NCBI GenBank assembly: GCA_021823405.1
Contig: JAKAOA010000008.1
Coordinates: 1-44,302, forward strand
From: Bacteroidota bacterium
GTDB lineage: Bacteria > Bacteroidota > Bacteroidia > JABEUT01
DNA length: 44,302 nt
Reading direction: 5' to 3'
The position numbers were made by a program, and so were the translations under genes. Shown here piece after piece: positions 1-44,302 of the stretch. Below the pieces are notes generated by a model. That model saw only the letters and a list, made by a program, of their open reading frames with translations, was not told the origin of the DNA and ran no database searches. Each line of letters opens with the position of its first letter. Within the stretch, counting starts at the first letter, position 1.

Positions 1-181
1 TGGGGATATTCGCCGAAAATACATCTAGTTCGTATTTACGGGGTGTATGATTCAAACTTTTATCACTCAAAAAGGAAATATCCACTTTCAACTTTGTATT
101 TTGTAATAACGAAATTCTTCTGCCCAAGGCATACTGGAACATCTGGTTCCCTAATCCGCCCATGAGTTTTACTATTATCAT
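1..181 (-). CDS. Alpha-1,2-fucosyltransferase-like GT11, N-terminal part only
   Basis: Reading leftward from an ATG at 181, the frame stays open to the window edge and gives about 60 residues. Residues 8-18 read GGLGNQMFQYA, the N-terminal signature of glycosyltransferase family 11 (alpha-1,2-fucosyltransferases and relatives, which use GDP-sugar donors). The rest of the enzyme lies outside the window. The ATG overlaps the TGA stop of the preceding methyltransferase gene (ATGA), so the two are very probably translationally coupled as part of the glycan cluster. The family is clear from the motif; the acceptor and even fucose as the donor sugar are inferred from family membership. Confidence 0.85.
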   Translation of the reverse strand, partial: MIIVKLMGGLGNQMFQYALGRRISLLQNTKLKVDISFLSDKSLNHTPRKYELDVFSANIP

Positions 182-867
182 TTTTTATAAAATAGCAAAG
201 TCATTCCGGGTAATCCGGAATGGGTACTTATTATTTCGTAACAGTTTTCTTCACCTTTTATCGCTTCTTTGATTGCCCTAAATGGGCCAATATTGTAATT
301 GGATTCTGCCGATTGGAAAAAAGTATCATGCAGTAACACTACCGGATTATGAACCTTTTCCAAGATTAGGATTAATTCTCTTTTCACCGACTCAAAACTA
401 TGGTCGCCGTCTACAAAAAAAAGAGTTTGGATCTCTTCTGAGATGGAATTTATGATTTCAAATGCTTTAGTAACTCCGTTGCCCTCATGCAAAAAGATTT
501 CCTTAATTTCCTTTACCATCATTCCTCTGGTTTGTCCCGGATTTTCAATATGCTTAACGTCACTTGGTAGGTCTACGCTGTGGATGCTGCATGTTATATT
601 AAATGCTTTTGTAATTTCATAAAAAATTCGTGCTGATTTGCCTATGTGAGTTCCCCATTCAAATATATACTGTGGTCTAAAAAAGGTTACCGCCGTTGTC
701 ATTAGCATTAATTCATCCAAAGGATATGGATGCACGCCAACAACAGGCACAAGTCCTTTAACAATAAAATTTGAGATTACCCACTTATTTACCTCAATTT
801 CTGTGCAATCTTTGTTGAGACGCGGATCAGGGAATTTTTCCGCGCCGAAGTTAAATAAACGCTTCAT
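178..867 (-). CDS. CmcI/Methyltransf_24-like SAM-dependent methyltransferase
   Basis: The 229-residue protein has a class I methyltransferase layout. A glycine-containing SAM loop lies around residues 67-78 (IFEWGTHIGKSA), an acidic motif with VDGDHSFESV at 152-161, and LLHDTF at 178-183, which matches the metal-binding pattern of the cephalosporin hydroxylase-like (CmcI) and Methyltransf_24 families. There is no signal peptide, so it is probably cytoplasmic. Its start overlaps the stop of the GT4 gene by four bases and its stop overlaps the GT11 start. Context suggests O-methylation of a sugar in the exported glycan; the substrate is not readable from the sequence. Confidence 0.75.
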   Translation of the reverse strand: MKRLFNFGAEKFPDPRLNKDCTEIEVNKWVISNFIVKGLVPVVGVHPYPLDELMLMTTAVTFFRPQYIFEWGTHIGKSARIFYEITKAFNITCSIHSVDLPSDVKHIENPGQTRGMMVKEIKEIFLHEGNGVTKAFEIINSISEEIQTLFFVDGDHSFESVKRELILILEKVHNPVVLLHDTFFQSAESNYNIGPFRAIKEAIKGEENCYEIISTHSGLPGMTLLFYKK

Positions 868-2042
868 AATGTTGATTTTAAGAGATTATTGTAGAGTTTA
901 TCGTATTGAGATGCAATTAATTCCCAGGTAAAATTATTTTTCCATGCATTGAATCCGTTTTCCGCTAAATGCCTCCTCTTTTCATTGTCAAGGTAGAGGC
1001 GGTTGAGCAGTTGTACCGATTTATTGATGACTGCATGACTATATCCCCTATCATCGAATGTTGTTGGAAGAAGCATACCTCCATTGCTCCACTTTATTAT
1101 TTCTTTTGCGTTTCCTACATCTGTTGTAAGAAAGGGAGTTTTGGATGCCATACATTCGAAAAGAACTATCGGCGAACATTCAATGTTTGAAGGGAACAAA
1201 AATAGATCGGCCGCCTGATAGGCGGCTACTGTTTCCTGCCGGTTAAATACTGATGAGATAATTATTCTTTTATTTTTCCCCAAATTTTTCAGTTCCCAAT
1301 ACTTTATTTTCACGTCGCTTCTGATCTCCTTTTGAAAATGGTCATTGTGAAATCCTATTAATAAAAGTACGGAGTTACGTAATGATGACTTCAAAAAGAT
1401 TTCTACTGCTTCTTTATGACCTTTTCCGCCTGTGTAAGAACCCAAATGGTATATAAGAAACTCTCCGGAATCGATCCCCAATTTATTTCTTATATCTATA
1501 GCCGGAAGAGGGAGAAACTCATCCGCAGCGGCTCCGTTGGGTATCAAAATATTATGTGTAATGCCGTTATCACGGGCAAAATTGATATCGCGGTAGTCAT
1601 CGGAGAGGAATATGTTGGCATCATAACCCTTCATCCAGATTTTCAGATTTTCAAAATAAGATTTATATTGCGGATTGTAAAATTCCGAAAAGCCGGTAGG
1701 AACAAAAACTTTCTTGGCTTTTAGTTTATCTAACACAGGAAGAGCAATATCGGTTGCCCACTGTTGGGCGGCGAAATTTGTGATTACATCAGCATCGGTA
1801 TTAAGTATAAAGTTTTTATAAATTTCCGTCTCTCCGCTCATTCCACGGACAAGGTTGCCATCCACATTAAATTCGGAAATAAGAACCCCATTGAGCATCG
1901 CACTTATTCGTTCCTTTCTTTTCCTTGTTGCAACGGTTACCTGATGTCCCATTCTCGTCAATCGTTCAGAAAGCTGTCTTACGACTTCCGCCATGCCGCC
2001 TGTTTCAGGATAATATGATTCTACAGTATGCAGTATTTTCAT
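864..2042 (-). CDS. Glycosyltransferase family 4 (GT-B fold)
   Basis: The 392-residue protein begins MKILHTVESYYPETGGMAEV, the usual GT4 start with a glycine-rich acceptor-domain loop. Around residues 280-315 it carries the donor-binding motif (FLFPSNIECSPIVLFECMAS..PFLTTDVGN) with the E-x7-E type spacing of retaining GT-B enzymes. It presumably adds one sugar of the surface polysaccharide in the cytoplasm. The gene starts directly after the upstream methyltransferase stop (2043) and overlaps the next gene by four bases, so it belongs to one operon. Sugar and linkage are unknown. Confidence 0.9.
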   Translation of the reverse strand: MKILHTVESYYPETGGMAEVVRQLSERLTRMGHQVTVATRKRKERISAMLNGVLISEFNVDGNLVRGMSGETEIYKNFILNTDADVITNFAAQQWATDIALPVLDKLKAKKVFVPTGFSEFYNPQYKSYFENLKIWMKGYDANIFLSDDYRDINFARDNGITHNILIPNGAAADEFLPLPAIDIRNKLGIDSGEFLIYHLGSYTGGKGHKEAVEIFLKSSLRNSVLLLIGFHNDHFQKEIRSDVKIKYWELKNLGKNKRIIISSVFNRQETVAAYQAADLFLFPSNIECSPIVLFECMASKTPFLTTDVGNAKEIIKWSNGGMLLPTTFDDRGYSHAVINKSVQLLNRLYLDNEKRRHLAENGFNAWKNNFTWELIASQYDKLYNNLLKSTL

Positions 2043-2801
2043 TTACTTTAATTTAGCTATTAAACCGCAATATGGACTATATAGTACACTATTAGGTTTC
2101 CATTTCTTCATCCTTGCTTCTCTATATTGTAATTTCTTCCAAAGGTTTTTCTTTCGTTGATTTTCAGGTGCTTTATCGAGCCAGTAATCAAATTCTTCGA
2201 AGTAGTTGCTATAAATAATTTCAAACCCCATCTTATCCAGCAGTTTCTTCCATTTTTGGGGCTTCATTGATGGTAAATAATGGCGTTTGAGGTTTTCACG
2301 ATCAAGCAGATAATGTATGGCATATTGAACAAATCCACGAAAATTAGGTGTTTCAATTACAATATATCCTCCTTTTTTTACGAGTGATGCCTGAATTTTT
2401 ATCAACTCTTTCCAATTCCTGAAATGTTCAATGAACCCGAACGAGCAAACTACATCAAACTTGTCAATCGCCGAAAATTCGAATATATCTGCCTGTTTAA
2501 ATGTACCTATATCGAAACCTTGTTGAGCAAACCAGTTTGGCAGGTCTTTTACAACCCTAGGCGTTATGTCAATTCCGTTGAGTTGGTACCCTAATTCTCC
2601 AAATACCGTTAAGTAGTTTCCCGGAAAGCAACCGATTTCAAAACAGGTCTTATCCTTAACCGGCTGAAAATATCGCTCTATCCATACTCGTATTTTATCG
2701 TTTTTGGGGATACGACCGAATTGATGTGCTTTATAAGAATTATCCCAATATTCCTGGCTCGCTAGATTATTTGCTTTATTTAAATCTCTATTGCTCGACA
2801 T
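2043..2801 (-). CDS. Class I SAM-dependent methyltransferase (Methyltransf_23-like)
   Basis: This 252-residue protein has motif I as CFEIGCFPGNYL followed by LNGIDITP around residues 50-81, and the later VVCSFGFIEHF motif typical of small-molecule methyltransferases of the Methyltransf_23/11 group. Its first 22 bases overlap the end of the wzt-like gene. In known O8/O9a-type systems a methyltransferase caps the growing chain and the Wzt C-terminal domain recognises the cap. The direct neighbour relation makes a capping role attractive here, but that is inference; sugar decoration is equally possible. Confidence 0.85.
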   Translation of the reverse strand: MSSNRDLNKANNLASQEYWDNSYKAHQFGRIPKNDKIRVWIERYFQPVKDKTCFEIGCFPGNYLTVFGELGYQLNGIDITPRVVKDLPNWFAQQGFDIGTFKQADIFEFSAIDKFDVVCSFGFIEHFRNWKELIKIQASLVKKGGYIVIETPNFRGFVQYAIHYLLDRENLKRHYLPSMKPQKWKKLLDKMGFEIIYSNYFEEFDYWLDKAPENQRKKNLWKKLQYREARMKKWKPNSVLYSPYCGLIAKLK

Positions 2802-3976
2802 TGGGCTTGGGGAATTATTATTACATCGTCACGCTTGTATGATGGCATGTTTTTATTGCTCGGCGATAAAACAATACAGTTTTCCAGTACAATGAAATAA
2901 GATTCTGCGGCAGATCTTTTTACTCCAATATCCACACGCAAATCTTGGGAGTTAAATCCATTATTTTTTATAGTAAATTTAACTGCGTTGCAAATGGGGT
3001 TGTTTGAATCAAAGTCCTTAAATTTATGACTTTCCAAAGCAAAAATCTTGGACCCGTCAATCGTATAACAGGCAATATCACACTGCCAGCCGGGGGCGTA
3101 TTTATGTTTTTCCCAGCTCACCGTAACCTCTATATCAGTTCCTGTCTCCCATTCTCCCGATTGAGCTAAGGGACGAGCACGAACCTCTATTCCTTTATTC
3201 TTTAAAATACTTGCCATCCCGAAATAATAGGGTAATACAGAATCAACCGAACCTATATGCGTTATTTCGCCGTGGTCTAATATAATAGCTCTTTGACAAA
3301 GAGAGCGTATTGCAGTTAAGTTATGGCTTACAAAAATTACAGTCCTTCCCTCACCCGAAACTTCTTCCATTTTACCGAGGCATTTTTTTTGAAACGCTAT
3401 ATCACCTACCGCAAGCACTTCATCGATAATAAGAATATCGGGTTCCAGGTGCGCAGCTACTGCAAATGCCAGCCGTACATACATTCCGCTGCTATACCGC
3501 TTTACAGGGGTATCGAGGAACTTCTCCACTTCTGCAAAAGCCACAATCTCGTCGAATTTACTCTCTATTTCTGCTCTTCGCATTCCTAATATTGAACCGT
3601 TCAGAAAGATATTTTCGCGTCCTGTAAGTTCCGGATGGAAGCCGGTACCTACTTCCAGTAAACTTGCTATGGTACCATCCATGATGATTCTTCCTGTGGT
3701 AGGTTCCGTAATCCGGCTTAAAATCTTCAGCAAAGTAGATTTGCCCGCCCCGTTTCGTCCAATTATGCCTATACGTTCCCCTTTATTAATTTCAAATGTT
3801 ATATTTTTAAGCGCCCAAAATTCTTCATGTTTCGGATAAACACGTTTTTCGTGCGCCTTGAAAAGAGCTTTGGTTTTTTCCGCCGCCACCTCTCGCAACG
3901 CTTTATTTTTAGTCCCTACCAAATGGTCAAGGATATATTTTTTGCTAATATTTTCAATTCTTATAATCGGCTCCAT
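2780..3976 (-). CDS. wzt: Polysaccharide ABC exporter, ATP-binding subunit (Wzt-like)
   Basis: The 398-residue protein has all ABC ATPase motifs: Walker A GRNGAGKST at 73-81, signature YSSGMY at 161-166, Walker B ILIIDE at 181-186 and the H-loop histidine near 218. About 140 further residues follow the ATPase domain. This extra C-terminal beta-rich part is characteristic of Wzt proteins with a carbohydrate-binding domain, which check the glycan before export. The gene lies directly beside the permease (shared base at 3976) and overlaps the methyltransferase, so export, modification and synthesis are encoded together. Which glycan (O-antigen, capsule or other) cannot be told. Confidence 0.93.
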   Translation of the reverse strand: MEPIIRIENISKKYILDHLVGTKNKALREVAAEKTKALFKAHEKRVYPKHEEFWALKNITFEINKGERIGIIGRNGAGKSTLLKILSRITEPTTGRIIMDGTIASLLEVGTGFHPELTGRENIFLNGSILGMRRAEIESKFDEIVAFAEVEKFLDTPVKRYSSGMYVRLAFAVAAHLEPDILIIDEVLAVGDIAFQKKCLGKMEEVSGEGRTVIFVSHNLTAIRSLCQRAIILDHGEITHIGSVDSVLPYYFGMASILKNKGIEVRARPLAQSGEWETGTDIEVTVSWEKHKYAPGWQCDIACYTIDGSKIFALESHKFKDFDSNNPICNAVKFTIKNNGFNSQDLRVDIGVKRSAAESYFIVLENCIVLSPSNKNMPSYKRDDVIIIPQAQCRAIEI

Positions 3977-4812
3977 TATATTACATCTGCAAATGAATTT
4001 TCGGTTTTACGGAAATACCAAATTCCCAAAAAAAGAAAGAAAAAGCTTATGGCAAGCGATATGAGAAAACCGGGTACATAAATATTGCTCTCGCTGCCGA
4101 ATATACACCATCTGAACCCGTCAATAACACCTACCATAGGATTAATGGAGTACAAAAACTTGAAAATCCAAGGGTAACCGCTCTGATATACCGACTGACT
4201 GCTGTATGCGATAGGCGCTATATAAACGCCGAACTGAACAATATACGGCACTATATAGTTAAAGTCGCGATACCTTACGTTCAGCGCCGCGATATATAAC
4301 CCAGCGCCCATTGCTACGAGTAAAGCCAATAACAAGAATAATGGTAATAGAACCAGCTTCCAGTCGGGGAAGAAACGGAATATGAACATGAAAATAATAA
4401 GGATGCAGAAAGAAATAACAAAATCCAACAGGCAGGCGACTATGCTGCTTAAAGGTATTATGATACGCGGAAAATAAACCTTGGTCAATAAATTGGCATT
4501 ACCTATAAGCGAACTACTCGCATTACTGAACGTAGTGGCGAAAAACTGCCATGGCAACGTGGCAGCGCATACAAAAAGCACTCGTGGAACCCCATTGGGA
4601 ACAGGGATTTTAAAAAATACGCCTATCACCGACATGATAACAATGGTGGTGAGCGGTCGTATAATGCTCCACGATACGCCTATAGCGGTTTGCTTATAAC
4701 GCACCAGAACATCGCGCCAGGCAAGGAAATAAAACAGCCCACGATATTTCCACGCATCTATCCAATAGTTTTTGTGCTTCGCACCGGGTTCTATAATGAT
4801 TCGTTTACTCAA
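3976..4812 (-). CDS. wzm: Polysaccharide ABC exporter, permease subunit (Wzm-like)
   Basis: The 278-residue hydrophobic protein has about six membrane segments and the ABC-2 permease pattern (LAWRDVLVRYKQTAIGVSWS near the start, and a conserved RYRDFNYIVPY loop). It pairs with the adjacent ATPase to form the inner-membrane exporter. The reading starts at TTG (4812); no in-frame ATG lies just upstream, and the following residues (SKRIIIEPG) look like a genuine N-terminus. It is the first gene of the minus-strand cluster. The 243-base gap to xerC on its right probably holds divergent promoters. Confidence 0.92.
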   Translation of the reverse strand: MSKRIIIEPGAKHKNYWIDAWKYRGLFYFLAWRDVLVRYKQTAIGVSWSIIRPLTTIVIMSVIGVFFKIPVPNGVPRVLFVCAATLPWQFFATTFSNASSSLIGNANLLTKVYFPRIIIPLSSIVACLLDFVISFCILIIFMFIFRFFPDWKLVLLPLFLLLALLVAMGAGLYIAALNVRYRDFNYIVPYIVQFGVYIAPIAYSSQSVYQSGYPWIFKFLYSINPMVGVIDGFRWCIFGSESNIYVPGFLISLAISFFFLFLGIWYFRKTENSFADVI

Positions 4813-5055
4813 CTCTTTTGAAGGAATTACAGATTTGTAAAATTACGAAAATTAGGGGAAAGAGACGGTTACGGATGATTACCCATTGTAAGTGATTTAT
4901 ATTATTGTTGGTTTCAAAAATTTTAGAAGATAATCAATATCCTTAAAGTCATTCACCACTTAATGAAAAGCAAATTTCCACTAAAAAGTGTTAAAAATTC
5001 AACTACGGGAACTTTTTAAATTTACCTTCGTTAAGATATTTCAATTCCTCACGTT

Positions 5056-5931
5056 ATGTTAAAAAAGTTCATCGATTATTTAAAGAACGAAAGGAATTTC
5101 TCAAAGCACACCGTTACATCTTACGGCAATGACATTGCACAGTTCTCAACCTATTTGGAAAAGGTATATGAAATTGCCGGAAGCGAAGAAGCCACCGCCC
5201 CAATGATACGATCGTGGCTTGCTGAACTTATGCAGGATAAAAACTCGGCACGCACAGTTGTTCGAAAAGCTTCAGCATTACGAACTTACTATCGCTTTCT
5301 CATTCGCGAAGGCGCTATCAGTTCAAACCCCATGGCAAAGGTAAATGCACCTAAATTGCCTGCGCGACTGCCCGCTTTTGTTACTAAAAGGGATATGGAT
5401 TCATTATTTAATACTATCGAATTTCCAGCTGATTTCAACGGGACGCGCGACCGGCTTATATTGGAATTGTTTTATTCAACCGGAATCCGCCTATCCGAAC
5501 TGATTTCCTTAAAAGCAGCCGATGTAAGTATGGCAGCGCAGACCATAAAAGTACTAGGCAAGAGAAATAAAGAACGCATTATACCTGTTACCCCGATGTT
5601 GAACAGGTATTTGAACAATTTTAGCTTAGAAAAGAACAAAATCGGTATAGTCAGCAACTTTTTTTTCTCCTCGGAAAACGGGAAACAACTTTACCCCAAA
5701 CAGGTGTATAGGATTGTCAATCATTACCTTGGTATGGTGACTACCCTGCAAAAAAAGAGCCCCCATGTGCTCCGGCATACCTTCGCCACCCATATTCTAG
5801 ATAATGGCGCCGACATTAATGCAATCAAGGAGATACTTGGGCACTCCAACCTGTCAGCTACCCAGATATACACCCATAATTCACTCGAAAAGATAAAGCG
5901 CGTATATAAACAAGCCCATCCAAGAGGATAA
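5056..5931 (+). CDS. xerC: Tyrosine recombinase XerC/XerD
   Basis: The 291-residue protein has an N-terminal SAM-like core-binding domain (about 1-90) and a C-terminal catalytic domain. All catalytic residues are present: Arg145 (STGIRLSE), Lys169, His237 and Arg240 (HVLRHTFATH), His263 (LGHSNLS) and the nucleophile Tyr272 (QIYTH). Length and motifs fit a chromosome-dimer-resolving Xer recombinase rather than a phage integrase. XerC versus XerD cannot be decided from motifs alone; the adjacent raiA gene is the usual neighbour of this copy in Bacteroidota. A TACCTTCG sequence upstream is close to the TAnnTTTG -7 consensus. Confidence 0.92.
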   Translation: MLKKFIDYLKNERNFSKHTVTSYGNDIAQFSTYLEKVYEIAGSEEATAPMIRSWLAELMQDKNSARTVVRKASALRTYYRFLIREGAISSNPMAKVNAPKLPARLPAFVTKRDMDSLFNTIEFPADFNGTRDRLILELFYSTGIRLSELISLKAADVSMAAQTIKVLGKRNKERIIPVTPMLNRYLNNFSLEKNKIGIVSNFFFSSENGKQLYPKQVYRIVNHYLGMVTTLQKKSPHVLRHTFATHILDNGADINAIKEILGHSNLSATQIYTHNSLEKIKRVYKQAHPRG

Positions 5932-5952
5932 TCAACCATAAATTCAAACGCT

Positions 5953-6252
5953 ATGCAACTTAAAATTCAATCCATTCACTTCGATGCTGACAAGAAATTG
6001 CTTGATTTCATTCAGCAGAAACTAGATAAACTTGACCACTATTTCGATGGCATAACCGGCGGTGAGGTTTTTCTGAAATTGGAAAACGCAAGAGATGAAA
6101 ACAACAAAGTAGCGGAGATAAAGCTGCTGACAAATAAAAAAGACCTGTTTGCCAAAAGCACCCGTAAAACCTTTGAAGAAGCTGTAAATGAAAGCGCCGA
6201 TGCCCTGCGCATTCAGGTAAAAAAACACAAAGAAAAGTTGAGACACGTGTAG
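5953..6252 (+). CDS. raiA: Ribosome hibernation-promoting factor, short HPF/RaiA type
   Basis: The 99-residue protein (MQLKIQSIHFDADKKLLDFI...) has the beta-alpha-beta-beta-beta-alpha pattern and basic C-terminal helix of the HPF/YfiA family. It lacks the long C-terminal dimerisation domain, so it is the short form. It should bind the small ribosomal subunit during slow growth and block or dimerise ribosomes. It lies 21 bases after xerC and is probably co-transcribed. In many Bacteroidota this pair is followed by tRNA genes and tuf; here convergent minus-strand genes follow instead. Confidence 0.9.
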   Translation: MQLKIQSIHFDADKKLLDFIQQKLDKLDHYFDGITGGEVFLKLENARDENNKVAEIKLLTNKKDLFAKSTRKTFEEAVNESADALRIQVKKHKEKLRHV

Positions 6253-6352
6253 TCAATTCTCGCGTTATAAGAAAGTTACTGCGCCCCGGAAAGCATACCT
6301 AACTCCTGCGTTTTGGGTGAAAAAGGGAATGAACCACCCGGAGGTGTATTTG

Positions 6353-8041
6353 TTACGGCACCTGCCAATTTTGCACTACATCCCAATCCGAACGTATCGT
6401 TATCGTTTGGGGGAAATAATAGACCTTCGCCGGTTGTATGCCTTTCATGTAATTTCCTGTAGTCCACTTGCCTGTTCCTTTTACATTATCTATCACTCTT
6501 ATTGTGTAATTGGCTGGCGGAAGTGCATCGTAGTTAAGGGTTACCCCTTTACCGCCTGAAGGAGACATGGCGGAACTGTCAGTTATATTATCTTGCCTTG
6601 CCACATTGCCATGCGCGTCAAGCAATTGCACTATATAGGGTATAGTACGGGTAACCTTCAGGTTGAGCTTTAACGTTCCGAAAAAGGTTGGCATATCTGT
6701 AATAAAATGATATTTTATGGTATCGTTCACTCTGCCTGAATAATCGGTAAAAACACCCGGGGCAATGAATAACTGATAGGCGGAATCGCCTTCGAGCACA
6801 GAATGCAGAGCTATAGAAAACGGCAAACCAGATGTATCTTCGGTAAAACGAAGCGTATCTTTTCTTTTGGTTAAATAGATTAATCCGCGTTTTATCTTCG
6901 CAATGGGATATGGAGATTGAATTGTAATTGCGGAATGGTAATCAAAGTCCTGCTGGTTATTATGAACATTCAGTATCAGGTTCAACGGTGGTTTTTCACT
7001 CACCTTTTTATGTACCTTACCCGGAAAGTAACTAATAACGGATGTATCCAAAACTTTATTATTTCTCTTAACAATAAACTTTAACGAATCGAGCCGCGGG
7101 GTATATAGCCAATAATTAACTGTATCGGCAGTTTGAGAATATTGCAGGTACGAATAATAAATGGTATCGGAGGCCAGGTTAAGCGGCTTTATAGATGTAC
7201 TATCGGCGGGAGCATTGAATACAATAAGTATCCGGTTCTGTTCTAGTGCCTTGGTTTTCAGAACGTGGACTTTTGCGTTTATTTCGGTAAAAAGCGACAA
7301 ATTCGCTGTATCGTTTGCTTTTATCTTTATAGGTTTGTTTATAAAGCCGATTTCCTCGGTATAAGGATGATAGAAATAGTCCGTCCCGGTTTTGGAAAGA
7401 GCTATAACCCTGTATGTTCCCTCCTTAATGTTTTCAATCTTATAAGCGCCTTTTTCATCGGAACGTGCATAATAGTAAGGCAGCATTTTATACGGCGCTG
7501 AATCATTTGCACTTGAATAAAGCATAATTATACCGTCCTTTATGGGTGTTTGGGTAAAAGCATCTATAATTTTTCCGGTAAGCGATAACGAATCTAAATA
7601 GGCGCCGGTAGAAAATACGTAACGGAAATTGTGAAGTATGTTGCCTTCAGTAATGTCGGCGATTGAATTACCAAAGTTAAATGTATATGTGGTGCTGTCG
7701 TGAAGCGTATCTTTTATTGTTATTTCCATCGATTTGCCACCTACTACCGTTACTTTGGGAAAATTCTTTAAAGGAGGAGAAATTACCAACTGATTTTGAA
7801 TGTCTTTCAGTTGAATATACTTGTTGAACCTTATGACTATTTTTTTTGAATTAAATAATATGCTTTTATTTTCCGGCAAGAAATTAAGCGCTTTGGGAGG
7901 AGTGGTATCTTTTGGTCCCCCTGTCGGTTTTACAATCTGGGCGCAACCGTAAAGCAGCAGAATAAAAATAAAAGGTGCCGTTGCGCGGAAAACTATCCGG
8001 TAAAAAGATATTTTTAGTTTATCGTCTCCTGCACTTGCCAT
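6353..8041 (-). CDS. Lipoprotein with bacterial Ig-like domain and CarboxypepD_reg-like domain
   Basis: The 562-residue protein has a hydrophobic leader ending in the lipobox LLLYGC (lipid-attachment Cys33), then VKPTGGPKDTTPPK, which opens a widespread Bacteroidota family of Ig-like (SbsA/Ig_5) lipoproteins (about residues 45-140). A second beta-rich part from about 150 to 220 (SLTGKIIDAFTQTPIKDGII..DEKGAYKIENI) resembles a carboxypeptidase-regulatory domain. The remainder is beta-rich without a motif I recognise. It is likely anchored in the outer membrane. The gene follows the fRMsr gene by four bases and is probably in its operon. The function of the family is unknown to me. Confidence 0.85.
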   Translation of the reverse strand: MASAGDDKLKISFYRIVFRATAPFIFILLLYGCAQIVKPTGGPKDTTPPKALNFLPENKSILFNSKKIVIRFNKYIQLKDIQNQLVISPPLKNFPKVTVVGGKSMEITIKDTLHDSTTYTFNFGNSIADITEGNILHNFRYVFSTGAYLDSLSLTGKIIDAFTQTPIKDGIIMLYSSANDSAPYKMLPYYYARSDEKGAYKIENIKEGTYRVIALSKTGTDYFYHPYTEEIGFINKPIKIKANDTANLSLFTEINAKVHVLKTKALEQNRILIVFNAPADSTSIKPLNLASDTIYYSYLQYSQTADTVNYWLYTPRLDSLKFIVKRNNKVLDTSVISYFPGKVHKKVSEKPPLNLILNVHNNQQDFDYHSAITIQSPYPIAKIKRGLIYLTKRKDTLRFTEDTSGLPFSIALHSVLEGDSAYQLFIAPGVFTDYSGRVNDTIKYHFITDMPTFFGTLKLNLKVTRTIPYIVQLLDAHGNVARQDNITDSSAMSPSGGKGVTLNYDALPPANYTIRVIDNVKGTGKWTTGNYMKGIQPAKVYYFPQTITIRSDWDVVQNWQVP

Positions 8042-8045
8042 TTTT

Positions 8046-8537
8046 TTATTCCCCCAATACTACTTGTTCAATAATTCCGGCTACCTGCATCAGATATTTT
8101 TCATCGGTTTCGTTAAAATTAGTTAGCAGTTCGCTGTCAATATCAAGCGTCATAATCACCTCTCCATTTTTATCGAAAATGGGCAGAACTATTTCCGATT
8201 TAGTTGCACTACTGCATGCTATATGCCCCTCAAAGTCATTTACATCCTGCACTATAAAGGTCTTCTTATTTTTCCATGCCGCTCCGCATACTCCTTTGCC
8301 AAAAGGTATTTGGGTGCAGGCAACCGGACCTTGAAATGGACCGAGAATAAGATGCTCATCTTTTACAAGATAAAGACCTACCCAGAAAAAGTTCATTCCA
8401 TATTTAAGGGCTGCCATTATATTGCCTAATACCGCCCATTTAGCCGCTTTATCTTTTGCAAGCGCCTCTATTTGAGGTAACAGCGAAAGATACTGCTCTT
8501 CTCTCGTATTTCCGGTTACATGAAGTGATTCCGACAT
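8046..8537 (-). CDS. msrC: Free methionine-(R)-sulfoxide reductase (GAF-type fRMsr)
   Basis: The 163-residue single GAF-domain protein carries Cys74 (VACTQ), Cys84 (GVCG) and Cys108 (HIACS). These have the same spacing as Cys84, Cys94 and Cys118 of the Escherichia coli free-methionine-(R)-sulfoxide reductase, so the resolving and catalytic cysteines are all present. It should reduce free Met-R-SO in the cytoplasm using thioredoxin. It is not a signalling GAF protein, since no other domain is attached. It sits between a PAP2 phosphatase gene and a lipoprotein gene on the same strand. Confidence 0.92.
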   Translation of the reverse strand: MSESLHVTGNTREEQYLSLLPQIEALAKDKAAKWAVLGNIMAALKYGMNFFWVGLYLVKDEHLILGPFQGPVACTQIPFGKGVCGAAWKNKKTFIVQDVNDFEGHIACSSATKSEIVLPIFDKNGEVIMTLDIDSELLTNFNETDEKYLMQVAGIIEQVVLGE

Positions 8538-8556
8538 GGATATGCATTAAGGTAAA

Positions 8557-9231
8557 TTAAAGTTTCAGGAGCGGCTTATCCATCGCAGGAAATTTATTAA
8601 GCCATTCCATTTTCATTGCGGTATAGTAACAGATAATGGTTGACAGCACTCCTACTATGGAGCCGGCATACACATCTATTAAAAAGTGTTCCGACAAATA
8701 CATACGCGAATATGCCACCAGTAAGGCAATTACAAACCATGCAAATTTCGCTATATTACTGCGCATTACAAGTGCAAGAATACAAAATAGGCAAAATGCT
8801 GTGGCGCTATGTCCGGAAGGAAAACTGTTCCAATGATATATCTCCACTCCCGGAACATAGTATAACGACTGGTGCATCTCTCCGAAATACTCCGCAGGGC
8901 GAGCGGCGCCTACAACTTGTTTTATCGTATCGTTTATAATGGTTGATAACAAAAATGCCGCAAGTGATGAAATAACGTATCGCAAACGCAAAAAAGAAAC
9001 ACCAAGGACAACAGGTATAATCAGCCATCCCAACCCGATAAGCGTGCAATAGCGGAAAAAAATATCGAAACCCGGACTATGGTAATTGTTAATGAAGAGA
9101 TGGATTTCGGGCTTATTCCATATAACTAATACAAAGCCGCCGCCGAGCAGAAATATCAGGTAGGGAATAAAGAATGCGTAATTGGCTTTAAAACCCCGGA
9201 ATACAGTCATATCGTTTTGCCGTTCACTCAC
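8557..9231 (-). CDS. PAP2-family membrane phosphatase
   Basis: The 224-residue protein has about six membrane segments and the three phosphatase motifs: K104..RP112 (KQVVGAARP), PSGH at 138-141 and SRMYLSEHFLIDVYAG at 175-190 with the catalytic His and Asp. Such enzymes remove phosphate from phosphatidic acid, undecaprenyl pyrophosphate or lipid A at the periplasmic face of the inner membrane. The particular lipid cannot be assigned. The gene is nineteen bases upstream of fRMsr on the same strand. Confidence 0.9.
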   Translation of the reverse strand: MSERQNDMTVFRGFKANYAFFIPYLIFLLGGGFVLVIWNKPEIHLFINNYHSPGFDIFFRYCTLIGLGWLIIPVVLGVSFLRLRYVISSLAAFLLSTIINDTIKQVVGAARPAEYFGEMHQSLYYVPGVEIYHWNSFPSGHSATAFCLFCILALVMRSNIAKFAWFVIALLVAYSRMYLSEHFLIDVYAGSIVGVLSTIICYYTAMKMEWLNKFPAMDKPLLKL

Positions 9232-9258
9232 CGGTCAGCTATCAGTTTAGGGCAAAAA

Positions 9259-9933
9259 TTATGGGGAACCCAGTGCGTGTTGCAAGTTGTGAATTTGCAA
9301 ATCCCATTCGCGCCGCGCTGATTCACGTTCCTGCTGATTATCTGCAAAATCACTTACTATAAGCCCTACTTCACCGGTAAGGTCGTCTATCTGTATTCTG
9401 AACTCAAAATAACGCTTTTCCGATTGCTCGAGCCAGTGAAATCGAGCAAACTCCTTGTCTTTTATTGCTATTAATCGCGCCTGCTCTTCTTCGTTCTTGT
9501 CCCAAATAAAGGTAAAAACGTTTTCATGTACGTTTACCTTTCTGGCGAACCATTTCTCTAAACCGGCGGCTGTCGAAATAAATTCAAATAATATGTCAGG
9601 GCTTGAACCGACCATATATTCTATTGAGTATAACTCTTTGGGCTTCTTATCCTCCTTTACTTCGCTGGGTAAAGGTTTGGGTAGTGGCTTCAAGCCCGAT
9701 TTTAAGGCGAGGTTTAGTTTAGTTTTCACCTGATTTGCAGTCGCAGCAGCTTTCCCTATAATAGCAGGTTTTGAAGATGTTGTCGCCGTCGCTTTGCTTT
9801 TTTGGAGTTTCGGTGATGCAGTTACCTGTTTCCTTTTCTCTTGAACCGGTAACTTTTTCTTTGGTATTGCCTTCACGGGAGTAACCTTTTTATGCTTTTT
9901 TTCAACAGTTTTCTTAATTTTTTTCATCGCCAT
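9259..9933 (-). CDS. START-like (SRPBCC) protein with basic N-terminal extension
   Basis: About residues 97-224 form the domain (KELYSIEYMVGSSPDILFEF..GLEKWFARKV..) found in Bacteroidota START-like proteins of around 130 residues, a hydrophobic-cavity fold with unknown ligand. The first 95 residues are extra. They are rich in Lys, Pro, Ala and Thr (for example KKIKKTVEKKHKK), low in complexity and probably disordered, so the protein is nearly twice the usual length. The frame is open and uninterrupted from ATG 9933, and I see no better start inside the basic part. It is the first gene of the minus-strand group down to 6353. Confidence 0.75.
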   Translation of the reverse strand: MAMKKIKKTVEKKHKKVTPVKAIPKKKLPVQEKRKQVTASPKLQKSKATATTSSKPAIIGKAAATANQVKTKLNLALKSGLKPLPKPLPSEVKEDKKPKELYSIEYMVGSSPDILFEFISTAAGLEKWFARKVNVHENVFTFIWDKNEEEQARLIAIKDKEFARFHWLEQSEKRYFEFRIQIDDLTGEVGLIVSDFADNQQERESARREWDLQIHNLQHALGSP

Positions 9934-10115
9934 TCGCTAATAAAGTATGGCAATAATATAAAAATTCCTTTAGCAAGGACCTTTTTTTAATAGGACTTAA
10001 CAAATTATTGCATTTGCCGGACGCCTTTGCACCCGTTTCTTTAGGTAGCTTTATCGCGATAGGTTACCGCCGATTATTGCAGACAATCTCCCCCGCATCC
10101 TATTTTATTAAATGT

Positions 10116-10123
10116 TACATTTG
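10116..10123 (+). promoter_or_regulatory. Probable -7 element of the tRNA-Met promoter
   Basis: TACATTTG matches the Bacteroidota -7 consensus TAnnTTTG and ends 17 bases before the tRNA, a sensible distance for a short leader. No clear -33 TTTG is visible at the usual spacing. Confidence 0.45.
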
Positions 10124-10140
10124 CACCCCAAATTTATAAT

Positions 10141-10214
10141 GGCGAGGTAGCTCAGTTGGTAAGAGCGTCGGATTCATAACCCGGAGGTCGAGGGTTCAAT
10201 TCCCTCCCTCGCTA
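10141..10214 (+). tRNA. tRNA-Met (anticodon CAU)
   Basis: The 74-base cloverleaf can be drawn by hand: acceptor GGCGAGG pairs with CCTCGCT (first pair G-U), D-stem GCTC/GAGC, anticodon loop TTCATAA with CAU, and T-stem GAGGG/CCCTC enclosing TTCAATT; the discriminator is A. CCA is not encoded. The base pair next to the anticodon loop is an A-C mismatch. The acceptor and D-arm favour an elongator tRNA rather than the initiator. A CAU tRNA could also be the lysidine-modified isoleucine species, which sequence alone does not fully exclude. Confidence 0.92.
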
Positions 10215-10230
10215 CTAATTACAGCCTGAA

Positions 10231-10260
10231 AGCCCTAATAATATAGGGCTGTTATATTTT
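10231..10260 (+). terminator. Hairpin with T-rich tail after tRNA-Met
   Basis: AGCCCTA (10231-10237) and TAGGGCT (10244-10250) form a 7-bp stem with a 6-base loop, followed by GTTATATTTT. This may terminate the tRNA transcript. The tail is not a pure T-run, so the call is tentative. Hairpins in this position beside a tRNA can also be remnants of an integration site. Confidence 0.4.
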
Positions 10261-10301
10261 CGGGTAACAAAATAGTAACAAAATTGCCCTTAAATGGCAT
10301 C

Positions 10302-10956
10302 CTAAGCAGCATTTGCTTCCATTAAATCATCGAGGAAGGGCATAATCATTTCAGCCACTTGCTCCTTTGTTAGTCGGGTATCTAACCATTCATGCTCCTT
10401 TTCTTTCGGGATTATTAAGGGCATACGTTTTTTTGTATTGTGTATGACTGTCATTAATGGGTTAGCGGGGACCGTAATAATACTAAAGCCTTTTATTATC
10501 TCTCCGGTGTTGGGGTTTACCCATTCATCATATAGGCCACCTTAAGAATAAGGCTTTTCGTCTTTTGATGTTATAAGGTATTTTATTTTAATCTCTCCTT
10601 TGCCCGTTGATTTCGGTTGGTGGTGCCATTCATAAAAGCCGTCTGATATTACCAAACACCGTTTCTTTAGTATGGTCCTGAATGAAGGTTTTGAAAAGAT
10701 AGTTTCACCGACAGCGTTAAGTGTCCGGTTTGCCAATCTCTTTTGCCTGTGCCTCATCTTTTACCCATGAGGGTGTTAACCCCCATTGCATTAATACTGA
10801 TTCATACGGATTTTCTTCTGTAAAAACAGGCCACTTAGGGTGTGTAAAGCCTGACACCTGATAATAACCATGCGATAAATAAACGTCCTCTTGTTTTACG
10901 GGGTATTTTTCCTGTAATGCCTTTATTCGCTGCTTTGCCGCAAGATTATAACACAT
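10302..10956 (-). pseudogene. Broken SRAP (SOS response-associated peptidase, YedK/HMCES) gene
   Basis: Three pieces on the minus strand together cover a whole SRAP protein of about 218 residues. The first (from ATG 10956) starts MCYNLA with the catalytic Cys2 and includes MQWGLTPSWVKD. The frame then slips between about 10720 and 10757, and the second piece continues RTLNAVGETIFSKPSFR and SDGFYEWH. An in-frame TAA at 10540-10542 interrupts KPYS*GGLYDEW, after which the third piece runs through the active-site-like IHNTKKRMPLII to a stop at 10302. SRAP proteins cross-link to abasic sites in single-stranded DNA. One frameshift plus one nonsense codon argue for a decayed gene unless the assembly is wrong. 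Confidence 0.85.
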
Positions 10957-11236
10957 CTTTTATGTTTATTATTAGAATCCATATATCCCAACCAATGAAT
11001 AGTATTGAAGCTATTGAAATGATTAATATTTGAATTGTTTTAATTCTGCTACTAATATTGAAAGACCAAAAGAAGATTATCCCTTGAATAACTATTGTTG
11101 AGCAGCTATACACTAACCAAAATGCAATACGAAAAAGCATTGAAAAGTTCACGTGGAAAACCATATAAGCGATGGTCAATAAATTTAAGATAAATGCAAT
11201 TCCACTTAACCACCTTGCAATTTTTTCTTTAGTCAT
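10946..11236 (-). CDS. Small membrane protein, function unknown
   Basis: The 96-residue protein has three clear hydrophobic segments (about 9-27, 33-56 and 68-92) and a basic N-terminus (MTKEKIARW). It matches no family I recognise. Its last 11 bases overlap the start of the broken SRAP gene, so the two were probably one transcription unit. Because the neighbour is decayed, this gene may also be non-essential accessory DNA. Confidence 0.5.
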   Translation of the reverse strand: MTKEKIARWLSGIAFILNLLTIAYMVFHVNFSMLFRIAFWLVYSCSTIVIQGIIFFWSFNISSRIKTIQILIISIASILFIGWDIWILIINIKDVL

Positions 11237-11347
11237 TCTAAATCTGAATCGTTAGCAAATTACTTACCCGTACCCGCTAAGCTGTGCTTAGTTGGACAAT
11301 TATCGGTTAAACTGTGCTTATTTCCTTTCATTAGTTTTTTATTCTTA

Positions 11348-11379
11348 AACCTGACAGGAGAATACCTACCTGTCAGGTT
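11348..11379. repeat. 11-bp perfect inverted repeat between genes
   Basis: AACCTGACAGG (11348-11358) and CCTGTCAGGTT (11369-11379) flank a 10-base loop, 32 bases beyond the stop of the SDR gene read on the minus strand. It may act as a transcript-end hairpin. No T-run follows on either strand, so it is not a classic intrinsic terminator. Confidence 0.6.
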
Positions 11380-11410
11380 ATTCGAGTAGCTGCCCCCGAC
11401 GAAGCCGTCC

Positions 11411-12205
11411 TTACATTCCGTAGTGTCCTTTAATTATCCCGAAAAACATTTTTGGAGAAACAATATTTTTTACGGTAACTGCAAGTTTCTGGTCAAATTT
11501 TCCGGTAAGGTACCGGTGTTTGGGATTAGGATTTCTGATTATTTTAGAAATTAATTCCGCTACCTTTTTGGGGTCGGCGCCGCCCGTTTCATCCTTCTCA
11601 ATTATCTTCAGACAGTCCTTAAACTTTTCGTAGTTTTCCCCCATTCTTTCATTGAATATGCGGCTTCCTGTAAATCCGGTTTTATAGTCGCCGGGGTTTA
11701 CCAGAACAAGTTTTATACCGCTGCCCTGCAGTTCAAACCGCAGCCCCTGCGAATAGCCCTCTATGGCGAATTTGGTGGCGCTGTAAAAGGTTTGAAAGGG
11801 AATGCTGAAAATTCCGGCTAAAGAGCTCATATTGATGATTAACCCCTCTTTTTGTTTTCGCATGATGGGCAGTACCTCGTGGGTTAAATTGACCATTCCG
11901 AAAAAGTTGGTATCAAATATTTTATGAATCTCCGCTTCGGTTGTCATTTCGGTTTCGCCTGCTATGCCCATACCGGCATTATTAACCAGCACATCTATCC
12001 TATTTTCTTTCTTGTAAACGGTCTCTACCGCTTTTTTTATTGATTCGCTGCTGGTAACATCCATCACCAGCATCTGGTAAGGAAGTTTTTCGTTTACAGT
12101 TTTCCTGCTGGTTCCGTAAACCTGATGCCCTTCCTGCGAAAGAAGCGTGGCTATTTGTTTGCCAAAACCCGATGATGCTCCGGTGATAAGTACTACTTTT
12201 TTCAT
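11411..12205 (-). CDS. Short-chain dehydrogenase/reductase (SDR)
   Basis: From ATG 12205 the protein is 264 residues. It has the classical SDR signatures: cofactor loop TGASSGFG at 8-15, NNAG around 75-78, a catalytic serine near 128 (NMSSLAG) and Tyr141/Lys145 (YSATK). The open frame extends 17 codons further upstream (to 12256), but that extra stretch has no conserved character and the ATG directly before KKVVLITG is the natural start. It is an NAD(P)-dependent oxidoreductase with unknown substrate. The gene stands alone, with repeats on both sides. Confidence 0.9.
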   Translation of the reverse strand: MKKVVLITGASSGFGKQIATLLSQEGHQVYGTSRKTVNEKLPYQMLVMDVTSSESIKKAVETVYKKENRIDVLVNNAGMGIAGETEMTTEAEIHKIFDTNFFGMVNLTHEVLPIMRKQKEGLIINMSSLAGIFSIPFQTFYSATKFAIEGYSQGLRFELQGSGIKLVLVNPGDYKTGFTGSRIFNERMGENYEKFKDCLKIIEKDETGGADPKKVAELISKIIRNPNPKHRYLTGKFDQKLAVTVKNIVSPKMFFGIIKGHYGM

Positions 12206-12259
12206 AAGTTTAATTTGAAGAATAACGGTCAAAGATAGAAAATATACCGACCACAATCG

Positions 12260-12279
12260 AACCCGATAGCTATCGGGTT
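12260..12279. repeat. 20-bp perfect palindrome (CCCGATA/TATCGGG family)
   Basis: AACCCGATAGCTATCGGGTT reads the same on both strands. The same CCCGATA..TATCGGG core occurs near 12337 and 26625, and a shorter form at 17636, always between genes. Confidence 0.9.
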
Positions 12280-12295
12280 GCTAAAAATTCACAAA

Positions 12296-12385
12296 CCCTG
12301 TACAGCGTAGTTTAGTGAAGAGTGGAAGTTGGGCGCCCCGGTATCTATCGGGAAGCGATCGCAAAATCACCTGGGAGCAGTATAA
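12296..12385 (+). repeat. Dispersed repeat, copy A
   Basis: From CCCTGT at 12296 this runs through GTTTAGTGAAGAGTGG, GTTGGGCG, the palindrome CCCGGTATCTATCGGG (12337-12352), GCAAAATCAC (12361-12370) and GCAGTATAA (12377-12385). The order CCCTGT..GTTTA..GTTGGGCG..palindrome..GCAAAATCAC is shared with the inverted copy at 26609-26684. Upstream markers CCGACCACAATCG (12247) and AAAATTCACAAA (12284) are shared with the copy at 13768. It contains no coding capacity. Confidence 0.75.
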
Positions 12386-12562
12386 ATGTATTTTATAATT
12401 TTGAGAATAAAGAGTATGCCTTACTTTAAGGAAGTAGGGAGAATTTTTCCATCTGATTTTACGAAATTTCCGACTGCGGCATTGTAGGGAGGATAGTCCA
12501 GACAAATGAATACCTACATGCGGGTAAAGTTGAAATAGCTTATCTTTACATTATGAAGATAA

Positions 12563-13711
12563 ATGCAGATGAGTAAAAAAGGAAGAATACTGGTAGCTAT
12601 GAGCGGAGGAGTGGACAGTTCCGTTGCCGCATTGCTGCTTCATGAGCAGGGCTATGAGGTGATAGGCATTACCATGAAAACATGGGACTACGCCTCTTCA
12701 GGCGGCGTTAAAAAAGAAACGGGCTGCTGCAGTTTGGATTCCATAAACGACGCCCGCAGCATGGCGGTAAAGTTCGGATTTCCACACTATATTCTCGACC
12801 TGCGCGGCGAATTCGGCGACAGTATAATAAATAATTTTGTGGATGAGTACCTTGCAGGCAGGACCCCAAACCCGTGTATTTTATGCAACACTCATATAAA
12901 ATGGGAAGCCCTGCTGAAACGCGCCGACCAGCTCGAATGCGAGTATATTGCTACAGGTCATTATGCCAAAGTGAGATATGAGGAAAAACACGATCCTTCA
13001 TCCGGTAGCGGCAGATATATAGTGTCGAAGGGTGTTGATGAGAATAAAGACCAGTCCTATGTGCTCTGGGGGCTTACACAGGAAAGTATCAAAAGAACAA
13101 TTTTCCCGCTCGGCGAGTACCGGAAGCCCGAAGTGAGAAAGGTAGCGCTTGATAGCGGCTTTAAAAACCTGGCGCAAAAAAAGGAGAGTTACGAAATATG
13201 TTTCATCCCCGATAATGATTACCGTGCCTTTCTGAAAAACAGAGTGCAGGGACTGGAAGAAAAAGTGAACGACGGCAAATTTGTTCTTGCCGACGGTACC
13301 GAGGTAGGCAGTCACAAGGGCTACCCCTTCTACACAATCGGACAAAGAAAAGGGCTTGAAATAGCGCTTGGCGAACCCATGTTCGTTAAAGAGGTAATAC
13401 CCGGTAAAAATGTTGTGGTGCTCGGTCGGAAGGAGGAACTTCAAAACGATTCGATGACAGTGGTAAGGTATAATCTGATAAAATATTCAAAGCTGCCGTT
13501 TCCGATGGAGGCGCACGCTAAAATACGTTACAAGGACGCGGGTGCGCCGGCAACCATCACAGAATGCGGGGATAAAATTCAGGTTGACTTTCACCGAAAA
13601 GTAAGCGCCATAACGCCCGGGCAGTCCGCCGTATTTTACGAAGGCGATGATATAATAGGGGGAGGTTTTATCGAACGGGGTACAACCGTTAAAAATGAGA
13701 ACAATGCTTAG
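12563..13711 (+). CDS. mnmA: tRNA-specific 2-thiouridylase MnmA
   Basis: The 382-residue protein has the PP-loop SGGVDSS (14-20), NPCILCN with Cys108 aligning with the catalytic cysteine, the YEICFIPD motif with the second cysteine (Cys213), and TGHYA. It adenylates and thiolates U34 of tRNA Lys, Glu and Gln at position 2 in the cytoplasm. A second ATG two codons downstream (12569) gives MSKKGRILVAMSGG and may be the true start. A TATCTTTA near the start is close to the -7 consensus, but the spacing to any -33 box is poor. Confidence 0.96.
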   Translation: MQMSKKGRILVAMSGGVDSSVAALLLHEQGYEVIGITMKTWDYASSGGVKKETGCCSLDSINDARSMAVKFGFPHYILDLRGEFGDSIINNFVDEYLAGRTPNPCILCNTHIKWEALLKRADQLECEYIATGHYAKVRYEEKHDPSSGSGRYIVSKGVDENKDQSYVLWGLTQESIKRTIFPLGEYRKPEVRKVALDSGFKNLAQKKESYEICFIPDNDYRAFLKNRVQGLEEKVNDGKFVLADGTEVGSHKGYPFYTIGQRKGLEIALGEPMFVKEVIPGKNVVVLGRKEELQNDSMTVVRYNLIKYSKLPFPMEAHAKIRYKDAGAPATITECGDKIQVDFHRKVSAITPGQSAVFYEGDDIIGGGFIERGTTVKNENNA

Positions 13712-13735
13712 CAACTGCCAAATATTGTCAAGATT

Positions 13736-14530
13736 ATGAGATTCCGATATCTGCGCTTGCAGTTATGCCGACCACAATTGTATTTGAGAAAATTCACAAA
13801 TTCAAAGCATCGGTATAAATTCTCGTACAGGTATTTTGCTTTCGCAAAATCACTTACGGGCAGTATAATATCCATTCCGCTATTGTTGTTTTACATTGCC
13901 GGCTGCAAAAAGGACCAACCTGTTCCACCTATCAATTATGGCTATAATTATTTCCCCAATAACATAGGGCATTGGGTAGTTTACCATTGCGATTCCATTG
14001 TATATGATGCTTTTAATGATAACATTTATTCATATTCCTATTATCTCGAAGAGGTAATTAATTCATATATTACCGATAATTCAGGGAGGCAGACACAACT
14101 CGTTTACCGGTATTACAGAGATACCCCTACCGCAAATTGGCAACTTAAGAAAATATGGACAGCGAATCTTACCAACACCGATGCTGAAAGAGTAGAAGAC
14201 AATATTCGTTATGTAAAACTAACCTTTCCGGCACAGATGAACGCCTCGGAATGGAATGGCAATGAGTTCAATACCCTGCCGGCATGGCAGTATCAATATA
14301 CCGCTGTGGATGTGCCTATTACATTAAACAATATCTTCTTCGATTCCACCCTAACTGTACTACAGTTCAGCAATGTGAACCTGTTACAGAATCAATTTTA
14401 TGAAGAACAATACGCCCGCAACACCGGTTTGATATATAAACAGATTATCGACCTTACGGCTCCCGGCATCGATTCGCCTATGCGCGGCGGAGTTATGTAT
14501 TACCAAACTTATGTAGCTTCGGGAAACTAA
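13736..14530 (+). CDS. Hypothetical lipoprotein
   Basis: The 264-residue frame has a hydrophobic stretch SIISIPLLLFYIAGC followed by KKD. This looks like a lipoprotein leader with lipid-attachment Cys57, followed by a beta-rich mature part (NYGYNYFPNNIGHWVVYHCDSI...) of a type common in uncharacterised Bacteroidota lipoproteins. About 40 residues precede the leader, unusually many, and no in-frame ATG lies closer. This N-terminal stretch coincides with copy B of the dispersed repeat, so the original start may have been replaced or a non-ATG start is used. Function unknown. Confidence 0.65.
   Translation: MRFRYLRLQLCRPQLYLRKFTNSKHRYKFSYRYFAFAKSLTGSIISIPLLLFYIAGCKKDQPVPPINYGYNYFPNNIGHWVVYHCDSIVYDAFNDNIYSYSYYLEEVINSYITDNSGRQTQLVYRYYRDTPTANWQLKKIWTANLTNTDAERVEDNIRYVKLTFPAQMNASEWNGNEFNTLPAWQYQYTAVDVPITLNNIFFDSTLTVLQFSNVNLLQNQFYEEQYARNTGLIYKQIIDLTAPGIDSPMRGGVMYYQTYVASGN
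13768..13868 (+). repeat. Dispersed repeat, copy B (inside a coding frame)
   Basis: CCGACCACAATTG (13768), AAAATTCACAAA (13789) and GCAAAATCACTTACGGGCAG followed by TATAA (13844-13868) match copy A in order. The last block is 21 of 25 identical. Copy B lacks both palindromes; the gap between the first two blocks is exactly 16 bases shorter than in copy A, the length of CCCGATAGCTATCGGG. It overlaps the first 45 codons of the lipoprotein frame. Confidence 0.65.
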
Positions 14531-14622
14531 CCGGTAAAGGAGAAGCGCCGCCCGGATAGTCCGATAAATAAACAGTTGGTGAAATCATTTGATGCATTCC
14601 GATTATTTTACTTATGTTTGCG

Positions 14623-14630
14623 CCTAAACT
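14623..14630 (+). promoter_or_regulatory. Probable -7 element for the CMAS-like gene
   Basis: TATGTTTG matches TAnnTTTG and ends 15 bases before the ATG at 14646. No -33 TTTG at standard spacing is visible. Confidence 0.35.
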
Positions 14631-14645
14631 TCAAATAAATAAAAC

Positions 14646-15569
14646 ATGGCAGTACAGAGCGATTTAGATGCGCACTACACGGTAATGGATGAAATATTCC
14701 GCTTGAGCCTTGGAGAAATGGGGGCTTACAGCGCCGCCCGTTTCGACGGCGATTTCTCTATGACGCTTGCAGCGGCACAGGAGAAAAAACACAAATTCAT
14801 TGTTGATAATTGCAATATTAAAAAAGGTTCTAAAGTGCTTGATATGGGCTGCGGATGGGGCGCTTTTATCAATTACATGAACAAGATGGGTGTGAATACC
14901 TATGGAGCAGTATTGGCAAAAGGACAAGCTGATGCATGTATTAAAAACGGCTTGAACGTGAAACACATGGATACCAAACTGATAACACCGGAAACATTCG
15001 GCAAGTTTGATGCGGTAACAGCAATGGGCAGTCCCGAACACCTTTGTTCCGTGGAAGAATATAAGGCAGGCAAACAAAAGGAAGTATATGAAACATACAT
15101 GAAACAGGTTGCCAGTTTGTTGCCCATAGGAGGCCGCTTTTATTGCCAAACTATGGTCTTTGGTCCCGCTATGGTTAAATTTGAAGACATTCCCTTCGGT
15201 AAGGTAGATATTTATAAGAAAGAATTTACCAACGAGGAGCTGATGGCTATTATCTGTGATGTGTTCCCCGGCTCATGGCTGCCATACGGAAGCGAGGGCT
15301 TGACCGAACCCGCAAGCAAGTATTTCAAACTCGTTCATATTGACAGCGGACGGCTCGATTATATGGAGACAATAGAAAGATGGTCGGAAGCATTTTTAAA
15401 ACCGAATCTGAAGAAATACCTGTATTTTGCCACACTTATACCACGCTACCTGACTAAAAAGTCCTTCCGCGACTTCATTCAGCGATGGAATACCGACGCC
15501 AACCTCATCATATTTGAACGAAAGATATTCGAGCACTATAGGATGGTATTTGAAAAGGTGAGGGATTAA
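14646..15569 (+). CDS. CMAS-like SAM-dependent methyltransferase
   Basis: The 307-residue protein has SAM motif [11 protein letters not shown] at 63-72, a post-motif [11 protein letters not shown] where cyclopropane synthases have SIGMFEHV, and the C-terminal [26 protein letters not shown] that resembles the end of cyclopropane-fatty-acid synthases. It is shorter than the E. coli enzyme (about 380 residues) and lacks the long N-terminal part. It probably modifies a lipid or small molecule; cyclopropanation is not established. It stands 35 bases before pdxJ and may be co-transcribed with it. Confidence 0.8.
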
Positions 15570-15604
15570 TCACTGCCAACGATGGCTTTGTGTATTCTGC
15601 ATGT

Positions 15605-16318
15605 ATGACAAAGCTTAGCGTAAATATCAACAAAATAGCCCTGTTGCGGAATTCGCGCGGCGGTAACCTGCCTGATGTACTGAAAGCAGCCCTCGACTGC
15701 GAACGGTTCGGTGCCCAGGGTATTACTGTACATCCGCGCCCCGATGAAAGGCATATACGCTACAGCGACGTAAGGGAACTTAAACCCATTCTCTCAACCG
15801 AATTCAATATTGAGGGCTACCCTTCGGAGAAATTCCTTGACCTTGTGCATGAAGTTAAACCGCACCAGGTTACCCTTGTACCAGATGCGCCCGATGCCTT
15901 AACTTCCAATGCGGGCTGGGATACAATAAAAAACAAAGCGCTTCTCAAGGAGGTTATTGAACGCCTTAAAAAAGATAATATCCGTACTTCCATTTTTGTT
16001 GACACCGACCTCGACCAGATAGAAGGCGCAGCAGCTACCGGAACCGACCGTGTGGAGTTATACACCGAGAATTATGCGGCAGCTTATCCATTAAACCCCG
16101 AAGTCGCTGTTGAACCATATCGGAAAGCAGCGCACAGGGCTCATAAATATGGTCTTGGCATAAATGCCGGGCACGACTTGAACCTGCACAACCTATCATT
16201 CTTTAACAAAAATATAGCCCACCTTGCAGAAGTTTCCATCGGTCATGCACTTATATCCGACGCCCTTTACCTTGGCTTGGAGAACACTGTGCGGCTCTAT
16301 ATGCGGCAGTTACAGTAA
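15605..16318 (+). CDS. pdxJ: Pyridoxine 5'-phosphate synthase PdxJ
   Basis: From ATG 15605 the protein is 237 residues, the family length. It shows the conserved start [18 protein letters not shown], the phosphate-binding and catalytic [13 protein letters not shown], a FVDTDLDQI strand and the late [11 protein letters not shown] motif with the catalytic histidine. It condenses 1-deoxy-xylulose 5-phosphate with 3-amino-2-oxopropyl phosphate in vitamin B6 synthesis. A GTG five codons upstream would also be in frame, but [10 protein letters not shown] is the usual family start. Confidence 0.96.
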
Positions 16319-16422
16319 ACTACCTTATAACCGTGTATCAGATTCCTGATTTTTAGAAAATTTGTATCTTTATACGCTCGCTCGATTTTACGGTAACTCT
16401 CATAATATATTATTAAATCTCC

Positions 16423-17550
16423 ATGGCAACAATCAAACAGGTAATATCAAGAAATGACCTTAAAGAATTTATCGATTTCCCTTATGATTTATATAAGGGA
16501 GATCCGAACTTTACCCCTGAACTTTTTATAGGGCAGCGCGACCTGCTGAAAGATACCCATCCTTTTTTTCAACACTCCAAGGCATCATATTACCTTGCAA
16601 AAGAAGGCAACAAAACCATAGGGCGCATTGCCGCCATAAAGAATGGCAATCATATAACATATACGGGTAAGAAAGATGGCTTTTTCGGGTTCTTTGATGT
16701 AATAAATGATTATTCCATAGCTCAAGCCCTGCTCGATACCGCAAAGGAATGGATAAAAATGGAACAACTCGACTCCATACTGGGTCCGGTAAACCCCTCA
16801 ACCAATGAGACATGCGGCGCGCTTATAAAAGGATTCGACGTTCCTTCGCCGGTAATGCTTACCTACAACAAACCATACTACCCCGAATTTCTGGAAAAAT
16901 ACGGTTTCCGCAAAAAAATGGACCTCTTTGCTTATACCATGCTCGGTAAAGAAGTTCCTAAAAGGTTCTCCGAAGCATCGGGAGCCCTTGAAGAAAGGTT
17001 GAAAAAACGTGGTATAATACTGCGTAAACTTGAGTTGAAAAATTTTAAAGAGGAAACAAAAAAGGTAAAAGAGGTTTATAACAAGGCATGGGATAAAAAC
17101 TGGGGGTTTGTACCTATGACAGACACCGAATTCGACTACATGGCAAAGGATATGAAGATGGTGCTTGACCCTGACCTCGCATTTATAGCGGAACACAACG
17201 GAACGCCTATCGGGTTTTCACTGTCGCTGCCCGACATCAATTTTATTTTACGGAAGATACCCCGTGGACGGCTGCTGCCTTCCGGGATATTCAAACTACT
17301 CCTGCTTAGAAAAAAAATAAAAAATATAAGAATTATCACTTTGGGAATTGTTGAGGAATACCGCCGGCATGGCATAGAAGCAATCTTTTATGCACGGACA
17401 CTCGAAAACGGGCTGAAAAATGGGTATGTAACCGCTGATGCCTCTTGGATATTGGAAAACAATTTGCAGATGAACAGGGGACTGGAATCGTTGAATGCAC
17501 ATATCTATAAAACCTTCCGTATTTATGAATTACCATTGAACGGGAAATAG
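16423..17550 (+). CDS. GNAT-like protein, possible N-acetyltransferase
   Basis: The 375-residue protein (MATIKQVISRNDLKEFIDFPYDLYKGDP...) belongs to a conserved group in Bacteroidota annotated as GNAT-like. The second half includes PNINFILRKIPRGRLLP-type text and ITLGIVEEYRRHGIEAIFY, which resembles the acetyl-CoA loop of GNAT enzymes. The repeated FLEKYGFRKKMDLFAY also resembles GNAT strand-helix elements, so two GNAT halves are possible. Substrate unknown. A TATCTTTA at 16365 may be its -7 element. Confidence 0.7.
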   Translation: MATIKQVISRNDLKEFIDFPYDLYKGDPNFTPELFIGQRDLLKDTHPFFQHSKASYYLAKEGNKTIGRIAAIKNGNHITYTGKKDGFFGFFDVINDYSIAQALLDTAKEWIKMEQLDSILGPVNPSTNETCGALIKGFDVPSPVMLTYNKPYYPEFLEKYGFRKKMDLFAYTMLGKEVPKRFSEASGALEERLKKRGIILRKLELKNFKEETKKVKEVYNKAWDKNWGFVPMTDTEFDYMAKDMKMVLDPDLAFIAEHNGTPIGFSLSLPDINFILRKIPRGRLLPSGIFKLLLLRKKIKNIRIITLGIVEEYRRHGIEAIFYARTLENGLKNGYVTADASWILENNLQMNRGLESLNAHIYKTFRIYELPLNGK

Positions 17551-17628
17551 TAGACCTCTTGCATAATTCATTTTGTTAGTTCCAAGTTGTAAATACTGCA
17601 TATAAGTTGCATTCTCATGGCTCCCGTA

Positions 17629-17666
17629 GGCGCTGTCCCGATAACAATCGGGATGTAATCAGTGCC
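17629..17666. repeat. Nested inverted repeat with TCCCGAT/ATCGGGA core
   Basis: TCCCGAT (17636-17642) and ATCGGGA (17647-17653) enclose AACA. An outer pair GGCGCTG (17629-17635) and CAGTGCC (17660-17666) matches at six of seven positions with a 6-base bulge. The core resembles the palindromes at 12260, 12337 and 26625. Confidence 0.7.
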
Positions 17667-17830
17667 AGCTTAACTTTTGATTTCTAATCAAATCCTTTCA
17701 TCAATTTTTATTGGCTTTATTCATTTGCGCTGCCTAATCCCAATTACAGCATCATTTTAGCAAGAAAATTAAGCACAAAATAAAATGACAACATCTACAA
17801 TAAACCAAAGTTAATCTTCTTTGCCTCTCA

Positions 17831-18127
17831 CCCTCTCCTTGCACAAGGAGAGGGTAGGGTGAGGTAGAGTAATGGTCTTTTGAGTTCAAGTGAACCCTCT
17901 CCTTGCACAAGGAGAGGGCAGGGTGAGGTAGAGTAATGGTCTTTTGAGTTCAAGTGAACCCTCTCCTTGCACAAGGAGAGGGCAAGGTGAGGTAGAGTAA
18001 TGGTCTTTTGAGTTCAAGTGAACCCTCTCCTTGCACAAGGAGAGGGCAGGGTGAGGTAGAGTAATGGTCGTTTGAGTTCAAGTGAACCCTCTCCTTGTGC
18101 AAGGAGAGGGCAGGGTGAGGTAGATTG
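17831..18127. repeat. Five tandem copies of a 64-bp palindrome-containing unit
   Basis: Units start at 17831, 17895, 17959, 18023 and 18087, exactly 64 bases apart; the last is cut after about 40 bases. Each begins with an 11-bp perfect inverted repeat CCCTCTCCTTG..CAAGGAGAGGG around a dinucleotide, followed by a G-rich stretch (AGGGTGAGGTAGA) and TAATGGTCTTTTGAGTTCAA. Units differ by single bases (TAGGG or CAGGG or CAAGG after the hairpin). In the fifth unit the central dinucleotide is TG instead of CA. A minus-strand frame through it (17950-18165) encodes only the repeat and is not a gene. Confidence 0.97.
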
Positions 18128-18239
18128 TTATTAAATAAATTATCAATATATGTACTATGTAACATATAATGTATATATTTGCGTTTTGTAACTACAAGCT
18201 ATGTGCGATGGGGCTTGGGAAAGGTTTAAATTATAGAAA

Positions 18240-18326
18240 ATGAGTTTGACAACAGAAAAATTGGCAAAGGAAGGAGTACTGCGTTATCGGGCAATTATAC
18301 TGAATGTGGATAAATTTGCGAATTGA
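18240..18326 (+). CDS. Possible 28-residue peptide or gene remnant
   Basis: ATG at 18240 opens a 28-codon frame (MSLTTEKLAKEGVLRYRAII..) with an amphipathic, protein-like composition. TATATTTG, a -7-like site, lies about 60 bases upstream. It may be a fragment of a larger lost gene or chance. I recognise no family and see no Shine-Dalgarno sequence. Confidence 0.2.
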   Translation: MSLTTEKLAKEGVLRYRAIILNVDKFAN

Positions 18327-18460
18327 ATATGAGCAAAGATACCCTACAGTCAGTTATAGCGATAAAGAATTTTCTCAAATTCATTATTTGTCGTTATATG
18401 TCATTTTTTAAATCATCGCCCTGCATTAATTTATCTCTTACATGCTCAAAAAGAGAAAAA

Positions 18461-18500
18461 TTAGACACTTTATATAGGGAACCTGTCCCAAAGTGTCTAA
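18461..18500. repeat. 11-bp inverted repeat, MITE-like or abutting element ends
   Basis: TTAGACACTTT (18461-18471) and AAAGTGTCTAA (18490-18500) are perfect reverse complements. Inside them GGGA and TCCC extend the pairing after a 5-base bulge. The arms have the look of terminal inverted repeats, but no transposase lies near. Confidence 0.75.
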
Positions 18501-18682
18501 ACGGTATTCCGGTGCAACAAGTAATGAGAGATACCACACCAAACAGTGAGAACACCTCTGATATGAATAGCTTGATTATCAGAATAAAAATAGTTCACAC
18601 TTCACTTAAGTTTTTTGAGCGGTTTTTAGGTTATTCAGTTAATATACGGCGAATAACTCGGCTATTGCAGACCTTATTTAAG

Positions 18683-18776
18683 GTATACGGGTGGTATACA
18701 TTCGTATACCCAGTGTATACAATCAACAACCTGTAAATCAATCATATAACTAAAAAATACGCCTAAAAGTGTATAC
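18683..18776. promoter_or_regulatory. Cluster of five GTATAC palindromes, four spaced 10-11 bp
   Basis: GTATAC occurs at 18683, 18694, 18704, 18715 and 18771. The first four are 11, 10 and 11 bases apart, so they face the same side of the helix. The second and third form GGTATAC-ATTC-GTATACC. The cluster ends 55 bases before a TAACTTTG -7-like site and 82 bases before the OmpA-like gene. A multi-site operator is the simplest guess. Confidence 0.5.
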
Positions 18777-18831
18777 CCGGTTTAGTTAATTGCTCTACCA
18801 TTACGATTTTTTCATCAACGCTATACTTTCG

Positions 18832-18839
18832 TAACTTTG
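18832..18839 (+). promoter_or_regulatory. Probable -7 element for the OmpA-like gene
   Basis: TAACTTTG matches TAnnTTTG and ends 19 bases before the ATG at 18859. A -33 TTTG is not evident. Confidence 0.45.
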
Positions 18840-18858
18840 CATAATTGGTTAACAAAGC

Positions 18859-20154
18859 ATGAAAGCGCGTACGAATATCCTCTTCCGCCATCGGTCAGTC
18901 AGCTTACAGCTGTTGATATTTTTATCTGTCGCTATTAACATTTCGTTGCTAAAGGCGCAATCTCCCTATGTTTGCGACAGTGCGATAGAGATTAACTATA
19001 CGAATGCTCAACATTTAAGGGTGCACGCCGGCGGAACCGCCAATCCGTTGCTTTCAATGCCTCATGCAAAGGGCAGATATTTCGAAAAACCCCATACCGT
19101 AGTATGGTTCACCTTTCTTGTTCCTTACGACACCTCTCTTACCTTCGAGCTAATGCCTGAAAATCATACTGACGACCTCGATTTCCTCCTGTTCAAAGAC
19201 CTGTCGGGCAATTTGTGCAACAGTATCATGAAGAATAAACGCCCTGTTGCCATAAGGGCGAACATAGCCAGTAATGCATTTACCACTTCGGGAAGTACCG
19301 GGCTTTCAGATTCAGCCCTGCATGACGTGGAACCCCCCGGCAGGCATCCTGCCTTCAGCAAGTCGCTGAAAGTGAAAAAGGGCGAACGGTATTATCTCGC
19401 CGTAGATGACTACACAAGGGCAACAGGTACTTTTGAACTCTCGGTGAATCTGCACTTCCCTGAACCTGTTAAACCTACTATTGAGCAGCGACCGAAGGTT
19501 ATAGCGCCCGCAACTGTAAGGACTAAGGCATCTGCCATTACTCTTAATATTGTGATAACGGACAGTGCCGGAACTCCGGTAAAAGCGAGAATAAAACTGG
19601 TAAAGGAGTTCGCAAAGCGACGTGCTGTAATTATTGCTGACACCACAGGCATTTCTGCATATACGGGAACCGTTGTACCGCGTCAGTTACTCAAAGTTAT
19701 ATGCATCGGCGAGGGTTACCTGTTATATCAATCGGAATTACGAATTGCCGATAGCCCCATGGTAATTTTCGATACTGTGCGGCTTGCATCTATCAAAGAA
19801 CATCGGACTATCGTATTGCAAGATATAGAATTTGAACCGGAGCAGGATATTTTTCTCGCCGCCGCCGCCGAGCCCCTATCCGAGTTACTTGCATTTATGC
19901 AGAATAATCCTGGGATACATATTCTTATTAAAGGATATGTAAATGACCCTTTTACTCAAAATTCGGGCAAGTGGGACATGGACCTGTCAGAGAAGCGGGC
20001 AAAGGCGGTGATGAAATATTTAACCGACCATGGTATTAATAAAAACAGAATGGATTGGAAGGGCTATGGCAATAAAGACATGCTTTATCCCAACCCCCAG
20101 ACAGCTGAACAGCAGATAGCAAACAGAAGGGTTGAGATTGAAATGGAGAAGTAA
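18859..20154 (+). CDS. Secreted OmpA-family protein
   Basis: The 431-residue protein has a signal peptide (hydrophobic core about 17-31, SLQLLIFLSVAINISLLKAQ), then a beta-rich domain around 35-200 (AIEINYTNAQHL..VVWFTFLVPYDTSLTFELMP) common in Bacteroidota surface proteins. A middle part around 220-320 follows, then a C-terminal OmpA-type peptidoglycan-binding domain (about 330-431; LSEKRAKAVMKYLTDHGINKNRM..GYGNKD..NRRVEIEM). It probably links the outer membrane to peptidoglycan. A cluster of GTATAC palindromes lies upstream. The gene is followed after 29 bases by DUF4271. Confidence 0.87.
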   Translation: MKARTNILFRHRSVSLQLLIFLSVAINISLLKAQSPYVCDSAIEINYTNAQHLRVHAGGTANPLLSMPHAKGRYFEKPHTVVWFTFLVPYDTSLTFELMPENHTDDLDFLLFKDLSGNLCNSIMKNKRPVAIRANIASNAFTTSGSTGLSDSALHDVEPPGRHPAFSKSLKVKKGERYYLAVDDYTRATGTFELSVNLHFPEPVKPTIEQRPKVIAPATVRTKASAITLNIVITDSAGTPVKARIKLVKEFAKRRAVIIADTTGISAYTGTVVPRQLLKVICIGEGYLLYQSELRIADSPMVIFDTVRLASIKEHRTIVLQDIEFEPEQDIFLAAAAEPLSELLAFMQNNPGIHILIKGYVNDPFTQNSGKWDMDLSEKRAKAVMKYLTDHGINKNRMDWKGYGNKDMLYPNPQTAEQQIANRRVEIEMEK

Positions 20155-20183
20155 GCAAACGGTAGTCATCCGCCTAGGTAGAA

Positions 20184-20846
20184 ATGAAAATAGAACCGCA
20201 TATACGTATAGAGGGAACAGAACACTGGGCGGCTCTGATGCTCTTCGTATGCCTGCTCTTGCTGGTATGGGTGAAAACAGAATACCCGCGCAAAATACCT
20301 GTACTGTTCAGAGAAGTATTTACCGGAGAGCTCGCAATTAAGGAAAAAGGAATTACGCTGCCTTCTATCCTTTTATTCTTTATTTATCTTACCTGTTTGT
20401 CGCTTTTAATCATGCGGATAGCGCCCTATTTTATCAAATTTAACTTATCTGGCTGGTGGAACGAGTTTCTTCTTTTCTTCGCCATTCTTCTGGTATATTA
20501 TCTTGGCGAAACCCTGCTCTTACTAATTACCGGCTTTATTTTTGAAGTGCAGTCAGCGGTATGGGATTATATATCCGAAATATACATTTTTACTCATTTT
20601 TCGGGTATTATCCTGCTTCCGTTGGCGGCAATAGTACTATTTACATATGGTATAAATCTAAAGTTAACAGGCGAAATCTTACTCACCCTTACCGGATTAC
20701 TCGTACTATACCGCACCGCAAGAATGTTCATTTTAATGATAGCTAAAGGTTTAAGACCGTTCTATTTAATTTTGTATATTTGCTGTCTCGAAATTGTCCC
20801 CTTGGCTTTGTTTATTAAATACGGGTTAATAATTCATTTACAATAA
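20184..20846 (+). CDS. DUF4271 membrane protein
   Basis: The 220-residue protein has about six hydrophobic segments and matches the DUF4271 family as I know it, including its usual position directly before a hemD-like gene in Bacteroidota. The function is unknown. It starts 29 bases after the OmpA-like gene and ends 21 bases before hemD, so it is likely co-transcribed with one or both. The conserved neighbour suggests a link with heme synthesis or the envelope, which is inference only. Confidence 0.8.
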   Translation: MKIEPHIRIEGTEHWAALMLFVCLLLLVWVKTEYPRKIPVLFREVFTGELAIKEKGITLPSILLFFIYLTCLSLLIMRIAPYFIKFNLSGWWNEFLLFFAILLVYYLGETLLLLITGFIFEVQSAVWDYISEIYIFTHFSGIILLPLAAIVLFTYGINLKLTGEILLTLTGLLVLYRTARMFILMIAKGLRPFYLILYICCLEIVPLALFIKYGLIIHLQ

Positions 20847-20867
20847 TTTAAGGGAAAACATTACAAG

Positions 20868-22052
20868 ATGAGAATAAAAAGAATAATGGTTTCCCAACCC
20901 AAGCCGGAGTTGGAACGTTCTCCTTATTTTGAAATAGTCCGGAACTATGGCGTAGAAATAGATTTCCGTTCTTTTATACAGATTGAACCTATACCGAGCA
21001 GAGAATTTAGGAAAAACCGGATAGATATACTCTCTTATGGGGCGGTTATTCTTACCAGTAAAAACGCAGTCGACCATTACTTTAGAATGTGCGGCGAGTT
21101 GCGCATTATAGTACCTGAAACCATGAAGTACTTCTGTATTTCGGATGCCACTGCTTATTACCTCCAAAAGTATATCCAGTTCAGGAAAAGAAAAATATTC
21201 TCCGGCAATTACTCCTTTGCCGAACTGGTGGAAATAATAAAGAAGAAACATAAGGAGGAGAAATTCTTATTACCATGCGCCGTTGACTCTTCGGAAGAAT
21301 ATACGGAAATGTTGGATAAAGAAGGTATACGGTATGTAAAAGCGCCTATGTATAAGGCAATCTATTCCGAACTTACAGATATTAACTTTTCGGAGTACGA
21401 CCTTTTGGTGTTGTTCAGCAGTGCGGGCTTATCCTCCTTATTGCACAGCCATCCCGAATTCCGTAAAAATAATATTAAGATAGCGGCATTCGGCGAACAA
21501 ACCGCCGAAGCTATATTGGATGCTGGCTTAAACCTGCATATACATGCACCGCAACCGCACGCACCGTCAATGGCGATGGCGCTTGAAATGTACCTTAAAG
21601 GAGAACAGTCCAACCAACCTTGGCAGCAGATTCCCTTTAGTAAAAAACCGACGGCAAGCCATCAAAGTGATAAACAAAATAAGAATAAAACGGTTCATAA
21701 GCCAACGCGTGAAAAGGTATCGGAGCCAAAACAGTCCGCTCCTGATAATAAAACCAAAAAACCGGCGGTAGCCGCAAAGCAAACCGCGCACCCTAAAAGC
21801 AGCATTAAACCTGCACCTCTGAAAACCGCTCCGCAAGTGACGAAAAAGGGACGGCAATCGACCGGTGCAAATAAAACGCGTAACGACAGAAAACAAAAAC
21901 CGCAAAAGGCATCCTCTAAAATCCGCACGGTTTCCGTAAAAAAAACCACTCCGTTAAAAAAAGAGAAAGCCACAGCTAAAAATCCGGTTAAAGCGAAAAA
22001 GGGCGGTTCCGGCGGTAAAAAAGCCAAGGTTGCCCCGAAGCGGAAGAGATAA
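20868..22052 (+). CDS. hemD: Uroporphyrinogen-III synthase HemD with long basic tail
   Basis: Residues 1 to about 245 form a HemD-like protein (MRIKRIMVSQPKPELERSPY..., LTSKNAVDHYFRM, LLVLFSSAGLSSLL, IAAFGEQTAEAI). It should cyclise hydroxymethylbilane to uroporphyrinogen III in the cytoplasm. The last 150 residues are an added low-complexity tail rich in Lys, Pro, Ala, Thr and Ser (ends GGKKAKVAPKRKR) with no visible fold. The standard enzyme is about 250 residues, so the tail accounts for the whole excess. The tail's final codons overlap the region where the RNase P protein gene begins. Confidence 0.85.
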   Translation: MRIKRIMVSQPKPELERSPYFEIVRNYGVEIDFRSFIQIEPIPSREFRKNRIDILSYGAVILTSKNAVDHYFRMCGELRIIVPETMKYFCISDATAYYLQKYIQFRKRKIFSGNYSFAELVEIIKKKHKEEKFLLPCAVDSSEEYTEMLDKEGIRYVKAPMYKAIYSELTDINFSEYDLLVLFSSAGLSSLLHSHPEFRKNNIKIAAFGEQTAEAILDAGLNLHIHAPQPHAPSMAMALEMYLKGEQSNQPWQQIPFSKKPTASHQSDKQNKNKTVHKPTREKVSEPKQSAPDNKTKKPAVAAKQTAHPKSSIKPAPLKTAPQVTKKGRQSTGANKTRNDRKQKPQKASSKIRTVSVKKTTPLKKEKATAKNPVKAKKGGSGGKKAKVAPKRKR

Positions 22053-22065
22053 GGCAGACAATCTC

Positions 22066-22503
22066 GTGGCAAAGCAAAACGAAATCCGCAGGAATTTCCT
22101 GCGCAAAAAGGAACGGCTGTACGGCAGAAAGACAATGGAAGCATTGTTCGATAAGGGCAGAAGTTTTGCTGTGGGTCCGGTAAAAGCGTTCTATATGATT
22201 AGTCCGGCTTCTTCAACCCAGTCAGTAGAACCAGTAATAGCGGCTTTCAGCGTACCGTCAAAAATCTTTAAAAGGGCGGTTGACCGTAACGAGCTCAAGC
22301 GCAGAATGCGGGAAGTTTACCGCCAAAATAAGGAGATAGTCCGTAATGCCGCCATAGGCGCTAAATTGCAATGCTTTGTAATGTTCATTTATATAGCAAA
22401 AAACAAATTGCCCTATTCCGAAATCGAATCGAAATTATTAGTAACTTTACATCATCTACGGAAAAAAATCGAGTATGAAGAAAGTATTAATAATGCTGAT
22501 TAA
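22066..22503 (+). CDS. rnpA: Ribonuclease P protein component RnpA
   Basis: The protein carries the RnpA signature ([18 protein letters not shown]) and the usual [19 protein letters not shown] start region. It assists the RNase P RNA in cutting tRNA 5' leaders. The start is uncertain: GTG at 22066 gives 145 residues ([10 protein letters not shown]...), which fits the family best, while a TTG at 22030 would overlap hemD by 23 bases. No ATG is suitable. It overlaps yidD by 29 bases at its end. Confidence 0.9.
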
Positions 22504-22687
22504 ATTTTACCAAAATGCCATATCGCCTTGGAAAATGCCTTCATGCCGCTTTACTCCCACCTGTTCGCAATATAGTGTTGAAGCAATTCAGAAGTATGGC
22601 GCACTTAAAGGAATGCTTTTATCTGTAAAACGTATTTTATCGTGTCATCCGTTTAATAAAAAACATGGATATGACCCAGTTCCTTGA
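22475..22687 (+). CDS. yidD: Membrane protein insertion efficiency factor YidD
   Basis: This 70-residue protein has the full YidD pattern: an amphipathic start ([15 protein letters not shown]) and the Cys-containing [11 protein letters not shown] core followed by [19 protein letters not shown]. It assists YidC-dependent insertion at the inner membrane. The rnpA-yidD order is conserved across bacteria, and the 29-base overlap supports coupled translation. Confidence 0.94.
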
Positions 22688-22770
22688 ACGAGCGGAAATG
22701 TATTCGACCGAAATTGGAAAACGCCTGCAAAATGGCATAATGCAATAATCCCGTTAGATAAGATGATACA

Positions 22771-24510
22771 ATGAAAAGTGTTTTTTCAACGATAAAAAAG
22801 TGGAAATTAGCGTTAGCGATTACGGCTATATGCGGCTATGCCTTCTTCTCCTATAGTTTCACTGATAATTATTTCGAAATATCGAAAAACCTCGACATTT
22901 TCGCCACAACACTGCGCGAACTCGATCTCTATTATGTTGATACCATACAACCGGGTGAACTGGTTAAAACAGGTATCGATGCCATGTTAAGCTCCCTTGA
23001 CCCTTATACAGATTATATTCCTGAATCGGAAATAGAGGACTACCGCTTTATGACCACCGGAGAATATGGTGGAATAGGGGCGTTGATTCAACAAGACAGT
23101 AATTTCATCGAAATATCGGAGCCGTATGAGGGTTCCCCTGCACAAAAGTCAGGTCTTAAAGCCGGAGACAAAATATTGAAAGTGGATGGTATTTCGCTGG
23201 CGGGCAAATCTACATCAGATGTAGGCAAACTCTTAAAAGGTCAGCCGGGTACTCCAGTCACCTTGCAAATCATACATCCCAACACACAGTCGCCTACCGA
23301 TCTGACAATAATCAGGGAAGACATTAAAGTAAAGAATGTTCCTTATTACGGCATGGTATCCAGTGATGTAGGGTATATCCGGCTCACCGAATTCACAGAC
23401 GAAGCGGGCAATAATGTTAAAGATGCTCTAGTAAATCTGGAGAAGAACAAGAACCTCAAGGGTGTTATCCTCGATTTGAGAAATAATCCCGGAGGGCTGC
23501 TCAACGAAGCTGTGAACGTGGTAAATGTTTTCGAACCAAAGGGGGTATTAGTGGTAAATACCCTTGGCAGAATAAAAGACATGGACAGGGCTGACCTCAC
23601 CACCTCCGAGCCGGTAGATACAAAGATACCTCTCGTTATTCTTATCAACAGCGGTTCGGCATCGGCATCAGAAATTGTAACCGGAACGGTGCAGGACCTC
23701 GACCGTGGTGTTGTAATAGGTACGCGTAGTTACGGCAAGGGATTGGTACAGCAAACGCGCCCCCTTACCTACGATGCACAGCTGAAATTTACCATCGCCA
23801 AATACTATATTCCCAGCGGCAGGTGCATACAGGCGCTGGATTACAGCCACCGTAACGCCGATGGCAGCGTAAGCAAAGTCCCCGATTCGCTGAAAAGCGC
23901 TTTCCGTACCTTGCATGGGCGTGTTGTTTACGACGGCGGCGGAATTGACCCCGATATCAAGATGGCGCCTCTTACTTACAGTCCGATAACAATTAAACTT
24001 CTGTCGCCGCCGCAGTATCTTATCTTCAACTATGCCACCTTGTATGCCCTCGCACATCCTACAGTCGATTCACCCGATAGGTTTTCATTAAGCGACCCGG
24101 ACTACAACAGTTTTGTTGATTATGTAAAGAATAACAACTTCGACTATACAACGAAAAGTGAAACGCTTCTTAAGCAACTGAAAGAATGCACCCAGAACGA
24201 GAAGTATTACGATCATCTTGAAGATTCATACTCCAAAATAAAGGATGAAATAGAACAAGCCAAGTCAAACGACTTTTATAGGAATAAAGAAGAAATAAAA
24301 CAGACGCTCGAGGCAGAAATAATGTCGAGATATTATTATGAAAAAGGACGCATAGAAATTAATCTGAAATACGACAGCAGCGTAGCAAGAGGTATAGAGA
24401 TATTAAACCAGCCCGTACGCTACGATTCCATCTTAACAACAATAGTTCCCGCCACACGCCCGTTTCACAACCCAGCTATGAGCGTTTGGCCTCCTGAATT
24501 GAAGAAATAG
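22771..24510 (+). CDS. S41-family C-terminal processing protease
   Basis: The 579-residue protein has an N-terminal membrane anchor or signal (about 12-28), a PDZ domain around 80-175 (GGIGALIQQDSNFIEISEPYEG..KAGDKILKVDG) and an S41 protease domain. The catalytic serine is in NSGSASASEIV (near 299) and the lysine in RSYGKGLVQ (near 322), as in CtpA/Prc enzymes. It probably cleaves misfolded or C-terminally tagged periplasmic proteins. The C-terminal 150 residues are charged and helical. It follows yidD by 83 bases. Confidence 0.93.
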   Translation: MKSVFSTIKKWKLALAITAICGYAFFSYSFTDNYFEISKNLDIFATTLRELDLYYVDTIQPGELVKTGIDAMLSSLDPYTDYIPESEIEDYRFMTTGEYGGIGALIQQDSNFIEISEPYEGSPAQKSGLKAGDKILKVDGISLAGKSTSDVGKLLKGQPGTPVTLQIIHPNTQSPTDLTIIREDIKVKNVPYYGMVSSDVGYIRLTEFTDEAGNNVKDALVNLEKNKNLKGVILDLRNNPGGLLNEAVNVVNVFEPKGVLVVNTLGRIKDMDRADLTTSEPVDTKIPLVILINSGSASASEIVTGTVQDLDRGVVIGTRSYGKGLVQQTRPLTYDAQLKFTIAKYYIPSGRCIQALDYSHRNADGSVSKVPDSLKSAFRTLHGRVVYDGGGIDPDIKMAPLTYSPITIKLLSPPQYLIFNYATLYALAHPTVDSPDRFSLSDPDYNSFVDYVKNNNFDYTTKSETLLKQLKECTQNEKYYDHLEDSYSKIKDEIEQAKSNDFYRNKEEIKQTLEAEIMSRYYYEKGRIEINLKYDSSVARGIEILNQPVRYDSILTTIVPATRPFHNPAMSVWPPELKK

Positions 24511-24528
24511 ATTCTAAATATTAATATT

Positions 24529-26304
24529 ATGTCTCATACACTTAAAGGCGGCGAATTCCTCATCAGGGAATCATCATGTAATGATATCTTCATCCCCGAA
24601 GAATTCAACGAAGAACAGCGCGAAATAGCGAATATGTGCCACGACTATCTGGTGAAAGAGGTCTTCCCTAATATGGAGCGGATAGACAATAAAGAGGAAG
24701 GGCTGATGGCAAAACTGCTCGAAAAAGCCGGTGAACTTGGCATACTCGGAATAAATGTACCGGAACAATATGGCGGTTTTGAGAAGGATTTTCTCACCGG
24801 TATGCTTGCAACCGAATACATAGGGGCGGGAAATTCATTCGCGGTTACGGTAGCCGCACATACCGGCATAGGTACCCTGCCTATATTGTATTATGGCAAT
24901 GAAGAACAAAAAGCTAAATATCTCCCTAAACTTGCAACCGGCGAATGGAAGGCATGCTACTGCCTTACTGAACCCGGCGCCGGCTCCGATGCCAATTCTG
25001 GTAAAACAAAAGCGACTCTTACAACTGACGGAAAGAACTATATGATAACCGGGCAAAAGATGTGGATTACCAACAGCGGATTTGCCGATATCTTTATTGT
25101 ATTCGCCAAAATAGACAACGATAAAAATCTCTCGGCATTTATAGTGGAAAAGAACTTTGGCGGAATAAAAGTAAACTCCGAAGAACATAAAATGGGCATA
25201 AAGGGCAGTTCCACCTGTCAGGTGTTTTTTAATAATTGCATGGTTCCGGTAAGCAATATGCTGGCGGCGCGGGAAGAGGGCTTTAAAATAGCTGTAAATA
25301 TTCTGAATGTGGGGCGTATTAAACTTGCAGCCGCCGCATTGGGAGCTGCTAAAGCTACCGTAACACGCTCTGTGGAGTATGCCAGCCAGCGCATACAGTT
25401 TGGTCAGCCGATAGCTAATTTTGGCGCAATACAACATAAACTTGCCCAGCAATCGCTACTTGTTTTCGCCTGCGAATCGGCGTTATACAGGGCGAGCCGC
25501 AATATTGAAGAATCCATCGACTCGCTTGCCGCACAAGGGATGGATAAAGGCAAAGCCATTCTGAAAGGCATTGAACAATTTGCCGTTGAAGCGGCTATCA
25601 TGAAGGTGTTTGGCTCCGAGGTACTGGACTTTGTAGTGGATGAGGGCGTGCAGATCTACGGCGGCATGGGTTATTCCGCCGAAGCGCCTATGGAACGGGC
25701 ATACCGCGATTCGCGGATAAACAGGATATTCGAAGGCACTAATGAAATAAACCGTCTGCTCACAGTTGACATGATGTTGAGACGGGCTTTAAAAGGCGAA
25801 CTGGACCTGATGGGACCTGCCCAAAAGGTTGCTTCTGAACTTATGTCAATCCCGGATATGACTACTGACGATGGGCAGTTCGCACAGGAGAGGAAATACC
25901 TGAAAAACTTTAAAAAAGCGACGCTGATGGTTGCCGGAGCCGCAGTACAAAAGCTGATGACGCGCCTGCAAACCGAACAGGAAATAATAATGAACATAGC
26001 CGATATGCTGATAGATGTTTATGTAGGTGAATCGCTGCAATTACGGGTGGAGAAACTTACGGGAATGAAAAATGAAAAGGAATGCGCCCTCTTGATAGAT
26101 ATGCTACGTATATGGCTCGATGAATCAGCCGAACGGATTCACAAAGCGGGAAAAGAAGCCATCAGCGCATTCGCCGAGGGCGACGAGCTGCGTATAATGC
26201 TTTCCGGGTTAAAGAGATTCACCAAAACCGAACCGTTCAACTCTAAAGACGCCCGCCGCAGGATAGCTGGAAAGTTAATACAGGAGAAGAAGTATTGTTT
26301 TTGA
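24529..26304 (+). CDS. Acyl-CoA dehydrogenase (VLCAD/ACAD9-like length)
   Basis: The 591-residue flavoenzyme has the family motifs CYCLTEPGAGSDA and WITNSG in the middle domain and YGGMGYSAEAPMERAYRDSRI then FEGTNEINR, with the catalytic glutamate in FEGT. It is about 200 residues longer than short- and medium-chain dehydrogenases because of a C-terminal extension, as in the very-long-chain type. It performs the first oxidation of fatty acid beta-oxidation. It starts 18 bases after the protease; no other beta-oxidation gene is adjacent. Confidence 0.92.
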   Translation: MSHTLKGGEFLIRESSCNDIFIPEEFNEEQREIANMCHDYLVKEVFPNMERIDNKEEGLMAKLLEKAGELGILGINVPEQYGGFEKDFLTGMLATEYIGAGNSFAVTVAAHTGIGTLPILYYGNEEQKAKYLPKLATGEWKACYCLTEPGAGSDANSGKTKATLTTDGKNYMITGQKMWITNSGFADIFIVFAKIDNDKNLSAFIVEKNFGGIKVNSEEHKMGIKGSSTCQVFFNNCMVPVSNMLAAREEGFKIAVNILNVGRIKLAAAALGAAKATVTRSVEYASQRIQFGQPIANFGAIQHKLAQQSLLVFACESALYRASRNIEESIDSLAAQGMDKGKAILKGIEQFAVEAAIMKVFGSEVLDFVVDEGVQIYGGMGYSAEAPMERAYRDSRINRIFEGTNEINRLLTVDMMLRRALKGELDLMGPAQKVASELMSIPDMTTDDGQFAQERKYLKNFKKATLMVAGAAVQKLMTRLQTEQEIIMNIADMLIDVYVGESLQLRVEKLTGMKNEKECALLIDMLRIWLDESAERIHKAGKEAISAFAEGDELRIMLSGLKRFTKTEPFNSKDARRRIAGKLIQEKKYCF

Positions 26305-26813
26305 GGGAAAATTTAAAGATCGGAAAGTAGTTTTTAAGTAAACATTCGACCAAGTACATCTTGACAGGGCTACGGACACAAGCGTTTCGCCTTTTGTTCA
26401 TAACTCTTTTTGCTAATTATTTCAATTCTGGATTCATATATCATGTACTTATGAAAGGTTACCTAAACTCTTCGTGCATGGCAACCATAATTCTTTGCTA
26501 TTTGTTCTTTGTTTGTATTTGTAACACTTTCGCCTTCATGCGAATTGGAAAGATCTACCTGCATAAGTGCATAATCTCCTAATGAATATTTGTTATTCAC
26601 TATTCGTAAGTGATTTTGCCACCCCGTCCCGATACCTATCGGGACGCCCAACCACCGCTGCTCGATAAACCACAACAAACAGGGCAATGGTGCTTGCATC
26701 GGACAGCTTAGACGAGTTGTCAGTCATGTCACAATCACATAAAATGCGCTAATACGCCTCGATACAAAAGACAGGCAAGGATTTTTTGTATTTTCGCAAC
26801 CTTACTTAACATT
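26305..26813. other. 509-base intergenic region with inverted copy C of the dispersed repeat
   Basis: No credible gene is present; short frames on both strands lack protein character. The repeat at 26609-26684 is the only clear structure. A TATTTTCG about 25 bases before aspS is near the -7 consensus. Confidence 0.6.
26609..26684 (-). repeat. Dispersed repeat, copy C (inverted)
   Basis: On the minus strand this reads CCCTGT, GTTTATCGAGCAGCGG, GTTGGGCG, a 10-bp-arm palindrome CGTCCCGATA/TATCGGGACG (26625-26646) and GCAAAATCACTTA. That is the same order as copy A at 12296-12373, and the last block equals copy B. It lies alone between two genes. Confidence 0.8.
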
Positions 26814-28565
26814 ATGTTGCGAAGTCATACCTGCGGAGAGCTTACCATAGCAAATGTAAACCAGAGTGTTACACTGTGCGGATGGGTGTACCATACTCGC
26901 GAAATGGGTGGCGTTACCTTTGTCGACCTTCGCGACCGCTACGGTATCACTCAACTTGTATTCAATTCTGAATCTGATATATCTCTCGGGGATAAAGCCA
27001 AAATGTTAGGAAGGGAATACGTTATTCGCATTATCGGCAAGGTTGTGGAACGAAGTAATAAGAATCTTAAAATTCCTACCGGTGAAATTGAGATAATAGC
27101 GTCTTCGCTCGAGGTTTTGAACGCCTCTATTACTCCTCCCTTCACACTCGACGATGAGACAGACGGGGGCGATGAACTCCGCATGAAATACAGGTATCTG
27201 GATTTGAGGCGCAGTGTAATAAAAAACAATTTGCTGAACCGCCATAAAGTTGCTAAGGCAGTGCGCGAATATTTAGATGGACAGGGTTTTGCAGATATTG
27301 AAACACCTTTTCTTATAAAAAGCACCCCTGAAGGTGCGCGCGATTTTGTAGTGCCTTCACGCGTAAATAAAGGCGAGTTTTATGCACTGCCCCAAAGCCC
27401 GCAGACATTCAAACAATTACTCATGGTTTCCGGTTTCGACCGCTATTACCAGATTGTGCGTTGCTTCCGCGATGAGGACCTAAGAGCGGACCGTCAGCCG
27501 GAATTCACTCAAATTGACTGCGAAATGGCATTTGTGGAACAAGAGGACATACTTCAAATGTTTGAAGGAATGGTAAAACATGTATTCAAAAAAGTGAGAA
27601 ATATGGAACTGGGTGCATTCCCTCGGATTACATACTCCGATGCTTTGAAATATTACGGGAATGACAAACCCGATATGCGCTTTGACATGCTGCTTCACGA
27701 TGTTACGGACCTAGTTAAAGGCAAGGGCTTTAAAGCGCTGGACGATGCGGAATATTCGGGAGCCATAGCCGTACCCGGCGCAGCGGAATACACCAGAAAG
27801 CAAACCGATGAACTTACTGAATTTGTAAAACGCCCGCAGATAGGCGCTAAGGGATTGATATACATTAAATACCTTAAGGATGGCTCATTTAAATCCTCGG
27901 TTGACAAGTTCTATACAGAACTTGACCTGAAGAAATGGGCTGAAGCAACCGAATCCAAACCTGGCGACCTTATCCTTCTTATATCTGGCGAACTATTCGT
28001 AGCACGACGGGCGCTGTCGGAATTACGGCTCGAAATGGGAAGCCGCCTTGGGTTACGCAACAAAGATGTATATAAACCACTTTGGGTGCTCGATTTCCCC
28101 TTACTCGAAAGAGACAAGGAAACAGGCGGATGGATGGCTTGTCACCACCCGTTTACCTCCTGGAAGGTGGAAGATGAACGCTTTTTTGAGACGGCGCCCG
28201 GACAAATAAGGGCTAATGCATACGACTTTGTACTTAACGGAGTAGAGTTATCCAGTGGCTCCATCCGAATACACGACCGCAAAAAGCAAGAAAAGATGTT
28301 TAAAGCCATAGGTCTTTCAAAAGAGGAAGCCGAACAGAAGTTCTCATTCATATTAAATGCGTTTGAATATGGCGCTCCGCCGCATGGAGGAATCGCATTC
28401 GGTTTCGACAGGTTCTGCTCTATGATTGTCTCAAATCAGGAAAATATACGTGATTTTATCGCCTTCCCTAAAAATAATGCAGGGCGCGATACAATGATTG
28501 ACACCCCTGACGGCATAAGTGATTTACAACTTAAAGAGCTTGGCATTCGCCTAGAACCTGAATGA
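26814..28565 (+). CDS. aspS: Aspartate--tRNA ligase
   Basis: The 583-residue class II synthetase has an N-terminal OB-fold anticodon domain (about 1-105, [21 protein letters not shown]), motif 2 ([24 protein letters not shown]), the bacterial GAD insertion domain around 280-410, and motif 3 ([15 protein letters not shown]). The length is that of bacterial AspRS. Whether it also charges tRNA-Asn cannot be settled from the window. Transcription probably starts close upstream. Confidence 0.97.
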
Positions 28566-28687
28566 TAAAACATTCAGATAGCAACTATTGCCATCGGTTA
28601 AAATTTAAGCCAAAACGGTTATAAATAACTTTATTTTTCAAAAAAGGCATATATTCGCCACTCCTTAACATAAAAAAGTCAATAAAT

Positions 28688-29962
28688 ATGTCATACTTTT
28701 TCACCTCCGAATCAGTATCGGAAGGACACCCTGATAAGGTTGCCGACCAAATTTCAGACGCTGTACTTGATGCCCTACTTGCCCAAGACCCAGCATCGAA
28801 AGTAGCATGCGAAACTTTTGTAACAACCGGTTTGGCAGTAATCGGCGGTGAAATAAGAACCAAAGGATATATAGATGTTCAGAAAATAGCGCGCGAGGTT
28901 ATACGCAAGATCGGTTACACCAAATCTGAATATATGTTCGATGCCGATTCATGCGGCGTTATATCCACTATTCATGAACAATCGCCCGATATAAACCAGG
29001 GTGTTGAAAAAAGCAAAGAAGAGGAACAGGGCGCCGGCGACCAAGGGATGATGTTCGGGTACGCCTGCACCGAAACTGATAATTATATGCCTCTGGCTAT
29101 AGAGCTGGCTCATCTTCTTGTAAAGGAGTTGTCGATTATCCGAAGGGAAGGAAAAAAAATGAAATATCTGCGACCTGATGCAAAAAGTCAGGTTACTATT
29201 CAATATAGCGACAAGGATAAGCCGGAGCGCATTGATACTATAGTTGTGTCAACGCAACACGATGACTTTGCCTCCGAAAAGGAAATGAGCGAAACAATAA
29301 GGCAAGATGTTATTAATATACTTATACCGAGAGTAAAAAAACAACTTCCTGCCAAGGTAAGAAAACTATTCAAGGACGATATCAAATACTACGTAAACCC
29401 AACAGGTAAGTTTGTGATAGGCGGACCGCACGGCGATACCGGATTAACAGGTCGGAAAATTATTGTTGATACTTATGGCGGTAAGTGCGCTCATGGCGGT
29501 GGCGCTTTTTCAGGCAAGGACTCATCTAAAGTTGACCGGTCTGCCGCTTATGCAGTGCGTCATATTGCCAAAAATCTGGTTGCCGCAGGGGTTGCATCAG
29601 AAGCCGAAGTCCAGGTTGCGTATGCAATAGGCGTTGCCGAACCGGTGTCGTTATATGTTGACACCTTCGGGACTACTAAAGTTCGCGGGACTGATGGTAA
29701 AAAATTAACTGACGGCGAAATAGCGAGCCGTATTTCAAAAATTTTCGATATGCGTCCTTCCGCTATTGTAAAGCGCTTTGGTTTGCGTAACCCTATCTTT
29801 TCCGAAACGGCTGCCTACGGACACATGGGACGCCAACCGGGCATTAAAGAACTGAATGGAAAAAAGTTCGAAACCTTCACTTGGGAAAAACTCGACTACG
29901 TGGATGCCCTGCGAAAGGAATTTGCAATTACGGAAAGGCAGAAGGAGTCGGTTGAAATATAA
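28688..29962 (+). CDS. metK: S-adenosylmethionine synthase
   Basis: The 424-residue enzyme shows the ATP-binding [16 protein letters not shown], the phosphate loop [18 protein letters not shown] and [20 protein letters not shown]. It makes SAM from methionine and ATP, the donor for the methyltransferases encoded elsewhere in the window. The length is around 40 residues above the E. coli protein, as usual in Bacteroidota. I see no SAM-riboswitch-like structure in the 122 bases upstream. TATATTCG about 30 bases upstream is a weak -7 candidate. Confidence 0.97.
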
Positions 29963-30343
29963 TCAGCCGCCTGCCCGTAAAAGTTAATCAGACATTTCAC
30001 TTTTATTCTTCATGCGCCTATTTGCGCTTTGGTGAGCTATATATGCCTGCCACTAACGCCTATCTGCTATACTGCGGTCTTTATTACCTAAATTGAAATC
30101 CGGAACGGATTATACGCATGCCTTTTTATATTGTTACATTAAGTTTTGATTTTTTATGAACTGCCATCTGCTATAACTATTAATCTAAACAAATAATATG
30201 CACATAATAACATTTAGTATGTGTTGAATAGCCCGTAAATATTGGTTTGTGTTAATTCTGTAAATATTTTGTAACCTAAATAAATTACAACCGTTTAGGT
30301 AATTTAAAATACAGAGGCAAATCAATACTAAAAGGAGGGCACC
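29963..30343. other. 381-base intergenic region upstream of the large surface protein
   Basis: It is A+T-rich with no open frame of note. It contains TTTG (30246-30249) about 15 bases before a TATTTTG-like stretch, a possible promoter, and ends in an unusually strong Shine-Dalgarno AGGAGG (30333-30338) five bases before the ATG. A long leader is possible. Confidence 0.5.
30333..30338 (+). promoter_or_regulatory. Strong Shine-Dalgarno for the large surface protein
   Basis: AGGAGG lies five bases before ATG 30344. Most genes in this window have no such motif, as is usual in Bacteroidota, so this start stands out. Confidence 0.7.
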
Positions 30344-33300
30344 ATGAAACAGACAACTACTCCATTTTATTTCAAAAAAAATCTTAACAGCAGAATACTA
30401 TACATATATTGTATGGTTCTGTTAAGCGGCGTTCCTGCAGCTTTCGGGCAAATATCAACCAGCAGGGCAGGGCGGGAAAATTTAGAAAACTTCTATATCA
30501 AACTTCAATCTTACAATATTCTGCAAGCGGTGCAGAAAACCACCGGCGCTTCCAATGCCGAGATGTCCCTTTTCCAAGATTATTATCAGGATAAAATATT
30601 TTCCGATGACAGACAAACCTTTTGGAACCAGGTGCAAAACGGCAGCGTACAGTCAGATTCCGATGTTCATAACTACGCCCGTAAATTGGTAAGCGATTAC
30701 ATAACCTTATATCAGAATTTTGAACAGGCGAAAGCGGAGTTTCCAAGTTCTATCAGTCAAGGCGGGCGCGGAAAGCATAGTCCTCTGGTGCCACAGGCAT
30801 GCAATCCGGCATGCGATAATATAGATTTCTCGAACGGTAACCTGAACGGTTGGTACGCATATTACAGGGTAAACTCATCTACTCCTACCGGATATGTATT
30901 TTCCGCCCCGGTAGGAGGTGCATGCGGTCCTGTAACTGCCTCCGCATGGGACCCTAACACAAATACCTATCAGGTATCGCTTACCAGCGGACCCGGACTC
31001 GATCCGATTGCAGGCGCACTTATACCGGTAGTATGCCCGGGCAGTAACTACTCCTGCATGATAGGAGATGGACCCAATCCTCATGCCCAAATGGGTACCT
31101 TGTCGCAAACATTTACAATTACCCAGCAAAATGCGAATTTTGTATATATGTATGCTGTGGTACTGGAGAATCCCGCCCATAATTATTATCAACAGCCATT
31201 CTTTAACGTTGTGATGCTCGACCAGAATAACGATACCATTCCAAACTGTGGAAATTATTCAGTAGTTTCGGGACCGGGCTTACCGGGATATCATGCAATA
31301 TATTACCCTCCGGACGGCGATACGGTGTATTGCAAACCGTGGACTACCGTTTTTGTTCCGCTTCAGAATTATATCGGGCAGTGCGTTACCATCATCATCA
31401 ACACATCCGACTGCGCACTTGGAGGTCACTTCGGTTATGCTTATTTCGCCGCCAAATGCTCTGTAGGAATAATATCTTCCTCACCGGTGTTATGCAAGGG
31501 GAACGATACCCTCGTTGCACCTTCAGGAGTAGCAACCTATAAATGGACAGGTCCCTGCATCATAGGACCAACAAATAATCAGAAGGCGATAGTAGGTTGT
31601 CCGGGAACATATAAATGCGCACTGGCAAGCGTGGCAAATCCCCTTTGCGCCGATACGGTTAGTATTGTTATTCCACCATATATACCGATGCAACTATCAG
31701 TGAGCGGTACCAATATAAGTTGCAACGGAGGTAATAACGGAACGGCAAGCGTTTCGGCAAGCGGCGGTGTGCCTCCATATAAATATCTGTGGTCGCCGGG
31801 CGGTAATACAAATTCCTCAATAAGCAATTTGACTGCAGGAACTTATACTGTAGTCGTAAAGGATTCTGACGGATGTCCTGACACAGCGCATATTACGCTT
31901 ACACAGCCCCTTGCTTTATCTGTAACTACTTTGGTACTAGCTGATGACAAGTGTTTCGACGACAGCACCGGTAGGGCAAGCATTTCAGTTTCAGGAGGCA
32001 CTCCCGGCTATTCTTACATCTGGTCGCCTTATGGCGGAACCAACGCGGTTGCCAGCAATCTTGTAGCCGGTAGTTACACAGTAACAGCTACCGATGCGCA
32101 CGGTTGCTTTATCAACGGTTATGTTACAATCACAGAACCTCCGCAACTTAACGTAAATATAGGTGTAAACGCTAATGTATCATGTTACGGCGGAAATAAT
32201 GGAGTAGCTACTGCAAGTGCAACAGGCGGCACGCCTGGTTATAACTTTAGCTGGGCGCCTTCAGGAGGCAATAATGCAACCGCATCCAACCTCCCTGCCG
32301 GGTCTTATACCGTAACAGTAACCGATGCTAACAGTTGCACCAGAACGGCATCCGTTTCAATTACCCAGCCGTCGCCGGTTGCAGTTACAATCAACCTGGG
32401 TCAGAACGTTACTTGTTACGGGGGTAGTGATGGCAGCGCTACTGGCATAGCCGCAGGTGGCGCCCCGCCTTATCTATACTTATGGTCTAATGGCTCAACG
32501 TCTGCTACGGCAAACAATCTTTCCGCAGGTTCTTATACCATTACAGTTACCGATGCTAACGGGTGTACAGGACATAATAGCGTTATCATTATTCAGCCGG
32601 CTTTGCTTACATCGGCAATAGGTTCATATACGAATGTAAGCTGTTATGGCGGCAATAATGGCACGGCAACCGTAACGATAAGCGGAGGAACCGTACCTTA
32701 TGCTTATGCCTGGTCAAATGGAAATACAACCGTAACAGCAGTTGGACTTGCTGTCGGCACCTATACTGCAGTAATAACCGATGCGCATTCCTGTACATCC
32801 TCGTCAATGGTGACTATACAACAGCCGGCGCAACTTTCAACTTCATTCACTACAGGAGCGCCAACATGTTACGGAATGAATAACGGGTGGGCTACTGCTA
32901 ATGTAAGCGGCGGAACGGCTCCTTATAACTATGCGTGGAGCAATGGCAGTTTCTCTGCAACGACTACCGACCTTATTGCAGGTACCTATACGGTACTTAT
33001 TCATGACGCCCATGCTTGCCCGACTTCAGGCGTTACATCCATCTCGCAACCAACACTTCTTACAACAATTATAGGTAGTATTTCAAACCCCACCTGTTAC
33101 GGATACTCCAATGGCAGCGCTACGGCAATTCCTTCAGGCGGCACCGGTCCATATTCCTATTACTGGTATCCACCTGTAGTTCAATATAGCGCCACTGCCA
33201 CCGGTTTGAAAGCGGGTTCCTATACGGTTAAAGTGACAGATAATAACGGTTGTACAACAACTACAAACGCTTCAATTACACAACCTTCAAAGGTACATAC

Positions 33301-34540
33301 CGGAGCTTCGGCGCCTGACAGCGCCTGTTCAGGTTCACCGGTAGTTATCAACGCCTGGGGCAGCGGGGGCATAGGAAATTACAGCTACCAATGGAGCGCA
33401 GGTAACGGCACTTCGGCTAGCTGCATAGTAAGCCCTTACATAACTACTACCTACACCGTTAGCGCTATTGATGGTAACGGTTGTAAAGGCGATTCGGCGA
33501 CAGTTACCATCAAGGCGTTGAAATTGGTTGCCTCCGCTGTTACTGTTAAACCTAACCAAACTGCCTGTCAGGGCGATACCGCTAGCATATATGCAAATGT
33601 AAATATCGGAAATTCAGGTCCGGTTACCATCTCTTGGAGTAATGGGTATTATGGCGCAGGTCCTTATACGGTCAACATATCCAGCGACACTGTCTTTACG
33701 GTAACAGTTACAGACATGTGCGGAGATACTGTGAAGAAAAGCATCCATATACAGGTTACCCCAGCACCTGTTATCAATATTCCTCCGCAAGGCGGAGCAG
33801 CATGCAGTGGAGTAACGCTCTGGTTTAAAGATACCAACCTCGCTAATAACGGCGACTCTTATCTCTGGAATTTCGGCGATAACCAATTCTCAACTCAAAG
33901 CAATCCTTCTCACACTTATACCCAGAGCGGATTGTATGATGTTACGGTACAGGTAACTAACTCGATGGGGTGCAAAGCTACCGCTTCCGCGGATGCGAAC
34001 ATTACAGTTTATCCGGCTGCGCAGGCGCAATTTACGGCAGATCCTATAACCGCCAATATATTTAACCCTACGATAAACTTCATTAACCAGTCGCAGGACG
34101 CTACTTTCTGGACTTGGTACTTTGGCGACGGGGATAGTTCCAACGCGAAAAACCCATCTCATACTTTCTCCCAACCCGGAACTTACTATGTAACGCTTAC
34201 GACCAATAATGACTATGGTTGTAACGGAACTGTTACCGATAGTGTGATAATTGAACCTGAATTCACTATATGGATACCAAGTGCGTTCACGCCTAATGGT
34301 GACGGCAAGAATGACTACTTCACCGCCAAAGGCATCGGAATAGCGCAGTTCAGTATGATGATATTCGACCGCTGGGGAAATCAGATATTCACAACCAATG
34401 ATATTAGCAGAGGTTGGGACGGCAGGGCGAACGGCGGCAACAGCATTGCGCTGGAAGATGTGTATGTGTATAAAATACAGGTAACCGATATATTTAATGA
34501 ACAACACGCATATATAGGGTCGGTAACGCTAATAAAATAA
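30344..34540 (+). CDS. Large secreted protein with SprB-type repeats, PKD domains and T9SS type B sorting domain
   Basis: The 1398-residue protein has a signal peptide (cleavage after about residue 36, AAFGQ), a Cys-rich beta domain around 140-375 with a lectin- or jellyroll-like look, and seven SprB repeats of about 75 residues from about 455 to 985 (each with C-GG-NG-A..SGG..Y.Y.WS..AG.Y.V.V.D..GC). Ig-like segments follow, then two PKD domains around 1150-1305 (YLWNFGDNQFST, WYFGDGDSS). The C-terminus is a type IX sorting domain (IPSAFTPNGDGKNDYF..FDRWGNQIF..GWDGRANGG). It is expected to pass the outer membrane by T9SS and stay on the surface, as SprB-like adhesins do. Adhesion or gliding is inference. 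Confidence 0.95.
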   Translation: MKQTTTPFYFKKNLNSRILYIYCMVLLSGVPAAFGQISTSRAGRENLENFYIKLQSYNILQAVQKTTGASNAEMSLFQDYYQDKIFSDDRQTFWNQVQNGSVQSDSDVHNYARKLVSDYITLYQNFEQAKAEFPSSISQGGRGKHSPLVPQACNPACDNIDFSNGNLNGWYAYYRVNSSTPTGYVFSAPVGGACGPVTASAWDPNTNTYQVSLTSGPGLDPIAGALIPVVCPGSNYSCMIGDGPNPHAQMGTLSQTFTITQQNANFVYMYAVVLENPAHNYYQQPFFNVVMLDQNNDTIPNCGNYSVVSGPGLPGYHAIYYPPDGDTVYCKPWTTVFVPLQNYIGQCVTIIINTSDCALGGHFGYAYFAAKCSVGIISSSPVLCKGNDTLVAPSGVATYKWTGPCIIGPTNNQKAIVGCPGTYKCALASVANPLCADTVSIVIPPYIPMQLSVSGTNISCNGGNNGTASVSASGGVPPYKYLWSPGGNTNSSISNLTAGTYTVVVKDSDGCPDTAHITLTQPLALSVTTLVLADDKCFDDSTGRASISVSGGTPGYSYIWSPYGGTNAVASNLVAGSYTVTATDAHGCFINGYVTITEPPQLNVNIGVNANVSCYGGNNGVATASATGGTPGYNFSWAPSGGNNATASNLPAGSYTVTVTDANSCTRTASVSITQPSPVAVTINLGQNVTCYGGSDGSATGIAAGGAPPYLYLWSNGSTSATANNLSAGSYTITVTDANGCTGHNSVIIIQPALLTSAIGSYTNVSCYGGNNGTATVTISGGTVPYAYAWSNGNTTVTAVGLAVGTYTAVITDAHSCTSSSMVTIQQPAQLSTSFTTGAPTCYGMNNGWATANVSGGTAPYNYAWSNGSFSATTTDLIAGTYTVLIHDAHACPTSGVTSISQPTLLTTIIGSISNPTCYGYSNGSATAIPSGGTGPYSYYWYPPVVQYSATATGLKAGSYTVKVTDNNGCTTTTNASITQPSKVHTGASAPDSACSGSPVVINAWGSGGIGNYSYQWSAGNGTSASCIVSPYITTTYTVSAIDGNGCKGDSATVTIKALKLVASAVTVKPNQTACQGDTASIYANVNIGNSGPVTISWSNGYYGAGPYTVNISSDTVFTVTVTDMCGDTVKKSIHIQVTPAPVINIPPQGGAACSGVTLWFKDTNLANNGDSYLWNFGDNQFSTQSNPSHTYTQSGLYDVTVQVTNSMGCKATASADANITVYPAAQAQFTADPITANIFNPTINFINQSQDATFWTWYFGDGDSSNAKNPSHTFSQPGTYYVTLTTNNDYGCNGTVTDSVIIEPEFTIWIPSAFTPNGDGKNDYFTAKGIGIAQFSMMIFDRWGNQIFTTNDISRGWDGRANGGNSIALEDVYVYKIQVTDIFNEQHAYIGSVTLIK

Positions 34541-34560
34541 TCAGGCATAATTAAAAAACT

Positions 34561-34590
34561 AAACCGGGAACCTTGAGGTTCCCGGTTTTT
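34561..34590. terminator. Strong, probably bidirectional intrinsic terminator
   Basis: AAACCGGGAACC (34561-34572) and GGTTCCCGGTTT (34577-34588) form a perfect 12-bp stem with a TTGA loop, followed by a T-run on the plus strand. On the minus strand an AGTTTTTT tail follows. It separates the large plus-strand gene from the converging minus-strand genes. Confidence 0.88.
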
Positions 34591-34688
34591 GTGCGTTAGT
34601 CCGGCAGCGTTATCCATCTTTTTACTTTTCGCTTACATACACACCACTATTTACACAAGCAAGCCGTAATGCCGTCTAACGACTGTTT

Positions 34689-34967
34689 TTAGTCAGCCGA
34701 CTTCATAAAAGCCAAAATCTTTTTGGCTTCAGTATCGGTCAGGATAGCTTTCTGATGCATGTGTTCTATGGCGGCATCCCATTGGTCGTCACTGAAATTA
34801 TGCGGGTCGGGCGCATTGTGGCACCGGTTGCAGTTTTCAGCCCATAACTGGGCGCCGGTTTTGTTGGCTATGCTTGCCGGTACCGCGCATCCGTTCATGA
34901 ATACCACTGAACTGAAGGCGATGATAAATCCGGCTACGGTTGTTATGATTTTTATTTTCATTTTCAT
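34689..34967 (-). CDS. Small c-type cytochrome lipoprotein
   Basis: The 92-residue protein has a leader ending in the lipobox FMNGC (Cys27) and a heme-attachment motif CNRCH at 46-50, followed by a Met at about 70 that could be the axial ligand. It should be a periplasmic or outer-membrane-anchored mono-heme cytochrome of the diheme-less, short type. It lies 36 bases after an outer-membrane barrel gene, so the pair is probably one unit. The partner is unknown; an electron-transfer role is inferred from the heme site. Confidence 0.85.
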   Translation of the reverse strand: MKMKIKIITTVAGFIIAFSSVVFMNGCAVPASIANKTGAQLWAENCNRCHNAPDPHNFSDDQWDAAIEHMHQKAILTDTEAKKILAFMKSAD

Positions 34968-35003
34968 GGCTTAAGTTTTTTGAGTATTATTAATTTAGGA
35001 AGA

Positions 35004-36194
35004 TTAAAAGAACCACATACCTCTAAGTGTGAACACTTTTTCAGTCGGACTACCCGATTGAGTATAAATATCATAAGCAATGCTTAACGGCGCCTTCCAA
35101 GTAAACCAGTAAGTGAGGGAAATGGTGGTTTGATTTAAAGGTTTTTGCCCCCACTGGCATAAAACATCCTGTGGAAGTGTGAGTTGGCTATAACGCGCAC
35201 CCAGTTCAAGGTTGCTCAAGAATGTACTTGATGAACCGCTAAGCCGGAAGGTCATGCCTGCAAACCAACCGCTTAACATATCATTAAATGCAGATTGAAG
35301 GATTGCAGTGTCCGAGGTGTTGGTGTATAGGTTATATTTTTGGGTTTGCGTATATTCATACTGTCCCTGTACCCTTATCATAAGCGGATTGAATACATGA
35401 TAGTAATTAAGATACCCTGCCAGAGACGAGGTGCTTATATTTGCTAATGGCGTGCCATTAGGTCCCGTGCTGGGCATATATTGTCCCGAAACCCCGAATT
35501 CAAGATTGGAGTTCGAGAATGGCAGAAATCCTATTTCACCGCCGACCGCTTTAGGCATATTGATGGCAGCGAGGTTTCCATAGGTTAATTGCCCGTTGGT
35601 AGCGCCTGTACTGTCAACCACCAGTTGCGGACCATTAGCTACGTATAACTGATAATTTATTTTAGAATAGCCGCACTGAATACCCCCCTGTATGCCGAGC
35701 CCCGCTTCCGATTGTACACCAATCCCCATCCCTACCGGAATAGAGGCGTACCTGTTGGTAAAGTCATCCAGAATACCTTCGTACATTCCGGATCTGGGTT
35801 GAAAATACCCTGTAAAGATATTCAACCCGTTGCCAACATGATAATAGATGATACCTTCGTTAAAACTTGCTCCCACACCTGCATTTACCTGAACCTGAAC
35901 ATCTATAAATAGCCGGTCGGTTAACTTAATCAGAGGCATTAACATTAATCCGGTAGGATATGCGGGATTACTTCCGAAACTGTTCGTTGTAACAGACGGC
36001 ATTCCATGATAAGGGTCAATTTTGACATTCTGCCAGGAGGTAAACATTTCTCCTGCGAGGAGCATCTTTTCGGACCCTCCGCCAGGTTTATTCGGCGCAG
36101 GTAATGTGCTGTCCGTTTGAGCTCTTACTTCGAGATTCGGGACTAAGGAAACCATTATCCCGATTGCCAAGGTAAGGATGTTGTGCTTTTTCAT
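35004..36194 (-). CDS. Outer-membrane beta-barrel (porin-like) protein
   Basis: The 396-residue protein has a signal peptide (MKKHNILTLAIGIMVSLVPNLEVRAQ), then a long run of alternating amphipathic strands rich in Gly, Tyr and Asn. It ends in RGMWFF, the aromatic C-terminus typical of barrels recognised by BamA. I do not recognise a specific family. The downstream cytochrome lipoprotein suggests they work together, for example in envelope redox chemistry, but nothing in the sequence proves it. A CATATTTG on its promoter side is one mismatch from the -7 consensus. Confidence 0.8.
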   Translation of the reverse strand: MKKHNILTLAIGIMVSLVPNLEVRAQTDSTLPAPNKPGGGSEKMLLAGEMFTSWQNVKIDPYHGMPSVTTNSFGSNPAYPTGLMLMPLIKLTDRLFIDVQVQVNAGVGASFNEGIIYYHVGNGLNIFTGYFQPRSGMYEGILDDFTNRYASIPVGMGIGVQSEAGLGIQGGIQCGYSKINYQLYVANGPQLVVDSTGATNGQLTYGNLAAINMPKAVGGEIGFLPFSNSNLEFGVSGQYMPSTGPNGTPLANISTSSLAGYLNYYHVFNPLMIRVQGQYEYTQTQKYNLYTNTSDTAILQSAFNDMLSGWFAGMTFRLSGSSSTFLSNLELGARYSQLTLPQDVLCQWGQKPLNQTTISLTYWFTWKAPLSIAYDIYTQSGSPTEKVFTLRGMWFF

Positions 36195-36526
36195 AATCTG
36201 ATTGTTCTTTAAGTTATTACTTTTTGTTCCAATGAAATGATTTACGATTTAACAGCACAAATATGTAATGGTTTTATAGCGAGGCGACTGATATTCGTCA
36301 GTTGTTGGCATGATTTATCGCATTTTTAAGCACGAAGCAAACATATAATATTCTTAATTTCAGTAAGTTAAAGAATACCATCAGGGCATCGGAAAAAGAT
36401 TTTAGTTTCCTGGGAAATCAGTCGAATCAAGGTCCTGATTTATATGTCTTCTTTGGCTTAATCGGATGACTGTCCACCCGAAGAAAATATTACTTTTGAC
36501 CTTTAATTCTTATTTAACCTAATGCT
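36195..36526. other. 332-base divergent intergenic region
   Basis: It separates the minus-strand barrel gene from the plus-strand peroxiredoxin. It contains an ACTGA..TCAGT dyad near 36287-36302 and a TACTTTTG -7-like site at 36491-36498 in front of the peroxiredoxin. No gene is visible. Confidence 0.55.
36491..36498 (+). promoter_or_regulatory. Probable -7 element for the peroxiredoxin gene
   Basis: TACTTTTG fits TAnnTTTG and ends 28 bases before the ATG. No -33 TTTG at usual spacing. Confidence 0.4.
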
Positions 36527-37057
36527 ATGAGAAAGATTCTTTTACTTCCTGCCATGATAGTATTTATCCTATCATTTTCGCATCTCTACGCACAGAAAAG
36601 GGCTTTATCTGTAGGCGACTCTTGTCCGCATTTTACATTAAAGGACCAAAATGACAGTATAATCAATATTGCAGACCTTATTGGTAAAAAGATTCTTGTC
36701 ATTTACTTTTATCCAAAAGATGAAAGTTTTATTTGCACAAAGGAAGCATGTGCATTCAGAGATAAGGATAAGGAATTCCAGAAGCTTGGCGCCATCGTTA
36801 TCGGCGTGAATTACGGAACAGTGGAGAGCCACAAAAAATTCTGCGAGAAGGATAATCTGCCTTTCCTCCTGCTAAGCGATTCTAGTAAAGCCGTACTCAA
36901 AATGTTCGGTTTGAAAGGAGGTATCGCTTCGGAGCGCGCCACCTTTGTGGTTGACCTAACGGGACAAATCGTCTTTACCTACGATTCGATGGTGAATGGC
37001 GCGGCTCATGCTGAAAAGGCGCTGGAATACATTAGGGAGATGAAAAGCAAAATGTAA
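36527..37057 (+). CDS. Secreted peroxiredoxin (PrxQ/BCP type)
   Basis: The 176-residue protein has a signal peptide (about 1-22, ILLLPAMIVFILSFSHLYAQ) and an AhpC/TSA domain. The peroxidatic Cys70 and resolving Cys75 are in YFYPKDESFICTKEACAFRD, the five-residue spacing of atypical 2-Cys PrxQ/BCP enzymes. It should reduce hydroperoxides outside the cytoplasm, which is unusual because most PrxQ proteins are cytoplasmic. Its electron donor is not encoded next to it. It faces the ALDH gene convergently. Confidence 0.9.
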   Translation: MRKILLLPAMIVFILSFSHLYAQKRALSVGDSCPHFTLKDQNDSIINIADLIGKKILVIYFYPKDESFICTKEACAFRDKDKEFQKLGAIVIGVNYGTVESHKKFCEKDNLPFLLLSDSSKAVLKMFGLKGGIASERATFVVDLTGQIVFTYDSMVNGAAHAEKALEYIREMKSKM

Positions 37058-37078
37058 ACCGCCATTTGTCAGTTTCTC

Positions 37079-38521
37079 TTACAATTTTATACAAACATTT
37101 TTGGGCTCGGTGAAAAAGCGCATCGCCTCCCAGCCGCCTTCTCTTCCCACACCCGAGTTTTTCACGCCACCAAAGGGTGTCCGCAGGTCACGGAGAAGCC
37201 AGCAGTTTATCCATACAATACCCGAACGCAGTTGGGCTGCCATTTTATGGGCGCGGGTTAAATTTTCTGTCCATAGCATAGAGGTAAGTCCATATTCAGT
37301 GCCGTTGGCGATTTTAAGCGCTTCCTCTTCCGTGTCGAAAGGCATTATAGTAACCACAGGACCGAAAATTTCTTCTGTATTGGTGCGGCAGTTATAGGGC
37401 AGTCCTTCAATTACGGTGGGTTCTAAATACCATCCTCCTCCATATTTTCCGCCCATTTTAATCGCGTTGCCTCCGCACAATATCTTCCCGCCCTCATGTT
37501 TGGCAAGTTCTATATATGAAAGTATTTTTTCATAATGTTGTTTGGAAACAATAGCCCCGAGTTTGCTTGTTTCATCGGCAGGCGGACCCACTTTCAGTTT
37601 CTTCGTCTTCTCTGAAAATTCGTTTTTAAAACGGTCGTAACTGTGCTTCTCTACCAGGATACGTGAACCGCACAAGCATATCTCTCCCTGGTTCGTAAAG
37701 GAGGAGTTGATGGTTGTACGCATCATTTCATCCCAGTTGCAGTCGCCGAAAATAATAACAGGATTTTTACCGCCCAGTTCGAGCGATATTTTTTTGAACA
37801 TAGGAGCAGCTGTTGCAGCTATTGCGGCGCCTGTTTTTGTACCGCCTGTAAATGAGATTGCCTTAATATCCGGGTGCGTAACAATTGCTGTGCCGGCTTT
37901 ACCGCCCAAACCGTGAACTATATTGAGTACTCCTTTGGGAAGCCCTGCCTCCATGCATAATTCCGATAGCATAAATGCAGTCATAGGGGTAACTTCAGAT
38001 GGTTTCGCTACTACGCAGTTACCCATGGCAAGGGCGGGGGCTACTTTCCAGGTAAAGAGATATAATGGGAGGTTCCACGGAGAAATGCACCCTGCAATAC
38101 CTATAGGACTGCGCAATGTGTAGTTGATCGCCTTACCATCCATGTCATGTGCCTCCGAAGCGTAGTGAAGCGCGCCGGTAGCAAAAAAATTGATATTGCT
38201 CACTGCGCGGGGAATATCCACCGAACGTGAGAGCCATAAAGGTTTGCCGTTATCGATTGTTTCGGCAAGAGCGAACTCCTCAAGTCGTTTCTCAAGCAGC
38301 CCGGAAATTTTCATTAGCAACGCCGAGCGTTCTTCCTTTCTCAAAGCGCTCCAATTGGGAAATGCCGCTTTCGCCGCCTCCACTGCGCTGTGCACATCTT
38401 CTTCGTCGGAATCGGGAAGGGTGGAATACACTTCGCCAGTGGACGGATTGTAATTATCGAGGCGCTTTCCTTTGACGGGTGGAACAAGTTCGCCGTTTAT
38501 ATAGTTAAGTATCTTTTTCAT
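37079..38521 (-). CDS. Aldehyde dehydrogenase, ALDH8A1-like (2-aminomuconic semialdehyde type)
   Basis: The 480-residue enzyme has Glu248 in LELGGKNP, catalytic Cys282 in NQGEICLCGSRI, and the SFTGGTKTG cofactor motif. The NQGEICLC signature resembles ALDH8A1 and bacterial 2-hydroxymuconic and 2-aminomuconic semialdehyde dehydrogenases more than betaine-aldehyde enzymes. A role in tryptophan/kynurenine breakdown is therefore plausible, but no other pathway gene lies in the window. It is cytoplasmic and NAD(P)-dependent. It lies 38 bases from ychF on the same strand. Confidence 0.88.
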   Translation of the reverse strand: MKKILNYINGELVPPVKGKRLDNYNPSTGEVYSTLPDSDEEDVHSAVEAAKAAFPNWSALRKEERSALLMKISGLLEKRLEEFALAETIDNGKPLWLSRSVDIPRAVSNINFFATGALHYASEAHDMDGKAINYTLRSPIGIAGCISPWNLPLYLFTWKVAPALAMGNCVVAKPSEVTPMTAFMLSELCMEAGLPKGVLNIVHGLGGKAGTAIVTHPDIKAISFTGGTKTGAAIAATAAPMFKKISLELGGKNPVIIFGDCNWDEMMRTTINSSFTNQGEICLCGSRILVEKHSYDRFKNEFSEKTKKLKVGPPADETSKLGAIVSKQHYEKILSYIELAKHEGGKILCGGNAIKMGGKYGGGWYLEPTVIEGLPYNCRTNTEEIFGPVVTIMPFDTEEEALKIANGTEYGLTSMLWTENLTRAHKMAAQLRSGIVWINCWLLRDLRTPFGGVKNSGVGREGGWEAMRFFTEPKNVCIKL

Positions 38522-38559
38522 GGCATTTTTTTTGAAAGACAGGCGGCATTATAACCCAG

Positions 38560-39660
38560 TTAATTATTAAACCTGAAGTGCATCACATCGCCATCGCGTA
38601 CCGAATAATCCTTACCTTGAATCATCAACCTACCTGCCTCACGGCACGCTTGCTCGGAGCCATATTGTATATAGTCATTGTAACTTATCACCTCCGCTTT
38701 TATAAATCCCTTTTCGAAGTCGGAATGAATTACTCCTGCTGCCTGCGGCGCTTTTGCTCCATTCATAATGGTCCACGCCCTTACCTCCGGTTCGCCGGCA
38801 GTAAAGTAGGTGGATAGATTAAGAAGCTTATACGCAGCTTTAATTAATTTACTTACCCCCGGTTCATCCAATCCCATTTCTTTAAGAAATTCTTTCCTGT
38901 CATCAGGGTTTTCAAGTTGGGCTATCTCGGCTTCTATTGCAGCATCTATTATCAGCATTCCTGCCGCTTCAGCGCTTACTGCCTGTTTTACAGAGTTAGT
39001 GTATTTGTTACCTTTAAGCGAGGGTTGATCTACATTACATACATATAATACGGGTTTCATAGTAAGCAATTGCAACTCCTTTATGTACTCTTTATCTTCA
39101 TCTGCCATAATGACGGTTCGGGCATTCTTCTGCTGCGAAAGGTGTTTGTGATATTCTTGAAAAACATCAAGCCGCTTTTTCGCTTCTTTATTGTCTGCTC
39201 CTGATTTTGCCGCCCTTGCCGCTTTCTGAAGCGCCTTCTCGATGGTCTCCAAGTCCTTCAACTGAAGTTCTATATCAACTATTTCTTTATCTCGGATTGG
39301 GTCAACGGAACCTTCTACGTGTATAATATTTCCATTTTCAAAACACCTTAATACATGCAGTATGGCGTCTGTTTCTCTGATATTAGCCAGAAACAGATTT
39401 CCCAGACCTTCGCCTTTACTTGCACCCTTCACCAGTCCCGCTATGTCCACTATCTCAACTGTTGCAGGCACTACTTTTTTAGGATGTACTAGCGATTCTA
39501 ACTTCCAAAGCCGCTCATCCGGAACGTTTATTACTCCTAAATTTGGTTCTATGGTGCAGAACGGAAAATTAGCCGCCTGGGCTTTAGCGCTGCTCAAACA
39601 ATTGAACAGGGTTGACTTGCCAACATTAGGAAGTCCTACAATACCACACTTTAAACTCAC
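38560..39660 (-). CDS. ychF: YchF/OLA1-type ATPase
   Basis: The 366-residue protein has Walker A GLPNVGKST at 9-17, the VDIAGLVKGASKGEGLGN switch II region, a helical insertion and a C-terminal TGS-type domain. YchF is a ribosome-associated, redox-linked ATPase of the Obg family. At the base-specificity position most YchF proteins have N-x-x-E; here the segment YVCNVDQPS (209-212) ends in Gln, so the acidic residue is missing. The rest of the protein looks intact. Confidence 0.95.
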   Translation of the reverse strand: MSLKCGIVGLPNVGKSTLFNCLSSAKAQAANFPFCTIEPNLGVINVPDERLWKLESLVHPKKVVPATVEIVDIAGLVKGASKGEGLGNLFLANIRETDAILHVLRCFENGNIIHVEGSVDPIRDKEIVDIELQLKDLETIEKALQKAARAAKSGADNKEAKKRLDVFQEYHKHLSQQKNARTVIMADEDKEYIKELQLLTMKPVLYVCNVDQPSLKGNKYTNSVKQAVSAEAAGMLIIDAAIEAEIAQLENPDDRKEFLKEMGLDEPGVSKLIKAAYKLLNLSTYFTAGEPEVRAWTIMNGAKAPQAAGVIHSDFEKGFIKAEVISYNDYIQYGSEQACREAGRLMIQGKDYSVRDGDVMHFRFNN

Positions 39661-39837
39661 CTTTTTTTATGTTTTCCGCAAAAATACTAAATAAGAGGGT
39701 TATCCGGATTAGAATACGAATGAAAAGGAAAGGATTAGATAGTACCAAATTTTAGGTCACTTATAAATCCCAACTAATTTCTTCAAAATTCCAGTATCCT
39801 AAAACTATTTTTCAACAATCCGATTTTTCTTTTCAAC

Positions 39838-39852
39838 AGGTGTGATACACCT
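39838..39852. promoter_or_regulatory. Palindrome upstream of the transketolase genes
   Basis: AGGTGT-GAT-ACACCT is a perfect 6-bp inverted repeat. It lies 14 bases before TACTTTTG (39867-39874), where the -33 box of this promoter would fall, so it could be an operator. Confidence 0.4.
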
Positions 39853-39866
39853 CAAAGAAATTGCAA

Positions 39867-39874
39867 TACTTTTG
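39867..39874 (+). promoter_or_regulatory. Probable -7 element for the transketolase operon
   Basis: TACTTTTG fits the TAnnTTTG consensus and lies 52 bases before the ATG at 39927. Confidence 0.45.
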
Positions 39875-39926
39875 AAACGACATATAAAATACAACTTTAA
39901 GAAGAATTCAAATCCTATCTCAAGTT

Positions 39927-40772
39927 ATGCCAAATGTCGATGAGCTAAAGAAAATCTGCACACAGGTGCGGCGCGATATTGTTCGCATGACGAACGCTGT
40001 CCAATCCGGGCACCCGGGCGGTTCGTTGGGATGCACCGAATTTTTCGTAGCAATGTATTATGATATATTGCATTGCAATCCTTTACATTTTGAAATGGAT
40101 GGTATAAAGGAAGACCTGTTTTTCCTCTCCAATGGGCATATTTCACCTGTCTGGTATAGTGTTCTTGCCCGAAAGGGTTTTTTCCCTGTTAAAGAACTTG
40201 CATCCTTCCGTAAGTTAGATTCTCGGCTGCAAGGGCATCCTGCTACTGCCGAAGGATTACCGGGCGTTCGTTTGGGATACGGCTCACTGGGGCAAGGACT
40301 TTCAGTCGCCATCGGTGCAGCGCTTGCCAAAAAACTGAATAACGATTCCTTTTTAGTTTATAGTTTACATGGCGATGGCGAATTACAGGAAGGACAGATA
40401 TGGGAAGCGGCAATGTTCGCTGCGGCAAAAAAGGTGGATAACCTTATTTCCACCATCGATGTAAATAATGCGCAAATTGACGGTAAGACCACCGATGTAC
40501 TTAATCTTGGAGACCTTAAAGCCAAATGGCTGGCATTTGGCTGGGATGTTCTTGAAATGAAGGGTAACGATATAGAAGAGGTAATAACGACCATGAAAAA
40601 CGCCAGAGAGCGCACAGGAAAAGGTAAACCTATAATGATTCTAATGAAAACAATAATGGGTAAGGGCGTTGACTATATGGAAGATAACTATAAATGGCAT
40701 GGCGTAGCGCCTAACAACGAACAACTGCAAAAAGCCCTTGCGCAGCTTGAAATGACCATAGGGGACTATTGA
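39927..40772 (+). CDS. Transketolase, N-terminal subunit
   Basis: The 281-residue protein is the thiamine-diphosphate-binding half of a split transketolase. It shows SGHPGGSLGCTEF, LGQGLSVAIGAALAKK and the ThDP motif GDGELQEGQ (149-157) with the closing Asn near 179 (DVNNAQIDG). Together with the next gene it should transfer two-carbon units in the non-oxidative pentose phosphate pathway. The split form (about 280 plus 320 residues) is common in archaea and many bacteria, including Bacteroidota. Confidence 0.95.
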   Translation: MPNVDELKKICTQVRRDIVRMTNAVQSGHPGGSLGCTEFFVAMYYDILHCNPLHFEMDGIKEDLFFLSNGHISPVWYSVLARKGFFPVKELASFRKLDSRLQGHPATAEGLPGVRLGYGSLGQGLSVAIGAALAKKLNNDSFLVYSLHGDGELQEGQIWEAAMFAAAKKVDNLISTIDVNNAQIDGKTTDVLNLGDLKAKWLAFGWDVLEMKGNDIEEVITTMKNARERTGKGKPIMILMKTIMGKGVDYMEDNYKWHGVAPNNEQLQKALAQLEMTIGDY

Positions 40773-40834
40773 TAAACTACGGATTGGGATAAAATGCAAA
40801 AGATAAAATTCCGGATAATTCATACCTCATCGCT

Positions 40835-41806
40835 TTGAAAAAATACAGTTATACCGAATTGAAAGATACCCGTTCCGGCTTTGGAACAGGACTGCTCGAA
40901 ATTGGCAGAAAAAACAATAAGGTTGTTGCACTATGCGCCGACCTTATTGGCTCCCTGAAAATGGATGCATTTGCCAAAGAATTTCCCAATCGTTTCTTCG
41001 AGGTCGGTATTGCCGAAGCCAACATGATGGGTATTGCTGCAGGACTGACTATAGGCGGCTACATTCCCTTTACTGGAACGTTTGCCAATTTTTCCACCGG
41101 CAGAGTATATGACCAGATAAGGCAGTCAATCGCCTATTCAGATAAGAACGTAAAAATATGTGCCTCTCACGCAGGGCTTACCCTTGGCGAAGATGGCGCT
41201 ACGCATCAAATATTAGAAGATATCGGTTTGATGAAAATGTTGCCGGGAATGATTGTAATTAACCCATGCGACTATAACCAGACCAAAGCTGCAACCCATG
41301 CAATTGCGGATATAAAAGGTCCTGTTTACCTGCGCTTCGGACGCCCTGCCGTGCCTGTATTTACTGACCCGTCACAGCGATTTGAGATTGGTAAAGCTAT
41401 CGTCCTTACCGATGGTGCGGATGTTTCCATCTTTGCTACAGGACATTTGGTATGGAAAGCTATAGAAGCTGCCGTAGCCCTTGAAACAAAAGGGATATCG
41501 GCGGAAGTCATTAATATTCATACCATAAAGCCGCTTGATAATGGTGCTATTATCCGTTCTGTGAAGAAGACCGGATGCGTTGTTTCTGCCGAAGAACATC
41601 AGATGAACGGCGGACTTGGTGACAGTATTGCCCAACTCCTTGCGCGTGAATACCCTTGTCCTATGGAGATGGTCGCTGTAAATGATAGTTTTGGAGAGAG
41701 CGGCACGCCAGACGAACTCATGCATAAATACGGGCTGGATATTCCTGACATAATCAGAACCGCTGAAAAGGTAATAGCGCGCCGAGCGGTAGAATTCGAA
41801 AAATAA
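40835..41806 (+). CDS. Transketolase, C-terminal subunit
   Basis: The 323-residue protein carries the pyrimidine-binding half with the catalytic glutamate in FEVGIAEANMMGIAAGLT and ASHAGLTLGEDGATHQILEDIG. It completes the split enzyme encoded by the upstream gene, 62 bases away. The start is a TTG (40835); the following residues KKYSYTELKDTRSGFGTG match the family start and no in-frame ATG is near. Translation from TTG is therefore likely but not proven. Confidence 0.95.
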   Translation: MKKYSYTELKDTRSGFGTGLLEIGRKNNKVVALCADLIGSLKMDAFAKEFPNRFFEVGIAEANMMGIAAGLTIGGYIPFTGTFANFSTGRVYDQIRQSIAYSDKNVKICASHAGLTLGEDGATHQILEDIGLMKMLPGMIVINPCDYNQTKAATHAIADIKGPVYLRFGRPAVPVFTDPSQRFEIGKAIVLTDGADVSIFATGHLVWKAIEAAVALETKGISAEVINIHTIKPLDNGAIIRSVKKTGCVVSAEEHQMNGGLGDSIAQLLAREYPCPMEMVAVNDSFGESGTPDELMHKYGLDIPDIIRTAEKVIARRAVEFEK

Positions 41807-41922
41807 ACAGTAGTCAGACGACTGAAGGGTATTTCAAAAGCAGAATTGAACAGATTCCAGCCCTTAAACGATTACCAAAGGGAAAACCCTTATTCTGTTA
41901 AACACATTTTCCACTTACCATC

Positions 41923-42360
41923 ATGATTAGCGAACCTGTTACGTTAGAAATTACCTTCAACTCAACTGTGGAAAAGGTTTGGAAAGCGCTTACAGACAAG
42001 AACCAGTTGCGGAAATGGTATTTTAACGTATCCGATTTTAAACCTAAGGTGAATTTTGAGTTCACTTTTAAAGTGCGAAACGAAGATAGGACCTTTACTC
42101 ATATATGTAAAATAACCGAAGCGACCGGGTATAAAAAATTGGTATATTCATGGAAATATGAAGGTGTGATAGGCGAATCACAGGTAAGCTTTGAACTATT
42201 TCCCGGTGGCGCCACCACCAGATTGAAACTTATACATTCAGGTATTGAAACATTTGTGAGTAAAACAAGCGATTTTACAAGAGAGAATTTTCTTAACGGC
42301 TGGACTAAAATCTTAGGAAAATCACTTCAAGAATTCTTAATATCAGCCAACACAGAATAA
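41923..42360 (+). CDS. AHSA1/SRPBCC-domain protein
   Basis: The 145-residue protein (MISEPVTLEITFNSTVEKVWKALTDKNQLRKWYF...) has the AHSA1 pattern: a WxALT helix, LRKWYF and KLVYSWKYEG then GGATTRLKLIHSG. Such proteins form a hydrophobic cavity; the ligand is unknown. It lies 116 bases after the transketolase pair and 90 before coaD, and is probably transcribed on its own. Confidence 0.88.
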   Translation: MISEPVTLEITFNSTVEKVWKALTDKNQLRKWYFNVSDFKPKVNFEFTFKVRNEDRTFTHICKITEATGYKKLVYSWKYEGVIGESQVSFELFPGGATTRLKLIHSGIETFVSKTSDFTRENFLNGWTKILGKSLQEFLISANTE

Positions 42361-42373
42361 ACCTTTAACGAGA

Positions 42374-42405
42374 TTGAGAATTAGACGAAGAAATCGCTAT
42401 CTTTG
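42374..42405 (+). promoter_or_regulatory. Probable coaD promoter
   Basis: TTG at 42374-42376 and TATCTTTG at 42398-42405 are separated by 21 bases, near the Bacteroidota TTTG-N17-23-TAnnTTTG pattern. The coaD ATG is at 42451. Confidence 0.5.
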
Positions 42406-42450
42406 CCTTTTATCGTACCGGACAATAAACTCTAACTACTGATTTTAGGA

Positions 42451-42921
42451 ATGTCCCGCATTGCAGTTTTCCCCGGTTCTTTCGACCCAGTAACCAAGGG
42501 TCATGAATCCATTGTTCAAAGGGCATTGCCTCTATTCGACAAGATTATTGTAGCCATTGGCTATAATTCAACAAAGGCGAATATGTTCCCTTTGGAAAGA
42601 AGGAGAAAATGGCTTGAACAAACATTTTCAGGTTTCAAGGCAGTATCAGTGGAAGAATATAAAGAGCTGACTGTTGATTTTTGCAGGCGGCATGGTGCAA
42701 AATTTGTTGTAAGAGGAATACGAACACCCGGCGATTATGAATATGAGAGTAACGTAGCGCTCATGAATAAGGCAATGGCGCCTGAAATAGAAACGGTATT
42801 TATGCTTACGCTTCCCGAGCATACGGCTATCAGTTCGACCATAGTAAGGGATATAGTGCAACACGGCGGAGATGCAAGTCAGTTTATTCCCGGTGGGATA
42901 AATCTTACAACGGGTAAATAA
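42451..42921 (+). CDS. coaD: Phosphopantetheine adenylyltransferase CoaD
   Basis: The 156-residue protein begins with GSFDPVTKGH (9-18), the nucleotidyltransferase motif with the catalytic histidine, and ends the fold with ISSTIVRDI. It catalyses the fourth step of coenzyme A synthesis in the cytoplasm. The length is the family standard. The next open frame starts two bases after its stop, so the two are probably co-transcribed. Confidence 0.96.
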   Translation: MSRIAVFPGSFDPVTKGHESIVQRALPLFDKIIVAIGYNSTKANMFPLERRRKWLEQTFSGFKAVSVEEYKELTVDFCRRHGAKFVVRGIRTPGDYEYESNVALMNKAMAPEIETVFMLTLPEHTAISSTIVRDIVQHGGDASQFIPGGINLTTGK

Positions 42922-42923
42922 GC

Positions 42924-44302
42924 ATGGATACCTTTAAAGTATCATGTATCAAGTCAAGTCACCACTGTTATCTATCTGTTACAATTTATCTTTTATTCTT
43001 CGCCCTAACCGGCTCATCTGCCAATTCGCAGCCGGTTGTTATCATTGGTGGAGCCCCTGCTTATAGGGGTTCGTTAATCTCGGTTTATACCTATAAGGAT
43101 TACATTACCAATACTCCCCTCCGGCTGATTGCACAAAAAGTAAACGACAGTGGAGAATTCCGATTCACGCTCAATAACATTAAACAAACCGAATACCTCT
43201 ACTTGAATATTGATAACCTAAATGGGGCTATTTATGTTTCACCGGGAAATACTTACCATGTGGTCTTTCCAATTCCTGATTCTACCCGTTACCAGAACCC
43301 TTATATATCGCATAGCATCGACCTCGTATTTATCATCAGAGACACCGATAATATTAACAATCTTATAATGGATTTCAATGACGAATTCTATAATTTCTGG
43401 AAGTATAACTACGTCTATTTTATAAGAAAGCAAGCAGCTCCTCGTCTCGACACTTTTGCTATGCAAATGCAAAAAAGATATGCTCAAATAAATAATCTCT
43501 ATTTTCATCAATTTCTCGAATACACCATTGCAGATTACCAGTTAAGCGTTCTAATGGGAACGAAAACGCTTGGTAACCGCTATCTGAAAAACCAACCGAT
43601 ACTTTATCATAATTACGAGTATATGAAGTTCTTTAACGACTATTTCAAAGATTATCTCGAACAGGTATCGGCTGGCAAAGAAGGCAAAGACCTTGCTGAT
43701 TATATAGATAAGAACGACTACACCGACCTTCTTGAACTATTAAAGATAAACCCTTTGTTGCGCGCTAATGATTCCCTATGCGAACTTGTTTTGCTAAAAG
43801 GGTTATATGAGCTCTATTATGACGGAGATTATAAAAAGGAAAATATTAAAACGATATTACAGCTTCTGGAAACACAAACTAAAATTGATGAAGATAGAAC
43901 CATCGCCGGCGACATGCTCCATTCGTTTTCAGGGATTACGGAAGGCGCGGATGCACCCGCTTTTACACTTGCTGATGCAAAAGGCGATTCCGTTTCGTTA
44001 TCTGGATTAAAAGGTAAATACATATATCTTGGATTTATAAAGAGCGAAAGCGAGGAATGTTTAGGGGAGTTAAATGTTATGGCAGCGCTTAATAAGATTT
44101 ATGGCAAAAAAATGTATTTTGTATGCATTTCAGAAGATAAAAATTTGGAATTACTAAGAAACTTTCTTAAGCAGAATAAGTCATTCAACTGGAAGTTTTT
44201 ATATGATGAAGGCGCTAAAGTACTAGAGCAATATGATGTCCGGGTTCTGCCCGAATTTTTTTTGCTAAATCCAGCCGGCAAGTTTGTAATGGCGCCTGCG
44301 AT
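42924..44302 (+). CDS. Secreted TlpA-like thioredoxin-fold protein, cut by the window edge
   Basis: ATG 42924 opens a frame that runs without a stop to the last base (about 459 codons), so the C-terminus is missing. Residues 1-36 look like a signal peptide (LSVTIYLLFFALTGSSANSQ). A DUF4369-like or beta-rich domain (about 38-135: VVIIGGAPAYRG..NDSGEFRFTLNN) and a helical middle part follow, then a thioredoxin-like domain from about 335 (GADAPAFTLADAKGDSVSLSGLKGKYIYLGFIKSESEEC). The usual CxxC is reduced to one Cys (SEEC). It may therefore not act as a normal disulfide reductase. Confidence 0.85.
   Translation, partial: MDTFKVSCIKSSHHCYLSVTIYLLFFALTGSSANSQPVVIIGGAPAYRGSLISVYTYKDYITNTPLRLIAQKVNDSGEFRFTLNNIKQTEYLYLNIDNLNGAIYVSPGNTYHVVFPIPDSTRYQNPYISHSIDLVFIIRDTDNINNLIMDFNDEFYNFWKYNYVYFIRKQAAPRLDTFAMQMQKRYAQINNLYFHQFLEYTIADYQLSVLMGTKTLGNRYLKNQPILYHNYEYMKFFNDYFKDYLEQVSAGKEGKDLADYIDKNDYTDLLELLKINPLLRANDSLCELVLLKGLYELYYDGDYKKENIKTILQLLETQTKIDEDRTIAGDMLHSFSGITEGADAPAFTLADAKGDSVSLSGLKGKYIYLGFIKSESEECLGELNVMAALNKIYGKKMYFVCISEDKNLELLRNFLKQNKSFNWKFLYDEGAKVLEQYDVRVLPEFFLLNPAGKFVMAPA

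Follow-up and report, generated by a model that had tools for sequence, protein, structure and literature searches.

Why do five copies of the palindromic hexamer GTATAC stand within 94 bp in front of an OmpA-like gene, and to what do they belong? In the window, by which we mean the whole analysed stretch of 44,302 nucleotides from a Bacteroidota bacterium, GTATAC starts at 18683, 18694, 18704, 18715 and 18771, i.e. with spacings of 11, 10, 11 and 56 bp, and the sixth and last copy lies at 21325. In the middle pair of the array (18694-18699 and 18704-18709) the two hexamers form an inverted repeat centred on ATTC, and its arms extend to GGTATAC/GTATACC. Dinucleotide shuffling predicts 8.36 GTATAC for the whole window, about one per 5.3 kb, and across 200 such shuffles the largest number in any 94 bp was three, hence the cluster pointed out in the initial annotation was confirmed and its positions are exact.

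A dispersed repeat in front of differing genes

The OmpA-like gene (PF00691; 18859..20154, forward strand) is a neighbour outside the element. In the relative G010 (locus L077) an OmpA-like gene of 66% identity was found with both downstream neighbours kept, and GTATAC is absent from the 10.8 kb of this syntenic locus. The expected conservation of the array upstream of the ortholog was therefore contradicted, and the reading as an operator kept alongside this gene was rejected. A co-operative protein-binding array, which had been suggested together with this tie, still appears to be the best reading of the anatomy; it is the connection to the OmpA-like gene that is not supported. A candidate promoter box of the gene's own, TAACTTTG (18832..18839, forward strand), lies past the border of the repeat, as read from a box scan made without chance control.

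A BLAST search of the own genome (G000; 2.82 Mb, 183 contigs) with window positions 18560-19200 gave 14 places with the array, counting that of the window. Three GTATAC separated by gaps of 3-6 bases occur at 12 places genome-wide, the same pattern reversed at none, and all 12 belong to these 14 places. The initial annotation had proposed such a genome-wide count, and had named absence of the array from relatives together with similar clustering in random A+T-rich DNA as the outcome that would speak against a function; the array is indeed missing at the syntenic locus, whereas the clustering reflects a repeat family and not random A+T-rich DNA.

The array-bearing part of this family, M3, comprises four helically phased hexads at its left (18682..18720, forward strand) and at its right end the fifth GTATAC followed by CC (18771..18778, forward strand). 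All 14 copies share a right border at window base 18778, within one base, and the flanks past it differ, except that part of the C68 flank is shared with C92b and C89a. According to the alignment of the 14 copies, the five hexads are all intact in eight and the first hexad is lost in five. By eye, five kinds of left context can be told apart, and M3 therefore behaves as a unit. Because several contigs end in these repeats, there may be more copies than were counted. When 601 bp of a composite copy were used as query against 10 congeners, the array was unmatched, and short leader-only matches (at most 64 bp, best E 2.9e-4) were obtained in three of them; the congener genomes are 52-98% complete, only two exceeding 90%, so that absence of the array is not proven for each single congener. 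The GTATAC words belong to a dispersed non-coding repeat and do not form an operator that is conserved together with the OmpA-like gene.

A pattern scan of named genomes yielded 17 stretches, nine of them archaeal, and the remainder of the element is absent from these 17 over the roughly 300 bp read in each. The archaeal stretches (L047-L051, L055, L058, L059 and L063, from Methanomethylophilaceae/Thermoplasmata) carry triple GTATAC at steps of about 11 bp, in L059 three times within 8 kb; at least six lie just behind apparent tRNA gene ends (by eye) and are perhaps related to integration.

Leader and modules of the composite element

The best reading of the window is that it holds a gene-less composite derivative made up of a leader and the modules M1, M2 and M3, with five 64-bp repeats at its left. 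All parts lie on the forward strand. The five tandem repeats (CCCTCTCCTTG..CAAGGAGAGGG units, 17830..18124) were recognized as five matches in a self-BLAST of L013 at 64-bp steps, and are followed by the shared promoter-like leader, LEAD (18107..18202), which is 88.5% identical to the C128 leader over 96 bp. Inside the leader TATATTTG (18174..18181) was read from the sequence as fitting TAnnTTTG, the consensus of the Bacteroidota -7 box; other leaders are similar by eye, and TATATATTTGCG of LEAD fits this consensus. Among the stretches examined 35 LEAD matches were counted, some of them split. M1 (dyad TTAGACAC..GTGTCTAA, 18449..18496) and M2 (imperfect inverted motif GTGAGAACAC..GTTCACACT, 18542..18601) were placed by BLAST and by their sequence. 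Most other copies of M1 have the dyad TTGGACAC..GTGTCCAA; the window differs from them in both arms together, as expected if the dyad matters. By eye, M1, M2, M3 and M5 share one plan: the motif on the left recurs inverted on the right, usually behind AAAAGTGT.

Module-bearing clusters numbered 44 in the fetched stretches, and two or more of LEAD, M4, M5, M1, M2 and M3 were present in 35. In all 35 the order is the same, LEAD, M4, M5, M1 (once or several times), M2, M3, with the reservation that the stretches were picked by likeness to one composite copy, a choice that may favour this order. In C113 and C176 the 64-bp repeat, and no other part, stands outside this order. Repeats similar to those of the window occur at other clusters as well; the tandem repeat with the CCCTCTCCTTG/CAAGGAGAGGG dyad stands left of many leaders and also elsewhere in the genome. 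Besides keeping this module order, the elements of the 44 clusters, e.g. that at 17830-18778 of the window, mostly face gene starts.

A 137-aa open frame runs through the modules (18323..18736, forward strand) and is probably no gene: Pfam and PHROG searches at E<=1 gave no family, and by eye the frame is broken in most copies. The array in frame 0 reads WYTxVYPVYTIN in many copies; conserved DNA would give such a likeness in any frame. The coding reading was rejected also because stops break the array frame in many copies and no family or phage match supports it, one related frame having PHROG matches only at E 0.04 or worse. An early suspicion that the array frame was the C-terminus of a phage primase was dropped, PF13148 having no match in the genome. 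Searches for a known RNA family returned microRNA models on the 64-bp repeats only, all below the gathering score.

HTH genes and the candidate sites behind some of them

One of the 14 M3 copies, in contig C92, is accompanied by an HTH gene; the other 13, including that of the window, are without it. In C92 the first hexad begins two bases past the stop of an intact HTH gene of 252 amino acids, and the gene is preceded by a leader with TATATATTTGCG that is LEAD-like by eye and uncalled by BLAST at E 0.001. This complete unit of leader, HTH gene and site, about 0.9 kb long, was found once. The 252-aa protein matches the PHROG family phrog_24579 (terminase small subunit) weakly, with E 5e-5, and Pfam HTH_Tnp_1_2 below the cut-off. 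Among eight aligned homologues, phrog_24579 matches seven at E<=0.01 (best 2.6e-8) and HTH_Tnp_1_2 matches six. A profile search of solved structures gave no significant match and no solved TerS structure; the top matches (E 0.04 or worse) are for the most part regulators of the TetR type. The assignment of the 252-aa protein to TerS is weak.

Further modules adjoin related genes. M5 stands at the 3' side of a homologous 142-aa gene in C156, and M1 was found twice 3' of a 148-aa TerS-like gene, which in C76 is followed, beyond M1, by the gene for a Terminase_3 large subunit. In the relatives G005 and G004 the gap between TerS and TerL also contains a dyad, of another motif (L113, L116). The own genome has one Terminase_3 gene, located beside a TerS other than the 252-aa protein, and is without a match to the portal-like gene that lies near TerS-TerL of the relatives G001, G004 and G009. 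The ORF list around the C92 unit, inspected by eye, contains no integrase-like ORF and no capsid gene adjoining it; there is no transposase gene within the unit and no phage neighbourhood around it, the surrounding genes looking like host genes, as do those on both sides of the C76 TerS-TerL pair. In viral contigs the pattern of the 252-aa protein matched five stretches, none of them confirmed as a relative, and the exact M3 array and M1 patterns had no match. For viral relatives of TerL the size of the TerS-TerL gap was obtained at 74 of 80 loci, and the 25 longest gaps were partly read by eye.

A separate observation concerns three congeners, in which TerS-like, TerL and portal-like genes (named by eye; L121, L122, L123) lie among apparent host genes. 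These packaging-type genes are 87-90% identical between species, and are possibly relict or domesticated.

A profile of the eight homologues detected 17 loci homologous to the HTH gene in 10 of the 395 genomes of the class, and 16 of them were evaluable, one being cut by a contig end. The layout of a motif, an IHF-type sequence and the inverted motif close behind the stop was, by eye, clear in four of the 16 (C92, C156, L101, L103), partial or weak in four (L104, the flank of which contains a run of N; L218, in which the IHF-type match lies before the dyad; and the weak L099 and L100) and absent in eight, including the three closest homologues (L096-L098, about 40% identity). L101 and L103 belong to other genomes, and their sites behind the stop have different motifs; the motifs among the homologous sites include GGTATAC, AACGGGTTGACAC, GGGGGGTGGGTAACA and GGGGGGTTTACA. 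The longest inverted arms of the four clear cases (L213, L221, L211 and L209 in this comparison) were reached by at most one of 100 shuffles. This holds for 7 of the 16 3' flanks, the others being L210, L216 and L225, of which L216 and L225 look like unrelated hairpins; the row of L219 was excluded from these statistics as void, since the true stop had been passed over.

The IHF consensus is WATCAANNNNTTR. Over 11 distinct segments it is exact in four, against a shuffle mean of 0.1 and with none of 400 shuffles reaching four, and it is found within one mismatch in nine, against a shuffle mean of 2.2 and a maximum of six in 400; the consensus was picked after the sequences had been seen, and the segments were cut by eye. 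As a consensus match, it is exact in 10 of the 14 M3 copies and has one mismatch in four, including the window. There the best match is AATCAACAACCTG (18721..18733, forward strand), and the position that is exact in the 10 copies (about 18736-18748) is degenerate.

A proposed pac-like site and its alternatives

We propose, with confidence somewhat better than even, that M3 is the recognition-site module of a solitary HTH protein resembling TerS, and that it works like a pac site of the P1 type. P1 pac is described as 161 bp lying inside pacA, with seven TGATCA/G hexamers, an IHF site and also a cleavage site (PMC10028697). TerS of phage SF6 is proposed to bind through a ring of weak HTH units selecting bent DNA (PMC4737164), and phBC6A51 appears among the small terminases in PMC11331095. 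On the basis of these three points a TerS-like assembly of the HTH protein on the array is proposed. The protein would assemble on the GTATAC array as TerS does on pac, binding co-operatively to the four hexads on successive helical turns; the DNA would be bent at the IHF-type sequence and the fifth hexad, at the far end, drawn into one joint complex. The M3 site would have spread over the genome mostly without the HTH gene. We infer the binding of the protein to the site and its TerS nature, as well as a service of the complex in packaging or in the spread of the element, and the way in which the copies move.

The likeness to P1 pac and PacA (PMC10028697) extends to four hexads on one side, a candidate IHF site and hexad(s) on the other side, and in C92, one of the 14 copies, to a place at a weakly TerS-like gene; in the window phased repeats indeed stand on both sides of the centre, four at 11/10/11 bp and one after 56 bp. 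The M3 site differs in being about 98 bp long with 4+1 GTATAC and in lying just 3' of its gene, not inside it. Moreover it resides in a host chromosome in 14 copies, 13 of them without the gene, rather than in a phage genome (the genes around C92 and the C76 pair look host-like by eye), and packaging would be its presumed role. An element-encoded TerS-like protein with its own site recalls SaPIs and PICIs (PMC6687093), although SaPIs measure 14-16 kb as against 0.1-1.1 kb and many copies for the elements here; the combination of an integrase, an own TerS and pac was not found beside the C92 unit, where by eye an integrase-like ORF is missing. Pseudo-pac sites of P22 in Salmonella are chromosomal sequences that can pass for a packaging start (PMC11226127); here, in contrast, the repeat family is a dedicated one, its layout is composed and its members are no chance look-alikes, and packaging is its putative role. 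Dispersed small-terminase sites of this kind were not described in the titles or abstracts among the literature matches listed. REP/BIME sequences with RAYT transposases, and MITEs, are short palindromic non-coding repeats spread in intergenic DNA with a mosaic structure. The GTATAC element resembles them in being short, palindromic, intergenically dispersed and mosaic, and differs from REP/BIME in that the associated gene is HTH/TerS-like, that the two Y1 transposase loci of the genome lie away from the modules, and that a left inverted repeat is missing.

Because co-operative repression also suits helical phasing, leader and arrays could be a mobile regulatory cassette for downstream genes, a portable operator with the HTH protein as repressor, which we regard as rather unlikely. 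Its best point is that the next gene past the right end, taken by an automatic ORF choice in which a few calls are ambiguous, is co-oriented in 13 of the 14 M3 copies; among the other 30 clusters, 25 were examined (C14:14369, C23, C76:14684, C135:187 and C152 being left out), with 18 co-oriented, three opposite and four without a gene in the stretch. Such co-orientation may come from target choice, from selection or from use of the LEAD promoter. A TetR-type regulator is brought to mind by the nearest solved structures, not significant as they are, and by a Frankiales MAG (L061:3172-3208) in which four GTATAC at 10, 11 and 10 bp lie between divergent genes, one of them TetR-like by eye. An operator of this type would be a promoter site at a set distance; the M3 copies, however, stand in front of differing genes with 81 to 872 bp to the next start, the genes look unrelated by eye (e.g. 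the OmpA-like protein and what is apparently ribosomal protein L21), candidate native promoter boxes lie past the border in 9 of 14 copies at variable distance (in a scan without chance control), and in C92 the site stands 3' of its own HTH gene. A non-autonomous, MITE-like transposable element with the array as subterminal transposase-binding region is in our view unlikely. The dispersal of the element, its array unmatched in the 10 congeners, the common right border, the 13 gene-less copies and the constant module order would all fit it, but terminal inverted repeats at both ends were not found: in the window GTATAC is absent upstream of the array and there is no matching left inverted repeat, and the left contexts fall into five kinds by eye. 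Furthermore the C92 unit has no transposase gene, and the two Y1_Tnp loci detected in a search for the Y1 family are module-free across the 3.2-3.3 kb examined, giving no link to a RAYT/REP system.

The genome-wide frequency of the hexamer bears on a further explanation, namely that GTATAC is a methyltransferase target, the arrays being methylation sites, either protected or regulatory. Outside the modules, 15 GTATAC were seen in 299 kb of own-genome stretches against 64.4 expected, while the pooled congener stretches (166 kb) are not depleted (41 seen, 46.3 expected). The own-to-congener ratio is the second lowest of 46 palindromic hexamers, after CATATG, which is itself very strongly depleted in the own-genome stretches (7 seen, 73 expected in the same 299 kb); it is as if two sequence-specific systems act on the genome. 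Since GTATAC is depleted in the rest of the genome and not in the congener stretches, modification sites are still conceivable, and the depletion could come from a methyltransferase system or from selection against stray binding sites. The M1 and M2 motifs are not depleted, therefore depletion is no general property of these sites. We nevertheless find the restriction-modification explanation very doubtful: the sister modules, similar in layout, are built on different motifs, most of which are not palindromic, GTATAC is likewise missing in the congener G010 taken alone (0 seen, 3.0 expected), and the one pair seen near C92, a ThaI-type restriction endonuclease (PF15514) with an N6/N4 methyltransferase at L016:9934-11447, about 3 kb away from the unit with the intact HTH gene, is of a type that cuts CGCG. 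Highly improbable, finally, is a decoy function, in which the site arrays would titrate away the small terminase that an infecting phage brings and thereby interfere with packaging; the composites do combine different site modules, several in a row and mostly gene-less, but no phage with such sites was found, the viral contigs being free of the exact M3 and M1 patterns.

The pac-like reading can be carried further, to a speculation that we consider a long shot: the chromosome would be seeded with promoter-led packaging-initiation sites for several TerS-like proteins, in constant order and mostly facing gene starts, methylation of the M3 hexad would in addition gate recognition (cf. Dam in P1 pac), and host DNA could be packaged by whichever terminase is present. 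If this were true, the strings of sites would amount to a genome-wide system of transduction, either domesticated or parasitic.

Work on small terminases and their sites normally deals with phages. The solitary TerS-like genes described here stand among apparent host genes, some of them are followed by a site that is similar in layout and different in motif, and in a single species one family of sites has expanded. Provided that the proposed binding is true, the homologous protein/site pairs with their different motifs would reveal how the DNA specificity of terminases changes, and one could map the dispersed sites as potential points at which packaging of host DNA begins.
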